The position numbers and the translations under genes are program-made. Positions 1 through 64,000 of a stretch of 64,000 nucleotides of DNA are shown here, piece by piece. The notes under the pieces are model-generated. The model made no database searches. It saw nothing but the letters and a program-made list of their open reading frames with translations, and was not told where the DNA came from. The DNA comes from Candidatus Zixiibacteriota bacterium. Its GTDB lineage: Bacteria; Zixibacteria; MSB-5A5; GN15; FEB-12. The stretch's first letter is position 1. Every line of letters begins with the position of its first letter. The DNA lies in assembly GCA_019038695.1 (NCBI GenBank), contig JAHOYZ010000007.1:248001-312000 (forward strand), given 5' to 3'.

Positions 1-377
1 TGGGAACGCCGATGATGCCTGAGGACAGCCGCATTGTAGCCTTGTCTTCGCTCGGATCCATGAGATACATTCCTGGCTACGCAGCTATTGGCGTATCCAA
101 GGCAGCCGTTGAAAACATGGTACGCTACACTGCAGTTGAGATGGCTGAAAAGAAGATCAGCGTTAATTGTGTCTCCGGTGGATTCATTGATACGAGCGCT
201 CTTAAGGTGTTTCCAAACTTCGAAGAGATGAAAAAGCGGGTTATCGAACGCACACCTTACAGACGCATTGGCCGCCCGGAAGAAGTGGCTGATGTCGTTG
301 TTTTTCTCTGTGGACCGGGAGCAAGCTGGGTAACAGGCCAGACAATTATTGTGGATGGGGGCTATTCGCTGGTGTAG
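1..377 (+). CDS. fabL: FabL-like enoyl-ACP reductase (SDR family), C-terminal part
   Basis: Partial gene: the frame is open to the left edge, so the N-terminal NAD(P)-binding half lies outside the window. The visible part is the catalytic half of a short-chain dehydrogenase. The active-site Tyr and Lys are in [13 protein letters not shown], and the C-terminus has the usual [13 protein letters not shown] ending. [12 protein letters not shown] and the segment [15 protein letters not shown] resemble Bacillus-type FabL, the NADPH-dependent enoyl-ACP reductase of fatty acid elongation, more than FabG, but a FabG-type 3-oxoacyl-ACP reductase cannot be excluded without the N-terminus. The protein is expected to be cytoplasmic. 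A gap of about 310 bp separates it from the pilin genes, so it is probably not in their operon. Confidence 0.75.
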
Positions 378-644
378 GACTTCACCAAGTCGCGCAGAGA
401 GCAATTGCCACTGGTGTTTGTCCACACCAGAGACGTTCAACCCATCTGCTGCCACGTCTATTCAATCCATCCAGCCTTTCGCGAATCAGGGGTTAGTGTA
501 GTCTAAGCCCCATACTCTGTTGACTGTCCGGCTCGTTTCAGACACCCCTGAAATCATACATGAGCTACGCAACCATTTGGTTAAATCATTGTCGTTCCAT
601 TAGATAAGTACACGAGAATCAGCCCTTAAAGATTTGCGCATGGG
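378..644. other. Intergenic region upstream of the minor pilin genes
   Basis: No open frame or RNA gene is recognisable here. A small inverted repeat (CTGGTG...CACCAG, about 413-432) follows the reductase gene but has no T-run, so it is not a convincing terminator. The possible promoter for the pilin genes lies at the right end and is listed separately. Confidence 0.4.
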
Positions 645-660
645 TGGCACGAGATTTACA
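645..660 (+). promoter_or_regulatory. Candidate sigma-54 (-24/-12) promoter for the minor pilin operon
   Basis: TGGCACGAGATTTACA matches the sigma-54 consensus TGGCACG-N4-TTGCA except for A in place of G in the -12 element. It lies 30 nt upstream of the first pilin ATG. Sigma-54 control of type IV pilin genes through PilS/PilR-type regulators is established in other bacteria. No regulator gene is visible here, so the call rests on the motif and its position. Confidence 0.4.
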
Positions 661-689
661 GTTATCCGGTCAAACGAGAGGAAAGGACT

Positions 690-1055
690 ATGAAAATAAG
701 ACATTTAAAGATTCAAGACGGGTTCACTCTACTCGAAGTGTTGATCTCCATGGTTATTCTCGGAATCGCGATACTGGTACTGCTGAACATGGCCATGGTG
801 GCGGTTACCGGTAATGATTGGTCAAACCAAGCCACAACCGCGACCCAGGCTATTCAGCAAAAAATGGAGCAGCTCCGCAGTACAGCCAACCCGGTTAGCG
901 GAATGGAAACTGTCGATGGTGTGAATCTATACTGGACCATTTCGAAGCCACAGAACCACTTGCGTAAAGTCTATCTATCAGCAATGTGGGAGGACATGAC
1001 CTCGGAATACAAGTACACTAATGTAACGGCCTTCATCAAGACCGATTCCATATAG
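690..1055 (+). CDS. PilV-like type IV pilus minor prepilin
   Basis: A 121-residue prepilin with a short basic leader followed by GFTLLEVLISMVILGIAIL. The cleavage site for the prepilin peptidase is Gly|Phe, the Glu at mature position 5 is present, and a hydrophobic helix of about 20 residues follows. The body (to residue 121) is short and resembles PilV-type minor pilins. A good ribosome-binding site (GAGAGGAAAGG) precedes the ATG. It is first of three co-directional pilin genes with gaps of 9 and 15 bp, so one operon is likely. Minor pilins form the inner-membrane priming complex or tip of type IV pili. Assignment to PilV rather than another minor pilin relies partly on gene order. Confidence 0.75.
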   Translation: MKIRHLKIQDGFTLLEVLISMVILGIAILVLLNMAMVAVTGNDWSNQATTATQAIQQKMEQLRSTANPVSGMETVDGVNLYWTISKPQNHLRKVYLSAMWEDMTSEYKYTNVTAFIKTDSI

Positions 1056-1064
1056 AGGGACGAG

Positions 1065-1898
1065 ATGAAAAAACGAAATAACAGAATCGCGAATCAGCGC
1101 GGGACCTCGTTCCTCGAGGTTATGGTGGCACTGGCCATTATGGGTGTCATAACAGCAGCGATATTCAAGCTATACATAACCTCCCACAAGAATTACATGG
1201 CTCAGAATGAGGTGATCAACGTACAGCAAAGTGCTCGGGCGTCAATCGACGTACTAACTCGTCAAATTCGTATGGCGGGCTACGGTTTGCCGCTTGGTGT
1301 TCCAGCCATTACGTCGTCAAACACTAATCCTGACACAATCGCAATCTGCTACCGCAACAACGACTGCGATACATACCTCGCTGCTGCTATGCCCCAGCCT
1401 TCAGCCGAGTTGAAATGTGCAACTGATGTGTCCTGTTTCTCTGATGGCCAGTGGGTGTATATCTTTGAGCCAGATTCAGGAGGCGGCGAGTGGTTTGAAA
1501 TAACACATGTTCAGGCAGCAGCCAAGCACTTACAACACAATACCATGTCGTTGTCCAAGAAGTATGGCAAGGACGCCATTCTTATGTCCATGGTCTCAAT
1601 CAAGTTCTATGTGGACAACACCACAGATCCGGATCATCCGTATCTCATGATCGAGTTGCCGGGACAGGGACCGCAGATTTTCGCCGACAACATCATTGAT
1701 CTGCAATTTCAGTATCGGATGAAAAACGGTGTGGTGATGGATTCGATTATTGTCCCGGATGATGTTCGCGAGGTTCAACTAAGCCTTACCGGACGCTCAA
1801 TGTACGAGGATACCGACGTGGCTGACCTGGGCGAAGGGGATGGTTTCCGAAGACGTACATTTTCAACATCGGTATTTTTACGCAATGTTGGCATCTAA
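1065..1898 (+). CDS. PilW-like type IV pilus minor prepilin
   Basis: A 277-residue prepilin-type protein. After a basic leader comes RGTSFLEVMVALAIMGVITA, with the prepilin cleavage glycine, Glu at +5 of the mature protein and a hydrophobic helix. The following region, with ARASIDVLTRQIRMAGYGLP at about residues 62-81, is characteristic of PilW-family minor pilins. Two Cys pairs at about 99-124 may form disulfides in the exported domain. The start is supported by a GAGATG-spaced site (GAGGGACGAG) just upstream. It sits 9 bp after the PilV-like gene and 15 bp before the PilX-like gene. The product is expected to be an inner-membrane-anchored subunit that primes or tips the pilus. Confidence 0.78.
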   Translation: MKKRNNRIANQRGTSFLEVMVALAIMGVITAAIFKLYITSHKNYMAQNEVINVQQSARASIDVLTRQIRMAGYGLPLGVPAITSSNTNPDTIAICYRNNDCDTYLAAAMPQPSAELKCATDVSCFSDGQWVYIFEPDSGGGEWFEITHVQAAAKHLQHNTMSLSKKYGKDAILMSMVSIKFYVDNTTDPDHPYLMIELPGQGPQIFADNIIDLQFQYRMKNGVVMDSIIVPDDVREVQLSLTGRSMYEDTDVADLGEGDGFRRRTFSTSVFLRNVGI

Positions 1899-1913
1899 CA
1901 TTAAGGCAGGCAT

Positions 1914-3566
1914 ATGATGAAAAGAAGTTTGATTAGATCACAGCGCGGTTTCGCCACCTTGATAGCCCTCATTATGGTAATCATGCTAACTCTCCTGGGG
2001 TTGGCTGTCGTGCAGCAGTCCAGTGATGAAATCACGATTACCAGCAACGAGCTCCAGGAGATGAAAGCCTTCTACGCTGCCGAAGCGGGAATGGAGCTCG
2101 CCTCGGCTACTCTACAATCCGTCTATGACAGCACGATAACTCCGCCGCTTTCGGCCATTGACGATAGTCTGAACATTAACAACTGTGCTGTAACCTACTC
2201 AGCCGCCATTGACGGTACACCGACTTACAAGAGTCTGTCCAATGGGACTGTATCCGGCTTGCAAGCACGGGTAACGGCATTTTCACTTTCATCGACGGCT
2301 GTCAATCCTGTAGAGAACACAAAAGTAGTTCTCACGCAGACATTTGAAATTGCCCTGGTGCCCGTTTACCAGTGGGCGATCTTCTATAACAACGAACTGG
2401 AAATATCCGCAGATAATTTAATGTCGGTCCTTGGACGTGTTCACTCGAACGACAACGTATACGTACAGTCAAACACAGCTCTGGAGCTGGCCAGCTATGT
2501 AACTTCAGGAGCCAACATTCTCCATGGCGTTCACCCGGGTTCGGGCATGCTTGTCAATGGAAGTGATGTTTTTATCAAGGATGCCGGAGGGACTTTCAGA
2601 AATATGAAGCAGGCCAACGGATCCTGGCTGGACGCTTCTCACGCGGATTGGTATGATTTGTCGGTGGCAACCTGGCAGGGTAGAACTCAGGACCAAACTC
2701 ATGGACAGGGCGTCCTGCGAATTCCTATGGCAGGCGGGACAGGCACTGATTTACACAAATTCATCGAACCGGCCGCTGGCGGAAATGTCAACTCATACGA
2801 GTACCGAGCTTCCTTGAAGTTCATCAATGGAAGAGCATTCCAGCTGATCGGGGGAATCTGGACAGATATAACCGCCAACATGATTGCCGACAGTGTTATT
2901 TCGTATGTGATCGGACCCAACCGTTTTTGGGATAGTCGCGAAGGAACATTCGTCGAACTGATGGACCTCGATATCGGATTGATGTATGATTCCGGTTATG
3001 CGCCCGCCAACCAGATTATATACTTCTCGGTGAACTCTCCGACGGTGAACTTCCCGGCTCTGCGCCTGAAAAACGGTGGTGAACTCGATACGTGCCTTAC
3101 AATTGCCTCTCAGAACCCGGTCTATGTCTGGGGAGATTTCAACGATTCTCTGAAGAAACCGGTGGCTATTATGGCTGATGCGGTCACTTTCCTTTCCAAC
3201 AACTGGGATGACGTCAATCAACTCGTGCCGGCGCTGAATAGTGCCACCAACACAGACGTGAATATGTCATTTGTAACTGGAAACGTACCCAGTGGCGGAA
3301 GTAACTACAGTGGGGGTTTCGAGAATTTACCACGCTTCCTGGAGAACTGGAACAACCGTGACTTCGTTTGGTCCGGATCAGCTATCAATCTATGGAAATC
3401 GGTCCAAGCCGTCGGTCCCTGGAGTCATGGCGTGTACTACGTCGAGCCGGACAGAGTTTGGAGCTATGACACCGACCTTGATGACATTGCCAATCATCCA
3501 CCTGAAGCGCCTGTTGTGCTTATCTTCCAGCGGACTGGATGGAAACAGGAGTTCGTAGGGTTATAG
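1914..3566 (+). CDS. PilX-like pilus assembly protein with a long C-terminal domain
   Basis: A 550-residue protein. The N-terminus, QRGFATLIALIMVIMLTLLG followed by a region around FYAAEAGMELA, is the PilX N-terminal signature: a type III-like leader with a hydrophobic helix but no canonical Glu5. Classical PilX is about 200 residues; here some 400 more follow. They contain GRVHSNDNVYVQSN (about residues 174-187), as seen in large PilX-like proteins of environmental bacteria, and have no recognised catalytic motif. Two tandem ATGs occur at the start, and I keep the first. It is the last gene of the minor-pilin operon and is followed by a strong terminator. It is probably a pilus-tip or accessory minor pilin. 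Confidence 0.7.
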   Translation: MMKRSLIRSQRGFATLIALIMVIMLTLLGLAVVQQSSDEITITSNELQEMKAFYAAEAGMELASATLQSVYDSTITPPLSAIDDSLNINNCAVTYSAAIDGTPTYKSLSNGTVSGLQARVTAFSLSSTAVNPVENTKVVLTQTFEIALVPVYQWAIFYNNELEISADNLMSVLGRVHSNDNVYVQSNTALELASYVTSGANILHGVHPGSGMLVNGSDVFIKDAGGTFRNMKQANGSWLDASHADWYDLSVATWQGRTQDQTHGQGVLRIPMAGGTGTDLHKFIEPAAGGNVNSYEYRASLKFINGRAFQLIGGIWTDITANMIADSVISYVIGPNRFWDSREGTFVELMDLDIGLMYDSGYAPANQIIYFSVNSPTVNFPALRLKNGGELDTCLTIASQNPVYVWGDFNDSLKKPVAIMADAVTFLSNNWDDVNQLVPALNSATNTDVNMSFVTGNVPSGGSNYSGGFENLPRFLENWNNRDFVWSGSAINLWKSVQAVGPWSHGVYYVEPDRVWSYDTDLDDIANHPPEAPVVLIFQRTGWKQEFVGL

Positions 3567-3598
3567 GGGCCAGATCTTGATCCGTTGCTTCGCAGATG

Positions 3599-3628
3599 AG
3601 CCCGCCTTCTTTGGCGGGCTTTTCTTTT
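3599..3628 (+). terminator. Rho-independent terminator of the pilin operon
   Basis: An 8-bp perfect stem (AGCCCGCC / GGCGGGCT) with a 6-nt loop is followed by TTTCTTTT. It begins 33 nt after the PilX-like stop and lies between convergent genes. Confidence 0.9.
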
Positions 3629-3667
3629 GGAACCAAATAGATCTTGCCGGGGAATGAGATTACTCGG

Positions 3668-6082
3668 CTACTCAAACTCAATATCGTACGGCATTCTAGC
3701 CAGGATTATCCCCTCCCCAACCGGGAACAACATGTCGGACACGGCCTCGACCGGGTCAGCCTCCCCGTCAAACAGTTTGGCCATAGATGTGAACAAAGAA
3801 AGACCGGGAAAGGCAAACCATGATCGACGCTGAGGGTAAACTTCTACTCTATAGTCAGTGAGTCCCAGTGCATTGGCAGTGTAATCAAGGGCGCGTCGCA
3901 ACCCACCGAGTTCATCGACCAATCCAATCTCAAGCGCCTCTCGGCCGGTCCACACCCGACCCTGCGAGAGAGCATCCGTCGAATCAATAGACAAGCCACG
4001 ACTCTCAGCGACCAGCCGAACGAAATGATTGTAGAATGCTCCCAGTTGGTCCCGGTAGCGCGCACGCTCTTCGTCGGTGAAGGGTCGAATGTTGCTGAGC
4101 ATACCAGCGAACTTTCCCCGTGTGTACATCTCTTTTCCCAGACCGATTTTTTTATGGAGCCCGCTCAAGTCAGCCTTGCCGCCATAGATACCAATCGAGC
4201 CTGTGACAGACCCCGGACTGGCGAACAGACGACGACCCGGTGTCGAGAAATAGTATCCTGCCGAGGCGGTCACGTTGGCCATCGATACGACCAATGATTT
4301 ATGTCGGGAAAGTTCGTCAACGCTGTGATAAATACGCTCTCCGGCCATCGCCAGTCCACCCGGAGAGTTGATACGCCAGACCACGCCCTTAACATCCGGT
4401 TGGCATTGGACACTTTCGAGCGCTGCTGCCATTGTACCGGGAGTTACACGTCGACCGCTATTGAATGGGCTGGACGACCTACGACTGTCTGTCACTTCGC
4501 CTTCGGCTACTACTATTGCAAGTACGGGAAGACGAGGCCATCCATCGTTTAACAATGTGTCGGTTTGATAGCGCCGAAAGCTAATCTCGGTCATGGAACG
4601 GAGAATATCGTCATGCATCTTGTCTCGATAACTCAGGCCGTCGACGAGGCCAAGCGACAACGCCTCCTCGGATGTGAACGGTCCCAGGTCAATCATGGAC
4701 TTCACCGAATCCGGCGACAGACCACGACCCTCCGCTATTCCAATTACAAACTGATCATAAAGATCATCCAACAGTCGGTTGGTGGCCTCGCAACCTTCCT
4801 CACTAGCTGTCTTGTGAGTGTATGCTTCAGCTGCCTGTTTGTATTTGCCAAATCGAACCAGATCAGCTTTAATCCCCAGTTTCTCCATTGTCCCGGCATA
4901 GAAGGTCAATTCTGCCCTGAGCCCGATGAGGTTCAACTGGCTCACCGGCGGGATAAGTATCAGGTTGGCTACACTCGCTACATAGTAGCCAATGTTATTG
5001 GGGCGGCTAATATGGCAGATCACCTCTTTTCCCTGCCGACGGAAATATGACAGCGCATCGCGTAGTTCCTGGGCCTGTCCAAATCCAAGTGACAGGCTGT
5101 TCAGACCAATAACCATCTCACCAATTGAATGGTCATCAGCAGCCCGATAGATGTTCAACAGGACAGACCAAAACGGTGTTTTCTGACGTCCGATTACTGG
5201 CCGAACGGGATTCTCTTCCGGCCGCCCCGAAACTGCCAAGCGTAATCTTCTTTTCCGAGGGGGAATAATCGATGCTTGACGTTGCGAGCTAGCTCCCATG
5301 TACACAATGGAGCGGGTGTGGTCCCCTGCCCTGGTGAAATCACTCTGTCCACCAGTGAAGTATTTCCGTAAATTGACGCGAAACCCCAACTGGAAAGCTC
5401 CATCAGAATCAATTTGACCTTCGACAAACAGACCCGGCACCGGAACAAGCTCAGCATGGTAGCTGTAATGGGCATCCTTGAAACTCTGGCGTGTGGAGAG
5501 GAAAGCATCAACAGCCACTGTCAGCTTGCCTGGTAGCGGTCGATAGGCCAATGAGTATCGCTGTTGAGTCTCGGTCCGATCGCCGTCGAGGCGACCCCGA
5601 TTAAGGTTGGAGAACACTGCCGCCCAACTAAACGGTCCCCCTGGTCGACCTGACACAGACATGTCCCAGAAATGGCGTTTATGGTATCCTGTCGGTCCCT
5701 CCTTATAATACCGATACGCTCCTCCCACACACAGCGAACGTCCCAGAGGAAAGCCGGAGGCGAAGATATGTTCCTGATAATTACGCTCATTGGGATTGTA
5801 GAGTCGTCTGTAGGCTGTGGACAAACCCTTATTGGCAACAACCGTGCCCCAACTCCTGGTAAATGAACCGTCATCGTGTTGAGCCATCAACTGATACTCA
5901 ACGGCATCAAACCAACCCAGCATAGATGGATTACACCAGACTGCCTCCGACCCATAGACAGTTGCTGCTGGATGATAATGAAAAATACCTGTCGGTGTAG
6001 CTATCCGGGTTGCTGATAGCGACCCGACGGAGAGACCACCAAGCACAACAAGCCAGAGTATTACCCGGCGACGGATGGTCAT
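3668..6082 (-). CDS. sppA: SppA-type signal peptide peptidase (S49) with an N-terminal outer-membrane-like region
   Basis: About 804 residues, longer than E. coli SppA (about 618). It begins with a signal peptide. Residues to about 250 (using the ATG at 6088 for numbering) resemble a PorV/UPF0164-like beta-barrel start, with VYGSEAVWCNPSMLGW. Two S49 protease modules follow. The general-base Lys is in GKYKQAAEAY (about K417) and the nucleophile Ser in NVTASAGYYFSTPG (about S609), with SVTGSIGIYG after it: the Lys/Ser dyad split between halves as in SppA67K. SppA degrades cleaved signal peptides in the membrane; here the enzyme is probably exported or membrane-linked. The ATG at 6088 abuts the GGAGGAGGA site, whereas the ATG at 6082 has normal spacing, so I chose 6082. 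It follows the DUF4097-like gene by 2 bp. Confidence 0.85.
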   Translation of the reverse strand: MTIRRRVILWLVVLGGLSVGSLSATRIATPTGIFHYHPAATVYGSEAVWCNPSMLGWFDAVEYQLMAQHDDGSFTRSWGTVVANKGLSTAYRRLYNPNERNYQEHIFASGFPLGRSLCVGGAYRYYKEGPTGYHKRHFWDMSVSGRPGGPFSWAAVFSNLNRGRLDGDRTETQQRYSLAYRPLPGKLTVAVDAFLSTRQSFKDAHYSYHAELVPVPGLFVEGQIDSDGAFQLGFRVNLRKYFTGGQSDFTRAGDHTRSIVYMGASSQRQASIIPPRKRRLRLAVSGRPEENPVRPVIGRQKTPFWSVLLNIYRAADDHSIGEMVIGLNSLSLGFGQAQELRDALSYFRRQGKEVICHISRPNNIGYYVASVANLILIPPVSQLNLIGLRAELTFYAGTMEKLGIKADLVRFGKYKQAAEAYTHKTASEEGCEATNRLLDDLYDQFVIGIAEGRGLSPDSVKSMIDLGPFTSEEALSLGLVDGLSYRDKMHDDILRSMTEISFRRYQTDTLLNDGWPRLPVLAIVVAEGEVTDSRRSSSPFNSGRRVTPGTMAAALESVQCQPDVKGVVWRINSPGGLAMAGERIYHSVDELSRHKSLVVSMANVTASAGYYFSTPGRRLFASPGSVTGSIGIYGGKADLSGLHKKIGLGKEMYTRGKFAGMLSNIRPFTDEERARYRDQLGAFYNHFVRLVAESRGLSIDSTDALSQGRVWTGREALEIGLVDELGGLRRALDYTANALGLTDYRVEVYPQRRSWFAFPGLSLFTSMAKLFDGEADPVEAVSDMLFPVGEGIILARMPYDIEFE

Positions 6083-6084
6083 TC

Positions 6085-7146
6085 TCATTCCTCCTCCATG
6101 TCGATGCCACGGACAAAAATGTTGCCGTCACCTCTGATTAAACCGTTGATACCTCCTGCACCGCTACCGGCAACGAGGCTTAACCTGTCCCGTTGGATGA
6201 GATCGGCCAGAAACCGAAGCCCACTCACCTCAATCTTACCCTCGTCACCGACCGATAGTGATAACGTCGCCGACAGGTCGTCTGGCACGCTAATGTCAAT
6301 ATCTTCAAATCTATTGCTGACTACAATCTGTTCTCCGGTCATGTCGGCGATCTCTATGACAACAGGAGCTGACCTGCCGCGGATGATATTGCGGTCACCA
6401 CGCGGACGGAAATCGATCAATTCGATACGACCAAAGCTGTTCTTGACGCTTATTTGACCGTCAAAACCGTCAATACGAATATCTCCTCCCTGATTGCGGA
6501 ATACAGCCTGATCGTCAGGGCTGTAAATCTCACGAGCCTCAAGAGTAGAATTGGATGTTTCGACTGAGACTTCGCCGGAGATGCGGGAGATCGTCAGACG
6601 CCGATTGGCAGTTGTCAGATCAACCTGTCCAGTCACATCTGAAACCTGCAGACGGCCCAACGAAGAAGGTACTACGAATCCTGAGAACGGTCCGACAGCA
6701 TTCAGATCGAAGTAAGTGGCATTGACCTCAAGAAATGAGTTCACGGGGACAGAAATCTCGATCTCGATAGTGGTTGCTTCATCCGTCTCCCATGGTGGTG
6801 GGTTCGGCGCTCGTAATTGGAGACGAACTCCACCGGCGACCCGATCCAGATCAACTGCGACCATGTCGATATGATCAATCGCTCGCGATCGGTCGGAGGA
6901 CCTGGACTTCAAGAAATACTCCAGCGAGACCTTTTGTTCCGGCACCGTGCGTATGCGAATGCTGCCGGTCATAGTTGCCGCCGACTGAATCACGACCCTG
7001 TTGCCTTCCTCAAGGCCGATTACTCTGGACAGCAATCCGGTCGAGAACATACCGTTCTCGTCCTGTGTGATTTTCTGAGCCGATCCCGATCCGGCCATAA
7101 TAAGGAGGCCGGTGAGGACAAGTAACACGATTCCTGTTCTTTGCAT
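6085..7146 (-). CDS. Secreted DUF4097-like beta-helical protein
   Basis: A 353-residue protein with a clear N-terminal signal peptide ending near GSGSAQ (about residue 24). The rest consists of short beta-strand repeats, for example VDLTTANRRLTISRISGEV and the region IRIDGFDGQISVKNSFGRIE, typical of the DUF4097/DUF2807-type putative adhesin fold, a right-handed beta-helix or solenoid. No catalytic motif is visible and the exact role is unknown. It lies 3 bp after the TrmH-family gene and 2 bp before sppA, so the three minus-strand genes form one transcription unit. It is probably periplasmic or bound to the cell surface. Confidence 0.65.
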   Translation of the reverse strand: MQRTGIVLLVLTGLLIMAGSGSAQKITQDENGMFSTGLLSRVIGLEEGNRVVIQSAATMTGSIRIRTVPEQKVSLEYFLKSRSSDRSRAIDHIDMVAVDLDRVAGGVRLQLRAPNPPPWETDEATTIEIEISVPVNSFLEVNATYFDLNAVGPFSGFVVPSSLGRLQVSDVTGQVDLTTANRRLTISRISGEVSVETSNSTLEAREIYSPDDQAVFRNQGGDIRIDGFDGQISVKNSFGRIELIDFRPRGDRNIIRGRSAPVVIEIADMTGEQIVVSNRFEDIDISVPDDLSATLSLSVGDEGKIEVSGLRFLADLIQRDRLSLVAGSGAGGINGLIRGDGNIFVRGIDMEEE

Positions 7147-7149
7147 TGT

Positions 7150-7944
7150 CTACCCGCTCACAAAGCTATCATAAACTTGTTTCATAACTATAGACCCCGC
7201 CACTGCGGCGTTAAGCGACTCCACGCGGCGAGAATGCCCGATACGCAGGATCACCGAGGCCAGAGATCGCATCTCATCTGACAATCCTTCCGCCTCAGAA
7301 CCGACAGCCATGAGCCGTATCTGAGCTCCGCGTAATTGCTGGTAGCATGATCGCCAGCTTCGACCTTCAAGTCCAGTCGCCACAACCGTGCCGCTCCTCT
7401 GTTTTACAAACTGTTCCAGCTTGTCCATTTCGACTTTTGCAATCGGTAAGCCAAAAATGGCGCCCATTGACGAACGGACTACTTTCGGAGAATAAGGCTC
7501 TACACAACTACCGCACAATATTGTAAGGTCAAAGTCAAAGGCCATGGCCGAACGCAGCAGCGTGCCAAGATTGCCGGGGTCCGAAATACTGTCACACACC
7601 AGTATGTTACGCATTTTAGGTGTATAAAGTTCATTGAGTCCATGGGCCGGCAAGTCAAAGAGACCGACCAGCCCCTGGGGGGTTCTGGTGTCCGTTAGAA
7701 CTTCCAGTTGACGCGCCGGGATCTGTACCAGTTTGGTCTGTTTTCTACCGAAGCGTTCCACGAGGCTCTTGCCTCGGTTTGGTAACAGGGACGGAGCAAA
7801 ATAGATGGCGCGGGGATAAAAATGGTGCCGCAAGGATTCTTCCAGAAGACGAACTCCCTCGGCCAGAAAGACGCCCTGCTTGCGTCGTCCCTTCCTGGTC
7901 AGCAAGGCTCGTAGATTTTTTAATTCCGTCTGGGACAGCGGCAT
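7150..7944 (-). CDS. TrmH/SpoU-family RNA 2'-O-methyltransferase
   Basis: A 264-residue protein. The N-terminal substrate-binding part (about residues 10-100) has the L30e-like RNA-binding pattern with RKGRRKQGVFLAEGVRLLEE. The C-terminal SPOUT domain contains the three SpoU motifs: SDPGNLGTLLRSA (motif 1), VGSEAEGLSDE (motif 2) and SRRVESLNAAVAGSIV (motif 3), which form the knotted SAM-binding site. The family methylates ribose 2'-OH in 23S rRNA or tRNA; the exact target cannot be told. GAGGAT precedes the ATG. It is the first gene of the operon with the DUF4097-like gene and sppA, and is divergent from the patatin gene, with only 60 bp between them for both promoters. Confidence 0.85.
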   Translation of the reverse strand: MPLSQTELKNLRALLTRKGRRKQGVFLAEGVRLLEESLRHHFYPRAIYFAPSLLPNRGKSLVERFGRKQTKLVQIPARQLEVLTDTRTPQGLVGLFDLPAHGLNELYTPKMRNILVCDSISDPGNLGTLLRSAMAFDFDLTILCGSCVEPYSPKVVRSSMGAIFGLPIAKVEMDKLEQFVKQRSGTVVATGLEGRSWRSCYQQLRGAQIRLMAVGSEAEGLSDEMRSLASVILRIGHSRRVESLNAAVAGSIVMKQVYDSFVSG

Positions 7945-8004
7945 TGTTTATTATCCTCACTTAGTTTCGCCTTCGAAAACAATGATTCGTTCGGCGGGTT
8001 TGAT

Positions 8005-10617
8005 TTGCAAGTGAAAACTGTCGCTTTACTACTGTTGTGTTCCTGGATACTGGCTTCGGTATCCGCAGGCGCGGAGGAACGTTTTGTAGTCGGTGGACTT
8101 GAGGAACGGTTTCCTTCTTGCGAAGAACCCTCCCGGGGCGTAGTGTTGGCTCTCTCGGGCGGGGGGGCGCGTGGATTGGCCACAATAGGCATACTGCGCG
8201 CACTCGAGGAGAAGGACATTGGTATCGCCGCTATCGCTGGCGCTTCCATGGGAGGGATAGTGGGTGGACTGTATGCTACCGGTTACACCGCTGAACAACT
8301 GACATCTATCGTACATAATCTTGATTTCGACGGTCTCTTCGGCAATGCTCCGGATCGCTCGACTATGTTCCAGACTAAACGGCGCGGACGTGGACGGGAT
8401 TTACTGACCCTTCGCTTTGACGGTTTTCTCCCCATAATTCCCCAGGCGCTGACTACCGGGCAGAAGCTAACCGAAATTCTAACCCGTTTGACGACTCGGG
8501 CTACCTATCGATCGGGCGGCGATTTCTCACAACTGCCAATCCCGTTCGCAACTGTCAGTTCAGATATGATTACTGGTGAGGAAGTCATCCTGGATCATGG
8601 TTCGCTGGCCGATGCTATGCGGGCGACTCTTGCTTTTCCCCTGGCCTTTACGGGCGTTGAGATCAATGGTCGTTTGTTGGTAGACGGTGGCATGGTCAAT
8701 CCCATGCCGGTAAACGTAGCCCGGTCTCTGTGTGATGTGCCGGTACTGGCCATAGCGATCAACACTTCCAGTCCCCTTCTTAAGCGTGATGAAATCGCGA
8801 CTCCAGTTGATATTGTAAACCAGGCGACTTCAATCATGACAAAAAGAGTGTTGCGTCAGGGGCTGGCGTCTGCCGATTTTGTAATCACACCGGTCGGGAA
8901 CAATATCCACTCGACCGACTTCAGGCTTAAGGACAGCATTATCGAGTTAGGATATCAGGCTGGTCTGATGGCCGTCGATAGCATTCTGAGTTTGCTCAGC
9001 CAACGCCGTGATACCACCCGTTACACTTTCAGTGTAGTTCGTCTGGACACCGGCTTATCGCCCCATCGGGCGCAGATTGAAGCGATATTGCTGCAACAAC
9101 AATTGAACCGGCCGGAGTTCCTGGCTGCCCTTAAGTCCCTTCGGGAAGAACTCGGCTTTTTCCAGCTTGAGGTCGGTATTTCCACGGACTCTAACTCTAC
9201 TGGAAAGCACACTTGTGTGTCGCTGAGCGGATTTGAATGCCTGGACCCGGCGCGGGTGAAGTTCTCGTTTGTAGGCAATCAGGTTTTCAGTGACTCCGTA
9301 CTTGTTTCGCAGATGGAGCTTACTGATTCCGCGCTTACTCCTTTGAGACTGGATCGTGTTTTACACTCGGCGATGAATCGCTACCGGGCAGACGGGTATG
9401 ATCTGGCAGACATTCGTAGTGTTAATGTGGATCCGGTCTCGAACTCTGCTGCGGCAACAATTGATGAGGCTGTTATCAGGAGGGTCGAAATAGCCGGCCA
9501 TGGCCGGACCAAGGCATGGTTCATTCGATCGTTGTTCCCGATGAAGGCAGGCGAGCCGTATTCAACGAGACGGGCAGCTCAGGGTATTAACAACATCTAT
9601 GGTACCGATCTATTCTATCGGGTGTCTGCTGATCTTGTCCCTGAGGATAGCGGGGCGGTGGTCAGAATCGTTGTCCGGGAGAAAAAGCCATTTCAGATGC
9701 GGCTTGGTTGGCACTGGGATGATGAATACCAGTCCGAGGAGTTCATTGAACTGCTGGATGACAACATCGGTGGGGTGGGTCTGGAACTGCTGGGTCACGC
9801 TCGATACTCCCCGGATCGGCAACACTACTTTTTGAATTTCAAGGCAGATCGTATCTTTTCCAGTTACATGACCGGAGCCATACGTTTTTACCATACGCAA
9901 CTTGATCGTCATCTTTATGATGGCAACGATTCGCTGACCGGCAAGCACCAGGAACTCAAACTTGGAACGGAATTTCGTATCGGGCGACAGATTTCGCGTT
10001 TGGGGACAGTAGCGATGGCTCTGGTTATCGAAGAGATTGATTATTTCCAGGAAAACAGGGAGATAGATGAAGAACTGGGGCTGCGCATTTTCAAACTCGA
10101 ATCGCTGGTCGAGAACTTTGATCGCATTCCTTTTCCACACCGAGGCAAGAAGCACTTTTTCGAACTACAGTTTGCCGGACGGCTACTTGGGGGGGATGTT
10201 GACTATACTCGTTTCTTCACGTCAATCGAAGCCTATTTTCCGCTGGGGAAGTACCTGAACTACCACCCACGCCTTGGGGTGGGGATTTCACGCTCAGGGT
10301 TACCGATGTCCGAACGATTCTATATGGGGGGGTTGCGGTCGTTTCATGGTTACCGCAGCGGCCAACTCAGCGGCGACAAGATGTTCCTGCTCAGCCAGCA
10401 ACTTCGGATCAAGCTACCGCTCTGGCTCTATCTCAGTGGCTACTTTGATCTGGGTAATATCTATGGCAGCACCGACGAAATAAAGCTCTCCCATCTGCGA
10501 CGAGCTTTCGGAGTGTGCCTGTCGCTCGACACCCCCCTCGGACCTGCTGAAATTGGATACGGCGCTACGGAAGATGACCTCGACCGAATTTACATCCGGG
10601 TGGGGTTCGAGTTTTAG
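8005..10617 (+). CDS. Patatin-like phospholipase fused to POTRA and Omp85 barrel (PlpD type)
   Basis: About 870 residues with an N-terminal signal peptide. The patatin domain (about 40-330) has the oxyanion loop SGGGARG (51-57), the nucleophile elbow GASMGG (Ser81) and the catalytic Asp in VDGGMVNP (about D227), so the Ser-Asp dyad is intact. After a linker come a POTRA-like part (about 420-560) and a C-terminal Omp85/BamA-type 16-strand barrel (about 560-870) ending in the aromatic F-E-F. This matches PlpD-type Vd autotransporters, which place a lipase at the outer membrane; secretion or release of the lipase is not shown here. The open frame starts with TTG (8005); GTG at 8011 is an alternative that keeps the whole signal peptide. 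Confidence 0.88.
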   Translation: MQVKTVALLLLCSWILASVSAGAEERFVVGGLEERFPSCEEPSRGVVLALSGGGARGLATIGILRALEEKDIGIAAIAGASMGGIVGGLYATGYTAEQLTSIVHNLDFDGLFGNAPDRSTMFQTKRRGRGRDLLTLRFDGFLPIIPQALTTGQKLTEILTRLTTRATYRSGGDFSQLPIPFATVSSDMITGEEVILDHGSLADAMRATLAFPLAFTGVEINGRLLVDGGMVNPMPVNVARSLCDVPVLAIAINTSSPLLKRDEIATPVDIVNQATSIMTKRVLRQGLASADFVITPVGNNIHSTDFRLKDSIIELGYQAGLMAVDSILSLLSQRRDTTRYTFSVVRLDTGLSPHRAQIEAILLQQQLNRPEFLAALKSLREELGFFQLEVGISTDSNSTGKHTCVSLSGFECLDPARVKFSFVGNQVFSDSVLVSQMELTDSALTPLRLDRVLHSAMNRYRADGYDLADIRSVNVDPVSNSAAATIDEAVIRRVEIAGHGRTKAWFIRSLFPMKAGEPYSTRRAAQGINNIYGTDLFYRVSADLVPEDSGAVVRIVVREKKPFQMRLGWHWDDEYQSEEFIELLDDNIGGVGLELLGHARYSPDRQHYFLNFKADRIFSSYMTGAIRFYHTQLDRHLYDGNDSLTGKHQELKLGTEFRIGRQISRLGTVAMALVIEEIDYFQENREIDEELGLRIFKLESLVENFDRIPFPHRGKKHFFELQFAGRLLGGDVDYTRFFTSIEAYFPLGKYLNYHPRLGVGISRSGLPMSERFYMGGLRSFHGYRSGQLSGDKMFLLSQQLRIKLPLWLYLSGYFDLGNIYGSTDEIKLSHLRRAFGVCLSLDTPLGPAEIGYGATEDDLDRIYIRVGFEF

Positions 10618-10650
10618 ATCCGGTTGATGAAAAAGTGGTGTCTCAGTCAT

Positions 10651-10725
10651 GTAGGTCAAGCGGCTTGCTGCTTGACGACTGCGGAGAATGATTCACATGT
10701 CAAGCCGACAGGCGGCTTGACCTAC
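10651..10725. repeat. Imperfect inverted repeat (26-27 bp arms)
   Basis: The left arm (10651-10676) starts GTAGGTCAAGCGGCTTG. The right arm (10699-10725) is its imperfect reverse complement, ending GGCGGCTTGACCTAC, with a 22-nt spacer. It fills the gap between two convergent genes. It may be a REP/MITE-like intergenic element or a weak bidirectional terminator; no T-run supports the latter. Confidence 0.6.
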
Positions 10726-10729
10726 TACG

Positions 10730-11692
10730 CTAGAACCGATAGGCGGCGCTGACGCGGAAGGTAGCATCCAGATCGCCATGATGAAGATAAGCCAGGTCAA
10801 TGATAACCTTGCCAACATCAACTCCGGCCCCGGCTGTAAAACGCCCGATATCAAATCCTGCCCGTCCGAAAACTTTCTCCCGGTAGCCAACCTCCCAGCC
10901 ATAATGGGTATCAAGCGAGAACGACCCTGACGAGTACTGCGCCGACTCCTTCAGTCCTTCGAATTTGATATCCCCGCTGAAGAGGAAACGGCCGGTGAAA
11001 TCCCAGCGGGAGAATGCCAGTGCAACGCCGGGTTTGATCGTTGGGTAAATCGACTCGGTGTGGGAACCGGAATCGAATGTCTCTCCTGAGTAACGGATGA
11101 AACCGGTGCTGATGTCGGTTACCATCAAGCCCAGATCGGTGTGTCGAGTGAGTTGGTACAACAGGCCTGCATCCAGTGTTAGCCCCTTGCCGGATTCGGT
11201 CCCGATGTCTCGATAGATGATCTTGGCTGTCAGGCCAAAATCGAGTCGTTGTCCCAATCTGCCCGCCAGAGCCGCCGACAACAGGAAATCGCCGTGCGAC
11301 TCTTCGGATACAGCGTATTGCCGCCCAAACTCATTGAGCTGAGTAATTTTAATTCCCCCGCCTCCCAAATAGTACAGGTAGAAGCCAAAGGCTCGCACTG
11401 TTGAACGGCCTTCTGATCGGGCGTCGATGTACGCCACGTAATCATGGTTCAGCAGAGAGCCAAACGTCTCGGCGTGCATAGCCACCACCTGCCGCCCCTG
11501 CAGTCGGTTCATGCCGGCCGGGTTCCAGTAGGCTGAGGTGCCATCAAACGGTCCGGCCACAACAGCCCCGCCAAGAGCTAAACCTCGTCCGCCCACACCG
11601 AGTGAGAAAGCGTCACCGGCATACTTGGCCGCCTGGACATGACCGCCGTATATCAACAGCAGTCCAATGAATATGTATCGACAAAGGGTCAT
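10730..11692 (-). CDS. PorV/PorQ-family outer-membrane protein
   Basis: A beta-barrel protein of about 320 residues. A signal peptide (LCRYIFIGLLLIYGGHVQA) is followed by the family's N-terminal signature: GDAFSLGVGGRGLALGGAVV and then the segment DGTSAYWNPAGMNRL. Amphipathic strands run to a terminal aromatic residue (SAAYRF). PorV and PorQ belong to the FadL-like/UPF0164 group; in Bacteroidetes some act in type IX secretion, but most FCB members are of unknown role. The open frame extends to 11725; I prefer the ATG at 11692 because it puts a short basic stretch directly before the hydrophobic core. No strong ribosome-binding site decides this. The gene stands alone, convergent with the patatin gene. 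Confidence 0.75.
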   Translation of the reverse strand: MTLCRYIFIGLLLIYGGHVQAAKYAGDAFSLGVGGRGLALGGAVVAGPFDGTSAYWNPAGMNRLQGRQVVAMHAETFGSLLNHDYVAYIDARSEGRSTVRAFGFYLYYLGGGGIKITQLNEFGRQYAVSEESHGDFLLSAALAGRLGQRLDFGLTAKIIYRDIGTESGKGLTLDAGLLYQLTRHTDLGLMVTDISTGFIRYSGETFDSGSHTESIYPTIKPGVALAFSRWDFTGRFLFSGDIKFEGLKESAQYSSGSFSLDTHYGWEVGYREKVFGRAGFDIGRFTAGAGVDVGKVIIDLAYLHHGDLDATFRVSAAYRF

Positions 11693-11807
11693 AATTTGAG
11701 TTTCACTCTTGGCCATTATACACAAATGACCGTCGCGATGCCACTATACTTGCTATCGGCATTCCCCTGGTTTGGGACGTCCATTAAGTACGTTATTCGG
11801 TAATCGA

Positions 11808-11844
11808 ACTGATAAAACAAAGGCGGGAGGATAACCTCCCGCCT
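11808..11844 (-). terminator. Rho-independent terminator of the HMA protein gene
   Basis: A 10-bp perfect stem (AGGCGGGAGG / CCTCCCGCCT, 11821-11844) with a 4-nt loop; on the minus strand TTTGTTTTATC follows. It lies 33 bp past the stop of the HMA gene. Confidence 0.9.
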
Positions 11845-11877
11845 TTTGTCTATGATAGACATCTCAATCGAAATGAT

Positions 11878-12474
11878 CTATTTGGTGCCGGAGTCCTTTT
11901 CCTTGGAAGCATCCGCCGTCTTAACTCCACAAGCCTTTTGCTGGGCGGGAGTACAAGTCTTGGCGCAGGTAGCGGCCTTCTTGGATTGGGTAGTAGTGTT
12001 GGCTACAAAAAGCTCAGCTTTGAAACCCTTCTTGGTAACAGCACTGGTCAGCAAGCTCTTGTCGGTCAGCTTGGCGGGATCGTAACAGACCACCGCTGCC
12101 CCGGCTTGATGCGAAACCTTGAAAACATCAATCACGCCTTCAATTTCTGAGAGGGCTCCACTGACACTGCTTTCGCAGCCGCCGCAGGTCATGCCCTTAA
12201 CCGTCAAAGCAACAGTCTCGCACTTACCATCGTACTTTTTGCAGGTTTCGGCCCATTTGGCGCATTCTTCCGGAGTACAGTATTTGCCCAGCACACCACA
12301 GGCGGCGCCAAGCTGAGAACCGTCACAAGCAGCTTTCGAGTGACCGGCGCAGCCGGCAGCTTTGGTATCTTTGCCATCTTTGCTCGCCGCACAGCCCTTA
12401 CCAGCCTGGATATCGACGCTACCGATGGCCACACAGATGGCGGCACAGATAACTACGGTTAATACTTTCTTCAC
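11878..12474 (-). CDS. Secreted Cys-rich protein with a heavy-metal-associated (HMA) domain
   Basis: A 198-residue protein with a signal peptide (about residues 1-24). A Cys-rich stretch (about 28-85, with Cys about every 7-10 residues) precedes an HMA/MerP-like domain at about 86-158 with the metal-binding motif GMTCGGCE (C97, C100). A short C-terminal part (about 159-198) adds TCAKTCTP. HMA domains bind soft metals such as Cu(I) or Hg(II); an exported single-domain form suggests a periplasmic metal carrier or buffer. No transporter or mer gene lies next to it. It is a single-gene unit with its own promoter and terminator. AAAGGAG precedes the ATG. The metal cannot be deduced. Confidence 0.82.
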   Translation of the reverse strand: MKKVLTVVICAAICVAIGSVDIQAGKGCAASKDGKDTKAAGCAGHSKAACDGSQLGAACGVLGKYCTPEECAKWAETCKKYDGKCETVALTVKGMTCGGCESSVSGALSEIEGVIDVFKVSHQAGAAVVCYDPAKLTDKSLLTSAVTKKGFKAELFVANTTTQSKKAATCAKTCTPAQQKACGVKTADASKEKDSGTK

Positions 12475-12497
12475 GATGTTTCTCCTTTTGTGGTACT

Positions 12498-12526
12498 TAA
12501 ATATCGGATTCTCATATAATTGTCAA
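12498..12526 (-). promoter_or_regulatory. Sigma-70-type promoter of the HMA protein gene
   Basis: On the minus strand, TTGACA (12526-12521), a 17-bp spacer and TATTTA (12503-12498). The -10 element ends 23 nt before the start codon. Confidence 0.6.
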
Positions 12527-12540
12527 ATATAGTGTAATCA

Positions 12541-12565
12541 GCTCGATTGGTCAACCAATTCGAGC
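12541..12565. promoter_or_regulatory. Near-palindrome upstream of the HMA promoter, possible operator
   Basis: Left arm GCTCGATTGGT, right arm ACCAATTCGAGC. The arms are complementary apart from one inserted base. It sits 14 bp upstream of the -35 element, where an activator or repressor could bind. No family can be assigned. Confidence 0.4.
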
Positions 12566-12711
12566 GTTCAGTAACAAAAAAATGGACTTATTGTATCAAT
12601 TCTCCCTTTTTAACCCCTAATGTCCCCAAAGGTTTCATTGGGGAATAAAATACCTTTACTTTCTGTCTCAAAATCTGGCCACCTGGAGTGGCAGAAGACA
12701 AATCAAGGTAT

Positions 12712-14283
12712 TTACTTCGCAATATCAACGTTTTCATAGAATACTAACCGTCTTCCCTCGTAGTCAAACAGGACTTGAAAATTCTCCAGAATCATGTTGC
12801 CGATATTGCCGGCCAACTCCTCCGAGCCAGCCAATCCCAGCCCCTCTTCGGGTAACATTACACGCAGTGACTGTAGGGAAATCTCGCCAAACCGGAAGGT
12901 CGCCGCAAAGGCAGTTTTGCTGCCAATCGCCCCCCCGACGCCGCCCATACCCACCGGGTTGGTCTTAACATCGTCCAACACCTCTTCCAGATGATGTTTG
13001 TCCACAAAGTTGCGGTGCAGTATAAGACCAAAAGCGTTACCCAGATCAACAATGAACTCCCCCTTGATACCGTTGAGTTCTCCGGTGACAGAGGGAACCA
13101 GCATAGTCAGATTGAAATCCACCGCGATTCCTCCCGGTGGCAATTCAAAAGCCTGTGGATCAAAGACTGTGAGCGATGAGTCACGATAGTCAATCAGAAC
13201 CGGAAAGCGAGAGAGGAAATCATAGCCCAGCATACCTCCCAGCTCCTGCTTATGGGGCACTGAACGGACAAAGGCCGAGAGGTCCATCGAACCAGCGACC
13301 TGGGCATACAGAGTAAGAGCCCCGATTGAGATGGAGTCGGACCGCACCAACTGCACTTCTTCGTACCCCGCCATACCTACGACCGGCAGACTGCCCTCAA
13401 CAGGCAGGTTCAGGTCTGCAATGGTTGCAGTGTGAAATATATTGGCTGAAGCGCCGGAGTCGAGAATGAACCAGACCTTCTTTGTGCCATTAATCGTAGC
13501 AGGCAACCAGATATGACCGAGGCGATACTCAAATCCGATTCTAACCGATGCCGATGAATCGGCAAAGGAATAGTCAGCGACGGCACGAGCCGGCATCGAG
13601 AACACCGATTGGTCAATCTCGATGTTCAGCGTAATGCTGTCGGTCTCAAGCGATGTGAAGAGCGGAATATCTTCAAACGATGTGTGAACAAAATGTGGTA
13701 CAGCAACTCCGCCGACAAAGCGATAGTCACCCATCTGGGAGATCGACCTGAGGTTATCCAGTTTGCTGAACGAGTAGCGCCTCATGGCGTCGTCGGGATC
13801 AAAAAGAATCCGCACGGTGTCGTTGTTGAGTGGATAGAAAGCTACCTGATGATACTTCATGCCATCATATTCCAACTCGCCGAGGTCTTCGCAGGTTCCC
13901 TTCATCCGGTCCTTCAGAAGATAGGAGAAGGACTCAAAATAGATATTGGATAGCAGGGCGTCCTTCTCGTATCCCGTCAACTCCGAGACTCGTCCGTTGT
14001 GGTCCTGTTGCCAGGCCTGGTGTCCGTCATAAGCCTGAATTAGAACGACGCTGCCAATGGCAACTTCAAGATAGAGCCGGTCCGGCGCGGAAAATATCTC
14101 AACAAATCGCCCGGCCTGACCGTTGAGATTGATTGTCCCCTCGGCACGAAAGGAAGATATCCGTTGTAGCGAATCAAACGCCGTTTTTCCCCCGACTGAT
14201 TTGATAAACAGGGAGTCGAGATTCGTGGCTGATGCATCAGCGCTAATCAGGATGAATAAAGCTAGTACAAAACAACGGAACAT
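12712..14283 (-). CDS. Secreted LolA-like plus retropepsin-like protein
   Basis: A 523-residue protein with a signal peptide (about 1-19). Residues about 20-230 resemble the LolA/outer-membrane lipoprotein-sorting fold, with an opening like GGKTAFDSLQRISSFRAEG. Residues about 245-520 contain two retropepsin-like halves. The first has VWFILDSGASANIF, with the active-site Asp-Ser-Gly at 275-277. The second has EFIVDLGNAFGLIL (D413), where Leu replaces the usual Ser/Thr. A retropepsin needs two Asp loops, so either the second loop works with a variant triad or the protein dimerises through the first. Substrate unknown; probably periplasmic. A short stem-loop (about 12629-12650) follows the gene but lacks a T-run. 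Confidence 0.72.
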   Translation of the reverse strand: MFRCFVLALFILISADASATNLDSLFIKSVGGKTAFDSLQRISSFRAEGTINLNGQAGRFVEIFSAPDRLYLEVAIGSVVLIQAYDGHQAWQQDHNGRVSELTGYEKDALLSNIYFESFSYLLKDRMKGTCEDLGELEYDGMKYHQVAFYPLNNDTVRILFDPDDAMRRYSFSKLDNLRSISQMGDYRFVGGVAVPHFVHTSFEDIPLFTSLETDSITLNIEIDQSVFSMPARAVADYSFADSSASVRIGFEYRLGHIWLPATINGTKKVWFILDSGASANIFHTATIADLNLPVEGSLPVVGMAGYEEVQLVRSDSISIGALTLYAQVAGSMDLSAFVRSVPHKQELGGMLGYDFLSRFPVLIDYRDSSLTVFDPQAFELPPGGIAVDFNLTMLVPSVTGELNGIKGEFIVDLGNAFGLILHRNFVDKHHLEEVLDDVKTNPVGMGGVGGAIGSKTAFAATFRFGEISLQSLRVMLPEEGLGLAGSEELAGNIGNMILENFQVLFDYEGRRLVFYENVDIAK

Positions 14284-14339
14284 AGGAGGATCATCCTTTC
14301 AATTCGGTTCTACTGCTCAGGGAACAGGTTTCATCTGGA

Positions 14340-14385
14340 AAACACAAACACAAAACGGCCACCCCTTATAAAAGAGATGGCCGTT
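14340..14385 (-). terminator. GGCCA-type hairpin terminator downstream of the dockerin relic
   Basis: The stem AACGGCCA / TGGCCGTT (14354-14361 with 14378-14385) is followed on the minus strand by TTTGTGTTTGTGTTTT. It lies 27-60 nt after the relic's stop and resembles the hairpins that follow other dockerin genes in this window. Confidence 0.65.
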
Positions 14386-14411
14386 CCTGTTTTCAATTTT
14401 ATTCGCAGTTC

Positions 14412-14489
14412 CTACGGGCACGCCACCGGAGCAGGACCTCCAGTGAACAAGTATGCAACCAGATGGGTTAGGTCAGCCGGGTGCCATGC
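14412..14489 (-). pseudogene. Relic of a dockerin gene 3' end
   Basis: On the minus strand, 14412-14489 encodes [20 protein letters not shown] followed by PVACP and TAG. This is almost the same C-terminus as the intact dockerin proteins between 37.8 and 63.1 kb. An in-frame TGA lies immediately upstream (14490-14492), and no signal peptide or first dockerin repeat is found beyond it. It is therefore a stranded 3' fragment, still followed by its hairpin. It is too short to be a gene on its own. Confidence 0.75.
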
Positions 14490-14860
14490 TCAAACTCGTT
14501 TGGGCATGATTTCCTGTAGAAACCCCTTAGCGGTTCCGCCATCTAGATTGTCAGGACCGCAAGGGGTCCTGACCTACAAATGCGAAATCTGTTAAAGGGG
14601 ATAGTATTCACATAATCCTCCAGGCAAACAACCATGAGTAAGCTATCATTCCCAGTTGGTGGCGCGTTGCCACCCTGCTCTTGAACAGTATAAGCCGAAA
14701 CAGCCCAAAAGTCAATGTGGTGGGGTGTTTGTATGCCTTGATACCGAGACGTTTTCTCGGTAACATGCAGTATGGCTCAATTCAAGGAAATACTGGACAA
14801 CTTCCTCGAGTATGTTTGACGAGCAAGGCATTCCCCTCGATAAAGTCGACTATTGTTTTC
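14490..14860. other. Intergenic region between the dockerin relic and the flippase gene
   Basis: Apart from the hairpin at 14550-14577, I see no supported gene, promoter or RNA here. Short open frames on both strands have no ribosome-binding site and no recognisable product. Confidence 0.4.
14550..14577. repeat. Short perfect hairpin in intergenic DNA
   Basis: GTCAGGACC (14550-14558) and GGTCCTGAC (14565-14573) form a 9-bp perfect stem with a 6-nt loop, followed by CTAC. Read on the minus strand it begins GTAGGTCAGGACC, similar to the GTAGGTCAAG end of the inverted repeat at 10651. No T-run is present, so it is unlikely to be a terminator. Confidence 0.5.
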
Positions 14861-16426
14861 CTATCTGGAATTGAATTTGAGTTTGGAACGCACTAATTCA
14901 AGCAGCTTTTTGGGTTCCGGTAGATTCATAACCGTGGCCAGCGACATGTACACTATTGCCCCCACTCCTCCCAGCAGAGCCAAACGGATAGCCACAAGTA
15001 GAAGGGGCCACGACATTGATCCGGGCCAGAGTGCGATAAGTCCGAACCACAGTAAGGCTGTTACTAACAGGCTGGCCATTATCTTCACCAGGGCCAGCCC
15101 AAACATCCTCCCTAGCGAAAACCCCATTAGCCGTTGCAAGTCGATGGTCATGATAATAAATCCGACGAGCCACGCTATCGAAGATGCCAGAGCCAGGCCG
15201 TTTTGCTCCATTGGTCCTATCAGAAACACGCTCAACAGTATCTTCACCACGAGAACAACAAACAAAATTGTGCCGACCCGAAGAAGATTGGAACGAGCAT
15301 AGTAAAACCGCATCTGAAACCAGAGCATTGAATAAAAGCAGATCCCGAGGGCGAAGTATCTCAGGGGGTCAGCCGTTAGAACCAGCGATTGGGAGTCAAA
15401 GGCTCCTCTTTGAAACGCAATGCGAACAATCTCAAGCGGAAACAGATAAAAACTCAGCGCCATCAAACCCATGACAAACATGACCAGACGCAATCCTCCG
15501 GCAAACATTTCGTGAAGTCGTTTGCCATTGGCGTCCGAGTTGAAATCAGATATCCAGGGGAAAGAAGCAGCAGCAGCCGACACCACGAACATTCCTACGG
15601 GCAACATGATCAGAAAAGTCGCGTACCGGAGAGCTGCGATCTGTCCCTCACCCAGGTAGGCGGCGGCGAGATACCGATCGACCAATGGATAGGCCAAAGC
15701 GATGCACTCCACCGCTGCCACAGCCAGCACTGATTTCATCAGCTTCCCTGCAATACCCATATCCACACCGGAAGAGGTACTCGGATTCACAAGGCGATAA
15801 GCAGTGGCTCCATTGATCACGAATAAGGCTATTGATGCGGCCAGCCAGCCGTAGGCCAGGGCATCGATGTTGAGTTGATCATATCCGAACAATACAATTC
15901 CGAGAACGAGTAAATTGGCTACCATAGGCGAAAACGCCGGTACCACAAAATGCTTGCGGTCAAAGAGCACGGCACGGAAATATGCCTCCATACCCCGGAA
16001 AAACACAAACCAGGCCAGAATCGACATTAACCTCAAGGCAGTTGCACAATCTTCTCCGGTCAGCCGTGGAGCCAGCAGGTTGATGATTGGTGCCTTCAGC
16101 ACGTAGATTGCCACGGCGACTAGTCCGAATATAGCTGTGAAAGTCACTGTGCCGGCCACAAACAATCTGCGGCCGGCTTCCTCATCGTCCCCACCGAGTT
16201 TTTTCTTGAGCGGTATGAAAGCCGGAGGGAGGGCTGCAAACGCTACGAACGTCAACAACTCAGGTATTGTGAAGGCCAGTAGAAAGATGTCAAAGATCGA
16301 ACTTGTTCCGAAATACCCCGCGATCGTTGCTTCGCGGGCATACCCCAGGATTCGTCCGAAGACGTTGGTTCCCACCGTAATGACGGTGGCGGCCAGTAGC
16401 GATTGTCTGGCGAACCGGGGGCTCAT
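14861..16426 (-). CDS. MurJ/MviN-family lipid flippase
   Basis: A 521-residue polytopic membrane protein with about 14 hydrophobic segments. It opens with the MurJ-family N-terminal pattern GTNVFGRILGYAREATIAGY and then IFDIFLLAFTIPELL. MurJ flips lipid II for peptidoglycan synthesis; paralogues in polysaccharide clusters can flip other undecaprenyl-linked glycans. Here it is the last gene of a seven-gene minus-strand exopolysaccharide cluster with no separate Wzx, so it may serve as that cluster's flippase. Whether it is the genome's only MurJ cannot be judged from this window. It is separated from wecB by 65 bp. Confidence 0.8.
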   Translation of the reverse strand: MSPRFARQSLLAATVITVGTNVFGRILGYAREATIAGYFGTSSIFDIFLLAFTIPELLTFVAFAALPPAFIPLKKKLGGDDEEAGRRLFVAGTVTFTAIFGLVAVAIYVLKAPIINLLAPRLTGEDCATALRLMSILAWFVFFRGMEAYFRAVLFDRKHFVVPAFSPMVANLLVLGIVLFGYDQLNIDALAYGWLAASIALFVINGATAYRLVNPSTSSGVDMGIAGKLMKSVLAVAAVECIALAYPLVDRYLAAAYLGEGQIAALRYATFLIMLPVGMFVVSAAAASFPWISDFNSDANGKRLHEMFAGGLRLVMFVMGLMALSFYLFPLEIVRIAFQRGAFDSQSLVLTADPLRYFALGICFYSMLWFQMRFYYARSNLLRVGTILFVVLVVKILLSVFLIGPMEQNGLALASSIAWLVGFIIMTIDLQRLMGFSLGRMFGLALVKIMASLLVTALLWFGLIALWPGSMSWPLLLVAIRLALLGGVGAIVYMSLATVMNLPEPKKLLELVRSKLKFNSR

Positions 16427-16491
16427 CGGGACTCCCTGCGATTGATGCGGGATTGGCAGGAGAGCAAGTATTTGTCCAGCATCGTCATATT

Positions 16492-17571
16492 TCAGCCTTC
16501 CTCAAGGAAGCGTGCAATCTCTCGAACGATTATCTGTGACGGTCGCTGGTTATTGATTCGGAAACTGGTACGGGGTACTTTGGGAAGCGCGCCGAGACAG
16601 TCCAAAATCTGTTCCCGTTCAAGTCCGACCAGAGTGTTGCCTCGCTTGAGGGTATCAAGCCACTCGGTCTCATTGCGCAGAGTCAACACCGGGGTACCGA
16701 GCGCCAACGCTTCCTTCTGAAGGCCACCTGAGTCTGTCAGAACAGCTCTGGCAAAACGCGCGGCAGTAAGGTTATCGAGATATGGGAGCGGGCCAGTCAA
16801 AACCAGATGCGGTATCCTCTTCAGCCGGGTCAGGAGTTTGAACCTGCGGAGCATCTTGTCGGTCCGCGGATGCACTGGAAACAACACCGGCTCGGTCAAA
16901 CTCTCAAGAATACCTGCCAGTTGGTTCAGTGATTCGCGGGTATCGGTGGATGAAGGCCGATGGACAGTAAGTAAAAGATACTGTTCTGCTTCTAACCCGT
17001 GCTTTTTGAGTAGGTGTCGGTTGTCGCGTATCGTACCTCGCAGGCTGTGTAGCAATTCAAGCATCAGATCACCGCTTAGAATTGTCTTTCCAGTCAACTT
17101 CTCCCGATGAAGATTATTGACCGCTTGATGGGTCACACCGAAGAGTAACCCGGCCACTTGATCGGTCAGACGTCGATTGGTTTCCTCGGGAAGATTAGGG
17201 CCATCGGCTCGCATCCCAGCCTCAATGTGTGCAACCGGAATCGCCTGTTTCGCAGCCGCCAGCGCGCCGGCCAGTGTGGAGTTGGCATCACCGTATACGA
17301 GTAACAGATCCGGCTGTAGCTGAGCGAGCACTTTCTCCAGACGGATCAGCATTCGCCCGATCATAGCCCCGTGCGATCCTCCACGCACTCCCAGGTTGCA
17401 ATGTACTTCGGGAAGGTGCAGGCGACGAAAGAAGTCAGCCGACATGTCGTCGTCAAAATGCTGGCCGGTGTGTATTATCAGATGTTCGAATCGTTTAGCT
17501 AACGGCTGGACCAGCGGCGCCAGCTTTACAAACTGTGGTCGCGCCCCAACCACCGAAAGGATTTTGCGCAT
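16492..17571 (-). CDS. wecB: UDP-N-acetylglucosamine 2-epimerase (non-hydrolysing)
   Basis: About 359 residues with two Rossmann-like lobes (GT-B fold). Family motifs are clear: VVGARPQFVKLAPL at the N-terminus, VYGDANSTLAGALAA, HIEAGMRA, LPEETNRRLTDQ, LLTVHRPSSTD and, near the C-terminus, LTDSGGLQKEALALGTPVL. They include the catalytic Asp/Glu residues and the His of the VHR motif. It converts UDP-GlcNAc to UDP-ManNAc in the cytoplasm for surface polysaccharide. The open frame goes up to 17595; the ATG at 17571 is preferred because an AGGTGATGAG site lies at normal distance and the family starts just before the RKILSVVGARPQF strand. It lies 42 bp after the aminotransferase gene. Confidence 0.9.
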   Translation of the reverse strand: MRKILSVVGARPQFVKLAPLVQPLAKRFEHLIIHTGQHFDDDMSADFFRRLHLPEVHCNLGVRGGSHGAMIGRMLIRLEKVLAQLQPDLLLVYGDANSTLAGALAAAKQAIPVAHIEAGMRADGPNLPEETNRRLTDQVAGLLFGVTHQAVNNLHREKLTGKTILSGDLMLELLHSLRGTIRDNRHLLKKHGLEAEQYLLLTVHRPSSTDTRESLNQLAGILESLTEPVLFPVHPRTDKMLRRFKLLTRLKRIPHLVLTGPLPYLDNLTAARFARAVLTDSGGLQKEALALGTPVLTLRNETEWLDTLKRGNTLVGLEREQILDCLGALPKVPRTSFRINNQRPSQIIVREIARFLEEG

Positions 17572-17613
17572 TGGTCTCATCACCTGGAAAACCACGCCAC
17601 CATGTCAGAATGT

Positions 17614-18720
17614 CTACGAGACAAGCCTTATAACGGTTGCTATCACTTCGTCCTGCTCGTCCGTCGTCAATTCCGAATAGATGGGAATCGATAGCACTTC
17701 CGATGATGCCTTATTAGATACCGGGAAGGCATCCGCCGCGTAGCCGAGTGGTGCAAAACACTCCTGACTATGGAACGGTACCGGATAGTATATGTCGCAC
17801 CCGATATTGGCTTCGCGTAAACCGTTTATGACTTCATCTCGATTCGGAACAGCAATGGTATATTGATTGAAAATGTGGAATGTTGAGTAATCTTTGACAA
17901 TCGGCGTCTTGATATTGGCCACATCGCCAAAGGCCGTATCGTAGCGCCTGGCATTCTCTGTCCGTTGTTGCGACCAACGTTGCAGGTGTTTGAGTTTGAC
18001 CAGCAGACCAGCCGCCTGAATGGTTGCCAACCGCGAGTTGTAACCTACGAGTCTGTGATAGTACTTTGGTTTGGCTCCATGAAAACGCAGAATCCTACAC
18101 ATCTCACCATTGTCGTCATCATTGGTCACAATCATGCCGCCATCGCCAGTGGCACCGAGATTTTTTGACGGATAGAATGAAAAACACCCATAGTCGCCAA
18201 TCGAACCTGCTTTCTGTCCCCCGTACTCAGCCCCAATAGCCTGAGCGGCATCTTCGATTACCTTAAGGTCATGCTTCCGGGCGATATCCATGATCGGGGC
18301 CATATCAGCTACTTGTCCGAACAGATGAACCGGCAAAATGGCGGTAGTTTTTTTGGTGATTGCGGCTTCAATCAGATTGGGATCAAGGTTGTAGGTGTCA
18401 GGTTCAATGTCAACGAAGACCGGTTTGGCCCCCAGTCGGGCCACTACCCCGGCGGTTGCGAAGAATGAAAAATCGGTCGTGATAACTTCATCACCCGGTT
18501 GAACACCGGCGGCACGCAGAGCCAAGAGCAGAGCATCGGTACCCGAAGCTACGCCGATTCCGTGGGCAACGTCACACAGCGAGGCTATTTTCTTCTCGAG
18601 GTCGGTAACCTCGGGGCCAAGGATGTACTTGCCGTGGTCCAGAACTGCCATAACGGCCGCTTCAAGCTCCGAGCGTACTTGCTCGTGCTGCCGTGAAATA
18701 TCGAGTAACGGAACAGCCAT
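17614..18720 (-). CDS. DegT/DnrJ/EryC1/StrS-family sugar aminotransferase
   Basis: About 368 residues, a PLP enzyme of fold type I. The Schiff-base Lys lies in SFYPSKNLGATGDGGMIVTN; other family signs are GTDALLLALRAAGVQPGDEV, EDAAQAIGAEY and YNSRLATIQAA. Such enzymes transfer an amino group to a keto-sugar nucleotide. Next to an acyltransferase of the WbpD/WlbB type, the likely product is a 3-amino or acylated amino sugar, as in the WbpE/WbpD pair. The longest open frame would overlap the acyltransferase gene; the ATG at 18720 follows AAGGAG at 6 nt spacing and removes the overlap. The exact sugar is not deducible. Confidence 0.87.
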   Translation of the reverse strand: MAVPLLDISRQHEQVRSELEAAVMAVLDHGKYILGPEVTDLEKKIASLCDVAHGIGVASGTDALLLALRAAGVQPGDEVITTDFSFFATAGVVARLGAKPVFVDIEPDTYNLDPNLIEAAITKKTTAILPVHLFGQVADMAPIMDIARKHDLKVIEDAAQAIGAEYGGQKAGSIGDYGCFSFYPSKNLGATGDGGMIVTNDDDNGEMCRILRFHGAKPKYYHRLVGYNSRLATIQAAGLLVKLKHLQRWSQQRTENARRYDTAFGDVANIKTPIVKDYSTFHIFNQYTIAVPNRDEVINGLREANIGCDIYYPVPFHSQECFAPLGYAADAFPVSNKASSEVLSIPIYSELTTDEQDEVIATVIRLVS

Positions 18721-18730
18721 CATCGTCTCC

Positions 18731-19501
18731 TTAGTCGTCTTTCCAGCCCTGGTTTTCCAGAAGCTGATCTTCCTGTACATCTTTGATTGCCCGGGCGGGA
18801 ATTCCTGCTACGACTTTTCGCGCCGGTGCGTCTTTGTTGACCAGAGCGGAGGCCGCCACCAGGGCGTCCTCGCCGATTTCCTTACCCGGCAGAATGGTCG
18901 CGTGGACTCCAATCCGAGCCCCTTTTCTTACTACCACGCCTTTGAAATGTTTGAATCGCTCTTCGGTACGGCCGAGATAATTATCATTGGACGTTGCCAC
19001 GCACGGAGCCACAAAAGCGCGGTCCTCGATTTCCGAGTAGGCGGTGATGTAGCAGTTCGTCTCCAGTTTGACATAGCGACCGATAGTACAGTAGTTCTCA
19101 ATAGCCACGCCGCGCCCGACAATCGTACTCGACCCGACTTTGACATTTTCCCGAACGGTAGCCAGATCGGCCACCAGAACCTTATCTCCAATTTCCGCCC
19201 CGCGATAAATCACGACCCCGGTTCCAATAATACCGTTGGAGCCAATCGTACATGGTGGTAAATTTTGTACCTTCGTAACCGCCGAATTGGCCGCTCGCAT
19301 GGGTAGTTTGCCGATCACAGCACCATCGTCAATGCGGACATTATCGCCGATTACCGTCCCCTCATAAATTGTGACATGGTGTCCTATCACCGATCCAGTA
19401 CCTATCCTGACATTGTCACTCACTACACAGAACTCACCCAGACGTGTTTCGGACCCGAGACTGGCAGTGGCTGAAATAATTGATGTAGACTTGTTGCTCA
19501 T
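18731..19501 (-). CDS. Left-handed beta-helix acyltransferase (WbpD/WlbB-like)
   Basis: A 256-residue protein made almost wholly of hexapeptide repeats ([LIV]-G-x4 pattern), for example GSVIGHHVTIYEGTVIGDNV and IGSNGIIGTGVVIYRGAEIG. This gives the trimeric left-handed beta-helix of sugar-nucleotide N-acyltransferases. A loop rich in Asn/Asp (SNDNYLGRTEERFKHFKG) is typical of the WbpD/WlbB type, in which it follows the aminotransferase step. It stands 10 bp upstream of the DegT-family gene. The ATG at 19501 has GGAGA upstream. It probably N-acetylates the amino sugar made by that enzyme in the cytoplasm. A hexapeptide O-acetyltransferase is the alternative. Confidence 0.82.
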   Translation of the reverse strand: MSNKSTSIISATASLGSETRLGEFCVVSDNVRIGTGSVIGHHVTIYEGTVIGDNVRIDDGAVIGKLPMRAANSAVTKVQNLPPCTIGSNGIIGTGVVIYRGAEIGDKVLVADLATVRENVKVGSSTIVGRGVAIENYCTIGRYVKLETNCYITAYSEIEDRAFVAPCVATSNDNYLGRTEERFKHFKGVVVRKGARIGVHATILPGKEIGEDALVAASALVNKDAPARKVVAGIPARAIKDVQEDQLLENQGWKDD

Positions 19502-19641
19502 CTGTATCTCCGACTTTGGATCATTTCAATCATCCGGTCGTCATTTGTTTCCCTCGACAAACGTGATTCCGGATCGTCCCCGCCTTCGGAAGTCAGTCAA
19601 AGATCCGCAACGTATCTCAGGTTATACTCAGCTCAAGGCTG

Positions 19642-20847
19642 TCAAGTTCGACCAGATCGCTTGACTCCAGGCAGCCAACTCAGATAAGCTGAGGCAAACA
19701 TCTCCATCCGACGATAATTCTCCGGGTTGGAGTCCTTCATGCGCGACAAGTGTTCGGCGGCAGCCCCCAGGAAGATCGCCAACAGCAGGGACAGTACGAA
19801 CGTGGCGACTACTATGAGGGTTCGCTTGGGGCGACTCTTAATCTCGGGCGGTGTCGCCCAATCCAACACGGAAAGAGTTGAAGTATACTCCTGTTCCTGG
19901 AACTTCACCTGCTCGTATTGCTCAAGAAGTATCTGGTACAACGACTCGTTTACTTGCACACGGCTATAGAGGACCTCGTACCTGCCCCTTAATGACGGTA
20001 TTGATGAAATAGGAAGTGAGAAAAAAGAGCTGTCGGGGTTGCTGTGCTCCAATAACTGTAGCTGCTCCTTAATTGTATTCCGTCGCTGCTGAAGCTCCAG
20101 GAGGGCGCTGTTGTCACTGCCCAATTTACTTTCACTTAGCTCCAGGTTGACCTCCAACTCGGCCAGTTGGACCTTAAGGCCAATTGCCTGCTCGATTGCC
20201 AGTCGTGTCTGCTGGCTGAAATCGATGGCTTTGTGAGTCAATTGGAACTCCTCGAAATCCTGTCGAGCAGAATCGAGTGTTGCTTTGACGCCCTCAAGAC
20301 GATCCTCTATGAATACGCGATTCTGACGAATCCGGGCGGTAACGATCTCCTCGTTGACACGCTCCAATTCATTTACAAAGGCATTGGTAACATCGGCTGC
20401 CATCTGGGGATCGCGATCCAGGTAGGTCACTTCGAGAAGTCCTTCGCCAGTGACTTTGAAAGAAGCGCGATACATCAGGGTTTCATACGCCTCGGTCAGA
20501 TTGTCGTCTTTGAAGCGAGCTAACAAATCGAATTGCTCAATAATGCGGAAGGCTATAGATCTACTCTTGAGCATTCGGGCGTACACATCCGAGGGGGTGA
20601 CCATCACGGGCAAATCGAGTCCCTTGGTCAGCGAGGATAACTCCGCCAGATACCCGAGTCCCGGACTGGCGAAAGACAGATCTTTGGGGGGAAGCAACAT
20701 CGCCTTAGCCTCGTACCACTTGGGCAGCAGGAACGATGTCACGACAGCAATCAGAGTACAGACCATAACCAACCCGACGATTAAGGTACGTCTTCGCGCC
20801 ATCAGTTCAAGGAATAACCAGAAATTGCTGGTCTCGGTCCTGCTCAT
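19642..20847 (-). CDS. Wzz/GumC-type chain-length determinant protein
   Basis: A 401-residue inner-membrane protein. Transmembrane helix 1 (about residues 21-41) is followed by a Wzz domain with the region WYEAKAMLLPP. A long coiled-coil periplasmic part (about 160-320) and transmembrane helix 2 (about 342-362) follow, preceded by the Pro-rich segment ATPPEIKSRPKRT typical of the family. No C-terminal tyrosine-kinase domain is present, so it is a kinase-less polysaccharide co-polymerase. It probably controls chain length and partners the Wza-like porin encoded just upstream. The two genes overlap by 4 bp (ATGA), which suggests translational coupling. Confidence 0.87.
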   Translation of the reverse strand: MSRTETSNFWLFLELMARRRTLIVGLVMVCTLIAVVTSFLLPKWYEAKAMLLPPKDLSFASPGLGYLAELSSLTKGLDLPVMVTPSDVYARMLKSRSIAFRIIEQFDLLARFKDDNLTEAYETLMYRASFKVTGEGLLEVTYLDRDPQMAADVTNAFVNELERVNEEIVTARIRQNRVFIEDRLEGVKATLDSARQDFEEFQLTHKAIDFSQQTRLAIEQAIGLKVQLAELEVNLELSESKLGSDNSALLELQQRRNTIKEQLQLLEHSNPDSSFFSLPISSIPSLRGRYEVLYSRVQVNESLYQILLEQYEQVKFQEQEYTSTLSVLDWATPPEIKSRPKRTLIVVATFVLSLLLAIFLGAAAEHLSRMKDSNPENYRRMEMFASAYLSWLPGVKRSGRT

Positions 20848-22214
20848 TGTAGTTCCTCGCGAATCCTGATCACAATCTCGTCACTGTCCTGGACCATGAC
20901 CCTGGGAGGGTGAGTTTCTGTAACATTGGAGATGTTATTCAGTATCTCTACCAGGCTCTTGTCGGCGCTGGGCAGATAGCCGCCAGCCGCGCTCACATAG
21001 AACAGAGCATCCTCATCTTCCACAAACATGTAATAGCCCGGATTATGAACGGCTCCACGAACACGTACATAGCCCATGGCGGTAGGAACAAAAACCGAAT
21101 CGGCTGGTTGGAGGGCGATGTCGCTCATCCCCTTGCGGTCAGGCGTGGAACAGGATATGGGATATCGTAGCTTCGTCAAACGTCCACGTTCATCTGTCTT
21201 GGCCTGTCTGAATAGCACAGTATGTCCCCAGGCCGCATCGGTGGTGAAACCGCCAGCCGTTTCGATAAGTTCGGGTAGAGTGATGCCGGTCGTGTGGGCG
21301 TACCGCCCGGGCTGGTTTACGGCACCGAAGACGATCAGCCCATCGGACCCGGTTGCATCAATCAAAGGTGGAACGACGATAATATCGCCGGGGATAAGCT
21401 GTACACTGTCGGCATCCAGCTGCTCTGCATTGCGAATAACCATCGTTGCTGCACGGTCGCCACTAGCGCGCAAACCACCGGCCAGTGTCAGGAGAAGATC
21501 CAGGTCATCACCCGGAATTAATTCAATTTCACGGGGGAAATTCAACTCACCAACAACCTGAACACAACTTGTCGATTTGCTGGGGACATAGATACTGTAC
21601 CCGGCATACAAACACGGGTTGGCCTCGACATTGCCAAGGAACCGGGCTCGATCAAGATCAACCAGGATGTCTTCCGGTCCGCCGGAGAGGATGATAGATC
21701 TCTGCGAACCAGTCCAGGTCAATCCCCCCGCCGAATCAATGATCTCCGATACCCGTTGCGATGACCAGGCTGTGTGCAACCCCGGGTAGCGTACAGCTCC
21801 ACTCACCGAAATAGCTACTTTCATCGGTTCACCGATGGAAATAATCACTTCGTCGGCATTGTAGAGAGCTGTTAGTTCTTCTTTCAGAATCATACGTACT
21901 TGAGTCAACGTCTTGCCTGACACGCCATGGATGGCCAGGGTTGAATTGATGATGTTACCTTCGGGATCGACAGCGAGCTGAAGTGGGCTCAGATTGGCAT
22001 TAATGAAGGTTATGCCAAAAACGTCACCGGGCCGGATGAGGTACCGGTCAGGGTTTACCGGCCGATCATAATTCCGGCCTGAACGGATCAGTCCCATCGA
22101 GGCGTTATCACCTGAGAGAGGTGTTACAGCCCCGATACTCAAGGGACACACTATTAGTAGAGCAATAACTATGCTCAGGGAAAATCCAAGTCTCAAATTA
22201 CCAGAAAACTCCAT
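20844..22214 (-). CDS. Wza-like polysaccharide export protein with SLBB domains
   Basis: About 456 residues. A signal peptide (LGFSLSIVIALLIVC and following) is followed by a Poly_export domain starting PDRYLIRPGDVFGITF, then several SLBB domains. Their cores are VSGAVRYPGLHTA, VVGELNFPREIEL, VFGAVNQPGRYAH and VRGAVHNPGYYMF. The fold matches the outer-membrane Wza/GumB export channel; there is no clear lipobox Cys at the cleavage site, so lipidation is uncertain. The open frame extends to 22247, but GAAGGTGA lies at normal distance before the ATG at 22214, which also gives a proper signal peptide. The gene overlaps the Wzz-like gene. Confidence 0.87.
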   Translation of the reverse strand: MEFSGNLRLGFSLSIVIALLIVCPLSIGAVTPLSGDNASMGLIRSGRNYDRPVNPDRYLIRPGDVFGITFINANLSPLQLAVDPEGNIINSTLAIHGVSGKTLTQVRMILKEELTALYNADEVIISIGEPMKVAISVSGAVRYPGLHTAWSSQRVSEIIDSAGGLTWTGSQRSIILSGGPEDILVDLDRARFLGNVEANPCLYAGYSIYVPSKSTSCVQVVGELNFPREIELIPGDDLDLLLTLAGGLRASGDRAATMVIRNAEQLDADSVQLIPGDIIVVPPLIDATGSDGLIVFGAVNQPGRYAHTTGITLPELIETAGGFTTDAAWGHTVLFRQAKTDERGRLTKLRYPISCSTPDRKGMSDIALQPADSVFVPTAMGYVRVRGAVHNPGYYMFVEDEDALFYVSAAGGYLPSADKSLVEILNNISNVTETHPPRVMVQDSDEIVIRIREELQ

Positions 22215-22284
22215 CAAAAGTATCACCTTCAGATTTGTCGCCAACAATAGCCCAAAATCGTCGCAATGTCAACCGCAATGAGCT

Positions 22285-24003
22285 TCAGGACTGCGACTGG
22301 AATTTTGAACGCGGAAGTCTAACTGCTATTGTCGCCAAGAGAATAAGAGTCACCAGTGAAACAGCGCATCCGGCATAGAAAAACGGCGGACGGTAGTTCA
22401 ATACAACGGTCTGCCGACCTGTGTCAAAGTTGAAACAGATCAGTCCATCACGAGCATACAGGTTACGGCCATTGGATGCTCTCCAACCCGGATCGTACCC
22501 CATCCCGATCATCATCTCCCCCGCAGCAATGCCTTCGAACTCGTACACAATGATGTTGGGAGTATACTCCCGCGAGATCATGCGCACCTTCCCTGTTGTG
22601 ACAAACTCAGGATGAACCACATCGCCCGAGCCGACCAATCCTCGACTGGGAGGGTATGCCGACAGCCAGGGAGTGATCAATGATCCTCTGTTGGCGAGGA
22701 AATTCTCATAGGCCAAAGCATCTTCATCTACCACCTGTTTAAACTGTGGAGACCGATGAACCTCCCTTGGTGGCCAGGAGTGCGCCCGATCAAGTATCGG
22801 CCAGGCCAGGACCAGATTTGTACCGACAACCAAACTCATCGCAAGCCATAGTGCGATTCTGGACTCTCGCTTGAATCGTATATCTTTGAATCGATGGCGC
22901 CACCAGTCGAATCCGAAACCACCCAATACAGCCGTGCTCAGAATCACAAACTGAAACGCGCGGCCGGTACAACGAGTTGAAGAAAAACCAGGCAACTGAG
23001 TCAGCAAAGACCAGGGTGAGAAAGCTCCAAAGTCTCCCATTCCCAGAAGCAGGAAAAAACCAGCCACTATGGCCCAAACAATACCCAGGCGAAAACGGCA
23101 TATCAGCAACAGGACAGCCACACCTACCAATAGCGGGGAAAGGTAAGCGCCATACTCATGCCACGCCCAGAACTGCTCTGGGAAGTTGCGTGTGAACATG
23201 GAATGTTTGAGACCAAAGAAAATTGTCCCCAGCGAGTGAAACGGGATAGACTCGTCTGGATTGCCTGCCCACTTATTCTGCAGCATGTAGACAATCATTG
23301 GTACCAGCTTGACTGCCGCCAGCCCCAGACCGGCAATAGTGGCCAGGATGAGGTTCTTAAGTTCAATCATGGATCGGCCCTGAATGGCTCGCAGACCGAT
23401 CAGCATGAACGAAAACATTATGGTGTACATCAACGGCACCGCCGCTCCATTGCCAAGAATCATCAGGGCCAGTATACCACCTGCCCACAAAAGGCTAAGA
23501 CGGTTCTCGGCAGCCGTGAACACGAAGAACAAGAACCAGGGAAGAAAAGCATAATGCGTAAACGGCATATGCCCCTCGGCGAAATGCAACGCAAAATGAA
23601 CCGACCCAAAATAGGCCACCGATGACACTATTGAAACAAGAGTTGATATACCGAGTCTATTAAAGAGCCTCTGGCTCCCCCAGAAGCCGAGGAAGTAGCA
23701 GATGAAGACTTGTAGTTTGAGTCCTATGACGGCACCAAAAACCAAGTACAACAGGAAAAACGGAGTCAGAACACCCACTTCCGGGTGGTGGAACAGGATG
23801 TTACCGCCTCCAAGATACATATTCCAAAACGGAAACTGACCATAATCAAGAACCGACCCGACCGGAATGGCCGCTATACAGGTGAACAGGTCCCAGTCGC
23901 GCCCCCCCCAATTGCGGAGGTTCAGCAACATTGGCAAAGTATAGTAAAGGGCCAGCACAAGACTGGCTATCGGGAATAGGAGTTTTGGCTTTCTAAAGTC
24001 CAT
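22285..24003 (-). CDS. YfhO-like polytopic membrane protein (putative GT-C glycosyltransferase)
   Basis: About 572 residues with roughly 12 hydrophobic segments and a soluble C-terminal part (about 430-530) before a final helix. The first extracytoplasmic loop carries GGRDWDLFTCIAA and the segment YGQFPFWNMYLGGGN, similar to YfhO and related GT-C membrane glycosyltransferases, which use polyprenyl-phosphate sugars. The C-terminus has the YfhO-like FDTGRQTVVLNYRPPFFYAG. The acceptor is unknown; it may decorate the polysaccharide of this cluster. The open frame reaches 24060, overlapping the divergent gene; the ATG at 24003 avoids this, although neither start has a strong ribosome-binding site. 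Confidence 0.7.
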   Translation of the reverse strand: MDFRKPKLLFPIASLVLALYYTLPMLLNLRNWGGRDWDLFTCIAAIPVGSVLDYGQFPFWNMYLGGGNILFHHPEVGVLTPFFLLYLVFGAVIGLKLQVFICYFLGFWGSQRLFNRLGISTLVSIVSSVAYFGSVHFALHFAEGHMPFTHYAFLPWFLFFVFTAAENRLSLLWAGGILALMILGNGAAVPLMYTIMFSFMLIGLRAIQGRSMIELKNLILATIAGLGLAAVKLVPMIVYMLQNKWAGNPDESIPFHSLGTIFFGLKHSMFTRNFPEQFWAWHEYGAYLSPLLVGVAVLLLICRFRLGIVWAIVAGFFLLLGMGDFGAFSPWSLLTQLPGFSSTRCTGRAFQFVILSTAVLGGFGFDWWRHRFKDIRFKRESRIALWLAMSLVVGTNLVLAWPILDRAHSWPPREVHRSPQFKQVVDEDALAYENFLANRGSLITPWLSAYPPSRGLVGSGDVVHPEFVTTGKVRMISREYTPNIIVYEFEGIAAGEMMIGMGYDPGWRASNGRNLYARDGLICFNFDTGRQTVVLNYRPPFFYAGCAVSLVTLILLATIAVRLPRSKFQSQS

Positions 24004-24026
24004 AACAGATGCTAACTTGACTTCAA

Positions 24027-25208
24027 ATGAACGATGGTGGCAACTTAGTGAAATATTCATTCTTGAAAAGCAAAACTTTCCTGATTCCTACTCTCTGTTG
24101 GGTTCTATTTGTCGTTGCCGTGGTCATCGGGCTCGGCGCAGATGAGGGAAAACACAACTCGTTGGCCCGAACTCTGATTCAATGGGATGGACAACACTAT
24201 TTTTCAATCGCGCATAACGGCTACGAAGTGTTCCCCTGCCCGGAGAACCCATCGTATATCTGCGGCAATGCTGGTTGGTTTCCACTGTACCCGTTAGCTG
24301 CTGCAATGGCGGGCAAGTTATTGGTTCCTCTGGGGCTTGAGATGCGCTGGGTTATGATTATCACGTCATTGATCTGTTTCTGGCTGGCTCTGCTCGTCCT
24401 GTATCGGTTGGTAAAGATGAAATACGGACAACGGGTGGCTCTGTGGTCAATCCTGTCTCTGCTTCTTTTCCCAACTTCGTTTTACTACGCAACTGCTTTT
24501 CCATATTCTTTGTATCTGCTTCTAGTGACAGTCGTGTTCTCGTTACTTGAGGAAAAACGATATCTGCTCGTTGCTATTCCGGCCGGACTTCTTGCTATCA
24601 CATATCCGTCCGGGATCATTATTGCGCTACCTTTGGGTCGAATGATGCTACGGGAATGGTTCGACAATCGTCACTTCCCCGCCGAGTCGAGCGATAGGCT
24701 GGTCTCTCAGGGAAAGTGGACAGCCCGATGGCCAGCGCTTGGTGTCGCAACCATCACCGTGGGATTGGCGCTGGTGGCCTACTTTTTGTACAACTGGTGG
24801 CAGTTTGACAATTTCTGGCTCTATTTTGATTTTCAAGCCAAACCGTACTACAGCCATGAACCTATTTTTCCGTTGGTATCGGTGGTTCAGTCATTGATTG
24901 ACCTGCCTCTAAATAATCCTGTTTTCATTATGCTCGTGTTCGTTATCGCGACAACGACTGTTTTCTATCGTCGGATCATCCCGGTGTCATGGCAGCTTTA
25001 TATGTTTGGCGTGTTGCTGTTCACTCCGGCGGCAGGGACGACGGATTGTTACTACCGCCACATCATCGTCGTTTTCCCGTTATTTGTGATGATCGCCCTC
25101 GCGATTGAAACACGGAGAAAATGGCTCCTACCGCTTTATGGCGTCACAGGCTTGTCACTGACCTGGTTTGTTTTCCTCAAGGCATACAAACTGGGCGAAC
25201 TGATGTAA
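24027..25208 (+). CDS. PIG-V-like membrane mannosyltransferase (GT-C)
   Basis: A 393-residue protein with about 9 hydrophobic segments. The first large loop contains LIQWDGQHYFSIAHNGYEVF and, further on, NAGWFPLYPLAAAMAG, the WDxxxY and FFPLYP-type signatures of bacterial PIG-V homologues. These are GT-C enzymes that use dolichyl- or polyprenyl-phosphate mannose. The acidic residue of the loop (WD) fits the catalytic Asp. It is divergent from the exopolysaccharide cluster and probably co-transcribed with the AlkD gene 11 bp downstream. A GTG start at 24048 is an alternative, and neither has a clear ribosome-binding site. The glycan acceptor is unknown. Confidence 0.72.
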   Translation: MNDGGNLVKYSFLKSKTFLIPTLCWVLFVVAVVIGLGADEGKHNSLARTLIQWDGQHYFSIAHNGYEVFPCPENPSYICGNAGWFPLYPLAAAMAGKLLVPLGLEMRWVMIITSLICFWLALLVLYRLVKMKYGQRVALWSILSLLLFPTSFYYATAFPYSLYLLLVTVVFSLLEEKRYLLVAIPAGLLAITYPSGIIIALPLGRMMLREWFDNRHFPAESSDRLVSQGKWTARWPALGVATITVGLALVAYFLYNWWQFDNFWLYFDFQAKPYYSHEPIFPLVSVVQSLIDLPLNNPVFIMLVFVIATTTVFYRRIIPVSWQLYMFGVLLFTPAAGTTDCYYRHIIVVFPLFVMIALAIETRRKWLLPLYGVTGLSLTWFVFLKAYKLGELM

Positions 25209-25219
25209 GGGGGAGTATT

Positions 25220-25945
25220 ATGAAACCAACTTGTAACGCGATCTTAAACGAACTTAGACGACAAATCGCCGAGAACGACAAACCTGAAAACAGGTCCAAT
25301 TACCAACGCTTCCACAAAGAGAAACTCAAAGACCCCGAAGGTCTCAAGACACCAATTCTGAGGAAGATTTCCAATCGCTGCTTCAAAGACGTGAAACCGC
25401 TTACCGTGTCTGATGTACTGAAACTTTGTGACGGGATATTGGCCACTCGTGACCGATATATGCGGTTCTTTGCCTTCGACTGGGCATTGAAAGTAAAGAA
25501 CGGTTACGTCGTCAAAGATATCAATCTCTTCGAGGTCTGGCTGAAGAAATATGTCGACAACTGGGGGTCATGCGATCACCTCTGTACCGGGGCTATTGGC
25601 TGTCATGTTCTCCAGTTCCCCGACGATGTCCGCCGGACGATGAAATGGACGCGGTCGAAAAACCGATGGCTCCGCCGTGCCTCGGCTGTCAGTCTCATCG
25701 TACCTGTTCGACAACGGGAACTACTTAATGAGGTGTTTGCGACTGCGGATATCTTGCTAATGGATGACGACGATCTTGTTCAAAAGGGGTATGGCTGGAT
25801 GCTCAAGGAAGCGACGCATGAGTTCCCGGATGAAGTTTTCGCGTATGTGATGAAACACAAAGACCGGATGCCGCGCACGGCCCTACGATATGCGATTGAA
25901 AAACTCCCGGCTGATATACGCAAGAAGGCAATGAAGAAGGGGTGA
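25220..25945 (+). CDS. AlkD-like DNA alkylation repair glycosylase
   Basis: A 241-residue all-helical HEAT-repeat protein. The catalytic region NWGSCDHLCTGAIG has Trp115 and Asp119 with the same 4-residue spacing as Trp109/Asp113 of Bacillus AlkD. The later Trp in KGYGWMLKEATHEFP corresponds to Trp187, and RWLRRASAVSLI supplies the DNA-contacting Arg. AlkD excises positively charged alkylated bases (3-methyladenine, 7-methylguanine) without flipping them. The longest frame runs back into the PIG-V gene, but the ATG at 25220 has AAGGGGGAG upstream and begins the family homology. The gene is 11 bp after the PIG-V-like gene, apparently without functional relation. Confidence 0.87.
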   Translation: MKPTCNAILNELRRQIAENDKPENRSNYQRFHKEKLKDPEGLKTPILRKISNRCFKDVKPLTVSDVLKLCDGILATRDRYMRFFAFDWALKVKNGYVVKDINLFEVWLKKYVDNWGSCDHLCTGAIGCHVLQFPDDVRRTMKWTRSKNRWLRRASAVSLIVPVRQRELLNEVFATADILLMDDDDLVQKGYGWMLKEATHEFPDEVFAYVMKHKDRMPRTALRYAIEKLPADIRKKAMKKG

Positions 25946-26011
25946 GAGTGTAAAGTGTTACCCATGTGCTCAGCTTAGCGGGTCAGGTTGTTTGCCAATC
26001 TGATAATGGAA

Positions 26012-27091
26012 CTACACTATCTGGAGCATCTTCTCCAACGCCACGAGGGCCTCAGATCGATCCGGCTCGTCCACATGCACTGGTGTTAATTCATCGTGAT
26101 GCTCGAGAGTGTACAGCAGGTCCCCAAGCGTTGTCCGGTACATATTAGCGCAGACGGGACAGGTTTGGCCGGAGAGTTCAAAAATTGTCTTGTCGGGATA
26201 TTTCTGCGCCATCCGATTGATGAGATTTATCTCAGTTCCAATGGCGATTGTTGACCCGGCGGGGGCTTCTTCGCAGTAATTGACAATATACGAAGTAGAG
26301 CCGCTTCCGTCGGTCAGACGGACAACCTCATTGGCACATTCAGGATGCACTATCACTTTCGCGTCGGGATATTTCTCACGGACTTCGCTAACATGCTCAG
26401 GACGGAAATTCGTATGAACGTGACAATGTCCTTTCCACAGGATAACTTTCGCGGCGGTCAATTGATCACCGGTCAATCCCCCATTGGAACGAGTGAAATC
26501 CCAGGTTATGATCTCATCGGGACCAAACCCCATCTTGAAAGCAGTATTCCTGCCCAGGTGTTGATCGGGGAAAAAGAATACTTTCTCGCGTTGTTCAAAC
26601 GCCCACTTCAGAGCGGCATCGGCATTCGACGAAGTACATATCAGTCCGCCATTACGACCGGTGAAAGCCTTTAGCGCGGCGGTTGTGTTCATATATGAAA
26701 TGGGTGTGATTTTTTCTGCCCCGCCGAACTCCTGCAAACATTCCCAGGCTTCCATAACATCAGCCATGTCCGCCATATCAGCCATCGGGCAACCGGCTAA
26801 CGGATTGGGTAGATACACTGTCTGCCGGTCAGAAGTGAGAATGTCAGCCGCCTCGGCCATAAAATGCACGCCACAAAAGGCGATGATTTCTACTTCGTTC
26901 TGGTCCGCAGCGATCTTTGAAAGACCATAGCTGTCACCCAGATGATCCCCAAACTCGACAACCTCAATGCGTTGGTAATGGTGGGTAAGAACAAGTAGCT
27001 TGCTGCCCAGCTTATCCTTAACTTCGTGCAGCCGGGACCGAATCTCGTCCGGTTTGGCTTCACGATATTCCTGGGGCAACGAATAATACAC
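26012..27091 (-). CDS. nadA: Quinolinate synthase
   Basis: A 359-residue protein. It condenses iminoaspartate with dihydroxyacetone phosphate to quinolinate, the second step of de novo NAD synthesis, using a [4Fe-4S] cluster. The family motifs are clear: LVLTHHYQRIEVVEFGDHLG, FCGVHFMAEAADIL (Cys73), HPECANEV (Cys252) and GQTCPVCANMYRTTL (Cys311/Cys314). The three Cys-containing motifs supply the cluster ligands in the family; the CxxC form recalls Bacillus-type enzymes. It starts with GTG, preceded by GGAGAGAG at normal spacing. No nadB or nadC is beside it. It is convergent with the AlkD gene and lies downstream of gltX. Confidence 0.93.
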   Translation of the reverse strand: MYYSLPQEYREAKPDEIRSRLHEVKDKLGSKLLVLTHHYQRIEVVEFGDHLGDSYGLSKIAADQNEVEIIAFCGVHFMAEAADILTSDRQTVYLPNPLAGCPMADMADMADVMEAWECLQEFGGAEKITPISYMNTTAALKAFTGRNGGLICTSSNADAALKWAFEQREKVFFFPDQHLGRNTAFKMGFGPDEIITWDFTRSNGGLTGDQLTAAKVILWKGHCHVHTNFRPEHVSEVREKYPDAKVIVHPECANEVVRLTDGSGSTSYIVNYCEEAPAGSTIAIGTEINLINRMAQKYPDKTIFELSGQTCPVCANMYRTTLGDLLYTLEHHDELTPVHVDEPDRSEALVALEKMLQIV

Positions 27092-27143
27092 TATCTATTC
27101 TCTCTCCACACACAGGGTGTGTTTGTTTGTAAATTCCAAAACT

Positions 27144-28592
27144 CTAATTACTCAGGGTGCGAATATGCTCTGCCGCTTTCCGCATTCTCTCCAGTACTAC
27201 CGGTTTGGATAAAATCACTAGTAAGTCAAACAATCCCGGACCAGCTGGAGTTCCCGAGACGGCCAGGCGGGTAGGGTGGATATATTTAGCGCGGCCGACT
27301 TCTCGTTCATCGGCCAACTCAGTCAGGACCTTTTCGACATTTTCTAGTGAGAACTCCGGTAATTGCTCAAGACGATCAGCTAATTCCTCAAGCCGATCCG
27401 CAGCCTCAGGCTTGAAATGTTTCTTGGCTGCCTTATCGTCGTAGGTGAAGTCGGCCGAGAAGAAATAACCGCTCATCGTGATGAAATCACCCATCCGATG
27501 CGCACGTTCCCTGAGTGCTGTCATGATAGACCGAAGGTAGTCCCAGCGAGTCTCCAGCCAGTATTTTGACGTAAGGCCAGCCTCGACCAGCATGGGAGCG
27601 ACCATTGTGGCCAGCTCGTGATCGCTTTTTCGTTTGATGTGTTCCTTGTTAAACGCAAGGAGCTTCTCTTCATCAAAGATAGAATTCGCGGCACTGAAAT
27701 TATCGGTTGTGAAAATCTCGACCAGTTCATCAATGCTTAGTATCTCGTTATCCCGTTTCGAGGACCAACCCAGCGTACACAGATAGTTGAACAACGCCTC
27801 GGGTAGAATGCCCTCACTGGAGTACTCGTTCACGTCTTTGTCGCCGAGCCGTTTGGAGACTTTACGCTTGTCGGGACGGAGAATCATCGGAATATGACCA
27901 AAGGCAGGAATATCAAACCCAAGCGCGTGGTAGATCATGATTTGCTTGTACGTATTGGTGATGTGGTCGTTGCCACGAATCACATGGGTTATCCCCATGT
28001 CGTGATCATCCACGACCACAGCCAACTGGTAAGTGGCGCTGCCATCGGAGCGGGCGATAATGAAATCCTCAATCTCCTCGTTGTTACGAGTCAGATCGCC
28101 GCAGATCAAGTCAGAGAAGTTGGACTCTCCGTCGGGCACTTTGATCCGAATTGCGAATTTATCGCCAGCATCCACACGACTCTTAATTTCGTCATCGGAA
28201 AGATGCAGGCAGCGCCTGTCGTATTTCTGGATACCTTTTTCTTTCCGAGCTTTCTCTCTCGCCGCCTTGAGTTCTTCAGGGCTACAGAAACAACGATAGC
28301 CATGCCCGGATTCGAGAATCTTTTTTGTGTATTCCTTGTGTATATCAGTGCGTGTTGATTGGCGCACTTCGGGTTCATCCGACTCCAACCCCATCCACTT
28401 GAGAGCATCCAGAATAGGCTGGATCAGCTCCGGGCGGTTGCGTTTCTGGTCGGTGTCTTCGATCCGTATGACATATGTGCCGCCCGTATGACGGGCCAGT
28501 AGCCAATTGAAAACAGCCGTGCGACCGACGCCGACGTGAAGGTAGCCGGTTGGGGAGGGGGCAATGCGAACTCTTACAGGTGTGTCAGACAT
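27144..28592 (-). CDS. gltX: Glutamyl-tRNA synthetase
   Basis: A 482-residue class I aminoacyl-tRNA synthetase. The HIGH-type motif is in APSPTGYLHVGVGRTAVFNW (about residues 11-30) and the KMSKS-type loop is KRKVSKRLG (about 245-253). Between them lies the Glu-specific catalytic insert with YQLAVVVDDHDMGITHVIRG. The C-terminal third is the helical anticodon-binding domain. Cys in FCSPEEL, with no full zinc motif, fits the zinc-free type. It charges tRNA-Glu, and possibly tRNA-Gln if Gat genes are present elsewhere. It sits 52 bp before nadA and 11 bp after the small membrane protein gene; all three may be co-transcribed. Confidence 0.94.
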   Translation of the reverse strand: MSDTPVRVRIAPSPTGYLHVGVGRTAVFNWLLARHTGGTYVIRIEDTDQKRNRPELIQPILDALKWMGLESDEPEVRQSTRTDIHKEYTKKILESGHGYRCFCSPEELKAAREKARKEKGIQKYDRRCLHLSDDEIKSRVDAGDKFAIRIKVPDGESNFSDLICGDLTRNNEEIEDFIIARSDGSATYQLAVVVDDHDMGITHVIRGNDHITNTYKQIMIYHALGFDIPAFGHIPMILRPDKRKVSKRLGDKDVNEYSSEGILPEALFNYLCTLGWSSKRDNEILSIDELVEIFTTDNFSAANSIFDEEKLLAFNKEHIKRKSDHELATMVAPMLVEAGLTSKYWLETRWDYLRSIMTALRERAHRMGDFITMSGYFFSADFTYDDKAAKKHFKPEAADRLEELADRLEQLPEFSLENVEKVLTELADEREVGRAKYIHPTRLAVSGTPAGPGLFDLLVILSKPVVLERMRKAAEHIRTLSN

Positions 28593-28603
28593 AGGAAGCT
28601 ATC

Positions 28604-29137
28604 TCATGTTGAGGGGTTCTGATTGTCATCGTCAAAGTCTAAAGGCTTCGGTGGCTTAACAGCCGAAGGCTGTTCTTGCGCTATATCGGCTATGTTGTTT
28701 GTTGTCGGCGCTGTGGCTGGAGGAGAAGGTACCACTCGTGGTGAGGCCACTTGTGGTGAGGCCACTTGTGGTGAGACCACTTGCGGTGAGGCCACTTGTG
28801 GCTCTGCCACTGTGACATCATTGACATTGATCTCCAAGCCACCGGTGAGCATAGTCACCAGGTTGTAGGTGAGAACACAAACGATTCCCCAAATAGTCCC
28901 AAAAAGCGCCGCGCCCAGCGACATCATAATCGGCATCGCAATCAGCAGAAATCCGATGGGCATATCGGCATCTTCCAACTCAGGTATTCCCAGCCCACCC
29001 AGATTTGCAAAGAGAGACATGAACATACCGAGAAATACGGCATAAATCAGCCCACCGATGAAACCAATAATCAGGTTCACGAAGACCGAGATCTTGATGA
29101 AACTCCACAGGCTAATTGATCTTAGTTCCAACTTCAT
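28604..29137 (-). CDS. Small membrane protein with Ser-Pro-Gln-Val repeat tail (DUF3566-like)
   Basis: About 177 residues. The N-terminal 110 hold two long hydrophobic segments (about 12-38 and 55-90) in the pattern LRSISLWSFIKISVFVNLII, like DUF3566 and related two-helix membrane proteins. Function unknown. The C-terminal 70 residues form a low-complexity cytoplasmic or periplasmic tail with a tandem pentapeptide (VASPQ / VVSPQ) encoded by the 15-bp repeat, ending in an acidic stretch. The longest frame would start at 29206, but GGAGGGAAG lies just upstream of the ATG at 29137. It precedes gltX by 11 bp. Confidence 0.6.
   Translation of the reverse strand: MKLELRSISLWSFIKISVFVNLIIGFIGGLIYAVFLGMFMSLFANLGGLGIPELEDADMPIGFLLIAMPIMMSLGAALFGTIWGIVCVLTYNLVTMLTGGLEINVNDVTVAEPQVASPQVVSPQVASPQVASPRVVPSPPATAPTTNNIADIAQEQPSAVKPPKPLDFDDDNQNPST
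28741..28800 (-). repeat. 15-bp coding tandem repeat (four units)
   Basis: Four head-to-tail copies of GTGAGGCCACTTGTG (plus-strand reading) with few substitutions, inside the preceding gene. Degenerate copies flank it on both sides. Each unit keeps the reading frame and encodes five residues of the Pro/Val/Gln/Ser-rich tail. Confidence 0.9.
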
Positions 29138-29361
29138 AATTTCTTCCCTCCACTCCCAAATTCGGCTCACTTCAACTTTGCACGGAAGATAGGCCGATGA
29201 TCCCAAAACTCAAGTTAATATTACTACCGACAATGCTTGTGATCGGCATCAAAGGGCAGAGTTGCCTACCATATTAGACAGTTATTGGTGACTGTGAACT
29301 TATTGCGATAATGGACTAAATCGGGGAACAAAATCTTTTTTGCCGGGTTATACGAAATAAC

Positions 29362-29390
29362 TTTACAAAATAGTATTCTTTTTGTATAGT
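29362..29390 (+). promoter_or_regulatory. Promoter with overlapping inverted repeat, upstream of the Rrf2/suf operon
   Basis: TTTACA (29362-29367), a 17-bp spacer and TATAGT (29385-29390) form a good sigma-70-type promoter about 50 bp before the Rrf2-family gene. TACAAAA (29364-29370) and TTTTGTA (29380-29386) form a 7-bp inverted repeat with a 9-nt spacer that overlaps both promoter elements, a likely operator for autoregulation. Confidence 0.65.
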
Positions 29391-29438
29391 AGCGCCCCGC
29401 CCTGATGAAGGCGGACTAAGAAAGAAAGCAACTGACGG

Positions 29439-29915
29439 ATGAGAATTACATCGCTTGAGGAATACGGACTGAGATGTATGCTGGCAATCGCCCGCACCGG
29501 TCCCAACGGACAGCTTTCCATTTCGGAAATAGCTGCCTCGGAAGGGCTATCGGTCCCTTACGCCTCCAAGCTGATGTCGGTGTTGCGCAAGGCCGGTTTG
29601 GTCACAGCTGTCCGCGGGCGAGGCGGGGGATTTGGTATCAGTCGTGCCCTTGAGGAGATAACACTACTGGATGTCCTGACCGCTTTGGGTGGTCCGCTGA
29701 TTGATCCTGACCACTGCACCAAATTCACAGGTCAACGGGACGAATGTGTTCACGTCGAGTCGTGCTCGGTGCATGGTGTTCTGGATAGTCTGGCCAGCTT
29801 GATTGCGACAACTCTAGGCCAGACAACTCTGGCGAGTATGATCAAGCAAGATTCAAGTTGCTGTGCGGACGAGACTACGATTTCGGTTGAATCATTGGCA
29901 AAAGGAACTGATTAG
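29439..29915 (+). CDS. Rrf2-family Fe-S-sensing regulator of the suf operon
   Basis: A 158-residue transcription regulator with an N-terminal winged helix-turn-helix (SISEIAASEGLSVPYASKLM; wing at VTAVRGRGGGFGISR). Three Cys in DHCTKFTGQRDECVHVESCS (C93, C103, C109) are placed like the cluster ligands of IscR/SufR-type Rrf2 proteins. Such proteins bind an Fe-S cluster and repress Fe-S assembly genes when clusters are plentiful. Being first in the suf operon, with an inverted repeat over the promoter, it probably controls itself and the suf genes. The C-terminal tail has an extra Cys pair (SCC, about 146-147) that is less common. It cannot be told from sequence whether the cluster is [2Fe-2S] or [4Fe-4S]. 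Confidence 0.87.
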   Translation: MRITSLEEYGLRCMLAIARTGPNGQLSISEIAASEGLSVPYASKLMSVLRKAGLVTAVRGRGGGFGISRALEEITLLDVLTALGGPLIDPDHCTKFTGQRDECVHVESCSVHGVLDSLASLIATTLGQTTLASMIKQDSSCCADETTISVESLAKGTD

Positions 29916-29976
29916 GCCTGGCTCGTTGAAACGGTAGATTATTAGCGTCACATAGACTATAAAGGATAGACTGACG

Positions 29977-30741
29977 ATGTCAAAAACGCTTTTCAAGTTT
30001 AGCAATGTCCATGTCGAGGTAGCGGACAAAGAAGTTGTTCGCGGCGTATCGCTTGAGGTCAAACCCGGCGAAGTCCACGCCATAATGGGACCCAACGGTT
30101 CCGGTAAATCCTCGTTGTCTAACGCCCTGATGGGCCACCCCGCTTACAAGATAACCAAAGGGGAAGTTCATCTTAACGGTCAGAACCTTTTGGAAATGTC
30201 AGCCGACCAGCGCTCACGCGCCGGGTTGTTCCTGGCTTTCCAATATCCACTTGCTATTCCCGGAGTGACGGTGGCTAATTTTATGCGGGCCGCAGTGCAG
30301 GCTCATCGTGGCAAGGATGCTGACATGACGGATTTTCGCAAGCTGTTCACAGCGCATATGAAAGAGCTGCATGTAGACCGATCTTTCGCTACCCGATACC
30401 TTAATGACGGTTTCTCCGGCGGTGAGAAAAAACGGATCGAAATATTACAGTTATCAATGCTACAACCGAAGATGGCCCTTCTTGATGAAACCGATTCCGG
30501 ACTGGATATCGACGCCCTCAAACTCGTTTCCGAGGGGATTAACCGCTACCACAATGAGAACAACGCAATCCTCATGGTGACCCATTATCAACGACTGCTG
30601 AACTATGTCAAGCCGCATCGTGTTCATGTGATGTATGACGGGCAACTGGTCATTTCTGGCGGACCCGAACTGGCCCTCAAGCTGGAGGATCGAGGATATG
30701 AATGGATCGAAGAGCAGGTCCGGGAAGGATCCGAGGCTTAG
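29977..30741 (+). CDS. sufC: SufC, Fe-S assembly ATPase
   Basis: A 254-residue ABC ATPase. Walker [10 protein letters not shown] (residues 38-46), the signature [12 protein letters not shown], Walker B in the region [14 protein letters not shown] (with the SufC-typical DETDSGLD), and the switch His (VTHYQR) are all present. SufC powers conformational change of the SufB-SufD scaffold, on which clusters are built in the cytoplasm. It is the first suf enzyme gene after the Rrf2 regulator (61 bp gap) and precedes sufB by 2 bp, with AGGATAG upstream as ribosome-binding site. The arrangement C-B-D differs from the E. coli ABCDSE order. Confidence 0.95.
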
Positions 30742-30743
30742 CC

Positions 30744-32177
30744 ATGTCCGATGTAAACCGTCAGAGAAACAAAGACCTGTCGGGCCTGGGAGATGACTAT
30801 GCGGTCCGTTATGGCTTTCGCGATCCGGTAGACTATTTTCACAAGGGTGCCAGAGGCATCAATCACGAAGTGGTAGAGATGATCTCCCGGATGAAAAAGG
30901 AACCGGACTGGATGCGAAAGCAGCGACATGAGGCGCTGGATATTTTCCTGTCTAAACCAATCCCGAACTGGGGCAACACTAAGTTGCTCGGAGAGATTGA
31001 TTTCGACAACATCTACTACTTCATGAAGCCTATTGAAGAACAACAGCACAGTTGGGATGATGTCCCGGACTATATCAAGAACACTTTTGACAAGCTTGGG
31101 ATTCCCGAAGCCGAGAAGAAATTCCTCGGAGGAGTTTCAGCCCAATATGAATCGGAAGTTGTCTACCACTCAATGCGCGAAGATCTCAAAGAGCAAGGTG
31201 TTATATTCCTCGATATGGATTCCGCTTTGAGGGAACACCCTGATATCGTGGAGAAGTACTTTGGGTCTGTAATTCCCGCGACCGACAACAAGTTTGCCGC
31301 GCTCAATTCGTCGGTCTGGTCGGGTGGCTCGTTTATCTACATTCCCCCCGGAGTTGAAGTCGCTGCCCCACTCCAAGCCTATTTCCGAATCAATGCCGAG
31401 AACATGGGGCAGTTTGAACGGACGCTGATAATCGCCGATAAGGGTTCGCGTGTGCATTACATAGAAGGCTGCACCGCACCAATTTACTCGACCGACTCGC
31501 TGCACTCGGCTGTCGTAGAATTGGTTGCCCTTGAAGGCTCCTACATTCGATACACAACGATTCAGAACTGGTCGCGCAATATCTATAATCTCGTCACCAA
31601 GCGGGCTTCAGCCTTCAAGGATGCCACTATCGAGTGGGTTGATGGTAACATCGGCTCGCGCTTGACGATGAAGTATCCCTGCATCCAGTTACTGGGGGAG
31701 GGTGCCAAGGGGGAAATGCTGACGGTTGCCTTTGCCGGAGTCGATCAACATCAGGATACTGGCGGCAAGATGATCCACGCCGCTCCGAATACGTCATCGC
31801 GCATTACCTCGAAGTCAATTTCCAAGGACAACGGACGTTCTTCGTACCGTGGTTTGATCAAGGTTCATAAGAATGCCACAGACGTTAAGGTGTCAGTGGA
31901 ATGCGATGCTCTGCTTATTGGCGAAGAGGCCCGTAGCGACACCTACCCGACAATGGAGATTGACCAGGATCAGATTCGAGTTGAACACGAAGCCCGCGTC
32001 TCCAAGGTGGCCGAGGAACAATTGTTCTATCTGACCAGTCGTGGTTTGAGCGAAGATGAAGCCCGGCTTTTGATCGTCAACGGTTTCATGGAACCATTCA
32101 CCAAGGAATTGCCACTTGAGTACGCGGTGGAACTGAACCGCCTCATTGAGCTTGAGATGGAAGGTTCGGTGGGTTGA
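30744..32177 (+). CDS. sufB: SufB, Fe-S cluster scaffold
   Basis: About 477 residues. The N-terminal part has [20 protein letters not shown]; the right-handed beta-helix core includes [20 protein letters not shown] and [12 protein letters not shown]; the C-terminus has the conserved block RISKS-like [19 protein letters not shown] followed by the segment [18 protein letters not shown]. Family Cys are present in VECDALL and GCTAP. SufB forms the SufBC2D scaffold with SufD and SufC and receives sulfur from SufS/SufU. The frame is open back to 30702, inside sufC; the ATG at 30744 is preferred since it follows a CGAGG site and starts the homology. Confidence 0.95.
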
Positions 32178-32178
32178 T

Positions 32179-33510
32179 ATGAACAAATCTATTACAGACA
32201 CATCAATAGAAACCACCAGCCTTATCCCGGAATCAGCGTTGAGTTCAAATGGCGAACCGCAGTGGTTGCACGAGATGCGCATCGCGGCTCTGAAGGACTA
32301 CAATGAAGCAGCTCTGCCACCGCGCGGAGTAGCGCTATGGCGTTATACCGACCCGACTCGTTTCCTGATTGACCCGGACCAACTTGTTGCAAAATCATCG
32401 AGCGATAGTTGCCATGAGCTGGCTGTCAGTGATCGTGATCGAGTGGATATTGACCGTGTTGCCGCTCTTGTCACGGACTGCTGTGGCCGGGAGATTGAAA
32501 TCAATGCTGGCAGTAATCTGGGAGACAAAGTAATTTTGTCCTCTTTGATATCGGCCATGGATACGCACGAAGACCTGATTCGTAAATATCTGGGACAGCT
32601 TGTTAACAGTAAGACGGGCAAGTTCGAAGCTACCAATACCGCATTATGGCAGGACGGTCTGTTTGTTTACGTGCCCGACAACACGGCAGTTGAAAAACCG
32701 ATTCACCTGTTACGGTACGCCTGCGGTGCTGGAACGACATACTTACCGCGTCTGCTGGTCGTACTTGGTCGAAATGCCCGGCTCACTCTGATTGACGAGT
32801 ACATCGGCGGTAGTGCCATGACCGATGACGGCTATGCTGCTGTCAACGGTGCTGTTGAGATTTTCGGTGGAGAAAACAGCCGATGCAACTACGTTTCTCT
32901 GCAGAGACAGGCAACGGGTACGAGAATGTACCTTAGTCATCGGAGCCGTATTGAACGAGGAGCTGGTGCTTTCACTATTCCGCTTGCGCTGGGTGGGGGC
33001 ATCTCCAAGCAGAGCTTCGGTGTCGATCTCAACGGCGAAGGAGCCGAGAGCAACATCTATGGTCTGCTTTTTGGTGCCGGGCGTCAGCAGTTCGACAACC
33101 ACACACTGCATCATCATGGCGCTGGTCACACAATCTCGAACATTGATTTCAAAGTGGTTCTTCGCGACAAGGCTCGTTCGGCTTATACCGGTCTGATTCG
33201 GATCGATCAGCCAGCCCGGGCATGCGAAGCGTATCAGGAAAATCGCAATCTGCTGCTTAATACGGGAACCAGAGCCGAGACTATTCCTGAACTGGAAATC
33301 CTCAACGAGGATGTCCAGTGTTCGCATGGCGCCACGATTGGCCCTGTTGATCCGGAGATGGTGTTTTTTCTTGAAGCTCGAGGCATAGCGAGAGAGCAGG
33401 CAATCGCCATGATTGTGTCGGGTTTTGTTGCGGGAACACTGGAACACATTCCCGAAACTCTGCGAAACCGCCTTGTAGAAGTCGTCCGGAAACGGTTAGA
33501 GGAAAACTGA
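32179..33510 (+). CDS. sufD: SufD, Fe-S cluster assembly protein
   Basis: About 443 residues and paralogous to SufB. The family features are the N-terminal WLHEMRIAALKDYNEAALPP, the central GLFVYVPDNTAVEKPIHLLR region and the beta-helix with GEGAESNIYGLLFGAG. The C-terminal block contains VQCSHGATIGPVDPEMVFFL, including the conserved Cys-Ser-His. SufD pairs with SufB in the scaffold and is linked to iron entry. The upstream open frame (32146) overlaps sufB; the ATG at 32179 starts right after the sufB stop. It is followed 3 bp later by the Rieske gene. Confidence 0.93.
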   Translation: MNKSITDTSIETTSLIPESALSSNGEPQWLHEMRIAALKDYNEAALPPRGVALWRYTDPTRFLIDPDQLVAKSSSDSCHELAVSDRDRVDIDRVAALVTDCCGREIEINAGSNLGDKVILSSLISAMDTHEDLIRKYLGQLVNSKTGKFEATNTALWQDGLFVYVPDNTAVEKPIHLLRYACGAGTTYLPRLLVVLGRNARLTLIDEYIGGSAMTDDGYAAVNGAVEIFGGENSRCNYVSLQRQATGTRMYLSHRSRIERGAGAFTIPLALGGGISKQSFGVDLNGEGAESNIYGLLFGAGRQQFDNHTLHHHGAGHTISNIDFKVVLRDKARSAYTGLIRIDQPARACEAYQENRNLLLNTGTRAETIPELEILNEDVQCSHGATIGPVDPEMVFFLEARGIAREQAIAMIVSGFVAGTLEHIPETLRNRLVEVVRKRLEEN

Positions 33511-33513
33511 GTC

Positions 33514-33825
33514 ATGGCTGGATTTGTGAAAGTAGCCAGTGTCGATGAAATCCCGCCGGGGACGATAAAGGCTTTTGAAGTAGATTTTACACCGATTTTA
33601 ATCTGCAACGTCGAGGGACATTTCTATGCCGTGGCCGACGAGTGCTCACACGAGGAGGTCTCAATGGCCAACGGTCGTCTCATGGACAATGAGATTATCT
33701 GCCAGCGTCATGGTGCCCGTTTCAGCGTGATTGATGGATCGGTTCTGGGACCACCGGCAGTGGTGCCGATTGAGACATTCAAGACTAAGATAGAAGACAA
33801 CAATGTCTACATAGAGGTTGACTGA
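33514..33825 (+). CDS. Small Rieske [2Fe-2S] protein of the suf operon
   Basis: A 103-residue soluble Rieske-type ferredoxin. Cluster ligands are Cys44 and His46 in DECSHEEVSMANG and Cys63 and His66 in IICQRHGARF, the C-x-H and C-x2-H pairs of the fold. It resembles the ferredoxin subunits of bacterial dioxygenases. In suf operons of Actinobacteria and Deinococcus-Thermus a Rieske gene occupies the same place, between sufD and sufS or close to it, which suggests electron delivery in cluster assembly; that role is inferred. The gene starts 3 bp after sufD and is 21 bp before sufS. Confidence 0.9.
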   Translation: MAGFVKVASVDEIPPGTIKAFEVDFTPILICNVEGHFYAVADECSHEEVSMANGRLMDNEIICQRHGARFSVIDGSVLGPPAVVPIETFKTKIEDNNVYIEVD

Positions 33826-33846
33826 ATAACGGTTGAGGGCAAACGA

Positions 33847-35124
33847 ATGGAAGAAAAGGTTCAAAGTGTGACAAGGCCGGTTCAATCCCGGCTAACCCCG
33901 GTAGATATTGAACGCATTAGAGCGGATTTTCCGATTCTGGATCAGGTTATTGATGGCAACCGTCTGATCTATCTGGATAACGCTGCCACGACCCAGAAAC
34001 CGCGTGTTGTGATTAACGCTATCCTTGAGTATTACCGCAAGTACAACGCTAATATCCATCGGGGACTACACTACCTTGCCGAACGAGCCACCGAGATGTA
34101 TGAACACACTCGCGAACACTCCGCCCATTTTATTGGAGGTGTCGATCCACGCGAGGTTATCTTTACACGCGGTACGACCGAAGCAATCAATCTCGTGGCA
34201 TACACCTGGGGTGAGCAGAACATCGGAGAAGGTGACGAGATCGTGATTACCGAAATGGAACATCATGCCAATCTGGTTCCCTGGGTGCAACTGGCCAAGC
34301 GCAAAAAAGCCATTGTGAGACGAATCCCGATTACTTTCTGCGGCCATCTAGATTTGAGCAATATAGACGAGATCATCAATCCCCGGACGAAATTGCTGGC
34401 GATCAGCCACATGTCCAACGTTCTGGGGACGATCAATCCGATGGCCGAACTCGCGGCCAAGGCTCACAAACATGGCGCAGTAGTATTGGGCGACGGAGCA
34501 CAGGCAGCACCGCACATGGCGATAGATGTCAAGGAACTGGGTGTTGATTTCTACGCTTTCTCTTCGCACAAGATGCTTGGTCCGACCGGCGTCGGGATTC
34601 TGTACGGTCGCCAAGAATTGCTGGAAGCGATGCCACCGTTCAATATGGGCGGAGAGATGATTAGGGAGGTAACTTTCGAGGACTCATCCTGGGCCGATCT
34701 TCCCCATAAGTTCGAGGGTGGTACACCGAACATCGCCGACGTTGTAGCATTTGATGCCGCTCTGCACTACCTCGAAGAAATCGGTATGGATCGCTTGCGA
34801 CAACATGAGATGGACATGACGCAATATACCCTTGACCAACTGTCGGCAATTCCCGGTCTTGAAATCCAGGGGCCACAGGAAGTGGAGTTGCGAGGCGGAG
34901 CGGTTTCGTTTACCGACAATGACCTCCATCCCCACGATATCAGTACCTATCTTGACTCCAAAGGGATCGCGATCCGGGCTGGTCATCATTGCGCCCAACC
35001 GCTGATGCGGGTGCTTGGCAAGATCGCTACTGCCCGAGCTTCGATCTATGTATATAACAGTGAGGCTGACATTGATGCTTTGGTCACAGCCCTAAAAGGT
35101 ATGAGGAGGTACTTCGGCTTATGA
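33847..35124 (+). CDS. sufS: SufS-type cysteine desulfurase
   Basis: A 425-residue PLP enzyme of class II. The PLP Lys lies in FYAFSSHKMLGPTGVGILYG (K242) and the catalytic Cys is in RAGHHCAQPLMRVLG (C382). The N-terminus holds IERIRADFPILDQ and YLDNAATTQKP. It removes sulfur from cysteine and forms a persulfide on Cys382, which is passed to SufU. It is longer than usual at the N-terminus by about 15 residues. It overlaps sufU by 4 bp (ATGA), suggesting coupled translation of the sulfur donor pair. Confidence 0.95.
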   Translation: MEEKVQSVTRPVQSRLTPVDIERIRADFPILDQVIDGNRLIYLDNAATTQKPRVVINAILEYYRKYNANIHRGLHYLAERATEMYEHTREHSAHFIGGVDPREVIFTRGTTEAINLVAYTWGEQNIGEGDEIVITEMEHHANLVPWVQLAKRKKAIVRRIPITFCGHLDLSNIDEIINPRTKLLAISHMSNVLGTINPMAELAAKAHKHGAVVLGDGAQAAPHMAIDVKELGVDFYAFSSHKMLGPTGVGILYGRQELLEAMPPFNMGGEMIREVTFEDSSWADLPHKFEGGTPNIADVVAFDAALHYLEEIGMDRLRQHEMDMTQYTLDQLSAIPGLEIQGPQEVELRGGAVSFTDNDLHPHDISTYLDSKGIAIRAGHHCAQPLMRVLGKIATARASIYVYNSEADIDALVTALKGMRRYFGL

Positions 35125-35594
35125 GTGCTGCTCTCGACGACATGTATCGTGACATCATCATGGATCATTACCGCGCTCCGCGCGGGCGGCATGAATTACC
35201 CATGGCGGATTTTTCTTCCAACGGACACAACCCCTCCTGCGGTGATGAACTGAAACTACAAGTCAAGCTCGAAGATGGCATCGTGAAGGATATCTATCTC
35301 GACTGTAAGGGCTGTGCTATCTCCGTTGCTTCGGGTTCGATGCTGGCCGAAGCAGTTAAAGGCAAGTCCGTTGCTGATGCCAAGCGTATTGCCGAGGTTG
35401 TTAAGAAGATGCTCAAAGGTGAGGATTTCGAATTACCGGATGACCTGGAGGATCTTGATGCGCTACAGGGAGTGAGAAAATTTCCGGTACGAATCAAATG
35501 CGCTCTGTTAGCGTGGGTAACGTTCATGGAAGGCCTCGACGTCTACGAAAGCGGGGAAACCGGAAGTAGTGTAACAACGGAAATAGATAAATAG
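35121..35594 (+). CDS. sufU: SufU, zinc-dependent sulfur transfer protein
   Basis: A 157-residue IscU-like protein. Cys40, Asp42, Cys65 and Cys127 (in NPSCGDELKLQ, DCKGCAISVASGS and VRIKCALLAW) correspond to the zinc ligands of Bacillus SufU (C41, D43, C66, C128). The insert between the last two marks SufU rather than IscU. It accepts the persulfide from SufS by ligand exchange and passes it to SufB. A 105-bp gap separates it from the GT-C-like gene that follows. Confidence 0.94.
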   Translation: MSAALDDMYRDIIMDHYRAPRGRHELPMADFSSNGHNPSCGDELKLQVKLEDGIVKDIYLDCKGCAISVASGSMLAEAVKGKSVADAKRIAEVVKKMLKGEDFELPDDLEDLDALQGVRKFPVRIKCALLAWVTFMEGLDVYESGETGSSVTTEIDK

Positions 35595-35699
35595 TCGAGT
35601 AGGTCGAAATCTGTCTTCAGTTTTTTGATATTCGTTTGGGACACGAGCCTTGCGATTGACGGATTGATATTAAACGCAGCATAGTAGGAAAGGCGAGCG

Positions 35700-37157
35700 A
35701 TGGTCTCCAGCAAGACATCCTGGAAACTACCTACGGTAATAAACAGAAACAATGGAATACTCCTCGGTATTGCTCTTTCTCTGACGGGGGCATATTGGGT
35801 TATACTGATTTGGAACTTACCGGTTTTCAGAAGTGTACCCGGCTATTTCTGGCATGCAATGGCATCGGTGGACAAACCACTTGGAGATCTGTGGATATTC
35901 CCATTGATCGTAGTGCTAAGTGTTGCAATCATTGCTCTGGTTTTAAGGTACATTGACAGGCATAAACTCTGCTTGCTTCTGCTTATTCTACTGGGCTGGT
36001 GCGTTCAAATGGGGTTTGGATTAATTGAGGGAAATGGGATAGATGGCATTCGCTCTCGGATGATAGATACTGGACACGCTGAGTTTGCTCGTTTGGCGGT
36101 TGTAGAAAACGATCTAATTGCCGTTGCCACGGAATATGAGAAGCTTCTTGAAAATCCTGACATCAAGTATGCCCAAACAAAGCCGCCGGGGCAGTTGTTG
36201 TTTCATATGGTTACTCAGAAGATCTCCAATCTGTTCATGCCAACGCACACTCGGGGCGAGAAGTTCATCCGACTGGTCACATTTGCCAGCTACGTTTATC
36301 CTCTGATTTCCTATCTCGTTATTATCCCCCTTTATTGGCTTAGTCGGCTCTTTCTTCAACGGAGCCAGGCTATTTACCCGTGTATCTTGTTCATATTCGT
36401 TCCGAATGTTACTCTCATCACTCTTCATCTTGATCAGGTCTTATACCCGACCTTATTTTTAGCCACAATGTATCTGTCTTGTCGCCCCGCTATAAAGGGC
36501 AATGTTCTGTCTGCATCTGTCGCTGGGTTTGGTCTTTACTTAGCGCTTTACGTCTCTTTTTCCTTATTGCCACTGGTCTTTTTCTCCGTGGTTTCGATCG
36601 CTATTTTTTCAGGGGCGTTGACCTCTGGCTATGGCCGGATTCGTCCATTCTTAAGGACACTGGCCGGGTTTTTTGGTGGGGCTATCATCCTGTGGGCTCT
36701 TCTTGCCGTTTTTCTCAATTATGATCCTATCATCCGATATCAATCGGCAATACAGTTTCATCAGACCTGGAAAAACTGGACACCTGGTATAGGAAACACT
36801 CTCCTGTTTGCGACCCTCAACTATATCGAGTTTGCCTTGTGGACCGGTATTCCGATAATTATCCTTTACCTTGCAGGTTTGGTCAGAGCTGCCCGAAGCA
36901 CATGTTGTCGATGCCCGTCAAAACTTGACATATTGTCAGTATCACTTGCCATTGGGTTGATTCTATTGGTACTCCTCGGAACAACCAAGGGAGAAGTCGC
37001 CCGTCTATGGATTTATCTGGTTCCGCTCTTGTGTATCTTTGCTTGTTCGGAGTTGTTTGTACGATTCAGAGAGCGAAACCTCATTGCTTTTGGTGTTCTC
37101 TTGTCAATACAACTGACTACTATTTTGTTAATCAAACGCTTTCAGGACTTCTGGTGA
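35700..37157 (+). CDS. GT-C-like polytopic membrane protein inserted in the suf operon
   Basis: A 485-residue protein with about 11 hydrophobic segments and a signature loop around YAQTKPPGQLLFHM (about residues 157-170), resembling the conserved catalytic loop region of GT-C polyprenyl-phosphate-dependent glycosyltransferases (compare DPPG/KPPG motifs). No close family can be named, and no glycan gene lies near. It sits between sufU and sufT, 105 bp after the former and 91 bp before the latter. Its AT-rich, hydrophobic coding sequence and unrelated function suggest a later insertion. Whether it is in the same transcript is unclear. Confidence 0.6.
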   Translation: MVSSKTSWKLPTVINRNNGILLGIALSLTGAYWVILIWNLPVFRSVPGYFWHAMASVDKPLGDLWIFPLIVVLSVAIIALVLRYIDRHKLCLLLLILLGWCVQMGFGLIEGNGIDGIRSRMIDTGHAEFARLAVVENDLIAVATEYEKLLENPDIKYAQTKPPGQLLFHMVTQKISNLFMPTHTRGEKFIRLVTFASYVYPLISYLVIIPLYWLSRLFLQRSQAIYPCILFIFVPNVTLITLHLDQVLYPTLFLATMYLSCRPAIKGNVLSASVAGFGLYLALYVSFSLLPLVFFSVVSIAIFSGALTSGYGRIRPFLRTLAGFFGGAIILWALLAVFLNYDPIIRYQSAIQFHQTWKNWTPGIGNTLLFATLNYIEFALWTGIPIIILYLAGLVRAARSTCCRCPSKLDILSVSLAIGLILLVLLGTTKGEVARLWIYLVPLLCIFACSELFVRFRERNLIAFGVLLSIQLTTILLIKRFQDFW

Positions 37158-37248
37158 AAATCGTGCCGATTCCGAATCCGCCAGAGACAATCACTGGTCC
37201 TGTGTGATCTGAGGGAATAATAATGGAACGCAACGAGAAAGAAAAACT

Positions 37249-37560
37249 ATGACCCTGCCCACCAAAGAACAAATTATGGATGCCCTGAAACCGATTCAGG
37301 ACCCGGAGATGCGCATAGGCGTTGTTGACCTTGGATTGATCTATGACGTCATGATTGAGCCGGATGGTAAGGTACAGGTGAAGATGACCCTCACGACCCC
37401 CGCCTGCCCATACGGTGAAATGCTGGTAACGGAAGTTCATAAGGCGGTCGAGACGATGGATGGCGTCACCGATATGAAAGTCGTGCTCGTTTGGGATCCC
37501 CCATGGGAGCCGGAGACAATGGCCTCCGACCACGCCAAGGACATCCTCGGCATCTGGTAA
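37249..37560 (+). CDS. sufT: SufT/MIP18-like Fe-S protein maturation factor
   Basis: A 103-residue protein of the DUF59/MIP18 family. The N-terminal LKPIQDPEMRIGVVDLGLIY contains the family's DPE motif, and the conserved Cys lies in TTPACPYGEML (Cys53); VWDPPWEPE follows. SufT homologues at the end of suf operons, as in Staphylococcus and Mycobacterium, help deliver clusters to target proteins. PaaD-type members of the same family are alternatives, but no phenylacetate genes are present. It probably belongs to the suf operon although the GT-C-like gene separates it from sufU. Confidence 0.87.
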   Translation: MTLPTKEQIMDALKPIQDPEMRIGVVDLGLIYDVMIEPDGKVQVKMTLTTPACPYGEMLVTEVHKAVETMDGVTDMKVVLVWDPPWEPETMASDHAKDILGIW

Positions 37561-37743
37561 TTGCGGTGGCTGTGCCATGCAGCCTTTTTCCAGAGATGAT
37601 TCCCGACCAACGGAACATCCAAACCAATCAAACTCGATCAAGCCACAGGGCGCAAGCAACCACGCTGCAAGACACTGACACATGGACCCTTATTGTGTCC
37701 GGGATTTAGGTTGTGAAGGTTATCAGAACCGGATGTACATTCG

Positions 37744-37775
37744 AAAATAACGCCCCCGGAAACAATTCCGGAGGG
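37744..37775 (-). terminator. Terminator of the trypsin-like dockerin protein gene
   Basis: The stem CCGGAA / TTCCGG (37756-37761 with 37766-37771) has a 4-nt loop and is extended by CCC/GGG across a bulge. On the minus strand it is followed by GTTATTTT. It lies 25-55 nt after the stop. Confidence 0.7.
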
Positions 37776-37799
37776 CCGGGAAATCAATCAGGATAGCCC

Positions 37800-40037
37800 C
37801 TAACAAGCTGGCGGAGGTGGACCACCGGTGAACAAATAAGCCACCAGATACGTAAGGTCAGCCAAATTGATCGGGCTAATGCCGTCAATATCTGCTTCAT
37901 CGTAGCAGACGGGAGGTAATCCTCCCGTAAACAAGTACGACACCAAATAGGTCAGGTCGGAAATTACAACATTGTCGGAAGGATCACCATCGACATTACC
38001 GCGCAACCCAGTACAACAAGGTAGGTATGATACGACCGGCGACAAAATCTTCGGTTCGTAAGTCAACAGGCTGCCGGAGAATGTCGGAGTATATGTGCTG
38101 TATCCGGCCAAACTGATGGTCGTCTGCTGCCCGGACGTAATCGCGTCCGAAACACTGAAAGTCAATTTAAGTATCGGACCGCTACCTGGCTCCAGCTCGG
38201 GAAGGCTGCCGTTGGAAGACGCAATCAACTCAATCGTGTACCGATCGCTCCAGGGATCACTGGCAATAAGTTCTGTCTGGGCAAAATACTCAGTTCGACA
38301 ACCAACGGCCGAGAAGGACTCATACGTCAAATCCAGATCGCCGGTCATCTCGAAGGGGATAGTGAACCTGTTGACGGAAACATTGTTGGTGGCATAGATC
38401 GTGACCTCGAAGGTCTGGTAAGGGACAACATTAGTGTCGGCGGCTTTCATGGTATCGGCCAGAGCGATGATATAATTTTCCTTGGTGCGCTCGCGATCCC
38501 CCTCCGCTGTTACGACCAGAAGCGATACATCATAGGTGCCAGCGATATCATAAGTATGAGCGGGTGATTGAGTGAGGGCGCTGTCGCCATCACCAAAGAA
38601 CCATTTCCACTCAATTACATCCAGTAATGATGAACCTGTGAACAGGACATCGAGTGGTACATCACCGTATGTAGTATCCGCCACTATAGTGATACCCAAA
38701 GGATCTATGCCGTCGAGCGTAGTTACACCCGTGTTATCAGGATCGAGCCAATCGTGTAGCCGGCTTGAAGCCGAAGAGCCATAGTCCCACGACTTGGCAA
38801 ACTTGCCATAATAGTCAGGTGAGTTCGGTGAGGAACATGAGGCAGTGCCACCGTGAAGCTGACCGGTGATGCGATGGTTCTGATCGAACAATGGCGATCC
38901 CGAGGAACCCGGTTCGGTAGTGCCGTCTTCCCAGGCGCCAATTTTCCAGTGACTCCCACCCGAAGAACCACCGTAGTTGGCATCAATAGCCGGGTTGTTG
39001 TCGAAGGATATTTTCTTAATGTCGCCTGAAGGATGATGTATCCCGACCGACCAACTCGAAGCACTGTTCTCTCGCGACCAGCCACCGTAGTATACATTAT
39101 AACTGTCTGGAGGGTTCGCAGACAACTCCAGCAATCCGAAATCAGAATATGAATTGGCCGAACGCCGGGTACATCCAGACACAGTCATCCAAGTCGGGCC
39201 ATTCTGATTGTCGCAACCGGGGCTTTCGTAGTTAAACATAAATATCCAGGTCGCCTCACCGCCCAGACAGTGTTCGGCGGTCAGGAAGTAGGGCGTAAGA
39301 TCCTCGCGAACATTGTTAATCAGTGCGCCGGTACAGAGTCGGAAGCCGCCCGAAGTCAGAATCATCGCCACCGCACGTTTGTCATCCTGCCAATCGGCTC
39401 CCTCGGGGCAATTAACATTGTTATTACATGAGCCTGAACTGCCATATCCCTGAGCATCCTTGAGAGTCGAACGGTCAAAGAGATCACGATAGGCGTGGAT
39501 AACGCGCTCGATTTCGATAATACCGGATTGCGACAGACCGGCGGGTTCCCAATATTCAAGAATGGTAACATCCCCTCGCACTGGCCCAGTGGCGAATTGG
39601 TCCCATTCCTTATTGTTGGCATCAGTGAATGCGCCCAGAATCATGGTGTGATCGGCATTGTAAAGATAGAGCTTCGCCCCTTGTGGCATCCAAAAGTGGC
39701 GGTAGACAAGATTGATGGAATAGGCTTCCGGCGATTCAATCCTCAGTCGCCACAGATGACTTCCGTCAGCAAGTGTCTCCCAGACTCCGGAGTTCTCCAT
39801 ATTGTAGATAACCTCAAACGGCATCCCAAAACGAAGCGGAATGTCCTTGCCCACCTCTGCCTCATCTTCCGCCAACAGCGAAAGTCTATCGACATTGGCA
39901 GTAACTACCGTCGGTGCATCGGCCAAAGCCAATTTGGAGAAACTCGGCGGTACACCACCACTACTGATCTGTGCCTGAGTGTGGCTGGCGGCGAAGAAAA
40001 TGAGGAAAACGACAACAACGATGCAAGACATCTTCAT
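37800..40037 (-). CDS. Secreted trypsin/Lys-C-like serine protease with PKD, cohesin-like and dockerin modules
   Basis: A 745-residue protein with a signal peptide (about 1-22). A propeptide-like part runs to about 200. The chymotrypsin-fold protease (about 203-430) has His256 (YFLTAEHCLGG), Asp299 (SYSDFGLLEL) and Ser379 in TEPGSSGSPLFD, as in lysyl endopeptidases (S1); Cys pairs suggest disulfides. A PKD domain (about 448-525, WKWFFGDGDSALTQSPAHTY) and a cohesin-like beta domain (about 530-670) follow. The dockerin pair (about 677-745) is built on [21 protein letters not shown] and [20 protein letters not shown]; the protein ends 5 residues later. It is convergent with the suf operon and is the first of five dockerin genes. 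Confidence 0.85.
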   Translation of the reverse strand: MKMSCIVVVVFLIFFAASHTQAQISSGGVPPSFSKLALADAPTVVTANVDRLSLLAEDEAEVGKDIPLRFGMPFEVIYNMENSGVWETLADGSHLWRLRIESPEAYSINLVYRHFWMPQGAKLYLYNADHTMILGAFTDANNKEWDQFATGPVRGDVTILEYWEPAGLSQSGIIEIERVIHAYRDLFDRSTLKDAQGYGSSGSCNNNVNCPEGADWQDDKRAVAMILTSGGFRLCTGALINNVREDLTPYFLTAEHCLGGEATWIFMFNYESPGCDNQNGPTWMTVSGCTRRSANSYSDFGLLELSANPPDSYNVYYGGWSRENSASSWSVGIHHPSGDIKKISFDNNPAIDANYGGSSGGSHWKIGAWEDGTTEPGSSGSPLFDQNHRITGQLHGGTASCSSPNSPDYYGKFAKSWDYGSSASSRLHDWLDPDNTGVTTLDGIDPLGITIVADTTYGDVPLDVLFTGSSLLDVIEWKWFFGDGDSALTQSPAHTYDIAGTYDVSLLVVTAEGDRERTKENYIIALADTMKAADTNVVPYQTFEVTIYATNNVSVNRFTIPFEMTGDLDLTYESFSAVGCRTEYFAQTELIASDPWSDRYTIELIASSNGSLPELEPGSGPILKLTFSVSDAITSGQQTTISLAGYSTYTPTFSGSLLTYEPKILSPVVSYLPCCTGLRGNVDGDPSDNVVISDLTYLVSYLFTGGLPPVCYDEADIDGISPINLADLTYLVAYLFTGGPPPPAC

Positions 40038-40279
40038 AATACCCGTTCCTTTAGCGATTTGGATAACTCCATTTTCAGCAACTAATTAGCACAAGTTTGT
40101 CCCGGATTGTCATATTCTCAATATCGAACACTGGAACCGATTCGTTTACCAGAAAGAACTCATGGCAAAAGATATTGTAGTATAACCGTGATCTTACGAT
40201 GCCAGTTTCAATATGCGGAACAGTTACCGATTGTCAAGAGTTCCATCTCAAAATCGGTGGGGAGCATCCACCTCTTTAC

Positions 40280-40308
40280 TTGACTATTTACAATCGTCAA
40301 CTTATAGA
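40280..40308 (+). promoter_or_regulatory. Sigma-70-type promoter of cheD
   Basis: TTGACT (40280-40285), a 17-bp spacer and TATAGA (40303-40308), about 40 bp before the preferred cheD start. Confidence 0.6.
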
Positions 40309-40345
40309 TATCTACCATTATAATCTATATTACAGAGGCATGGAT

Positions 40346-40831
40346 ATGATCGATTCCTTAAGGGATAAAACATCCATTGACGTGGACACCGGAGAGGTAA
40401 GAACCTCTTCGGAGCCGGTCGTCCTGCGATCTATTGCACTTGGTTCTTGTGTCGCGGTCGTAGTGTACGATAGAACCCATAAGACTGGTGGTCTGGCTCA
40501 TATTATGCTTCCTGGTCGATCGATGAAAACAGAAAGTGAGAACCGAACGAAATACGCCGAGGATGCTGTTGATACTGTACTCGAAGCCGTTACGAAACTT
40601 GGTACCGATACAGATAACCTTGAAATCTGTGTCGTGGGTGGAGCAAATGTACTCCAGGAAGGAGATATTTCTGACAAAGTGACTAAATCTGTTAAGGATT
40701 ACTTAAAAGAGATAGGACTCAGGTGGGACAAAGAAAGGGTCGGGGGGATCGAACGACGGTCTGTTTTTCTTGATGTTGAATCCGGCCAAGTGTTTATTAC
40801 TGAGGGTGAAGGGACAGCTAATGAATTATAG
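40346..40831 (+). CDS. cheD: CheD-like chemoreceptor glutamine deamidase
   Basis: About 161 residues. The catalytic Cys is in ALGSCVAVVVYD (C35) and the His in LAHIMLPG (H52), as in CheD. At the position of the third residue, Thr21 of Thermotoga CheD, there is a Ser (S29). CheD deamidates glutamines in chemoreceptors and interacts with CheC. No receptor, CheA, CheC or CheW is in the window; the next gene is a hybrid kinase. The longest frame starts at 40199, but AGAGG at 7 nt spacing favours the ATG at 40346, with one at 40340 also possible. It is 57 bp upstream of the kinase gene, probably co-transcribed. Confidence 0.85.
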   Translation: MIDSLRDKTSIDVDTGEVRTSSEPVVLRSIALGSCVAVVVYDRTHKTGGLAHIMLPGRSMKTESENRTKYAEDAVDTVLEAVTKLGTDTDNLEICVVGGANVLQEGDISDKVTKSVKDYLKEIGLRWDKERVGGIERRSVFLDVESGQVFITEGEGTANEL

Positions 40832-40888
40832 GCATGCGGCGCAGCCGCTACGCATCAAGGGAAGTGACTTAAGGGAAGGAACCAGTTA

Positions 40889-43800
40889 ATGAACACTAAG
40901 AAGAGATCACTGAAGCGAGGCTTGTTCAAACGCTACAGTACCTCAATATCTATAGGTCTCATAGGCCTGGCGCTATCGTTGACGGTGTTTTTCTTTGTGG
41001 GAGAATGGGAGACCAAGTGGCGTAAATCCGTCTTTGATCAGTTGGCTGAGTCCCGCTGTAATTCCTTCAGAAGCGAAATACATCAGCATCTTCACGAGTT
41101 GATGGCTCTCAAACGATTCTATGATGGTTCGCAGTTTGTGAGCCGCGAAGAGTTTGATCAATTTGTCACGCCAATTTTTTGTGTTCATCAGGATCTTCGT
41201 GGGTTTGGCTGGGCACCCCGTGTAACTGATACAGACCGCAATGTTTTCGAGCAGACTTTGCAAGCGGAGGGATTGGCAAACTACCAGATTCACGATTCCT
41301 CAGTTCCAGGTGAGATGGAAATCGCGGCTCACCATAAAGAATATTACCCGGTTCTGTATCGAACCCCCCAACTAGACTGGGCGATTGGTCTGAATCAATT
41401 CTCCCAATCGCTTCGGCGTGAAGCTATTGAGCAAGCACGTGATATGAATCAAGTGGTAATCACAGGGCCGACCATATTCCCGAGCGAACTGAAGAACAGG
41501 TTCGGAACCATTACCTTTGCACCAGTATACAAGAAGGGCATGCCGACCACAACCGTTGAAGAACGCCGGGCGGCCATTGAAGGGATTGTCATCTGCGCCA
41601 TGGGGGTCGGCGATATCTTAGAGAGTGTGATTGGGGAGCTGCAACCCGGAGGGATAGATATTAGTGTGAGCGACCTTTCCGCGCCCGAGGGAGAACAACT
41701 CCTCTTCCACCACACATCGCGCTTACGCAACGCGGAAGAGGATGATCTCACACACCAAGGGAAAAACGGTTTCGGGTTGTCATTTGTCACTTCCTTTGAA
41801 GTAGCCAATCGAACATGGGAGATGCATTGTACGCCGTCATCAGGTTATCTAACATCTCATCCTGTATGGATTAACTGGATATTACTATTGGGTGGCTTGA
41901 TTCTCACATCACTGTTGGCAGCATTCGTATACACAAGACAGACCCGTATGGCCGTCATTGAGGAACTGGTGGATAAGCGCACTGCCCAATTGCGAGCGAG
42001 TGAGCAGCAACTGAAAGCTACCAATCAACAGTTACGGGCAGGCGAGCAGCAACTGAAAGCTGCCAATCAGCAGTTGAAAGCCCAAGAGCAACAACTGAGG
42101 GCATCCAATCAGCAATTGCGAGCGAGTGAAGAGAATTACCGTCTGCTTATAGACTCGGTCGATGCTGGCATCAACCTCATTGATAGAGAGGGCAACTTCC
42201 TTCTAGTGAATGACAGATCCGCAAATATGATGGGTATATCTCCAGCGGACCTAATCGGCAAGAACATCAGCAACGTGATGCCGCCTGATTATCTGGCACT
42301 GGCTATGGAAAGGCTCAATAGGGTTGTGGAAACGGGGGTTGGAGAAGTCCATGAAATGTTCGTCGAGCAGTTCCAGCGATGGTTTCTGGAAAACCTGCAG
42401 CCGGTTAAGAACACTTCAGGAGAGACCATTGGTATTCAGGTCATGTCCCAGGATATTACCGAACGCAAACAGTACGATGATGCACTACTGAAAAGTAAAG
42501 AAGTCGCCGAGAACTATCTCAATGTTGCTGCTGAGATTATAATATCTCTGAATGCAGAAGGTACGATTACACTGCTGAATGAAAGCGGACATAGTACCCT
42601 CGGATACAATAAGGGCGATTTAATTGGAAAGAACTGGTTCGATACGTGCTTACCTGCAAGATTGCGAAATGAGGTTGGTATCGTTTTTAACAAGCTGATG
42701 CAAGGAGAGATTGAAGAAGTCATAACGTACGAGAATCCGATTGTAACGAAAAGTGGGGGCGAGAAGATTATCTTGTGGCATAACACTTTACTTAGAGATG
42801 AAGCCGGCAACATATGTGGATCACTGAGTTCAGGAGAGGATATTACCGAGCGCAAACAGGCGGAAGAGGCATTGCAGGAAAGTGAAACAAAGTTTAGAAC
42901 ATACGTAAGCCATGCACCGGACGCGATATTCATAGCGAATGCTCTGGGCAGTTTCGTTGATGTCAATTTGGCCGCCAGCAAGATTACTGGCTATTCCAGA
43001 TCAGAACTACTGAGCATGTCTGTTCTCGATCTGGCTGATCCAAAAGCACGGCCGGAAGAGCTCGAGAGTTTTAAAAGGCTAATGGAAATAGGTCGAGAAA
43101 ATTCAGAAACCAAGTTGAAACGCAAAGATGGTTCGATCATCTGGGTCTCATTAGATGCTGTCTCTCTCTCTGAAGACCGCTTAATGGCCTTTATTTCGGA
43201 TATCACGGAGACCAAACGGCTTCGCGAATTGGAATCACGGGCTCAACGGTTGGAATCTGCAGGTAAGATATCGGGTCAGATTGCCCATGATTTTAACAAC
43301 CTCCTTGCACCGTTGATCGCCTACCCGGAGTTCATTCGTGAGGAGCTGCCCAAAAACCACCCCGCTCTGACCTACTTGACAAGCATTGAAGATTCAGCGG
43401 CACGGATAGCCGATATCAACCAGCAATTGTTGACGCTGGGAAGACGAGGTCACTACAATCAACAGGTTATGAACCTGAACGAAATTATTATGCGGGCAGT
43501 CAAAGAGATGGATGCATTGCCAGCTACTATGACATGCAAAATGCAATTGGATGAAGATCTGATGAATGTCATGGGTGGAGGAGCCCAAATTCATCGGGTC
43601 ATCTCCAATCTCCTTACCAACGCCCAGGATGCGATCCAGGACGTTGGACAGATTACAGTCAAGACCGAAAACTACTACGTCGATGAAATGTGTGTGGCTT
43701 ACGGTCGCGTTCCCAAAGGCGAATATGTCAAAATGACTCTTTCGGACACCGGTTGCGGTATCCCGGATGATATAATCCAGAAAATATTTGATCCCTTCTT

Positions 43801-44353
43801 CACCTCCAAGACAACCGACAAAAAACGTGGGTCCGGACTTGGCTTGAGTGTTGTTGATTCGGTGCTGAAGGATCACAATGGATACCTGGATTTGAGCAGT
43901 AAAGTTGGTCAGGGAACATCCTTCTACCTGTATTTCCCGATAACACGCGAGGATGTTGGAATATCCGAGATTCAACAGTCTGATGGTGGCACCGAAACGA
44001 TCTTGGTGGTCGACGACGATGAGCTTCAGCGAGATGTCTCCATGAAGCTCCTGAGTAAGCTGGGGTACAAAGTAAGCACAGCTGAGAGTGGTGAGAAGGC
44101 AATTGAGTTTCTCAAGGACAATCCGCAGGACCTACTGGTTATGGATATGGTCATGCCGATGGGAATAGATGGAGCGGAAACATATCGGCAAGTTGCTGAG
44201 TTCAACCCCGGTCAGAAAGCTATCATTGTCTCCGGGTTCTCTGAAACCGATCGGGTGCTTGAAGCACAGAAGTTCGGGGCGGGAGCTTTTGTCAAGAAAC
44301 CTTTGACGGTAAAAGACGTCGCCGCCGCAGTTCGCATGGAGTTGGACCGGTAG
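40889..44353 (+). CDS. CHASE-PAS hybrid histidine kinase with C-terminal receiver
   Basis: An 1154-residue membrane kinase. TM1 (about 22-40), an extracytoplasmic CHASE domain (about 60-310) with LRGFGWAPRV, and TM2 (about 326-348) lead to a coiled-coil linker of three 14-residue repeats (EQQLKATNQQLRAG type, about 372-413). Three PAS domains (about 415-540, 545-665, 670-790) follow, then the phosphoacceptor domain with His800 in SGQIAHDFNNLLAPL. The ATPase has the N box (NLLTNAQDAI), DTGCGIPDDI and GSGLGLSVV. The receiver (1033-1154) has Asp1086 (LVMDMVMP) and Lys at KKPL. It senses an unknown ligand outside the membrane. AAGGGAAGGA precedes the ATG. No output regulator is adjacent. Confidence 0.9.
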   Translation: MNTKKRSLKRGLFKRYSTSISIGLIGLALSLTVFFFVGEWETKWRKSVFDQLAESRCNSFRSEIHQHLHELMALKRFYDGSQFVSREEFDQFVTPIFCVHQDLRGFGWAPRVTDTDRNVFEQTLQAEGLANYQIHDSSVPGEMEIAAHHKEYYPVLYRTPQLDWAIGLNQFSQSLRREAIEQARDMNQVVITGPTIFPSELKNRFGTITFAPVYKKGMPTTTVEERRAAIEGIVICAMGVGDILESVIGELQPGGIDISVSDLSAPEGEQLLFHHTSRLRNAEEDDLTHQGKNGFGLSFVTSFEVANRTWEMHCTPSSGYLTSHPVWINWILLLGGLILTSLLAAFVYTRQTRMAVIEELVDKRTAQLRASEQQLKATNQQLRAGEQQLKAANQQLKAQEQQLRASNQQLRASEENYRLLIDSVDAGINLIDREGNFLLVNDRSANMMGISPADLIGKNISNVMPPDYLALAMERLNRVVETGVGEVHEMFVEQFQRWFLENLQPVKNTSGETIGIQVMSQDITERKQYDDALLKSKEVAENYLNVAAEIIISLNAEGTITLLNESGHSTLGYNKGDLIGKNWFDTCLPARLRNEVGIVFNKLMQGEIEEVITYENPIVTKSGGEKIILWHNTLLRDEAGNICGSLSSGEDITERKQAEEALQESETKFRTYVSHAPDAIFIANALGSFVDVNLAASKITGYSRSELLSMSVLDLADPKARPEELESFKRLMEIGRENSETKLKRKDGSIIWVSLDAVSLSEDRLMAFISDITETKRLRELESRAQRLESAGKISGQIAHDFNNLLAPLIAYPEFIREELPKNHPALTYLTSIEDSAARIADINQQLLTLGRRGHYNQQVMNLNEIIMRAVKEMDALPATMTCKMQLDEDLMNVMGGGAQIHRVISNLLTNAQDAIQDVGQITVKTENYYVDEMCVAYGRVPKGEYVKMTLSDTGCGIPDDIIQKIFDPFFTSKTTDKKRGSGLGLSVVDSVLKDHNGYLDLSSKVGQGTSFYLYFPITREDVGISEIQQSDGGTETILVVDDDELQRDVSMKLLSKLGYKVSTAESGEKAIEFLKDNPQDLLVMDMVMPMGIDGAETYRQVAEFNPGQKAIIVSGFSETDRVLEAQKFGAGAFVKKPLTVKDVAAAVRMELDR
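42002..42127 (+). repeat. Three 42-bp tandem repeats in the kinase linker
   Basis: Three in-frame copies at 42002-42043, 42044-42085 and 42086-42127 encode the EQQL...NQQL coiled-coil units. Copies differ at several third positions and a few residues, and a partial unit precedes the first. Confidence 0.85.
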
Positions 44354-44453
44354 GGGGTAGTAGGCAATCTACAGGGCAGCGTCTGCAATCCCGGGCACAG
44401 GAAGCCGGTTCTATAGAAAAACCCAAAACAATTGGACTTTGGAGAGGCTATCT

Positions 44454-45248
44454 CTAATCGTCTGATTTGGTGTTCCGGTCACTGCTGGAATCGTCGGTGG
44501 CGTTGAGGTCGACCATATTCGTACCGTCGAGATACTTCACAGGATTGGGGTTTGAGATTCGAGTCAATTTCTGTGTGACATCCCCGATCTTCATCGCTGC
44601 TTCTTCGATGGTCTTCAGCTTCGATTTCAGTTCGTCATCAATATCCTTACGGCCTAACATTAGCAACTGGACACTGGCCAGAATGGCTTGAAGAGGATTG
44701 TTGATTTCGTGGTTCACAGTGACCGCCGTATCAAGAATACCGCTTAGACGTTCTTTTTCGAGTCGGCTCTTAAGCGTCTCGGAATCGCCGGCACCAGTGC
44801 CGGCAGCATGGTGCAAGGCAACCAATGCCGAAAGCGTTTGCAGGAAATCCTCCTCGGAGACAATCGTCCGTTCGCCCTCCTGTAAACCGATCACAGCCCC
44901 GAATGATCTTCCATGATAAACCAACGGTAACGTGAAAGAATGTCTTGGAACATCTCCACCAAAAGACAGAAAAGCTGCAGTCAGATTTCGATCCCGTCGG
45001 AGTTCGTCAAAGAGACTCTTTTCGAGCTCCATAAGACGCGCCTTATCCGCTTCGCCGACAGTATGGGTTACGGTCAACGTAGGAGTGAAAGATTCATCCC
45101 AGAAAATCAGAGCTACCGCGTTCAGCCCGACCAGTTCTGATGTCTGGGCCAAAGCGGCTTCGGCCAAGTGCTCAAACCGGTCCCCTCGGGAAGCGGCCAG
45201 GGCAAGCTGCCGAATAATGTCGAATCTGTCAGTCGAATGGTCTTTCAT
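44454..45248 (-). CDS. GAF protein with a histidine phosphoacceptor domain but no ATPase domain
   Basis: A 264-residue soluble protein. A GAF-like domain (about 18-155) is followed by a linker and a phosphoacceptor (DHp) pair of helices: VNHEINNPLQAILASVQLLM contains the H-box with His180, and the second helix ends near IGDVTQKLTRI (about 231). The protein stops 33 residues later with an acidic low-complexity tail, so no CA/HATPase domain exists. The stop is followed by unrelated intergenic DNA, with no sign of a frameshifted ATPase. It may be a phosphotransfer partner, for example of the neighbouring hybrid kinase, or a degenerate kinase. It is convergent with that kinase gene. Confidence 0.75.
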   Translation of the reverse strand: MKDHSTDRFDIIRQLALAASRGDRFEHLAEAALAQTSELVGLNAVALIFWDESFTPTLTVTHTVGEADKARLMELEKSLFDELRRDRNLTAAFLSFGGDVPRHSFTLPLVYHGRSFGAVIGLQEGERTIVSEEDFLQTLSALVALHHAAGTGAGDSETLKSRLEKERLSGILDTAVTVNHEINNPLQAILASVQLLMLGRKDIDDELKSKLKTIEEAAMKIGDVTQKLTRISNPNPVKYLDGTNMVDLNATDDSSSDRNTKSDD

Positions 45249-45469
45249 AAGTTCTTACGGCTCCGCCGTCACTACCTTTGGAGCAAATGGAGTGCCCCGG
45301 CGATCACCTGACCCTCAAAGAGGACAAATCTGAAGTACGCCATAAGATACTACTGAATCACTAACTTATCCACTGCTTTCCGCTGTGCATCTATTGCACA
45401 CTGTATTTTATTGTTAATAGAGGCCTGCAATCGGATTCACATAATGTGTTGCAGAATCAAATCAAGACA

Positions 45470-45498
45470 TTGACAAGCCCTCAAGCAGTCTGTACATT
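45470..45498 (+). promoter_or_regulatory. Sigma-70-type promoter of purF
   Basis: TTGACA (45470-45475), a 17-bp spacer and TACATT (45493-45498), 34 nt before the purF ATG. The -10 element is weak. Confidence 0.55.
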
Positions 45499-45532
45499 GT
45501 TGGCTTCCTGTCAACGGAAATTGAGGTAGTTG

Positions 45533-46951
45533 ATGGTAGAGTCGGCAATACATGATGAGTGTGGAATATTTGGAGTCTACGGACATTCCAAAGCCGCGGA
45601 ATTGACCTACTTCGGACTCTACGCCCTTCAGCATCGAGGTCAGGAATCGGCTGGCATTGTAACCTCTTACAACGGATCGATTCACTACAAGAAAGGCATG
45701 GGGCTGGTATCTGAGGTGTTCTCCGAACCGTCCGTCCTGCCCGCCCTGCGTGGCAAACTGGCTATCGGTCATACACGATACAGCACCACCGGGGCGTCGT
45801 CGTTGATCAACATTCAGCCGTTCTTAATCACTAACAAATCCCATTATACCGCGATCGCTCATAACGGCAATCTGACCAACTCGCTGGAACTGCGCGAGAA
45901 GCTTGATGCCCGGGGATCGATATTTCAAACCACATCCGACACAGAGATTATCCTCCATCTCGCCGCTCGATCCCCGAAACCAACTCCACTTGAGCGTATA
46001 TGCGACGCCTTGCGGAGTATCCGGGGCGCTTATTCCCTGCTTTTGTTGACCGAGGATTCAATTATTGCTGCGCGTGACCCTCACGGATTCCGGCCGCTGG
46101 CACTCGGTAAGTATCAGAAATCCTGGGTCGTGGCCTCCGAGACAACGGCCTTTGATTTGATCGGAGCCCGGTATGTTCGTGACATTGAGCCGGGAGAAGT
46201 CCTCGAGATTTCCGCTGACGGGCTGAAATCGACCTTTCCCTGCAAAAAAACACCACAGGCATGCTGCATATTTGAGTATATCTATTTCTCCCGACCAGAC
46301 TCGATTGTATTTGGGGAAAATGTTGATAAGATCCGGCGTCGTCTCGGGCGTCGGTTGGCCAAAGAATACCCGGTCGATGCCGACATCGTCATTGGTATTC
46401 CCGACTCCGCCAACACTGCGACACTCGGCTTTGCCGAAGAGTCGGGCATTCGGTTTGAGATCGGCCTCATCCGCAATCACTACGTCGGTCGTACCTTCAT
46501 TGATCCAAAGCAGAGTATCCGAGACCTCGACGTAAAAGTGAAATTCAACCCGGTCAAGGGAGTACTAAAGGGACGACGGGTAGTCGTGGTTGATGATTCA
46601 ATTGTACGCGGGACCACATCACGAAAACTGATCAAGTTGATCCGGGAGGCCGGAGCCAAAGAAATACACTTCCGGGTTTCATCGCCACCGATCATTGCTC
46701 CCTGTTTCTTTGGGATCGACATGCCTACCAGAAAAGAGTTGATTGGGGCACAAATGACAATTCCTGAAATCGAGCAATACCTTGGGGCCGACTCCTTGCG
46801 CTACCTGTCACTCAAGGGAATGCTGGCCATGAAGTCCCTGCCCAACACGGGCTTCTGCTCGAGTTGCTTTTCGGGGAAATATCCGATCAGAGTACCACGT
46901 ATCAATGGCAAGTTACGACTCGATATCAAGACCCCCAAAATTTCATCGTAA
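45533..46951 (+). CDS. purF: Amidophosphoribosyltransferase
   Basis: About 472 residues; it makes phosphoribosylamine from PRPP and glutamine, the first step of purine synthesis. The class II glutaminase nucleophile is Cys10 in HDECGIFGVYGH, preceded by a 9-residue propeptide. The phosphoribosyltransferase PRPP loop is VVVVDDSIVRGTTSRKLIKL. Cys residues in QACCIFEYIYF and NTGFCSSCFSGKYP match the [4Fe-4S] ligands of the Bacillus-type enzyme. A TTG lies 3 bp upstream of the ATG; GAGGT at normal distance favours the ATG at 45533. It is transcribed alone as far as can be seen, without other pur genes nearby. Confidence 0.95.
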   Translation: MVESAIHDECGIFGVYGHSKAAELTYFGLYALQHRGQESAGIVTSYNGSIHYKKGMGLVSEVFSEPSVLPALRGKLAIGHTRYSTTGASSLINIQPFLITNKSHYTAIAHNGNLTNSLELREKLDARGSIFQTTSDTEIILHLAARSPKPTPLERICDALRSIRGAYSLLLLTEDSIIAARDPHGFRPLALGKYQKSWVVASETTAFDLIGARYVRDIEPGEVLEISADGLKSTFPCKKTPQACCIFEYIYFSRPDSIVFGENVDKIRRRLGRRLAKEYPVDADIVIGIPDSANTATLGFAEESGIRFEIGLIRNHYVGRTFIDPKQSIRDLDVKVKFNPVKGVLKGRRVVVVDDSIVRGTTSRKLIKLIREAGAKEIHFRVSSPPIIAPCFFGIDMPTRKELIGAQMTIPEIEQYLGADSLRYLSLKGMLAMKSLPNTGFCSSCFSGKYPIRVPRINGKLRLDIKTPKISS

Positions 46952-47010
46952 TGTCTTTTGGCTGTCGTCAGACAGCTATCTGCCGATAATCCCTATAAGT
47001 GGACATTCGG

Positions 47011-47040
47011 TTGACAAAAATGCGGTTAGGGTGTTATATT
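47011..47040 (+). promoter_or_regulatory. Sigma-70-type promoter of the subtilisin-like dockerin protein gene
   Basis: TTGACA (47011-47016), an 18-bp spacer and TATATT (47035-47040), 79 nt before the GTG start. Confidence 0.65.
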
Positions 47041-47118
47041 GTAATGGACCTTACCGTATTGCGCCGTCAACTTTACTGGTCGAACCGTCAGCGAACAGAT
47101 TCCTGACTCGGAGGAAAT

Positions 47119-49845
47119 GTGAACCCAAGTGGCATTAAATGCACTTTGGCAATCTGTCTGATTGGAATCGGTCTGATCGTGATGAACGGTCAGGCAAAGA
47201 CAGGAAAAACTGTCAGAGAGACATCGGTTCAACTAAGTCCTCGACCGTTGCCGACAAAACCATTGACGACAAGCATTTCTCCCCAATCATCGATATCTCA
47301 TGTTGTAGTGAAATTTCATGATGACCTCTCAGTGCGAACCGGTTCAGACCGTTTATTCTCTAAATCAGGTGCCCCGCTTGCGACCGCGGAAAATCTCCTC
47401 CAGCCATATCTGGGCACGCCTCGTTTCCGACGTCTGCTAAGTGGTGTAGCCGAGGACAGGCTCGATCAGATCCGGTCCAGCCTCCAGTTATCATCGAAAC
47501 ACGCCTTGGCCGATATGAACGCCTACTTCCGAATCGCCGTGTCTGATCATACAGAAGCGGAACTCTTGATCAACAGCTTGAATGCTCTTGATGAAGTAGA
47601 ACTGGCCTATTTCGAACCCGTACCAGAACCGGCAGGAGATATTGCTCCCCCGACGTCGGACTGGGTCCCCTATCAGGACTACCGAGAGGCGGCGCCGGAC
47701 GGTGTTGATGCCGATTACGCCAACACTTTGCCCGGAGGTGATGGCGCCGGAGTCAGAATCATTGATGTAGAAGGCGGCTGGCAGGATACACACGAAGACC
47801 TCGATGCTGCTCTTGGCGGTCTGATCGCCGGTTCCCCGGTCAACGATCCTTCCTGGCGCAACCACGGCACGGCGGTTATTGGAGTGATGATTGCCGGAGA
47901 CAACGGTTATGGCGTTACCGGTATTTGCCCCGGAGCAGATATTAACATGGTTTCGGTAGGTACAATTGGAACTGCCGAAGCACTATGGACCGCCGCGGAC
48001 AATCTTGAGGCCGGAGATATAATGCTGATTGAGCTTCATGCGGCAGGTCCTCGTTACAATTTTCAGAGCCGTCCCGATCAGCTCGGGTACATTTGCATGG
48101 AGTATTGGCAGGCCAATTTTGACGCCATCCAGTACGCCTGGGCCAAGGGTGTAGTTGTGATTGAGGCGGGCGGCAATGGGGCCGAGGATTTCGACGACTA
48201 TGCCATGTACGGTTCACTGTTCGACACGACTTACCGAAACTCCCATGCCATAATTGTAGGCGCCGGGTATCCAGCCTCATCGCCAACCAATCTCGAGCGG
48301 CAAGGGTTCTCCAACTATGGAGAGCGAGTCAACCTTCAGGGCTATGGCTCAGGCGTCTATACCACCGGCTATGGTGACCTCTTCGATGCTGGAGGTGATG
48401 AAAACCAATATTACACGTCCTCATTCGGCGGTACTTCCTCAGCATCGCCTATTATCACCGGGGCGTCGGCCTGCCTACAGGGGTACTATGAAGCAACCTT
48501 TGGCACTCCCATGACTTCCGACCAGATTCGCGATGTTCTTGTATCGACAGGCACAGAGCAACTGGGCGACACATCGGAACACATCGGACCGCGCCCCGAC
48601 CTGCTGGCTGCTTTTGCAGTCCTGACCGGACCACCGTCGCTCTACGTCGATCCGTTGCTGCTTGACACTACACTTGCTGAAGGTGCTATGGCAACGATGT
48701 CAATCTGGATTCACAATCGATCATCTAGCATAGCTCTCGATTTTTCCATTGTTGATAATGACTCACTGGAAAAATACGTCGATGACAACTGGCTGACAGC
48801 CTGGCCGATTTCGGGAACAGTGGGTGTTCTGGACTCAGTAGCGATTGATGTCTCTCTGGATGCGTCCGTCATCGAAGATCGCATTCGAGCCTATTCTGGA
48901 GCTCTGGAAATAACCTGGGGACCGAGCGGGGGAACGCTTGACTCTCTTTCCTTATTGCCGGTCTTCCTGGAGATTCCATGTAATGATACGACGTATGCTT
49001 CGGTATCATCAGATGAACCTGAGGGACCAGTATTCCAATGGATATCTGCCCGGGATAATGGTTTCAGGGTGCCAAATTCATCCTTCTATAATTCCACGAC
49101 CAATCCCAACGATGATGGCACGACTGGTCCGTGGGACATTGGCTTTGAATTCCCATTCTATGACTCATTCTACAATGAAGTTTTCATCGGCGTCAATGGA
49201 GCTATCTCGTTTGTCGATTCCAATGTCAATGTCAATGGCTATTTCTCACCCTTCGAACTACCCGGCACACCGATCACTACCCTCATCGCCCCCTTGTACG
49301 CTGACCTGATTTTTGACTGGGATTGGGTAACGGGCAGCGGATTGTACTTGTACCGCAGTCCTGTTGGCGACACGCTGGTGATTCAGTGGTATCACCCGGC
49401 AAACTTCAATCAAGTCGGCGACACAACTATGAACTTCGAGATTATCCTGACTGGTCGAGGTGAGATCGTTTTTCAGTACAATAACCTTGGCACAAGTGGA
49501 CTCGAAATGAGTGCTTTGGTAGGTGTTTCCGATGAAGATTGTCGTGCCCTGAGTCACTATAACGGCGGGGACCCAATTGAGCATCAGATCTCAAATAGTG
49601 ATGCAGTGTGGTTCCACAATACAACTTACGTCTGGATTCAGGCTGGCGACATGGACGGTTTCCCCGATTTGAACGTGGCCGACCTGACTTACCTTGTCTC
49701 GTTCCTATTCACCGGCGGGCCTGATCCAATCCCGTATGCCGCCGGCAACGTCGATTGTGTGGGTGATAACAACATCGCCGATTTGACCTGGCTGGTTGCC
49801 TTTCTCTTCACCGGTGGCCCGGCGCCGTGCTATTACATTCAGTAG
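47119..49845 (+). CDS. Secreted subtilisin-like (S8) protease with C-terminal dockerin
   Basis: A 908-residue protein. A signal peptide (about 1-26) and an inhibitor-like propeptide (about 55-175) lead to the S8 domain (about 185-500). The triad is Asp216 (VRIIDVEGGW), His249 (WRNHGTAVIGV) and Ser440 (GGTSSASPIITG), with the oxyanion Asn in EAGGNGAEDF. A beta-rich region follows (about 510-840), including DIGFEFPFYDSFYNEVFIGV, which resembles extracellular adhesion-type modules. The dockerin pair at about 844-908 uses NVADLTYLVSFLFTGG and NIADLTWLVAFLFTGGPAP, with 5 residues left. The GTG start has GGAGG 4 nt upstream. A sigma-70-type promoter precedes it. Confidence 0.87.
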   Translation: MNPSGIKCTLAICLIGIGLIVMNGQAKTGKTVRETSVQLSPRPLPTKPLTTSISPQSSISHVVVKFHDDLSVRTGSDRLFSKSGAPLATAENLLQPYLGTPRFRRLLSGVAEDRLDQIRSSLQLSSKHALADMNAYFRIAVSDHTEAELLINSLNALDEVELAYFEPVPEPAGDIAPPTSDWVPYQDYREAAPDGVDADYANTLPGGDGAGVRIIDVEGGWQDTHEDLDAALGGLIAGSPVNDPSWRNHGTAVIGVMIAGDNGYGVTGICPGADINMVSVGTIGTAEALWTAADNLEAGDIMLIELHAAGPRYNFQSRPDQLGYICMEYWQANFDAIQYAWAKGVVVIEAGGNGAEDFDDYAMYGSLFDTTYRNSHAIIVGAGYPASSPTNLERQGFSNYGERVNLQGYGSGVYTTGYGDLFDAGGDENQYYTSSFGGTSSASPIITGASACLQGYYEATFGTPMTSDQIRDVLVSTGTEQLGDTSEHIGPRPDLLAAFAVLTGPPSLYVDPLLLDTTLAEGAMATMSIWIHNRSSSIALDFSIVDNDSLEKYVDDNWLTAWPISGTVGVLDSVAIDVSLDASVIEDRIRAYSGALEITWGPSGGTLDSLSLLPVFLEIPCNDTTYASVSSDEPEGPVFQWISARDNGFRVPNSSFYNSTTNPNDDGTTGPWDIGFEFPFYDSFYNEVFIGVNGAISFVDSNVNVNGYFSPFELPGTPITTLIAPLYADLIFDWDWVTGSGLYLYRSPVGDTLVIQWYHPANFNQVGDTTMNFEIILTGRGEIVFQYNNLGTSGLEMSALVGVSDEDCRALSHYNGGDPIEHQISNSDAVWFHNTTYVWIQAGDMDGFPDLNVADLTYLVSFLFTGGPDPIPYAAGNVDCVGDNNIADLTWLVAFLFTGGPAPCYYIQ

Positions 49846-49956
49846 GTATTACTCTTCGATTCAATGCCTTGTTGTGGTAGGTTTTGGACTAAGTCACGGT
49901 AAGGCTGGATCCACGTGCTCTCGCTCCCAGTGGACACAGAATGATCATAAAAGAGA

Positions 49957-49985
49957 ACGGCCACCCTCAGGTGCGGAGTGGCCGT
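49957..49985. terminator. GGCCAC-type hairpin between convergent dockerin genes
   Basis: The stem ACGGCCAC / GTGGCCGT (49957-49964 with 49978-49985). On the minus strand TCTCTTTT follows, which fits termination of the gene that ends at 50014. It may also stop the plus-strand gene ending at 49845. Confidence 0.75.
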
Positions 49986-50013
49986 CAAGCTATCTACTCA
50001 GTATTACGGATTC

Positions 50014-53000
50014 CTACCAACAAACACCAGGTGCGCTGCCCCCGGTAAACAGATAGGATACCAGTTGGGTCAGATCAGCAATATCTATCTCTCCACCAGA
50101 TTCAGAAGTTATTCCATCGACATTGCTTTCAGGCGAACAGGGTGGTGGCGGTCCGCCAGTGAACAAATAGGCAACCAGGTAGGTCAGGTCAGCAATATTG
50201 ACTTCGCCGATATTATCGACATTACCGCGAAGACCCTCACAACAACCCGTTCCTGCTATGTACGCCGCAAAGGTTCGCGACCAGTATGACCACTCCGAAC
50301 CATCGAAACTACGAACTCGCCAGTAGAATACCGAATCACTGCCCAAACTCGACTCTGGTATGTAGTAAGATTTCGTGACAGTGTCAGTATCGTATAGCGG
50401 TGATCTGAAATCGTAGTAAGGATCAAGCTGGAAGTGATACTTCTCAATCCCGGTCGGATCGATAAGGCGGTTCCACGCAAATCCTGGCAGGTTGGTATTA
50501 ATCGCCTGACCATTCGGCGGTATCATCGATGACACTTCCTCGACTGTGTAATAGAACGTAAACCACGGTTCATTACTCTCCAGCTTGGTTGCCTTCTTCA
50601 CCATATCATCGTTATAATTATTGAATATGTTCATCTGCTGAGAACCATTGATCCGAATCCCTCCCGAAACCAAAATGTCACCTCCCGGATCAGCCCCAGG
50701 TTCAAGATCAATGTAAATCTCGTATTCACCCAACATCAGATTGTAGTCCACCAGTTGTTCATCGAGCGTCCCATCCTGGTCAACATCAACCTGCCACGCA
50801 TCACCACCGGCAAGTGTCTGGAAGTCGAGCGATAATTCATATCCCAGCGGGTTAATCAACGTCAGGGTCACTTCATCGTAGCCGGTGATGACCATCTCGT
50901 CCTCAAGAATCTCCTCGTCCGGCAACTCACTAAAACCAAGAATGATTACTCCCTCTTCAACCGCACCGGAAACAAAGTCCGGCTGACCGTCACGATCAAG
51001 ATCAGCCGTCGCCAACGCATAGGTAATCCCCGATTCAGGATCAAATGGAATCACATCCGGATCACTGAATATCCCGCTACCGTCACCCCAGAAAAGCAAC
51101 AACTCCAGGTTCGTGCCATCGACCACCATAATGTCCAGTTGCTGGTCGCGGTTGATATCGGCCAGACTAACATGATGAGCAATGCCGGAGATAAACAGAC
51201 TGTCGGTACGATTCATACCGCCGTATCCATCGCCAAGGGCAACCTTCACCACCGACTGTTCAGTACCGTCAACATTCGGCGTCACTACTACTATATCCCA
51301 GTAACCATCGTGGCTGAGGTCAGCAACACCCTGGGAGGGTGGTACCTCCAACGTTGGTAGGCCAACAAACATGGCTGACGCTCGATCGAAATCACCGGCT
51401 TTGTTGTTTATCATAACCTTGGCTGAATCGTCCTCGATAATCAATAGATCGTCGAAACCATCGGCGTTGAAATCAACCGCCTCAACAGCAATAGCCGTCA
51501 TGGAAACTATGTGAGCGTCACCCAGGTCACCCGTACCGTCACCATAGAAGACGATATCAGGACCTACAAACAGGTCATTGAAATCATCATCATTGAAATA
51601 CCCCATAGCTGACACCGGAACTTCTGAACGACCTTTCGGGCCGGAGGGAACCAACGATGTGTCCGGAATGAACTGTCGGTTGTTATTATTACGAAGGACA
51701 AACACCGTGTCCGGTTTGACCGCGATGATATCAGGTAGCGTGTCACCATTGAAGAATCCAACCATCAGGTCGGCCCCGGCGATCGACAGATGGTCCACCG
51801 CAGTCTCAAGCGCACCTCCCGGCAAACCCCACGATACCAACAGTGCCGGGTGGCTCAAACCAACATAAGCGATGTCCATATTGTTATCGCGGTCGAGATC
51901 CATCACGACCATGTCATACATCTGGGCCGAATCTTCCGTCGTAACATCATAGGAAACATCGCAGGCATCACCTATACCGTCAATATCGGTGTCCTCCTGC
52001 CCGGGATTGTAAGTGTAGGGGCAGTTGTCACAGGCATCAGCTGTACCATCTACATCAGAATCTGCCTGATCGGGATTATAGTCAGTGGGACAGTTGTCGC
52101 AGGCGTCGGCAATGCCGTCATAATCGGCATCATACTGGTATACCGTAAAATAGTCATACTTGGCCCAGGAGTCTCCAGTACTTACATCAGCCTTAAATGC
52201 AACCAGTCCAATCTTGGTCGGAGTAAAGTTGAGGTCAGGTATCTCTCGATGAAATGTCCAGTCATCTCCCAGAGAGCTGTAAAATAAGGTGGCACTGGTG
52301 CCCACTTTCTGTATACGTAAGAACCCTGATCCTATACTTTCAGCAGGACCATTGACAGCGTCGGGGTTGCCGCTTACTTCCCACACACTCTGTATTCCAT
52401 TTGGGCCCGGATTGTTCAAGGAAAAACGCAAGTAGTTATTATCATCCTGATACAGAAGAATTTCGGCCTGGTGATCTACAGACTCGAAATATACATCAAG
52501 TTTGGCCTCAATCGCATAGTCCCCTTCGGGTACGTCACGCAATAGAAGGTTATTACAACTGTTGTTGGTGCTCCACAGGTCACCAAGCTCCAGGTCAATA
52601 ACCAACCTGCTGGAATCATCAAGACTCCATGTTCCTGGGTTTTCTCTCACCCACGACCAGCCAGAACCAAGTTCCCCGTCGAAATCAAAAGTAACTGGTT
52701 GTGGGCTTTCCGGGCAGGGATCACAGACATCACCAAGTCCATCACTATCGATGTCTTCCTGACCCGGATTGTACGTATTCGGGCAGTTGTCGCACAAATC
52801 AGCAATGCCATCCTCATCTGTGTCGGCAACGCCGTTGTGGCGGAAAAACGTCCATTTAGTAGTCGCATGTTGTGAGGATCCAGTTTGGTCGTCGCCCCAA
52901 CCGAACACCGCTTCTTCAGGCCATGAGGCATAATAGAACGTGTTGCCGGACAGCGTCAAAAGGTTGTCACGATACACCCGAAAATCGCCTGTACTTGTAA

Positions 53001-54453
53001 CTTCTATCCGATATAAATGGAGACTGTCGTCAGTGTCGATAACTTTGGAATCCCCTTTTGTATTTATATCCTCCAGAATGAATATCTCATCCTGCCCAAT
53101 CCAGAGGTAGTTTCCATATCTACCGCCGCTTAGTACGGGCACCGCACAGGCAGTACGGATAGGATTTGTATGCGTTCCTGAGACGTATCTAAGCCCGAAT
53201 TCGATTACCAGTGTGTCAGGTATTACTAAATCCGGTTCCCATAGACGATAAACCATTGTTTCGGAATCTTGGGAGGTTGTGAGAACAAGAGTATCACCAT
53301 CCAGATATGGGACTTCTGTGTCGGCGGTATTTTCGAGCGACCACTCAGGACATGCTTCATTAGGTAGCTGCCCTGAGGAACCATCCCACTCTGCGATGAG
53401 ATCAACTTCACAGGCATCCCCCCAGCCATCACCGTCGCTGTCCTCCTGACCGGGATTATAGGTGAAGGGACAGTTGTCGTCGGCGTCGGCGGTTCCGTCG
53501 CCATCGGTGTCAGGTTGTACTGTCAGGTTTATCGTGACATACTGCGGCGAATTTGCGGCGTTTGTCGAGGTGATGGTCACGGTGTCGATATAGAAACCGG
53601 AGCTTAGCGCTGTGATATCAACGGCACAGTCTACGACAGAGGGAGTCGTTGTGACACTAGGTGTCGGTGTCAGCCATGCTTCGCTGTTGGAGACGGAGAA
53701 CGCAATCGGGCCACCGTCGGAATTGACAGAAAAACTCTGAGTGTTGGGGTTGGCGCCGCCTTCAATGGTATTGAAATTCAGCATTATGGGATCGACAAGA
53801 AGATTAGGATTGAGCTCGCTAACAGTAAGTGCCCCTACAAAATGGGGATAGAAAATATTCTGCGGTTCAATCAATTCCACAAACGCCCAATCCGTTGCTA
53901 CGCTGTAGGTTATCGTGTCAAATGTGACACTGTCACTTCCCGTCCAACCAGTAGCTGTGAAATAGTAACTTGCCCAGAACCTGCGGCCACCGGCATCCGC
54001 CGGTATGTAATATGACATCGCTGCTGCACCAAGTAAGAAACGCTGATTGGTGTTGGTAATATTAATATCGTCATCTTCGAAAACGTATGGACCAAACTCA
54101 AAGGGGGTAATGAGCGATGAGACTTCGACACTATCCATCTGCAACTTGGGATTGTCCCAAGTTATACCCATTGAGAGACCTTTTAGGTTCTCGTCTGAGA
54201 AAGCATAGATGTCCAAACGTAATTCTCCGGGAATAGCCCAGTGCACAAATTCAACTGTATCCGGTATTCCCGGATCACCGGACAAACCATCATTAGCCCC
54301 AGAAACACTTGTTTCGCCATAGACGCGAGATGTTGGTTCGTAGGTGCCAACGACTTCTGAGCCACGATCGCCATCAAGAAGGTCGGCAGCGGTAAGCATA
54401 GATACTGCGGCCACGGTTAGTACAATAATCCGTGTCACTTGCAATCGGTACAT
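50014..54453 (-). CDS. Large secreted thrombospondin-3/FG-GAP protein with cohesin-like and dockerin modules
   Basis: A 1479-residue protein with no enzymatic motif. After a signal peptide (about 1-23) come a cohesin-like beta domain (about 58-205), a BACON/Ig-like segment (about 210-310) and thrombospondin type 3 calcium repeats (about 313-347, 542-578 and 770-840; unit DxDxDGxGDxCDNCP). Two concanavalin-like domains lie between them, about 350-540 and 585-770; the second resembles DUF1349. FG-GAP/VCBS repeats (about 840-1150, e.g. [13 protein letters not shown]) follow. The dockerin pair at 1408-1479 has [20 protein letters not shown] and [16 protein letters not shown]. It is probably a Ca2+-rich surface or matrix protein. 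AAGGGAG precedes the ATG. Confidence 0.8.
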
Positions 54454-54521
54454 ATCAATTCTCCCTTACGAAGAAGATGTGTATTGCGCCTTATGTTTTT
54501 TTACCTGGAACTTATGGGTAA

Positions 54522-54540
54522 GTTGTCGCCCGGCGACAAC
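54522..54540. promoter_or_regulatory. Perfect 19-bp palindrome in the 5' leader of the minus-strand gene
   Basis: GTTGTCGCC-C-GGCGACAAC, two perfectly complementary 9-nt arms around one base. It lies between the -10 element (54570-54575) and the start codon of the gene at 50014-54453. Operator or leader hairpin; no regulator can be named. Confidence 0.55.
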
Positions 54541-54569
54541 CCCGTCCACCCCATAGCCCCATAATAATC

Positions 54570-54598
54570 AATATAGACGATATTATATGTATTGTCAA
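54570..54598 (-). promoter_or_regulatory. Sigma-70-type promoter of the thrombospondin-3/FG-GAP gene
   Basis: On the minus strand, TTGACA (54598-54593), a 17-bp spacer and TATATT (54575-54570), a near-consensus pair. Confidence 0.75.
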
Positions 54599-54724
54599 GG
54601 CATACGCGTGACTCTGTGGCTTCAAACTTGACATTTTATCTCATTGGAGTATATTTCGAGCTATACTTCTAGGTGCTCAGATTGTAATACTCAGCGCATC
54701 ACTGAATCGAATGGAGGAACATCG

Positions 54725-57724
54725 ATGTCCAGTCACAAACAGCTCGGCCAAACAAATTCACTTATGATGCTCATCTTTTCAGCAGCCGCCCTAGTGTTCA
54801 TTGTCAGTGCAGGCGCGATGGCTGACGATTTGTATCAAGTGACCATCAACAGCGAAGCCGACGAGGGTCTTCTGGTAGAAACTCAGGCCGAAGCAATCAT
54901 CCGCCTGGATAACAGCTACTTGGTTCTTGCCGATACCGAAGCAGCTGAGGCTCTACAGAACTCGACCCTGGAAATTCAGTTTGTGGCTGCTGGCCACCAG
55001 AGGTCTCGCCTGGCTCTGGACGGTCGGATAGACGAGGCCAACCTTGAGCGCTATCCGTTGGTTTTTCAAAAGGACCAACTCAGGCTGTATGAGGTTGACC
55101 TGGGCGCTCTCTACGCCGCTGGCGAAATGCCTGAACTCCACCCTCTGCGCGAGAAGCCGCTGAGAATCTTCTACAAAGCAGCGCGCAAAGCCCGTCCTCG
55201 GACCGACCGTACTATGATGGACCTTGAATCCCTGATAAGTCTCGTAAGCCAGGATTCATTGTACTCTTATGACTCGGTGCTCCAATCCTATCCACCCCGG
55301 TTGACAGGATCGACAGCTAATTACGCCTCGCGCGATTGGATTGCTGCTAAGTTTTCCTCCTTTGGGTACGATTCGGTAGTTATCGACAGCTTCGTAGCCA
55401 GCATCAGCGGTACCCCCACCGAGTGTCAGAATGTCCTGGCCTACAAGATCGGAACGCGGTTCCCTAACCACCAGATCATCGTCGGCGCTCACCGCGACGC
55501 TGTGTCCGGATCGCCCGGGGCCGATGACAATGGTTCCGGTACATCCGGGGTGTTGGAAATGGCCCGCATCCTGCAGGATATCGAGACCGACATGACATTC
55601 GTTTTCGCTACTTTTGACGCTGAAGAACAGGGACTGCACGGCTCCTGGCATTTCGCCGATGAAGCGGTCGCCAATGGTGACAGTATTGTCTACATGTTTA
55701 ACATGGACATGATCGGCTTCCAGGATAATGACGCCGAAGTAACCGTTTATCACAGCTCTGACGTTACCTACTCGCAAGTCTACAACGACCTGTCCGATTC
55801 CCTGTTGAGTCTTACGGGGCACCTATCGGGGACATCCGCGCAGTCGGATCACTACCCTTTCCAGCAGAACGGCTATGACGTGACCTTCATCATCGAGTAC
55901 ATCTTCTCCTCGGTTTACCACACTTACCAGGATAGTACATCTTGGATGAGCTTTCCGTACATGACAAAGCTGGTCAAGTCCGGCCTGGCCACGTGTTACT
56001 ATCTCAACGCCACTGAAGGACCCCGTCCGGGGCTCGTCTTCACTTACCCGGGTGGTCTTCCAGAGCTCCTTTCGCCACTAACGCCCACGACCTTCGAAGT
56101 GGTCGTGACGCCGACTTATGGTGGAACGCAAGTCTCAGGTAGTGGACAACTGCACTATTCTGTGGACGGTGACGCTTACACTTCAATCCCCATGGTTGAA
56201 ACCTCACCCGATCACTACGACGCCACCCTGCCGGTTTTCGTTTGCTACAGTCGCGTGGATTTCTATGTCACTGCCAACGAAGCCACGGAAGGGACCATTA
56301 CGGACCCGGCCTTCGGGGGCAGCTATCAAGCTGTAGTGGCTGACAGCACCATCGTGGCGATAGAGGATGATTTCGAAACCGATCAAGGCTGGTCGACCGA
56401 GATTCTGGGTGCCAGTAGTGGTTACTGGCAACGCGGCGTACCGGTCAACGATCCCGGCTGGGCGTACGATCCCGCCACCGATGGCGACGGCAGCGGGCAG
56501 TGTTACCTGACCGAAAATCAGTACGGTAATTCCGATGTGGACGAAGGGGCTGTCAGGCTGACCTCGCCCGTTTTCGACATGTCGGCCGGCAACAGTACCG
56601 TTGAGTATGATTATTTCCTCAACCTGACCAATACAGGTGGTGGTGTGGACCATTTGCTGGTGGAGGCTAACGACGGTACGGGCTGGGTCGAGGTGACCCG
56701 CCATATTACCAGTGGCGGTCTTAACTGGCGACATAACAGCATCACCGACGCTGACATCCTCGGCGTGGGGCTGAGCCTCACGGCGACCATGCAGATAAGG
56801 TTCACGGTCAATGACGCCGACCCACAGAGTATTGTCGAAGCAGGTATAGATGGCTTCTCAGCCGTCACGTATGCCTGTGAAGACAACCCGGACCTTGATG
56901 GAGACGGGGTCGTCAATGAGGAAGACAATTGTCCCAATGATCCTAATCCGGGACAAGAAGATGGTGACGAAGACGGTGTGGGCGACATTTGTGACAATTG
57001 CCCCAACGATCCCAATCCGGGACAAGAAGATAGTGACGAAGACGGCGTGGGCGACATTTGTGACAATTGCCCTACAAATGCGAATACTAATCAACAAAAT
57101 TTAGACGGCGATAGCTACGGCGACATTTGCGATAACTGCCCCAATGTTGACAATGAAGAACAGGCCGATAGTGATAGTGACAATGTGGGTAATGTTTGCG
57201 ACAATTGTCCGGATGTATCTAATGAAGACCAAACCAATGACGATAGTGATTCATTTGGGAATGCTTGCGATAACTGTCCGGACTCAGCCAATGCTGATCA
57301 GTCTGATATAGACAGCGACACAGTAGGTGATGTTTGTGATAACTGTCCGGACTCAGTCAATGCTGATCAGACTGACGTAGATGGTGACCTTATTGGTGAC
57401 GCATGCGACAACTGCCCGGATCATCCTAACCCGGACCAGATCGATACCGATGGCGACGGAGTTGGAGATATATGCTGCTGTAGCGGTGACGGGATTCGGG
57501 GTAATGTTGATGGCATCATCACCCCTTCGGACGGACACATTGATATAGCCGACCTGACCTACCTCGTAGCCTATCTGTTCACCGGAGGGTCGGAACCGTC
57601 GTGTATCGACGAGGCCAATGTTGATGGCATAACAGGTGACGGAGGTTCGATAGATATAGCCGACTTGACTTATCTGGTGGCATACCTATTCACCAGTGGA
57701 CAACCACCAGTGGCCTGCCCGTAG
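54725..57724 (+). CDS. Secreted M28 zinc peptidase with thrombospondin-3 and dockerin modules
   Basis: About 999 residues. The signal peptide ends near VSAGAMADD (about 35). The M28 domain (about 170-420) has all zinc and catalytic residues: His256 (VGAHRDAVSG), Asp268 (GADDNGSG), Glu300/Glu301 (DAEEQGLHGS), Asp328 (NMDMIGFQ) and His376 (AQSDHYPFQQ). It fits secreted aminopeptidases of this family. A jelly-roll-like domain (about 550-720) follows. At about 722-916 there are seven or more thrombospondin-3 repeats of the DNCPNDPNPGQEDxDxDGVG type, which bind calcium, and the dockerin pair lies at about 922-999 ([16 protein letters not shown] twice). The upstream frame goes to 54644; GGAGGAAC favours 54725. 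Confidence 0.88.
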   Translation: MSSHKQLGQTNSLMMLIFSAAALVFIVSAGAMADDLYQVTINSEADEGLLVETQAEAIIRLDNSYLVLADTEAAEALQNSTLEIQFVAAGHQRSRLALDGRIDEANLERYPLVFQKDQLRLYEVDLGALYAAGEMPELHPLREKPLRIFYKAARKARPRTDRTMMDLESLISLVSQDSLYSYDSVLQSYPPRLTGSTANYASRDWIAAKFSSFGYDSVVIDSFVASISGTPTECQNVLAYKIGTRFPNHQIIVGAHRDAVSGSPGADDNGSGTSGVLEMARILQDIETDMTFVFATFDAEEQGLHGSWHFADEAVANGDSIVYMFNMDMIGFQDNDAEVTVYHSSDVTYSQVYNDLSDSLLSLTGHLSGTSAQSDHYPFQQNGYDVTFIIEYIFSSVYHTYQDSTSWMSFPYMTKLVKSGLATCYYLNATEGPRPGLVFTYPGGLPELLSPLTPTTFEVVVTPTYGGTQVSGSGQLHYSVDGDAYTSIPMVETSPDHYDATLPVFVCYSRVDFYVTANEATEGTITDPAFGGSYQAVVADSTIVAIEDDFETDQGWSTEILGASSGYWQRGVPVNDPGWAYDPATDGDGSGQCYLTENQYGNSDVDEGAVRLTSPVFDMSAGNSTVEYDYFLNLTNTGGGVDHLLVEANDGTGWVEVTRHITSGGLNWRHNSITDADILGVGLSLTATMQIRFTVNDADPQSIVEAGIDGFSAVTYACEDNPDLDGDGVVNEEDNCPNDPNPGQEDGDEDGVGDICDNCPNDPNPGQEDSDEDGVGDICDNCPTNANTNQQNLDGDSYGDICDNCPNVDNEEQADSDSDNVGNVCDNCPDVSNEDQTNDDSDSFGNACDNCPDSANADQSDIDSDTVGDVCDNCPDSVNADQTDVDGDLIGDACDNCPDHPNPDQIDTDGDGVGDICCCSGDGIRGNVDGIITPSDGHIDIADLTYLVAYLFTGGSEPSCIDEANVDGITGDGGSIDIADLTYLVAYLFTSGQPPVACP

Positions 57725-57754
57725 GAGTTACGTACAGACTTGATGATTGATTGG

Positions 57755-57787
57755 AACGGCCACTTCTCACACCGAGGAGTGGCTGTT
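57755..57787 (+). terminator. GGCCAC-type terminator of the M28 dockerin protein gene
   Basis: The arms AACGGCCACT and AGTGGCTGTT pair with one G-T, and the inner bases also pair partly (TCT...GGA). TTTCATT follows. It begins 31 nt after the TAG stop. Confidence 0.75.
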
Positions 57788-58317
57788 TCATTGGACATAT
57801 TATTGTATAGAGCCTTACCCCACGGGTCTCTATTTAGCAATGTGATGGGACCACTATACGGGGTAGTACCCACCTTTGGGCGTAGATCATCGTCGTCTGG
57901 ATGTCTAAATAGCTCACTTGTTTCTCGGTTAGTAATTTGACAATGCCTGTTTTGGATGAGCGGAAATTAAAAAAACCGCTTGCGCTATCACCGTAAGATA
58001 ACTAAATTATCAATACATTATGACAGAGTGTGGCAGGGTTTCTTACTCTCTTCCTTCGCTTTCGCCTCCGATTTGACCTCAATGTTTCGGGGGAGAGAGA
58101 AGCCCAAGGTACTAACATTATTGAAATGGATAACCTAGGATAGACATGCTTTCTGCGCGTGAGAACCATTTTGTACTGTTTTTGTGCGTGTCTTCAATTA
58201 TCCGGGTACTGCGCTACATTATGAACAGGGAGAATTGTTATACAGCTTAGTTGATATCTCTCGGGAGAACGCATTGGAAACCAAATTGACAAGTATCATC
58301 TGTATACTCTCGCTTGC

Positions 58318-58348
58318 TTGTTTTTCTGTCAGCGAGACAGAAAAACAA
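58318..58348. repeat. 13-bp inverted repeat (hairpin) in intergenic DNA
   Basis: TTGTTTTTCTGTC (58318-58330) and GACAGAAAAACAA (58336-58348) are perfectly complementary, with AGCGA as loop. The T/A-rich arms give it no typical terminator T-run after the stem. Confidence 0.75.
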
Positions 58349-58381
58349 ACGACAACTGAGGCAGTTATTGATCAAGATTCC

Positions 58382-58407
58382 GCCGCCCCAAACATGGGCG
58401 GCTTTTT
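58382..58407 (+). terminator. Terminator-like hairpin with no upstream protein gene
   Basis: The stem GCCGCCC / GGGCGGC (58382-58388 with 58396-58402) has a 7-nt loop and is directly followed by TTTTT. The nearest upstream plus-strand gene already has its own terminator 600 bp before. Confidence 0.75.
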
Positions 58408-58556
58408 CGTGGTTGGTGGGGATACTATTTGATGATGTGCTCATCCCTGGAGGTTCGGAATAGGAAAGTCGGAGACTTGAAGTATTGGATCAAAGATCGG
58501 CTGACCGCATTAGGTAGCCATAAAATTATACACCACTATACATTATGGAGAGTAAT

Positions 58557-61500
58557 GTGAAAAAACTTCTAACAAATCAACAAGGGCGCGTTAGGGTGAT
58601 CTACCCGATTGCACTGGTGCTTTTGATCCTGCTCGCGGGTGGGGCGCTGACGGCTCTTGACGAGGCGATCGGTTCCAAAGGAACCGAAGCGGCTACGGTC
58701 AATAAAGACGCACCGCTGAGTCAGTATTTAACACCCGTTAAGAGACCTCTGCCCGTATTCGGACAGACTGCTCAACGGACTGAGAAACAACCAGACGGTA
58801 TGTCTTGTTCTCTTTCCGGGGCGGTAGGACCGGGTAATACGGTTTACTGTGATGAGCCGTTCATGTTCATCATCAACATGTTTAACTCCACCGGCGATGT
58901 CGTGGCAGGTATGTCCAATGGCTTCGAAGTCTATTCCAAAGCAGGAGCAAGCTGGACGCCAATCACATATGACAGTGCCGGTGGTCTGGATAATTATTTT
59001 AATTTGGGCGTCTTTACTGGCGGCTTCGGTATTGACGGTTCCGGGGCTGATACCTGCTATATTGGCGGGGTTGCAATGACGGGGGGCGTGCCCAATGGCT
59101 ATGATGACGTCGTGCTGACGGTTTCCACCCAGGTGAGTTGCGCGCACGATGGTGATACGCTTTGTATTGATTCGGCTTTCTTTCCACCTTCAGGAACCTG
59201 GCTCTGGAATCTTGTATCAATAGGATCCCACTACCCTCAATGGGATGGTCCACACTGCTTTGAGATTGATGAACGTCCCCAGGGACCAACGGAGATCACT
59301 CTGGATCATGTCGAGGGATTAAACCCTATGGGTCGCATTGTGGCCGGTCAGGATATCAAATTCGTTTTTGCGGGGAGCAACAACAGCGGCTTTCCAATAA
59401 ATGGCAGTTCCAATGGATTTAGGATATATTCCCCTGACGGCGCAAGTTGGGCACCAGCCTACGGTGACACGTCCGGAATGGACGCCGACTGGTTCCCCAC
59501 ATTCTATGATCTCGGTTTCTGGATCGATCACCATAGCTGCACCGGTTCCGGAGAGGATACGGTTGGATTTGCGGGAGCCAAGATGATGTCCGGGACCGGT
59601 ATACCAAATGGCTGGGATGGTACTATCTGGTGGATTGGCACAGAAGTATTTTCTGCTGATTCCGGCAAGCATCTGTGTGTGGATTCGGCCTTTTATCCCC
59701 CTAGTGGGACCTGGCTCTGGGCACACTCTGGTGGCAGTATACTACCTGACTGGGATGGTCCGCACTGTTTTGAGATCATTCCCGGAGCACCTCCGCCCGT
59801 TCTGGGTAAGGTAAGACACGCATACAGCTTCACCCCGAAGAAGGATGATCCAGTGGGTTCTATGTGGCATGAGCTATGGCCCACGTATTGCCGCGACTGG
59901 CAGATCACAGACTGGCGGGATAACGGATCCGGTGTTTTAGATTACTGTGACTATGTTGAATTCACTGAGCAAGCAACCGGCAATGTGTCCTGGGAACACA
60001 TCGAAGAAGTAACACAAACACTCGAGCTGGAGCGGTTGTCACCGCCCCAGTATCCCATATATATGGATCTGATTGATCCTGAAGAGCTTGGTGGAGAGCC
60101 CGAATGTTACTGGCAGGGATGGGCTGCTGTGGACCCAGCCTATTATTGGAGGGCGCCTCATCCGGACTACGGTATAGAGATGTATACCCAGCGTTTCACT
60201 ACAACGCAACCGGAGGAACTCGTTTCGGCAGAAGTGTATATCTTTGATGACGGCTCCGGTCTCTGTGGCAATGACGATATCTACTTGACGGTTTATATCG
60301 ATGATGGGAGCGGTTTCCCTGGTACACAGGTTGATCAGGCAGTGATACCGGGGGGAACATATCCATTCTACCCGGCTCCTACCACTGTCAATTTCTCGAC
60401 CGACCTGATCATTAATGGTGAGTTCCATATTGCTTTTTCTAGTAGTGGTACGGACGGAGACTACGAGTGCATCCTCTCAGACGATGAAACTACCGGCCAC
60501 CTCCGCTCATCATGTCCGTATGATGGTACTTGGTATACCATATCTGATCTTTTTGGAGTTGATGTCGATTTACTCATATCGGTATATCTGTGTGATCCTG
60601 AATCTGGATACAATCCGGTCGGAACGTACTGGCATGAGGTGTATCCCGAGTACTGTGTGGTCCACCGGCTTGAGTGGTGGGAGGACAACGGTAACGGCTA
60701 TTTGGATTCCTGTGACTACATCGGGATGTCTTCGGAAGAAGGCTCGGTTTCGTACCATATCACGGATAACAAACCAGACATCATATCCCAACCGGTACCG
60801 CCATGGATTCCGGATGATCCTCCTGGACCGGGTGAACCTCCTCCTCTTCCTCCGTTCCAGTGGGAGTTTGATGAAGTTATTGGAAACTTTGTACCTGGCG
60901 GCCAGGATCCAACAGGTACGGAGTGGATGGAGCTGTATCCTAACCACGGCGAAGCCTGGGATCTTGAGAGATGGATGGATAACGGTGACGGCATTCTGGG
61001 ACATGATGATACTGTCCTGTTCGTGGATCCTCACGCGAAGAACTGCTTCATCTGGAAGTGGATCTGGGAGGTTACACCTACGCTCAAGCTGGCCAATGGT
61101 GTCGATACGTTCTATTTTGACTACCAGTGTGGCAACTTCATGGTGGCACCTCTGTATTCCCCGCTATATACCTACTGGTACCAGGTTTGGCCGAATATCG
61201 GCTACAGGTGGCGCGTTGTTGATTGGATAGACAACGGTAATGGGTATGTTGATTACTGCGATTGGCTCGTATTCGAAGTACTCAACGGACCAAATGCCGG
61301 GGATCTCATTGAACTTCATGTGGAATCGTACAAAACGGATTTTATTACCCAAATAATTCCAGGCCCACCATTGGATACGTGTGATTGGTACAAACCTCAG
61401 TATGTCGATTTCGCTCCACAGGGTATTCCTGATTTCGATCAGAAACAGTTAGATTGGCAGTGTCCTGACGATTCCACTGTCTGGACCTGGTGTGGCCCAG

Positions 61501-63098
61501 CAGCAGTGGCGAACTGTCTGTGGTGGTTTGATTCCAAGTTCGAATCGTCACCAGTTGATCCACGTCCATTCTTTCCCATCACGGGCCTGAACGACAACTA
61601 TCCACTCGTGGAGTCATACGCTGTTATCTGGGACGATCATGACATTATGAATGTCCAGCCTTTCATAGAAGACCTGCAATCTTATATGCAGACCTGCGAT
61701 TATATCTACCACGGTACCCATATTGATTCCCTGGTATCAGGCACCAGACAGTACATTGCCTCCAAGGGATTGTCATGGGCCTACAGGGATACACTGGTCG
61801 AAGGTCCCACGTACGAGTACATTGTGGAACAGCTAGTGGAATGTCAGGATGTTATTCTGCTGTTCGGTTTCTATGAGAAGATTGGCACCGATTATACACG
61901 TCTCGGAGGTCACTACACTACGACAGCAGGCTACTGTACTCATAGTCGACAGCTCTGTATCTCCGATCCGTGGTTTGATGCGCTGGAAGGTGAGCCGCCC
62001 GCTGGCTCGGTTCATGCCTCTACGATTCATAACAATGCCGACAATATCAGCGGTCCGCATTCGCAGATCCAGCATGATCCATACCATATCACACCGATCG
62101 CGATTCCTGGGTATCCGCGCCCGGTTGAGGAAGTGTACTACTATCCCGTCGGCTCAGCGGATATCGCCAACTTCCTGGACTGCAACCTACCGGCTGACGG
62201 CGCATATACTGGCTTGGGTGAACTCATAACAACCATTGAGTACGCGTATGTCATTTGCCCTGACACTCTGAAGCCGTTCAACTGGGAGTATCACTATCAG
62301 GGTATTGACGATCCTCTGTTTGATACTTGTGTTGGTGGTGACTTGACTGTCTGGGGTACCGTGGACTGTGACACCAGTGGACACGATCCGTTGTTTGAGG
62401 GTTATGCCGCTAAGTGTCACACGTACCGGGGATCGGTGCCAACCTGGGCGAATGATGTTCTGATGCGCTTCGCCTGGCATTGCTGGTGCGACAACGTTGA
62501 CTGGATCAAGATCGCCGCGCCTGCCTGGGTAGGTGACCGATGGGTCCTGCAACATCTACGGAATTGGGCCAGCTGCGCCGAGATTCCGATATCCATCGAA
62601 ATCCCGGTGATTGGCGATCCGTATGGAATTGTTACTAACATCTACTATGTTGTCGATCTCGTAGTATGGTTGGCCCACCCTAATCCATTACGGGAATTAC
62701 AGGAAGAATATTTAATCGTCGATGGTCTGTGTCCTGATCTGCCGGGTTACCTGATTGGGACAACACCAATCGTGTTCGATTCTGCGGCAAGCAAGAGTGA
62801 GAGCCCATTCCAGACAACACCGTTCACTGGCACTCTCTATCTTGACGGTGATCTGACTATGACTGAAAATACTTCCTGCTGTATTGGAATCCGCGGCAAT
62901 GTTGACAACGATGAACTCGATGAAATCAATATTGCTGATCTGACCTACCTTGTGGCCTATCTGTTCACTGGTGGTCCTACGCCACTATGCTTGGAAGAAG
63001 CTGACATAGACGGCAATGGCGAGATCAATATAGGTGATCTGACCTATCTGGTTTCGTACTTGTTCACTGGTGGTCCGCCACCGATGCCGTGTTCTTAG
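58557..63098 (+). CDS. Very large secreted C39-like peptidase with repeated modules and dockerin
   Basis: 1513 residues. After an N-terminal hydrophobic segment (IYPIALVLLILLAGG) there are two related beta modules of about 145 residues (about 85-235 and 245-400). Four copies of an EF-hand-like repeat, e.g. WWEDNGNGYLDSCDY, lie at about 430-465, 690-725, 790-825 and 870-905. The C39-like cysteine peptidase (about 960-1180) has Cys979 (WTWCGPAAVANCLWW), His1119 (LGGHYTTTAGYC) and Asp1137 (ISDPWFD). The C-terminus holds the dockerin pair ([35 protein letters not shown]). The ATG at 58545 has no ribosome-binding site, whereas GTG at 58557 follows GGAGA at 6 nt. Confidence 0.8.
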   Translation: MKKLLTNQQGRVRVIYPIALVLLILLAGGALTALDEAIGSKGTEAATVNKDAPLSQYLTPVKRPLPVFGQTAQRTEKQPDGMSCSLSGAVGPGNTVYCDEPFMFIINMFNSTGDVVAGMSNGFEVYSKAGASWTPITYDSAGGLDNYFNLGVFTGGFGIDGSGADTCYIGGVAMTGGVPNGYDDVVLTVSTQVSCAHDGDTLCIDSAFFPPSGTWLWNLVSIGSHYPQWDGPHCFEIDERPQGPTEITLDHVEGLNPMGRIVAGQDIKFVFAGSNNSGFPINGSSNGFRIYSPDGASWAPAYGDTSGMDADWFPTFYDLGFWIDHHSCTGSGEDTVGFAGAKMMSGTGIPNGWDGTIWWIGTEVFSADSGKHLCVDSAFYPPSGTWLWAHSGGSILPDWDGPHCFEIIPGAPPPVLGKVRHAYSFTPKKDDPVGSMWHELWPTYCRDWQITDWRDNGSGVLDYCDYVEFTEQATGNVSWEHIEEVTQTLELERLSPPQYPIYMDLIDPEELGGEPECYWQGWAAVDPAYYWRAPHPDYGIEMYTQRFTTTQPEELVSAEVYIFDDGSGLCGNDDIYLTVYIDDGSGFPGTQVDQAVIPGGTYPFYPAPTTVNFSTDLIINGEFHIAFSSSGTDGDYECILSDDETTGHLRSSCPYDGTWYTISDLFGVDVDLLISVYLCDPESGYNPVGTYWHEVYPEYCVVHRLEWWEDNGNGYLDSCDYIGMSSEEGSVSYHITDNKPDIISQPVPPWIPDDPPGPGEPPPLPPFQWEFDEVIGNFVPGGQDPTGTEWMELYPNHGEAWDLERWMDNGDGILGHDDTVLFVDPHAKNCFIWKWIWEVTPTLKLANGVDTFYFDYQCGNFMVAPLYSPLYTYWYQVWPNIGYRWRVVDWIDNGNGYVDYCDWLVFEVLNGPNAGDLIELHVESYKTDFITQIIPGPPLDTCDWYKPQYVDFAPQGIPDFDQKQLDWQCPDDSTVWTWCGPAAVANCLWWFDSKFESSPVDPRPFFPITGLNDNYPLVESYAVIWDDHDIMNVQPFIEDLQSYMQTCDYIYHGTHIDSLVSGTRQYIASKGLSWAYRDTLVEGPTYEYIVEQLVECQDVILLFGFYEKIGTDYTRLGGHYTTTAGYCTHSRQLCISDPWFDALEGEPPAGSVHASTIHNNADNISGPHSQIQHDPYHITPIAIPGYPRPVEEVYYYPVGSADIANFLDCNLPADGAYTGLGELITTIEYAYVICPDTLKPFNWEYHYQGIDDPLFDTCVGGDLTVWGTVDCDTSGHDPLFEGYAAKCHTYRGSVPTWANDVLMRFAWHCWCDNVDWIKIAAPAWVGDRWVLQHLRNWASCAEIPISIEIPVIGDPYGIVTNIYYVVDLVVWLAHPNPLRELQEEYLIVDGLCPDLPGYLIGTTPIVFDSAASKSESPFQTTPFTGTLYLDGDLTMTENTSCCIGIRGNVDNDELDEINIADLTYLVAYLFTGGPTPLCLEEADIDGNGEINIGDLTYLVSYLFTGGPPPMPCS

Positions 63099-63130
63099 GA
63101 GCTGCGGACAGATAGAATAGAGTAGATTGG

Positions 63131-63168
63131 AACAGCCACTCCCCACATTGGGGAGTGGCTGTTTTTTG
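63131..63168 (+). terminator. Strong GCCACT-type terminator of the C39-like dockerin protein gene
   Basis: Perfect 14-bp arms (AACAGCCACTCCCC / GGGGAGTGGCTGTT) with a 5-nt loop, followed by TTTT. It begins 33 nt after the TAG stop. Confidence 0.95.
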
Positions 63169-63300
63169 TCAAATCTTTTTGTAGAGCCTCAGGCTCGGTC
63201 GCGAAACAACCTACACGAATGGCAGCTTGTCAACCGCGTCTGAGTGGTGTAATCATATCGAACTGAGTTACAGCAAGCTGTTGGCCATCATTCAGCCAGA

Positions 63301-63415
63301 GAACAGGCGATACCTGTCGAAACCGAAGACAGTTTCAAACCACTCAATAATCTATAAGCCATTCAATAATCTATAAGAATGCGACTGCCTGCCAAAGAAC
63401 AGGCGATGCCTGTCA
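63301..63415. repeat. Short hairpins and direct repeats upstream of partial nuoN 3' end
   Basis: GAACAGGCGATACCTGTC (63301-63318) recurs as GAACAGGCGATGCCTGTC (63398-63415); each is a small hairpin. Between them TCAATAATCTATAAG occurs twice (63344-63358 and 63363-63377), a 15-bp direct repeat with a 19-bp period. No coding function seen. The other bases between the terminator and 63421 hold nothing recognisable. Confidence 0.7.
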
Positions 63416-63420
63416 ACCCG

Positions 63421-64000
63421 CTACAAGAATGCAAAGAAAGCGGCGCGCGTAAACTCCACCAACTGCTGCGGGAAAAGACCCAGTCCCAGCGTGGCGGCTG
63501 AAGTAATAATCAGTACGATGATGATAGCAGGAGAATACGAAACCGGTATAAAGGTATCCTCGGGTTTCTCAAAATACGCCGCCTTCACTACCCGCAGATA
63601 ATAATAGACGGAGATGAACGAATTCATGACACCAATCACAGCCAGCCAAATGAAGCCCGCTTTGACCGCTGCCGAGAATAGGAAGAACTTACCGAAAAAA
63701 CCTACCGTAGGTGGGAAACCAGCCAGCCCCAGCATAAACAACGCCAGCATCGCCGCTAGATACGGATGGGCAGCCGCCAGTCCGGGTAGTTCGGAGAACT
63801 TCGACCGGCATCCTGAACGCGTTTCCAACAGAGTCACAACAGCGAAACCACCAAGATTACAGGAAGCATAGGCTACCAGATAGAAGACCGCCGCTGAAAC
63901 CGCATCGGGACCTCCAACTGCGAGCACTATCATTATGTACCCGGCATGAGCAATCGACGAGTAGGCCAACATGCGTTTGATGTTTTCCTGACGCAAGGCC
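63421..64000 (-). CDS. nuoN: NADH-quinone oxidoreductase subunit N, C-terminal part
   Basis: Partial: the frame continues past the right edge; the apparent start at 63996 is an internal TTG Leu codon. The 193 visible residues are the C-terminal part of the antiporter-like subunit N of complex I. RQENIKRMLAYSSIAHAGYI is the family's highly conserved segment, with the Lys on the broken helix, and LAGFPPTVGFFGKFFLFSAA the next. About six hydrophobic segments remain. It contributes to proton pumping in the inner membrane. nuoN is usually the last gene of the nuo operon; on the minus strand nothing of the operon follows it. Confidence 0.93.
   Translation of the reverse strand, partial: ALRQENIKRMLAYSSIAHAGYIMIVLAVGGPDAVSAAVFYLVAYASCNLGGFAVVTLLETRSGCRSKFSELPGLAAAHPYLAAMLALFMLGLAGFPPTVGFFGKFFLFSAAVKAGFIWLAVIGVMNSFISVYYYLRVVKAAYFEKPEDTFIPVSYSPAIIIVLIITSAATLGLGLFPQQLVEFTRAAFFAFL

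Follow-up and report, generated by a model that had tools for sequence, protein, structure and literature searches.

A barrel–SppA fusion conserved in Candidatus Zixibacteria predicts an SppA-type peptidase at the outer membrane

Introduction

Until now, SppA has been seen as a protease of the inner membrane with the task of clearing signal peptides. The E. coli enzyme is held in the inner membrane by an N-terminal transmembrane anchor and forms a tetramer whose active site faces the periplasm (PMC9360617). Here we describe a protein in which an SppA peptidase is fused to an N-terminal β-barrel of the PorV/FadL type. It is encoded in a 64,000-nucleotide stretch of DNA (the window) from a metagenome-assembled genome of Candidatus Zixibacteria, and the relatives recovered by scanning a genome collection were mostly titled Zixiibacteriota. 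We found no description of such a fusion in the open-licence literature.

Both parts of the protein have described counterparts. Similar to E. coli SppA 67K (protease IV, family S49; 3bez and 3bf0), the fusion has tandem S49 halves with a Ser/Lys dyad at equivalent positions, but it carries a signal peptide and a 14-strand barrel where the E. coli protein has its inner-membrane segment. The barrel resembles PorV of type IX secretion (8gl6_F and 6h3i_F), which is also a 14-strand FadL-type barrel with an NPA-like motif; it differs from PorV in its sequence (12% identity, and no match to PorV sequence models), its shorter loops and the attached peptidase. FadL, TodX and TbuX, which are channels for hydrophobic compounds, share the fold and the NPA hatch motif, whereas the fusion barrel is about 180 residues smaller, 7–10% identical and joined to a peptidase, the likeness being one of fold. 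Barrels and proteases are also known to act together: the receptor FusA works with the periplasmic M16 protease FusC, and PorU–PorV likewise combines a barrel with a protease. These pairs resemble the fusion in this respect, but they draw on other barrel or protease families and are not covalently joined. BamG, a subunit of the Bacteroidota BAM, is another FadL-family barrel from an FCB phylum and has a non-transport role (PMC12611786); it lacks a peptidase, and it is similar to the fusion barrel in fold rather than in sequence.

Results

One reading frame encodes a barrel and two SppA halves

The preliminary description of this locus proposed that a protein of 804 residues joins a barrel-like N-terminal stretch to two SppA halves. 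The single open reading frame, the domain matches and a structural model of the barrel all bear this out (Table 1). We found one frame running from a barrel into SppA, of the kind encoded in the window (type A), in about 85 of the 132 genomes of the phylum, in 15 family-level groups. This count was made by hand from table rows. The contig scan that recovered the relatives relied on near-family motifs and has no bearing on the fusion beyond Zixibacteria. The occurrence of barrel and SppA in one protein is confirmed as real: the single frame in about 85 genomes rules out a sequencing or assembly artefact and a missed stop between two genes, the latter being excluded also by split forms that nest among fused ones in the trees described below.

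Two start codons are available to the gene. The first ATG (6088) forms an ATGA overlap with the stop of the upstream gene, and the second (6082) has the better Shine–Dalgarno spacing from a GGAGGAGGA stretch, as judged by eye. The predicted signal peptide coincides with the hydropathy maximum of the protein (residues 7–25) and with a helix at residues 2–16 of the AlphaFold2 model. Every segment beyond it is less hydrophobic. Because the signal peptide is followed by the barrel and by no equally hydrophobic segment, the fusion is predicted to lack an N-terminal anchor of the E. coli type.

Table 1. Coordinates, in the window, of the fusion gene, its domains and its neighbours
Feature	Position	Strand	Remarks
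Barrel–SppA fusion CDS	3668..6082	minus	804 aa from second ATG; 806 aa (3668–6088) from first ATG
Predicted signal peptide, residues 1–24	6011..6082	minus	Hydrophobic core, LSA end, without lipobox Cys
14-strand PorV/FadL-type barrel, residues 28–268	5279..6001	minus	Structure model, amphipathicity, homologous standalone proteins
First SppA (S49) half, residues ~301–490, with Lys415	4613..5182	minus	Domain profiles, E. coli alignment, model
Second SppA (S49) half, residues ~519–755, with Ser607	3818..4528	minus	Domain profiles, E. coli alignment, model
Lys415 codon, general base	4838..4840	minus	Equivalent to E. coli K209 by alignment; invariant in relatives
Ser607 codon, nucleophile	4262..4264	minus	Equivalent to E. 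coli S409 by alignment; invariant in relatives
DUF4097/toastrack-like secreted protein	6085..7146	minus	Upstream gene, 4-bp overlap with first fusion ATG
SpoU-family rRNA methyltransferase	7150..7944	minus	First gene of conserved run
Patatin + POTRA + Omp85 barrel protein	8005..10617	plus	Divergent neighbour, conserved in most loci

The N-terminal region is a barrel in fold but has no PorV or FadL profile match

AlphaFold2 modelled residues 1–293, from 29 sequences of the window and the genome collection, with a pLDDT of 87.1 and a pTM of 0.80. The model contains 14 long antiparallel strands between residues 61 and 265, with two short helices (residues 44–56) at the NPS/NPA motif, where the alternative posed at the outset was a soluble SppA extension without strands over residues 1–260. 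When the model was compared with solved structures (VIA-align), the best match was PorV (Z 23.9, rmsd 3.4, 247 residues). FadL, TodX and TbuX followed at Z of about 22–23 (20–23 with CymD included), then FadL-like chains from Bacteroidota BAM structures at 19.6–21.1 (9n2d_B at 21.1; 9hjm_F and 9hiv_F); the remaining porins scored about 16 and below. Consistent with a FadL/PorV fold, the NP of the hatch motif is kept in 56 of 57 type A sequences, the exception being a gap, and in all 18 sequences of the divergent type B described below. The strands also showed amphipathic alternation across the alignment, with a mean hydropathy difference of 2.38 against 1.16 ± 0.23 for shuffled controls (0 of 2,000 as high), although the strand limits were taken from the AlphaFold2 model and the test is only partly independent of it. 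Odd-numbered turns average 6.7 residues and even-numbered turns 2.8. This asymmetry matches the usual pattern and would place the long loops outside and both ends of the barrel in the periplasm.

Sequence searches did not assign the barrel to a PorV or FadL family. Residues 1–287 had no PorV or FadL match in Pfam or NCBIfam, the PorV models (including NF033709 and the T9SS equivalogs) did not match the 804-residue protein, and none of 30 barrel-domain members matched them at E 0.5. Pfam and NCBIfam yielded only scattered weak matches, several of them to barrel families, and a barrel profile searched against PDB sequences returned nothing useful. The label 'PorV-like' given earlier to the N-terminal region is thus supported for the fold but not for the sequence family.

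The SppA part retains a complete Lys/Ser dyad

A domain profile search identified two Peptidase_S49 stretches in the fusion (E 3e-64). Scores of 216 bits for PF01343 (cut-off 24.9) and 218 bits for TIGR00706, SppA_dom (cut-off 155), place it in family S49, and the SppA models together span most of residues 301–756. Its score for the SppA 67K equivalog model TIGR00705 was 270.5 bits, below the cut-off of 311.45, and we therefore file it as a two-half S49 peptidase rather than as an SppA 67K equivalog. In a phmmer search of solved structures, the fusion matched E. coli SppA at 1e-42. The resulting alignment pairs K415 and S607 with K209 and S409 (native numbering, 3bez chain sequence plus 25), which we take to be the dyad residues as numbered by Kim et al. 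2008 and Wang et al. 2008. These two residues were kept in 57 of 57 type A and 18 of 18 type B sequences, a few of these rows being overlapping copies of one gene; the dyad is intact, as first described.

A model of the full-length fusion (pLDDT 74.6, pTM 0.75) matched E. coli SppA with Z 33.3 (409 residues, across 276–751) and PorV with Z 24.4. Confidence in this monomer was low at residues 388–426, which include the Lys dyad region, and at 629–668 in the second half, so active-site geometry lies outside the scope of the model. We also found that the genome encodes a separate short SppA of 300 residues, whose N-terminal segment is hydrophobic. This makes it unlikely that the fusion is the sole signal-peptide peptidase of the cell.

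The locus is conserved across the phylum

The conserved gene order is a patatin–Omp85 gene on the opposite strand, the SpoU methylase, the DUF4097-like gene and barrel–SppA. We observed that the patatin, POTRA and Omp85 protein of the window (8005–10617) has a PlpD-like layout. The preliminary description held that the fusion is co-transcribed with a secreted DUF4097-like protein. The overlapping frames and the phylum-wide synteny suggest that the two genes are indeed co-transcribed, but the DUF4097 name found no match in the window's own copy; the profile matched 7 of 20 homologues of this gene, and a LiaG model reached E 0.004 in the window's copy.

Directly downstream of the fusion, many families have a pair of M16 peptidase genes. 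Loci at which the pair follows a barrel or barrel–SppA gene include L043, L044, L045, L046, L048, L049, L055 and L064. In most class-level loci, the first copy has HxxEH and the second lacks it, and in family f4 neither copy has it; within the window's own family, we did not see the pair after the fusion. Loci L055 and L064 gave rise to the idea that the pair replaces a lost SppA half, which is ruled out because the pair also lies beside intact fusions elsewhere.

The barrel is a separable module, and the fusion was probably lost or split repeatedly

Family f4 and two genera of the window's family have a barrel alone (about 280 residues) at the same locus, where the SppA half is gone. These homologous standalone proteins carry their own signal peptide. 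In genomes G123 and G124, barrel and SppA are two adjacent genes (L051 and L052). On the barrel tree, well-supported branches force at least five changes to place the standalone rows among the fused ones, and standalone barrels L066 and L067 adjoin the window's fusion with support of 98/98. The split SppA copies adjoin a fused copy on the SppA tree (100/96). The barrel is a separable module, and its fusion to SppA is an old feature that the phylum has conserved. In the sampled trees, which have no outgroup root, the fused form seems to be the older one, with several later losses or splits. Because one whole family keeps the barrel, without SppA, beside the DUF4097-like gene, the barrel probably serves a purpose of its own in addition to any anchoring.

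A second barrel–SppA fusion occurs in genomes without the first

A divergent barrel–SppA protein, type B (L068–L070, L072, L073 and L133–L140), forms a single clade on both the barrel and the SppA trees, and we found no conserved neighbour at its loci. It occurs in 19 genomes of families f1, f4, f11, f15 and f17. All of these lack the type A fusion, and type B is absent from all 97 genomes that show a type A SppA match. Thus no genome has both, against 14 expected if the types were independent, an expectation that ignores kinship among the genomes. Independent contrasts usually gave three concordant, no discordant and two uninformative comparisons, too few for significance, and loss of SppA was exactly associated with presence of type B at the genome level, over few independent events. 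Some high-quality genomes, such as both members of family f7, have neither type. The case that types A and B have equivalent functions, and that a cell retains one barrel–SppA protein, is good but not conclusive. That type B replaces type A suggests selection for the combination rather than for either half alone.

Proposed function and alternatives

We favour the reading, with a probability of roughly 0.6, that the fusion is an active, periplasm-facing Ser/Lys peptidase of the SppA type that is anchored in the outer membrane and clears peptides there. The unusual location raised in the preliminary description is strongly suggested by prediction, with a signal peptide and 14-strand barrel in place of the segment that ties E. 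coli SppA to the inner membrane. The protein would be exported by Sec, its signal peptide cleaved and its barrel inserted by BAM. With an even number of strands and the longer odd-numbered loops outside, both barrel ends would be periplasmic, and a linker of about 35 residues would suspend the SppA unit, assembled as the usual tetramer, in the periplasm below the outer membrane. Since the barrel ends are predicted to face the periplasm, the peptidase would occupy the same compartment as E. coli SppA and reach it from the opposite membrane, the barrel substituting for the N-terminal transmembrane anchor. Its substrates would most likely be short or unfolded peptides cut near the outer membrane, namely pieces of exported proteins and of those in the outer membrane itself. 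Where it occurs, the M16 pair would hand on products to the fused SppA, and conventional work would be left to the separate short SppA of inner-membrane type. The barrel may act as an anchor only or also as a passage for peptides or lipids. The simplest function would be to clear peptides at the outer membrane, and a new role in the turnover of outer-membrane or exported peptides, as first proposed, is plausible. If this is true, proteolysis is covalently anchored on the periplasmic side of the outer membrane across a whole phylum, and the fusion offers a concrete handle on the role of FadL-type barrels without known cargo in the FCB group.

A more elaborate version can be put forward only tentatively: the protein would represent a new class of outer-membrane proteolytic station, whose barrel, with a possible lateral gate, passes peptides between the membrane or the outside and the periplasmic SppA. 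The M16 pair and the DUF4097-like protein would assist, and each cell would keep one version as the A and B lineages replace each other.

We consider it rather unlikely that the barrel serves as an accessory component of a protein machine in the outer membrane, as BamG does for BAM and PorV for type IX secretion, with SppA providing quality control of stalled or misfolded cargo. The nearest folds do include PorV and the FadL-like BAM subunits, and the patatin–Omp85 gene is a conserved neighbour. BamG itself belongs to the FadL family and is conserved as a BAM subunit in six of the seven other FCB phyla (PMC12611786). The host genome also encodes many PorV-family proteins and an SprA-type translocon homologue that scores over the cut-off, with 506.9 bits over its frame (G000:C29:4241–8233; L106–L108). 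A type IX-like context thus exists in the host genome, but no gene ties it to the fusion locus: we saw no BamD, canonical BamA or type IX gene adjoining the fusion, the barrel has no sequence match to PorV-type models, and likeness of fold alone cannot demonstrate a partner.

By analogy with FusA–FusC, the fusion might instead be an uptake module, in which hydrophobic or peptide nutrients enter through a FadL-type barrel and are digested by SppA, together with the M16 pair at loci that have it. The FadL-type fold with its conserved N-terminal NPS/NPA hatch motif and the M16 genes downstream in many families would fit this scheme. However, the barrel is a small one of about 240 residues, compared with about 420 in FadL, and has short loops, and the conserved run contains no TonB-type receptor or transporter, which leaves nutrient uptake a doubtful explanation. 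That residues 1–260 are a soluble or inner-membrane extension of SppA is highly improbable: the region in the window's protein has no Pfam or NCBIfam match, but the confident 14-strand model, the PorV/FadL fold and the amphipathic strands rule out a soluble extension, and homologues exist as separate proteins with signal peptides.

Other observations

Three further proteins were noted. Near the fusion, the window encodes a separate PorV/PorQ-family protein (10730–11725), with an E value of 4.6e-31 for PorVQ2 and 89 bits for PorV_fam (cut-off 90). An exported protein of 523 residues (12712–14283) has a DSGA and a DLG motif in its second half and resembles retropepsin-type aspartyl proteases by eye. 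Elsewhere in the same genome, a PorV-family protein of 990 residues (G000:C39:38041–41013; L144:542–3514) contains an insertion of about 600–700 residues between its NPAGL motif and the barrel strands, which by eye is propeller-like and possibly LysM-like. The same split match, with profile positions 2–40 followed by 40–324 in one frame of 790–1,000 residues, was found in most of the other genomes searched.
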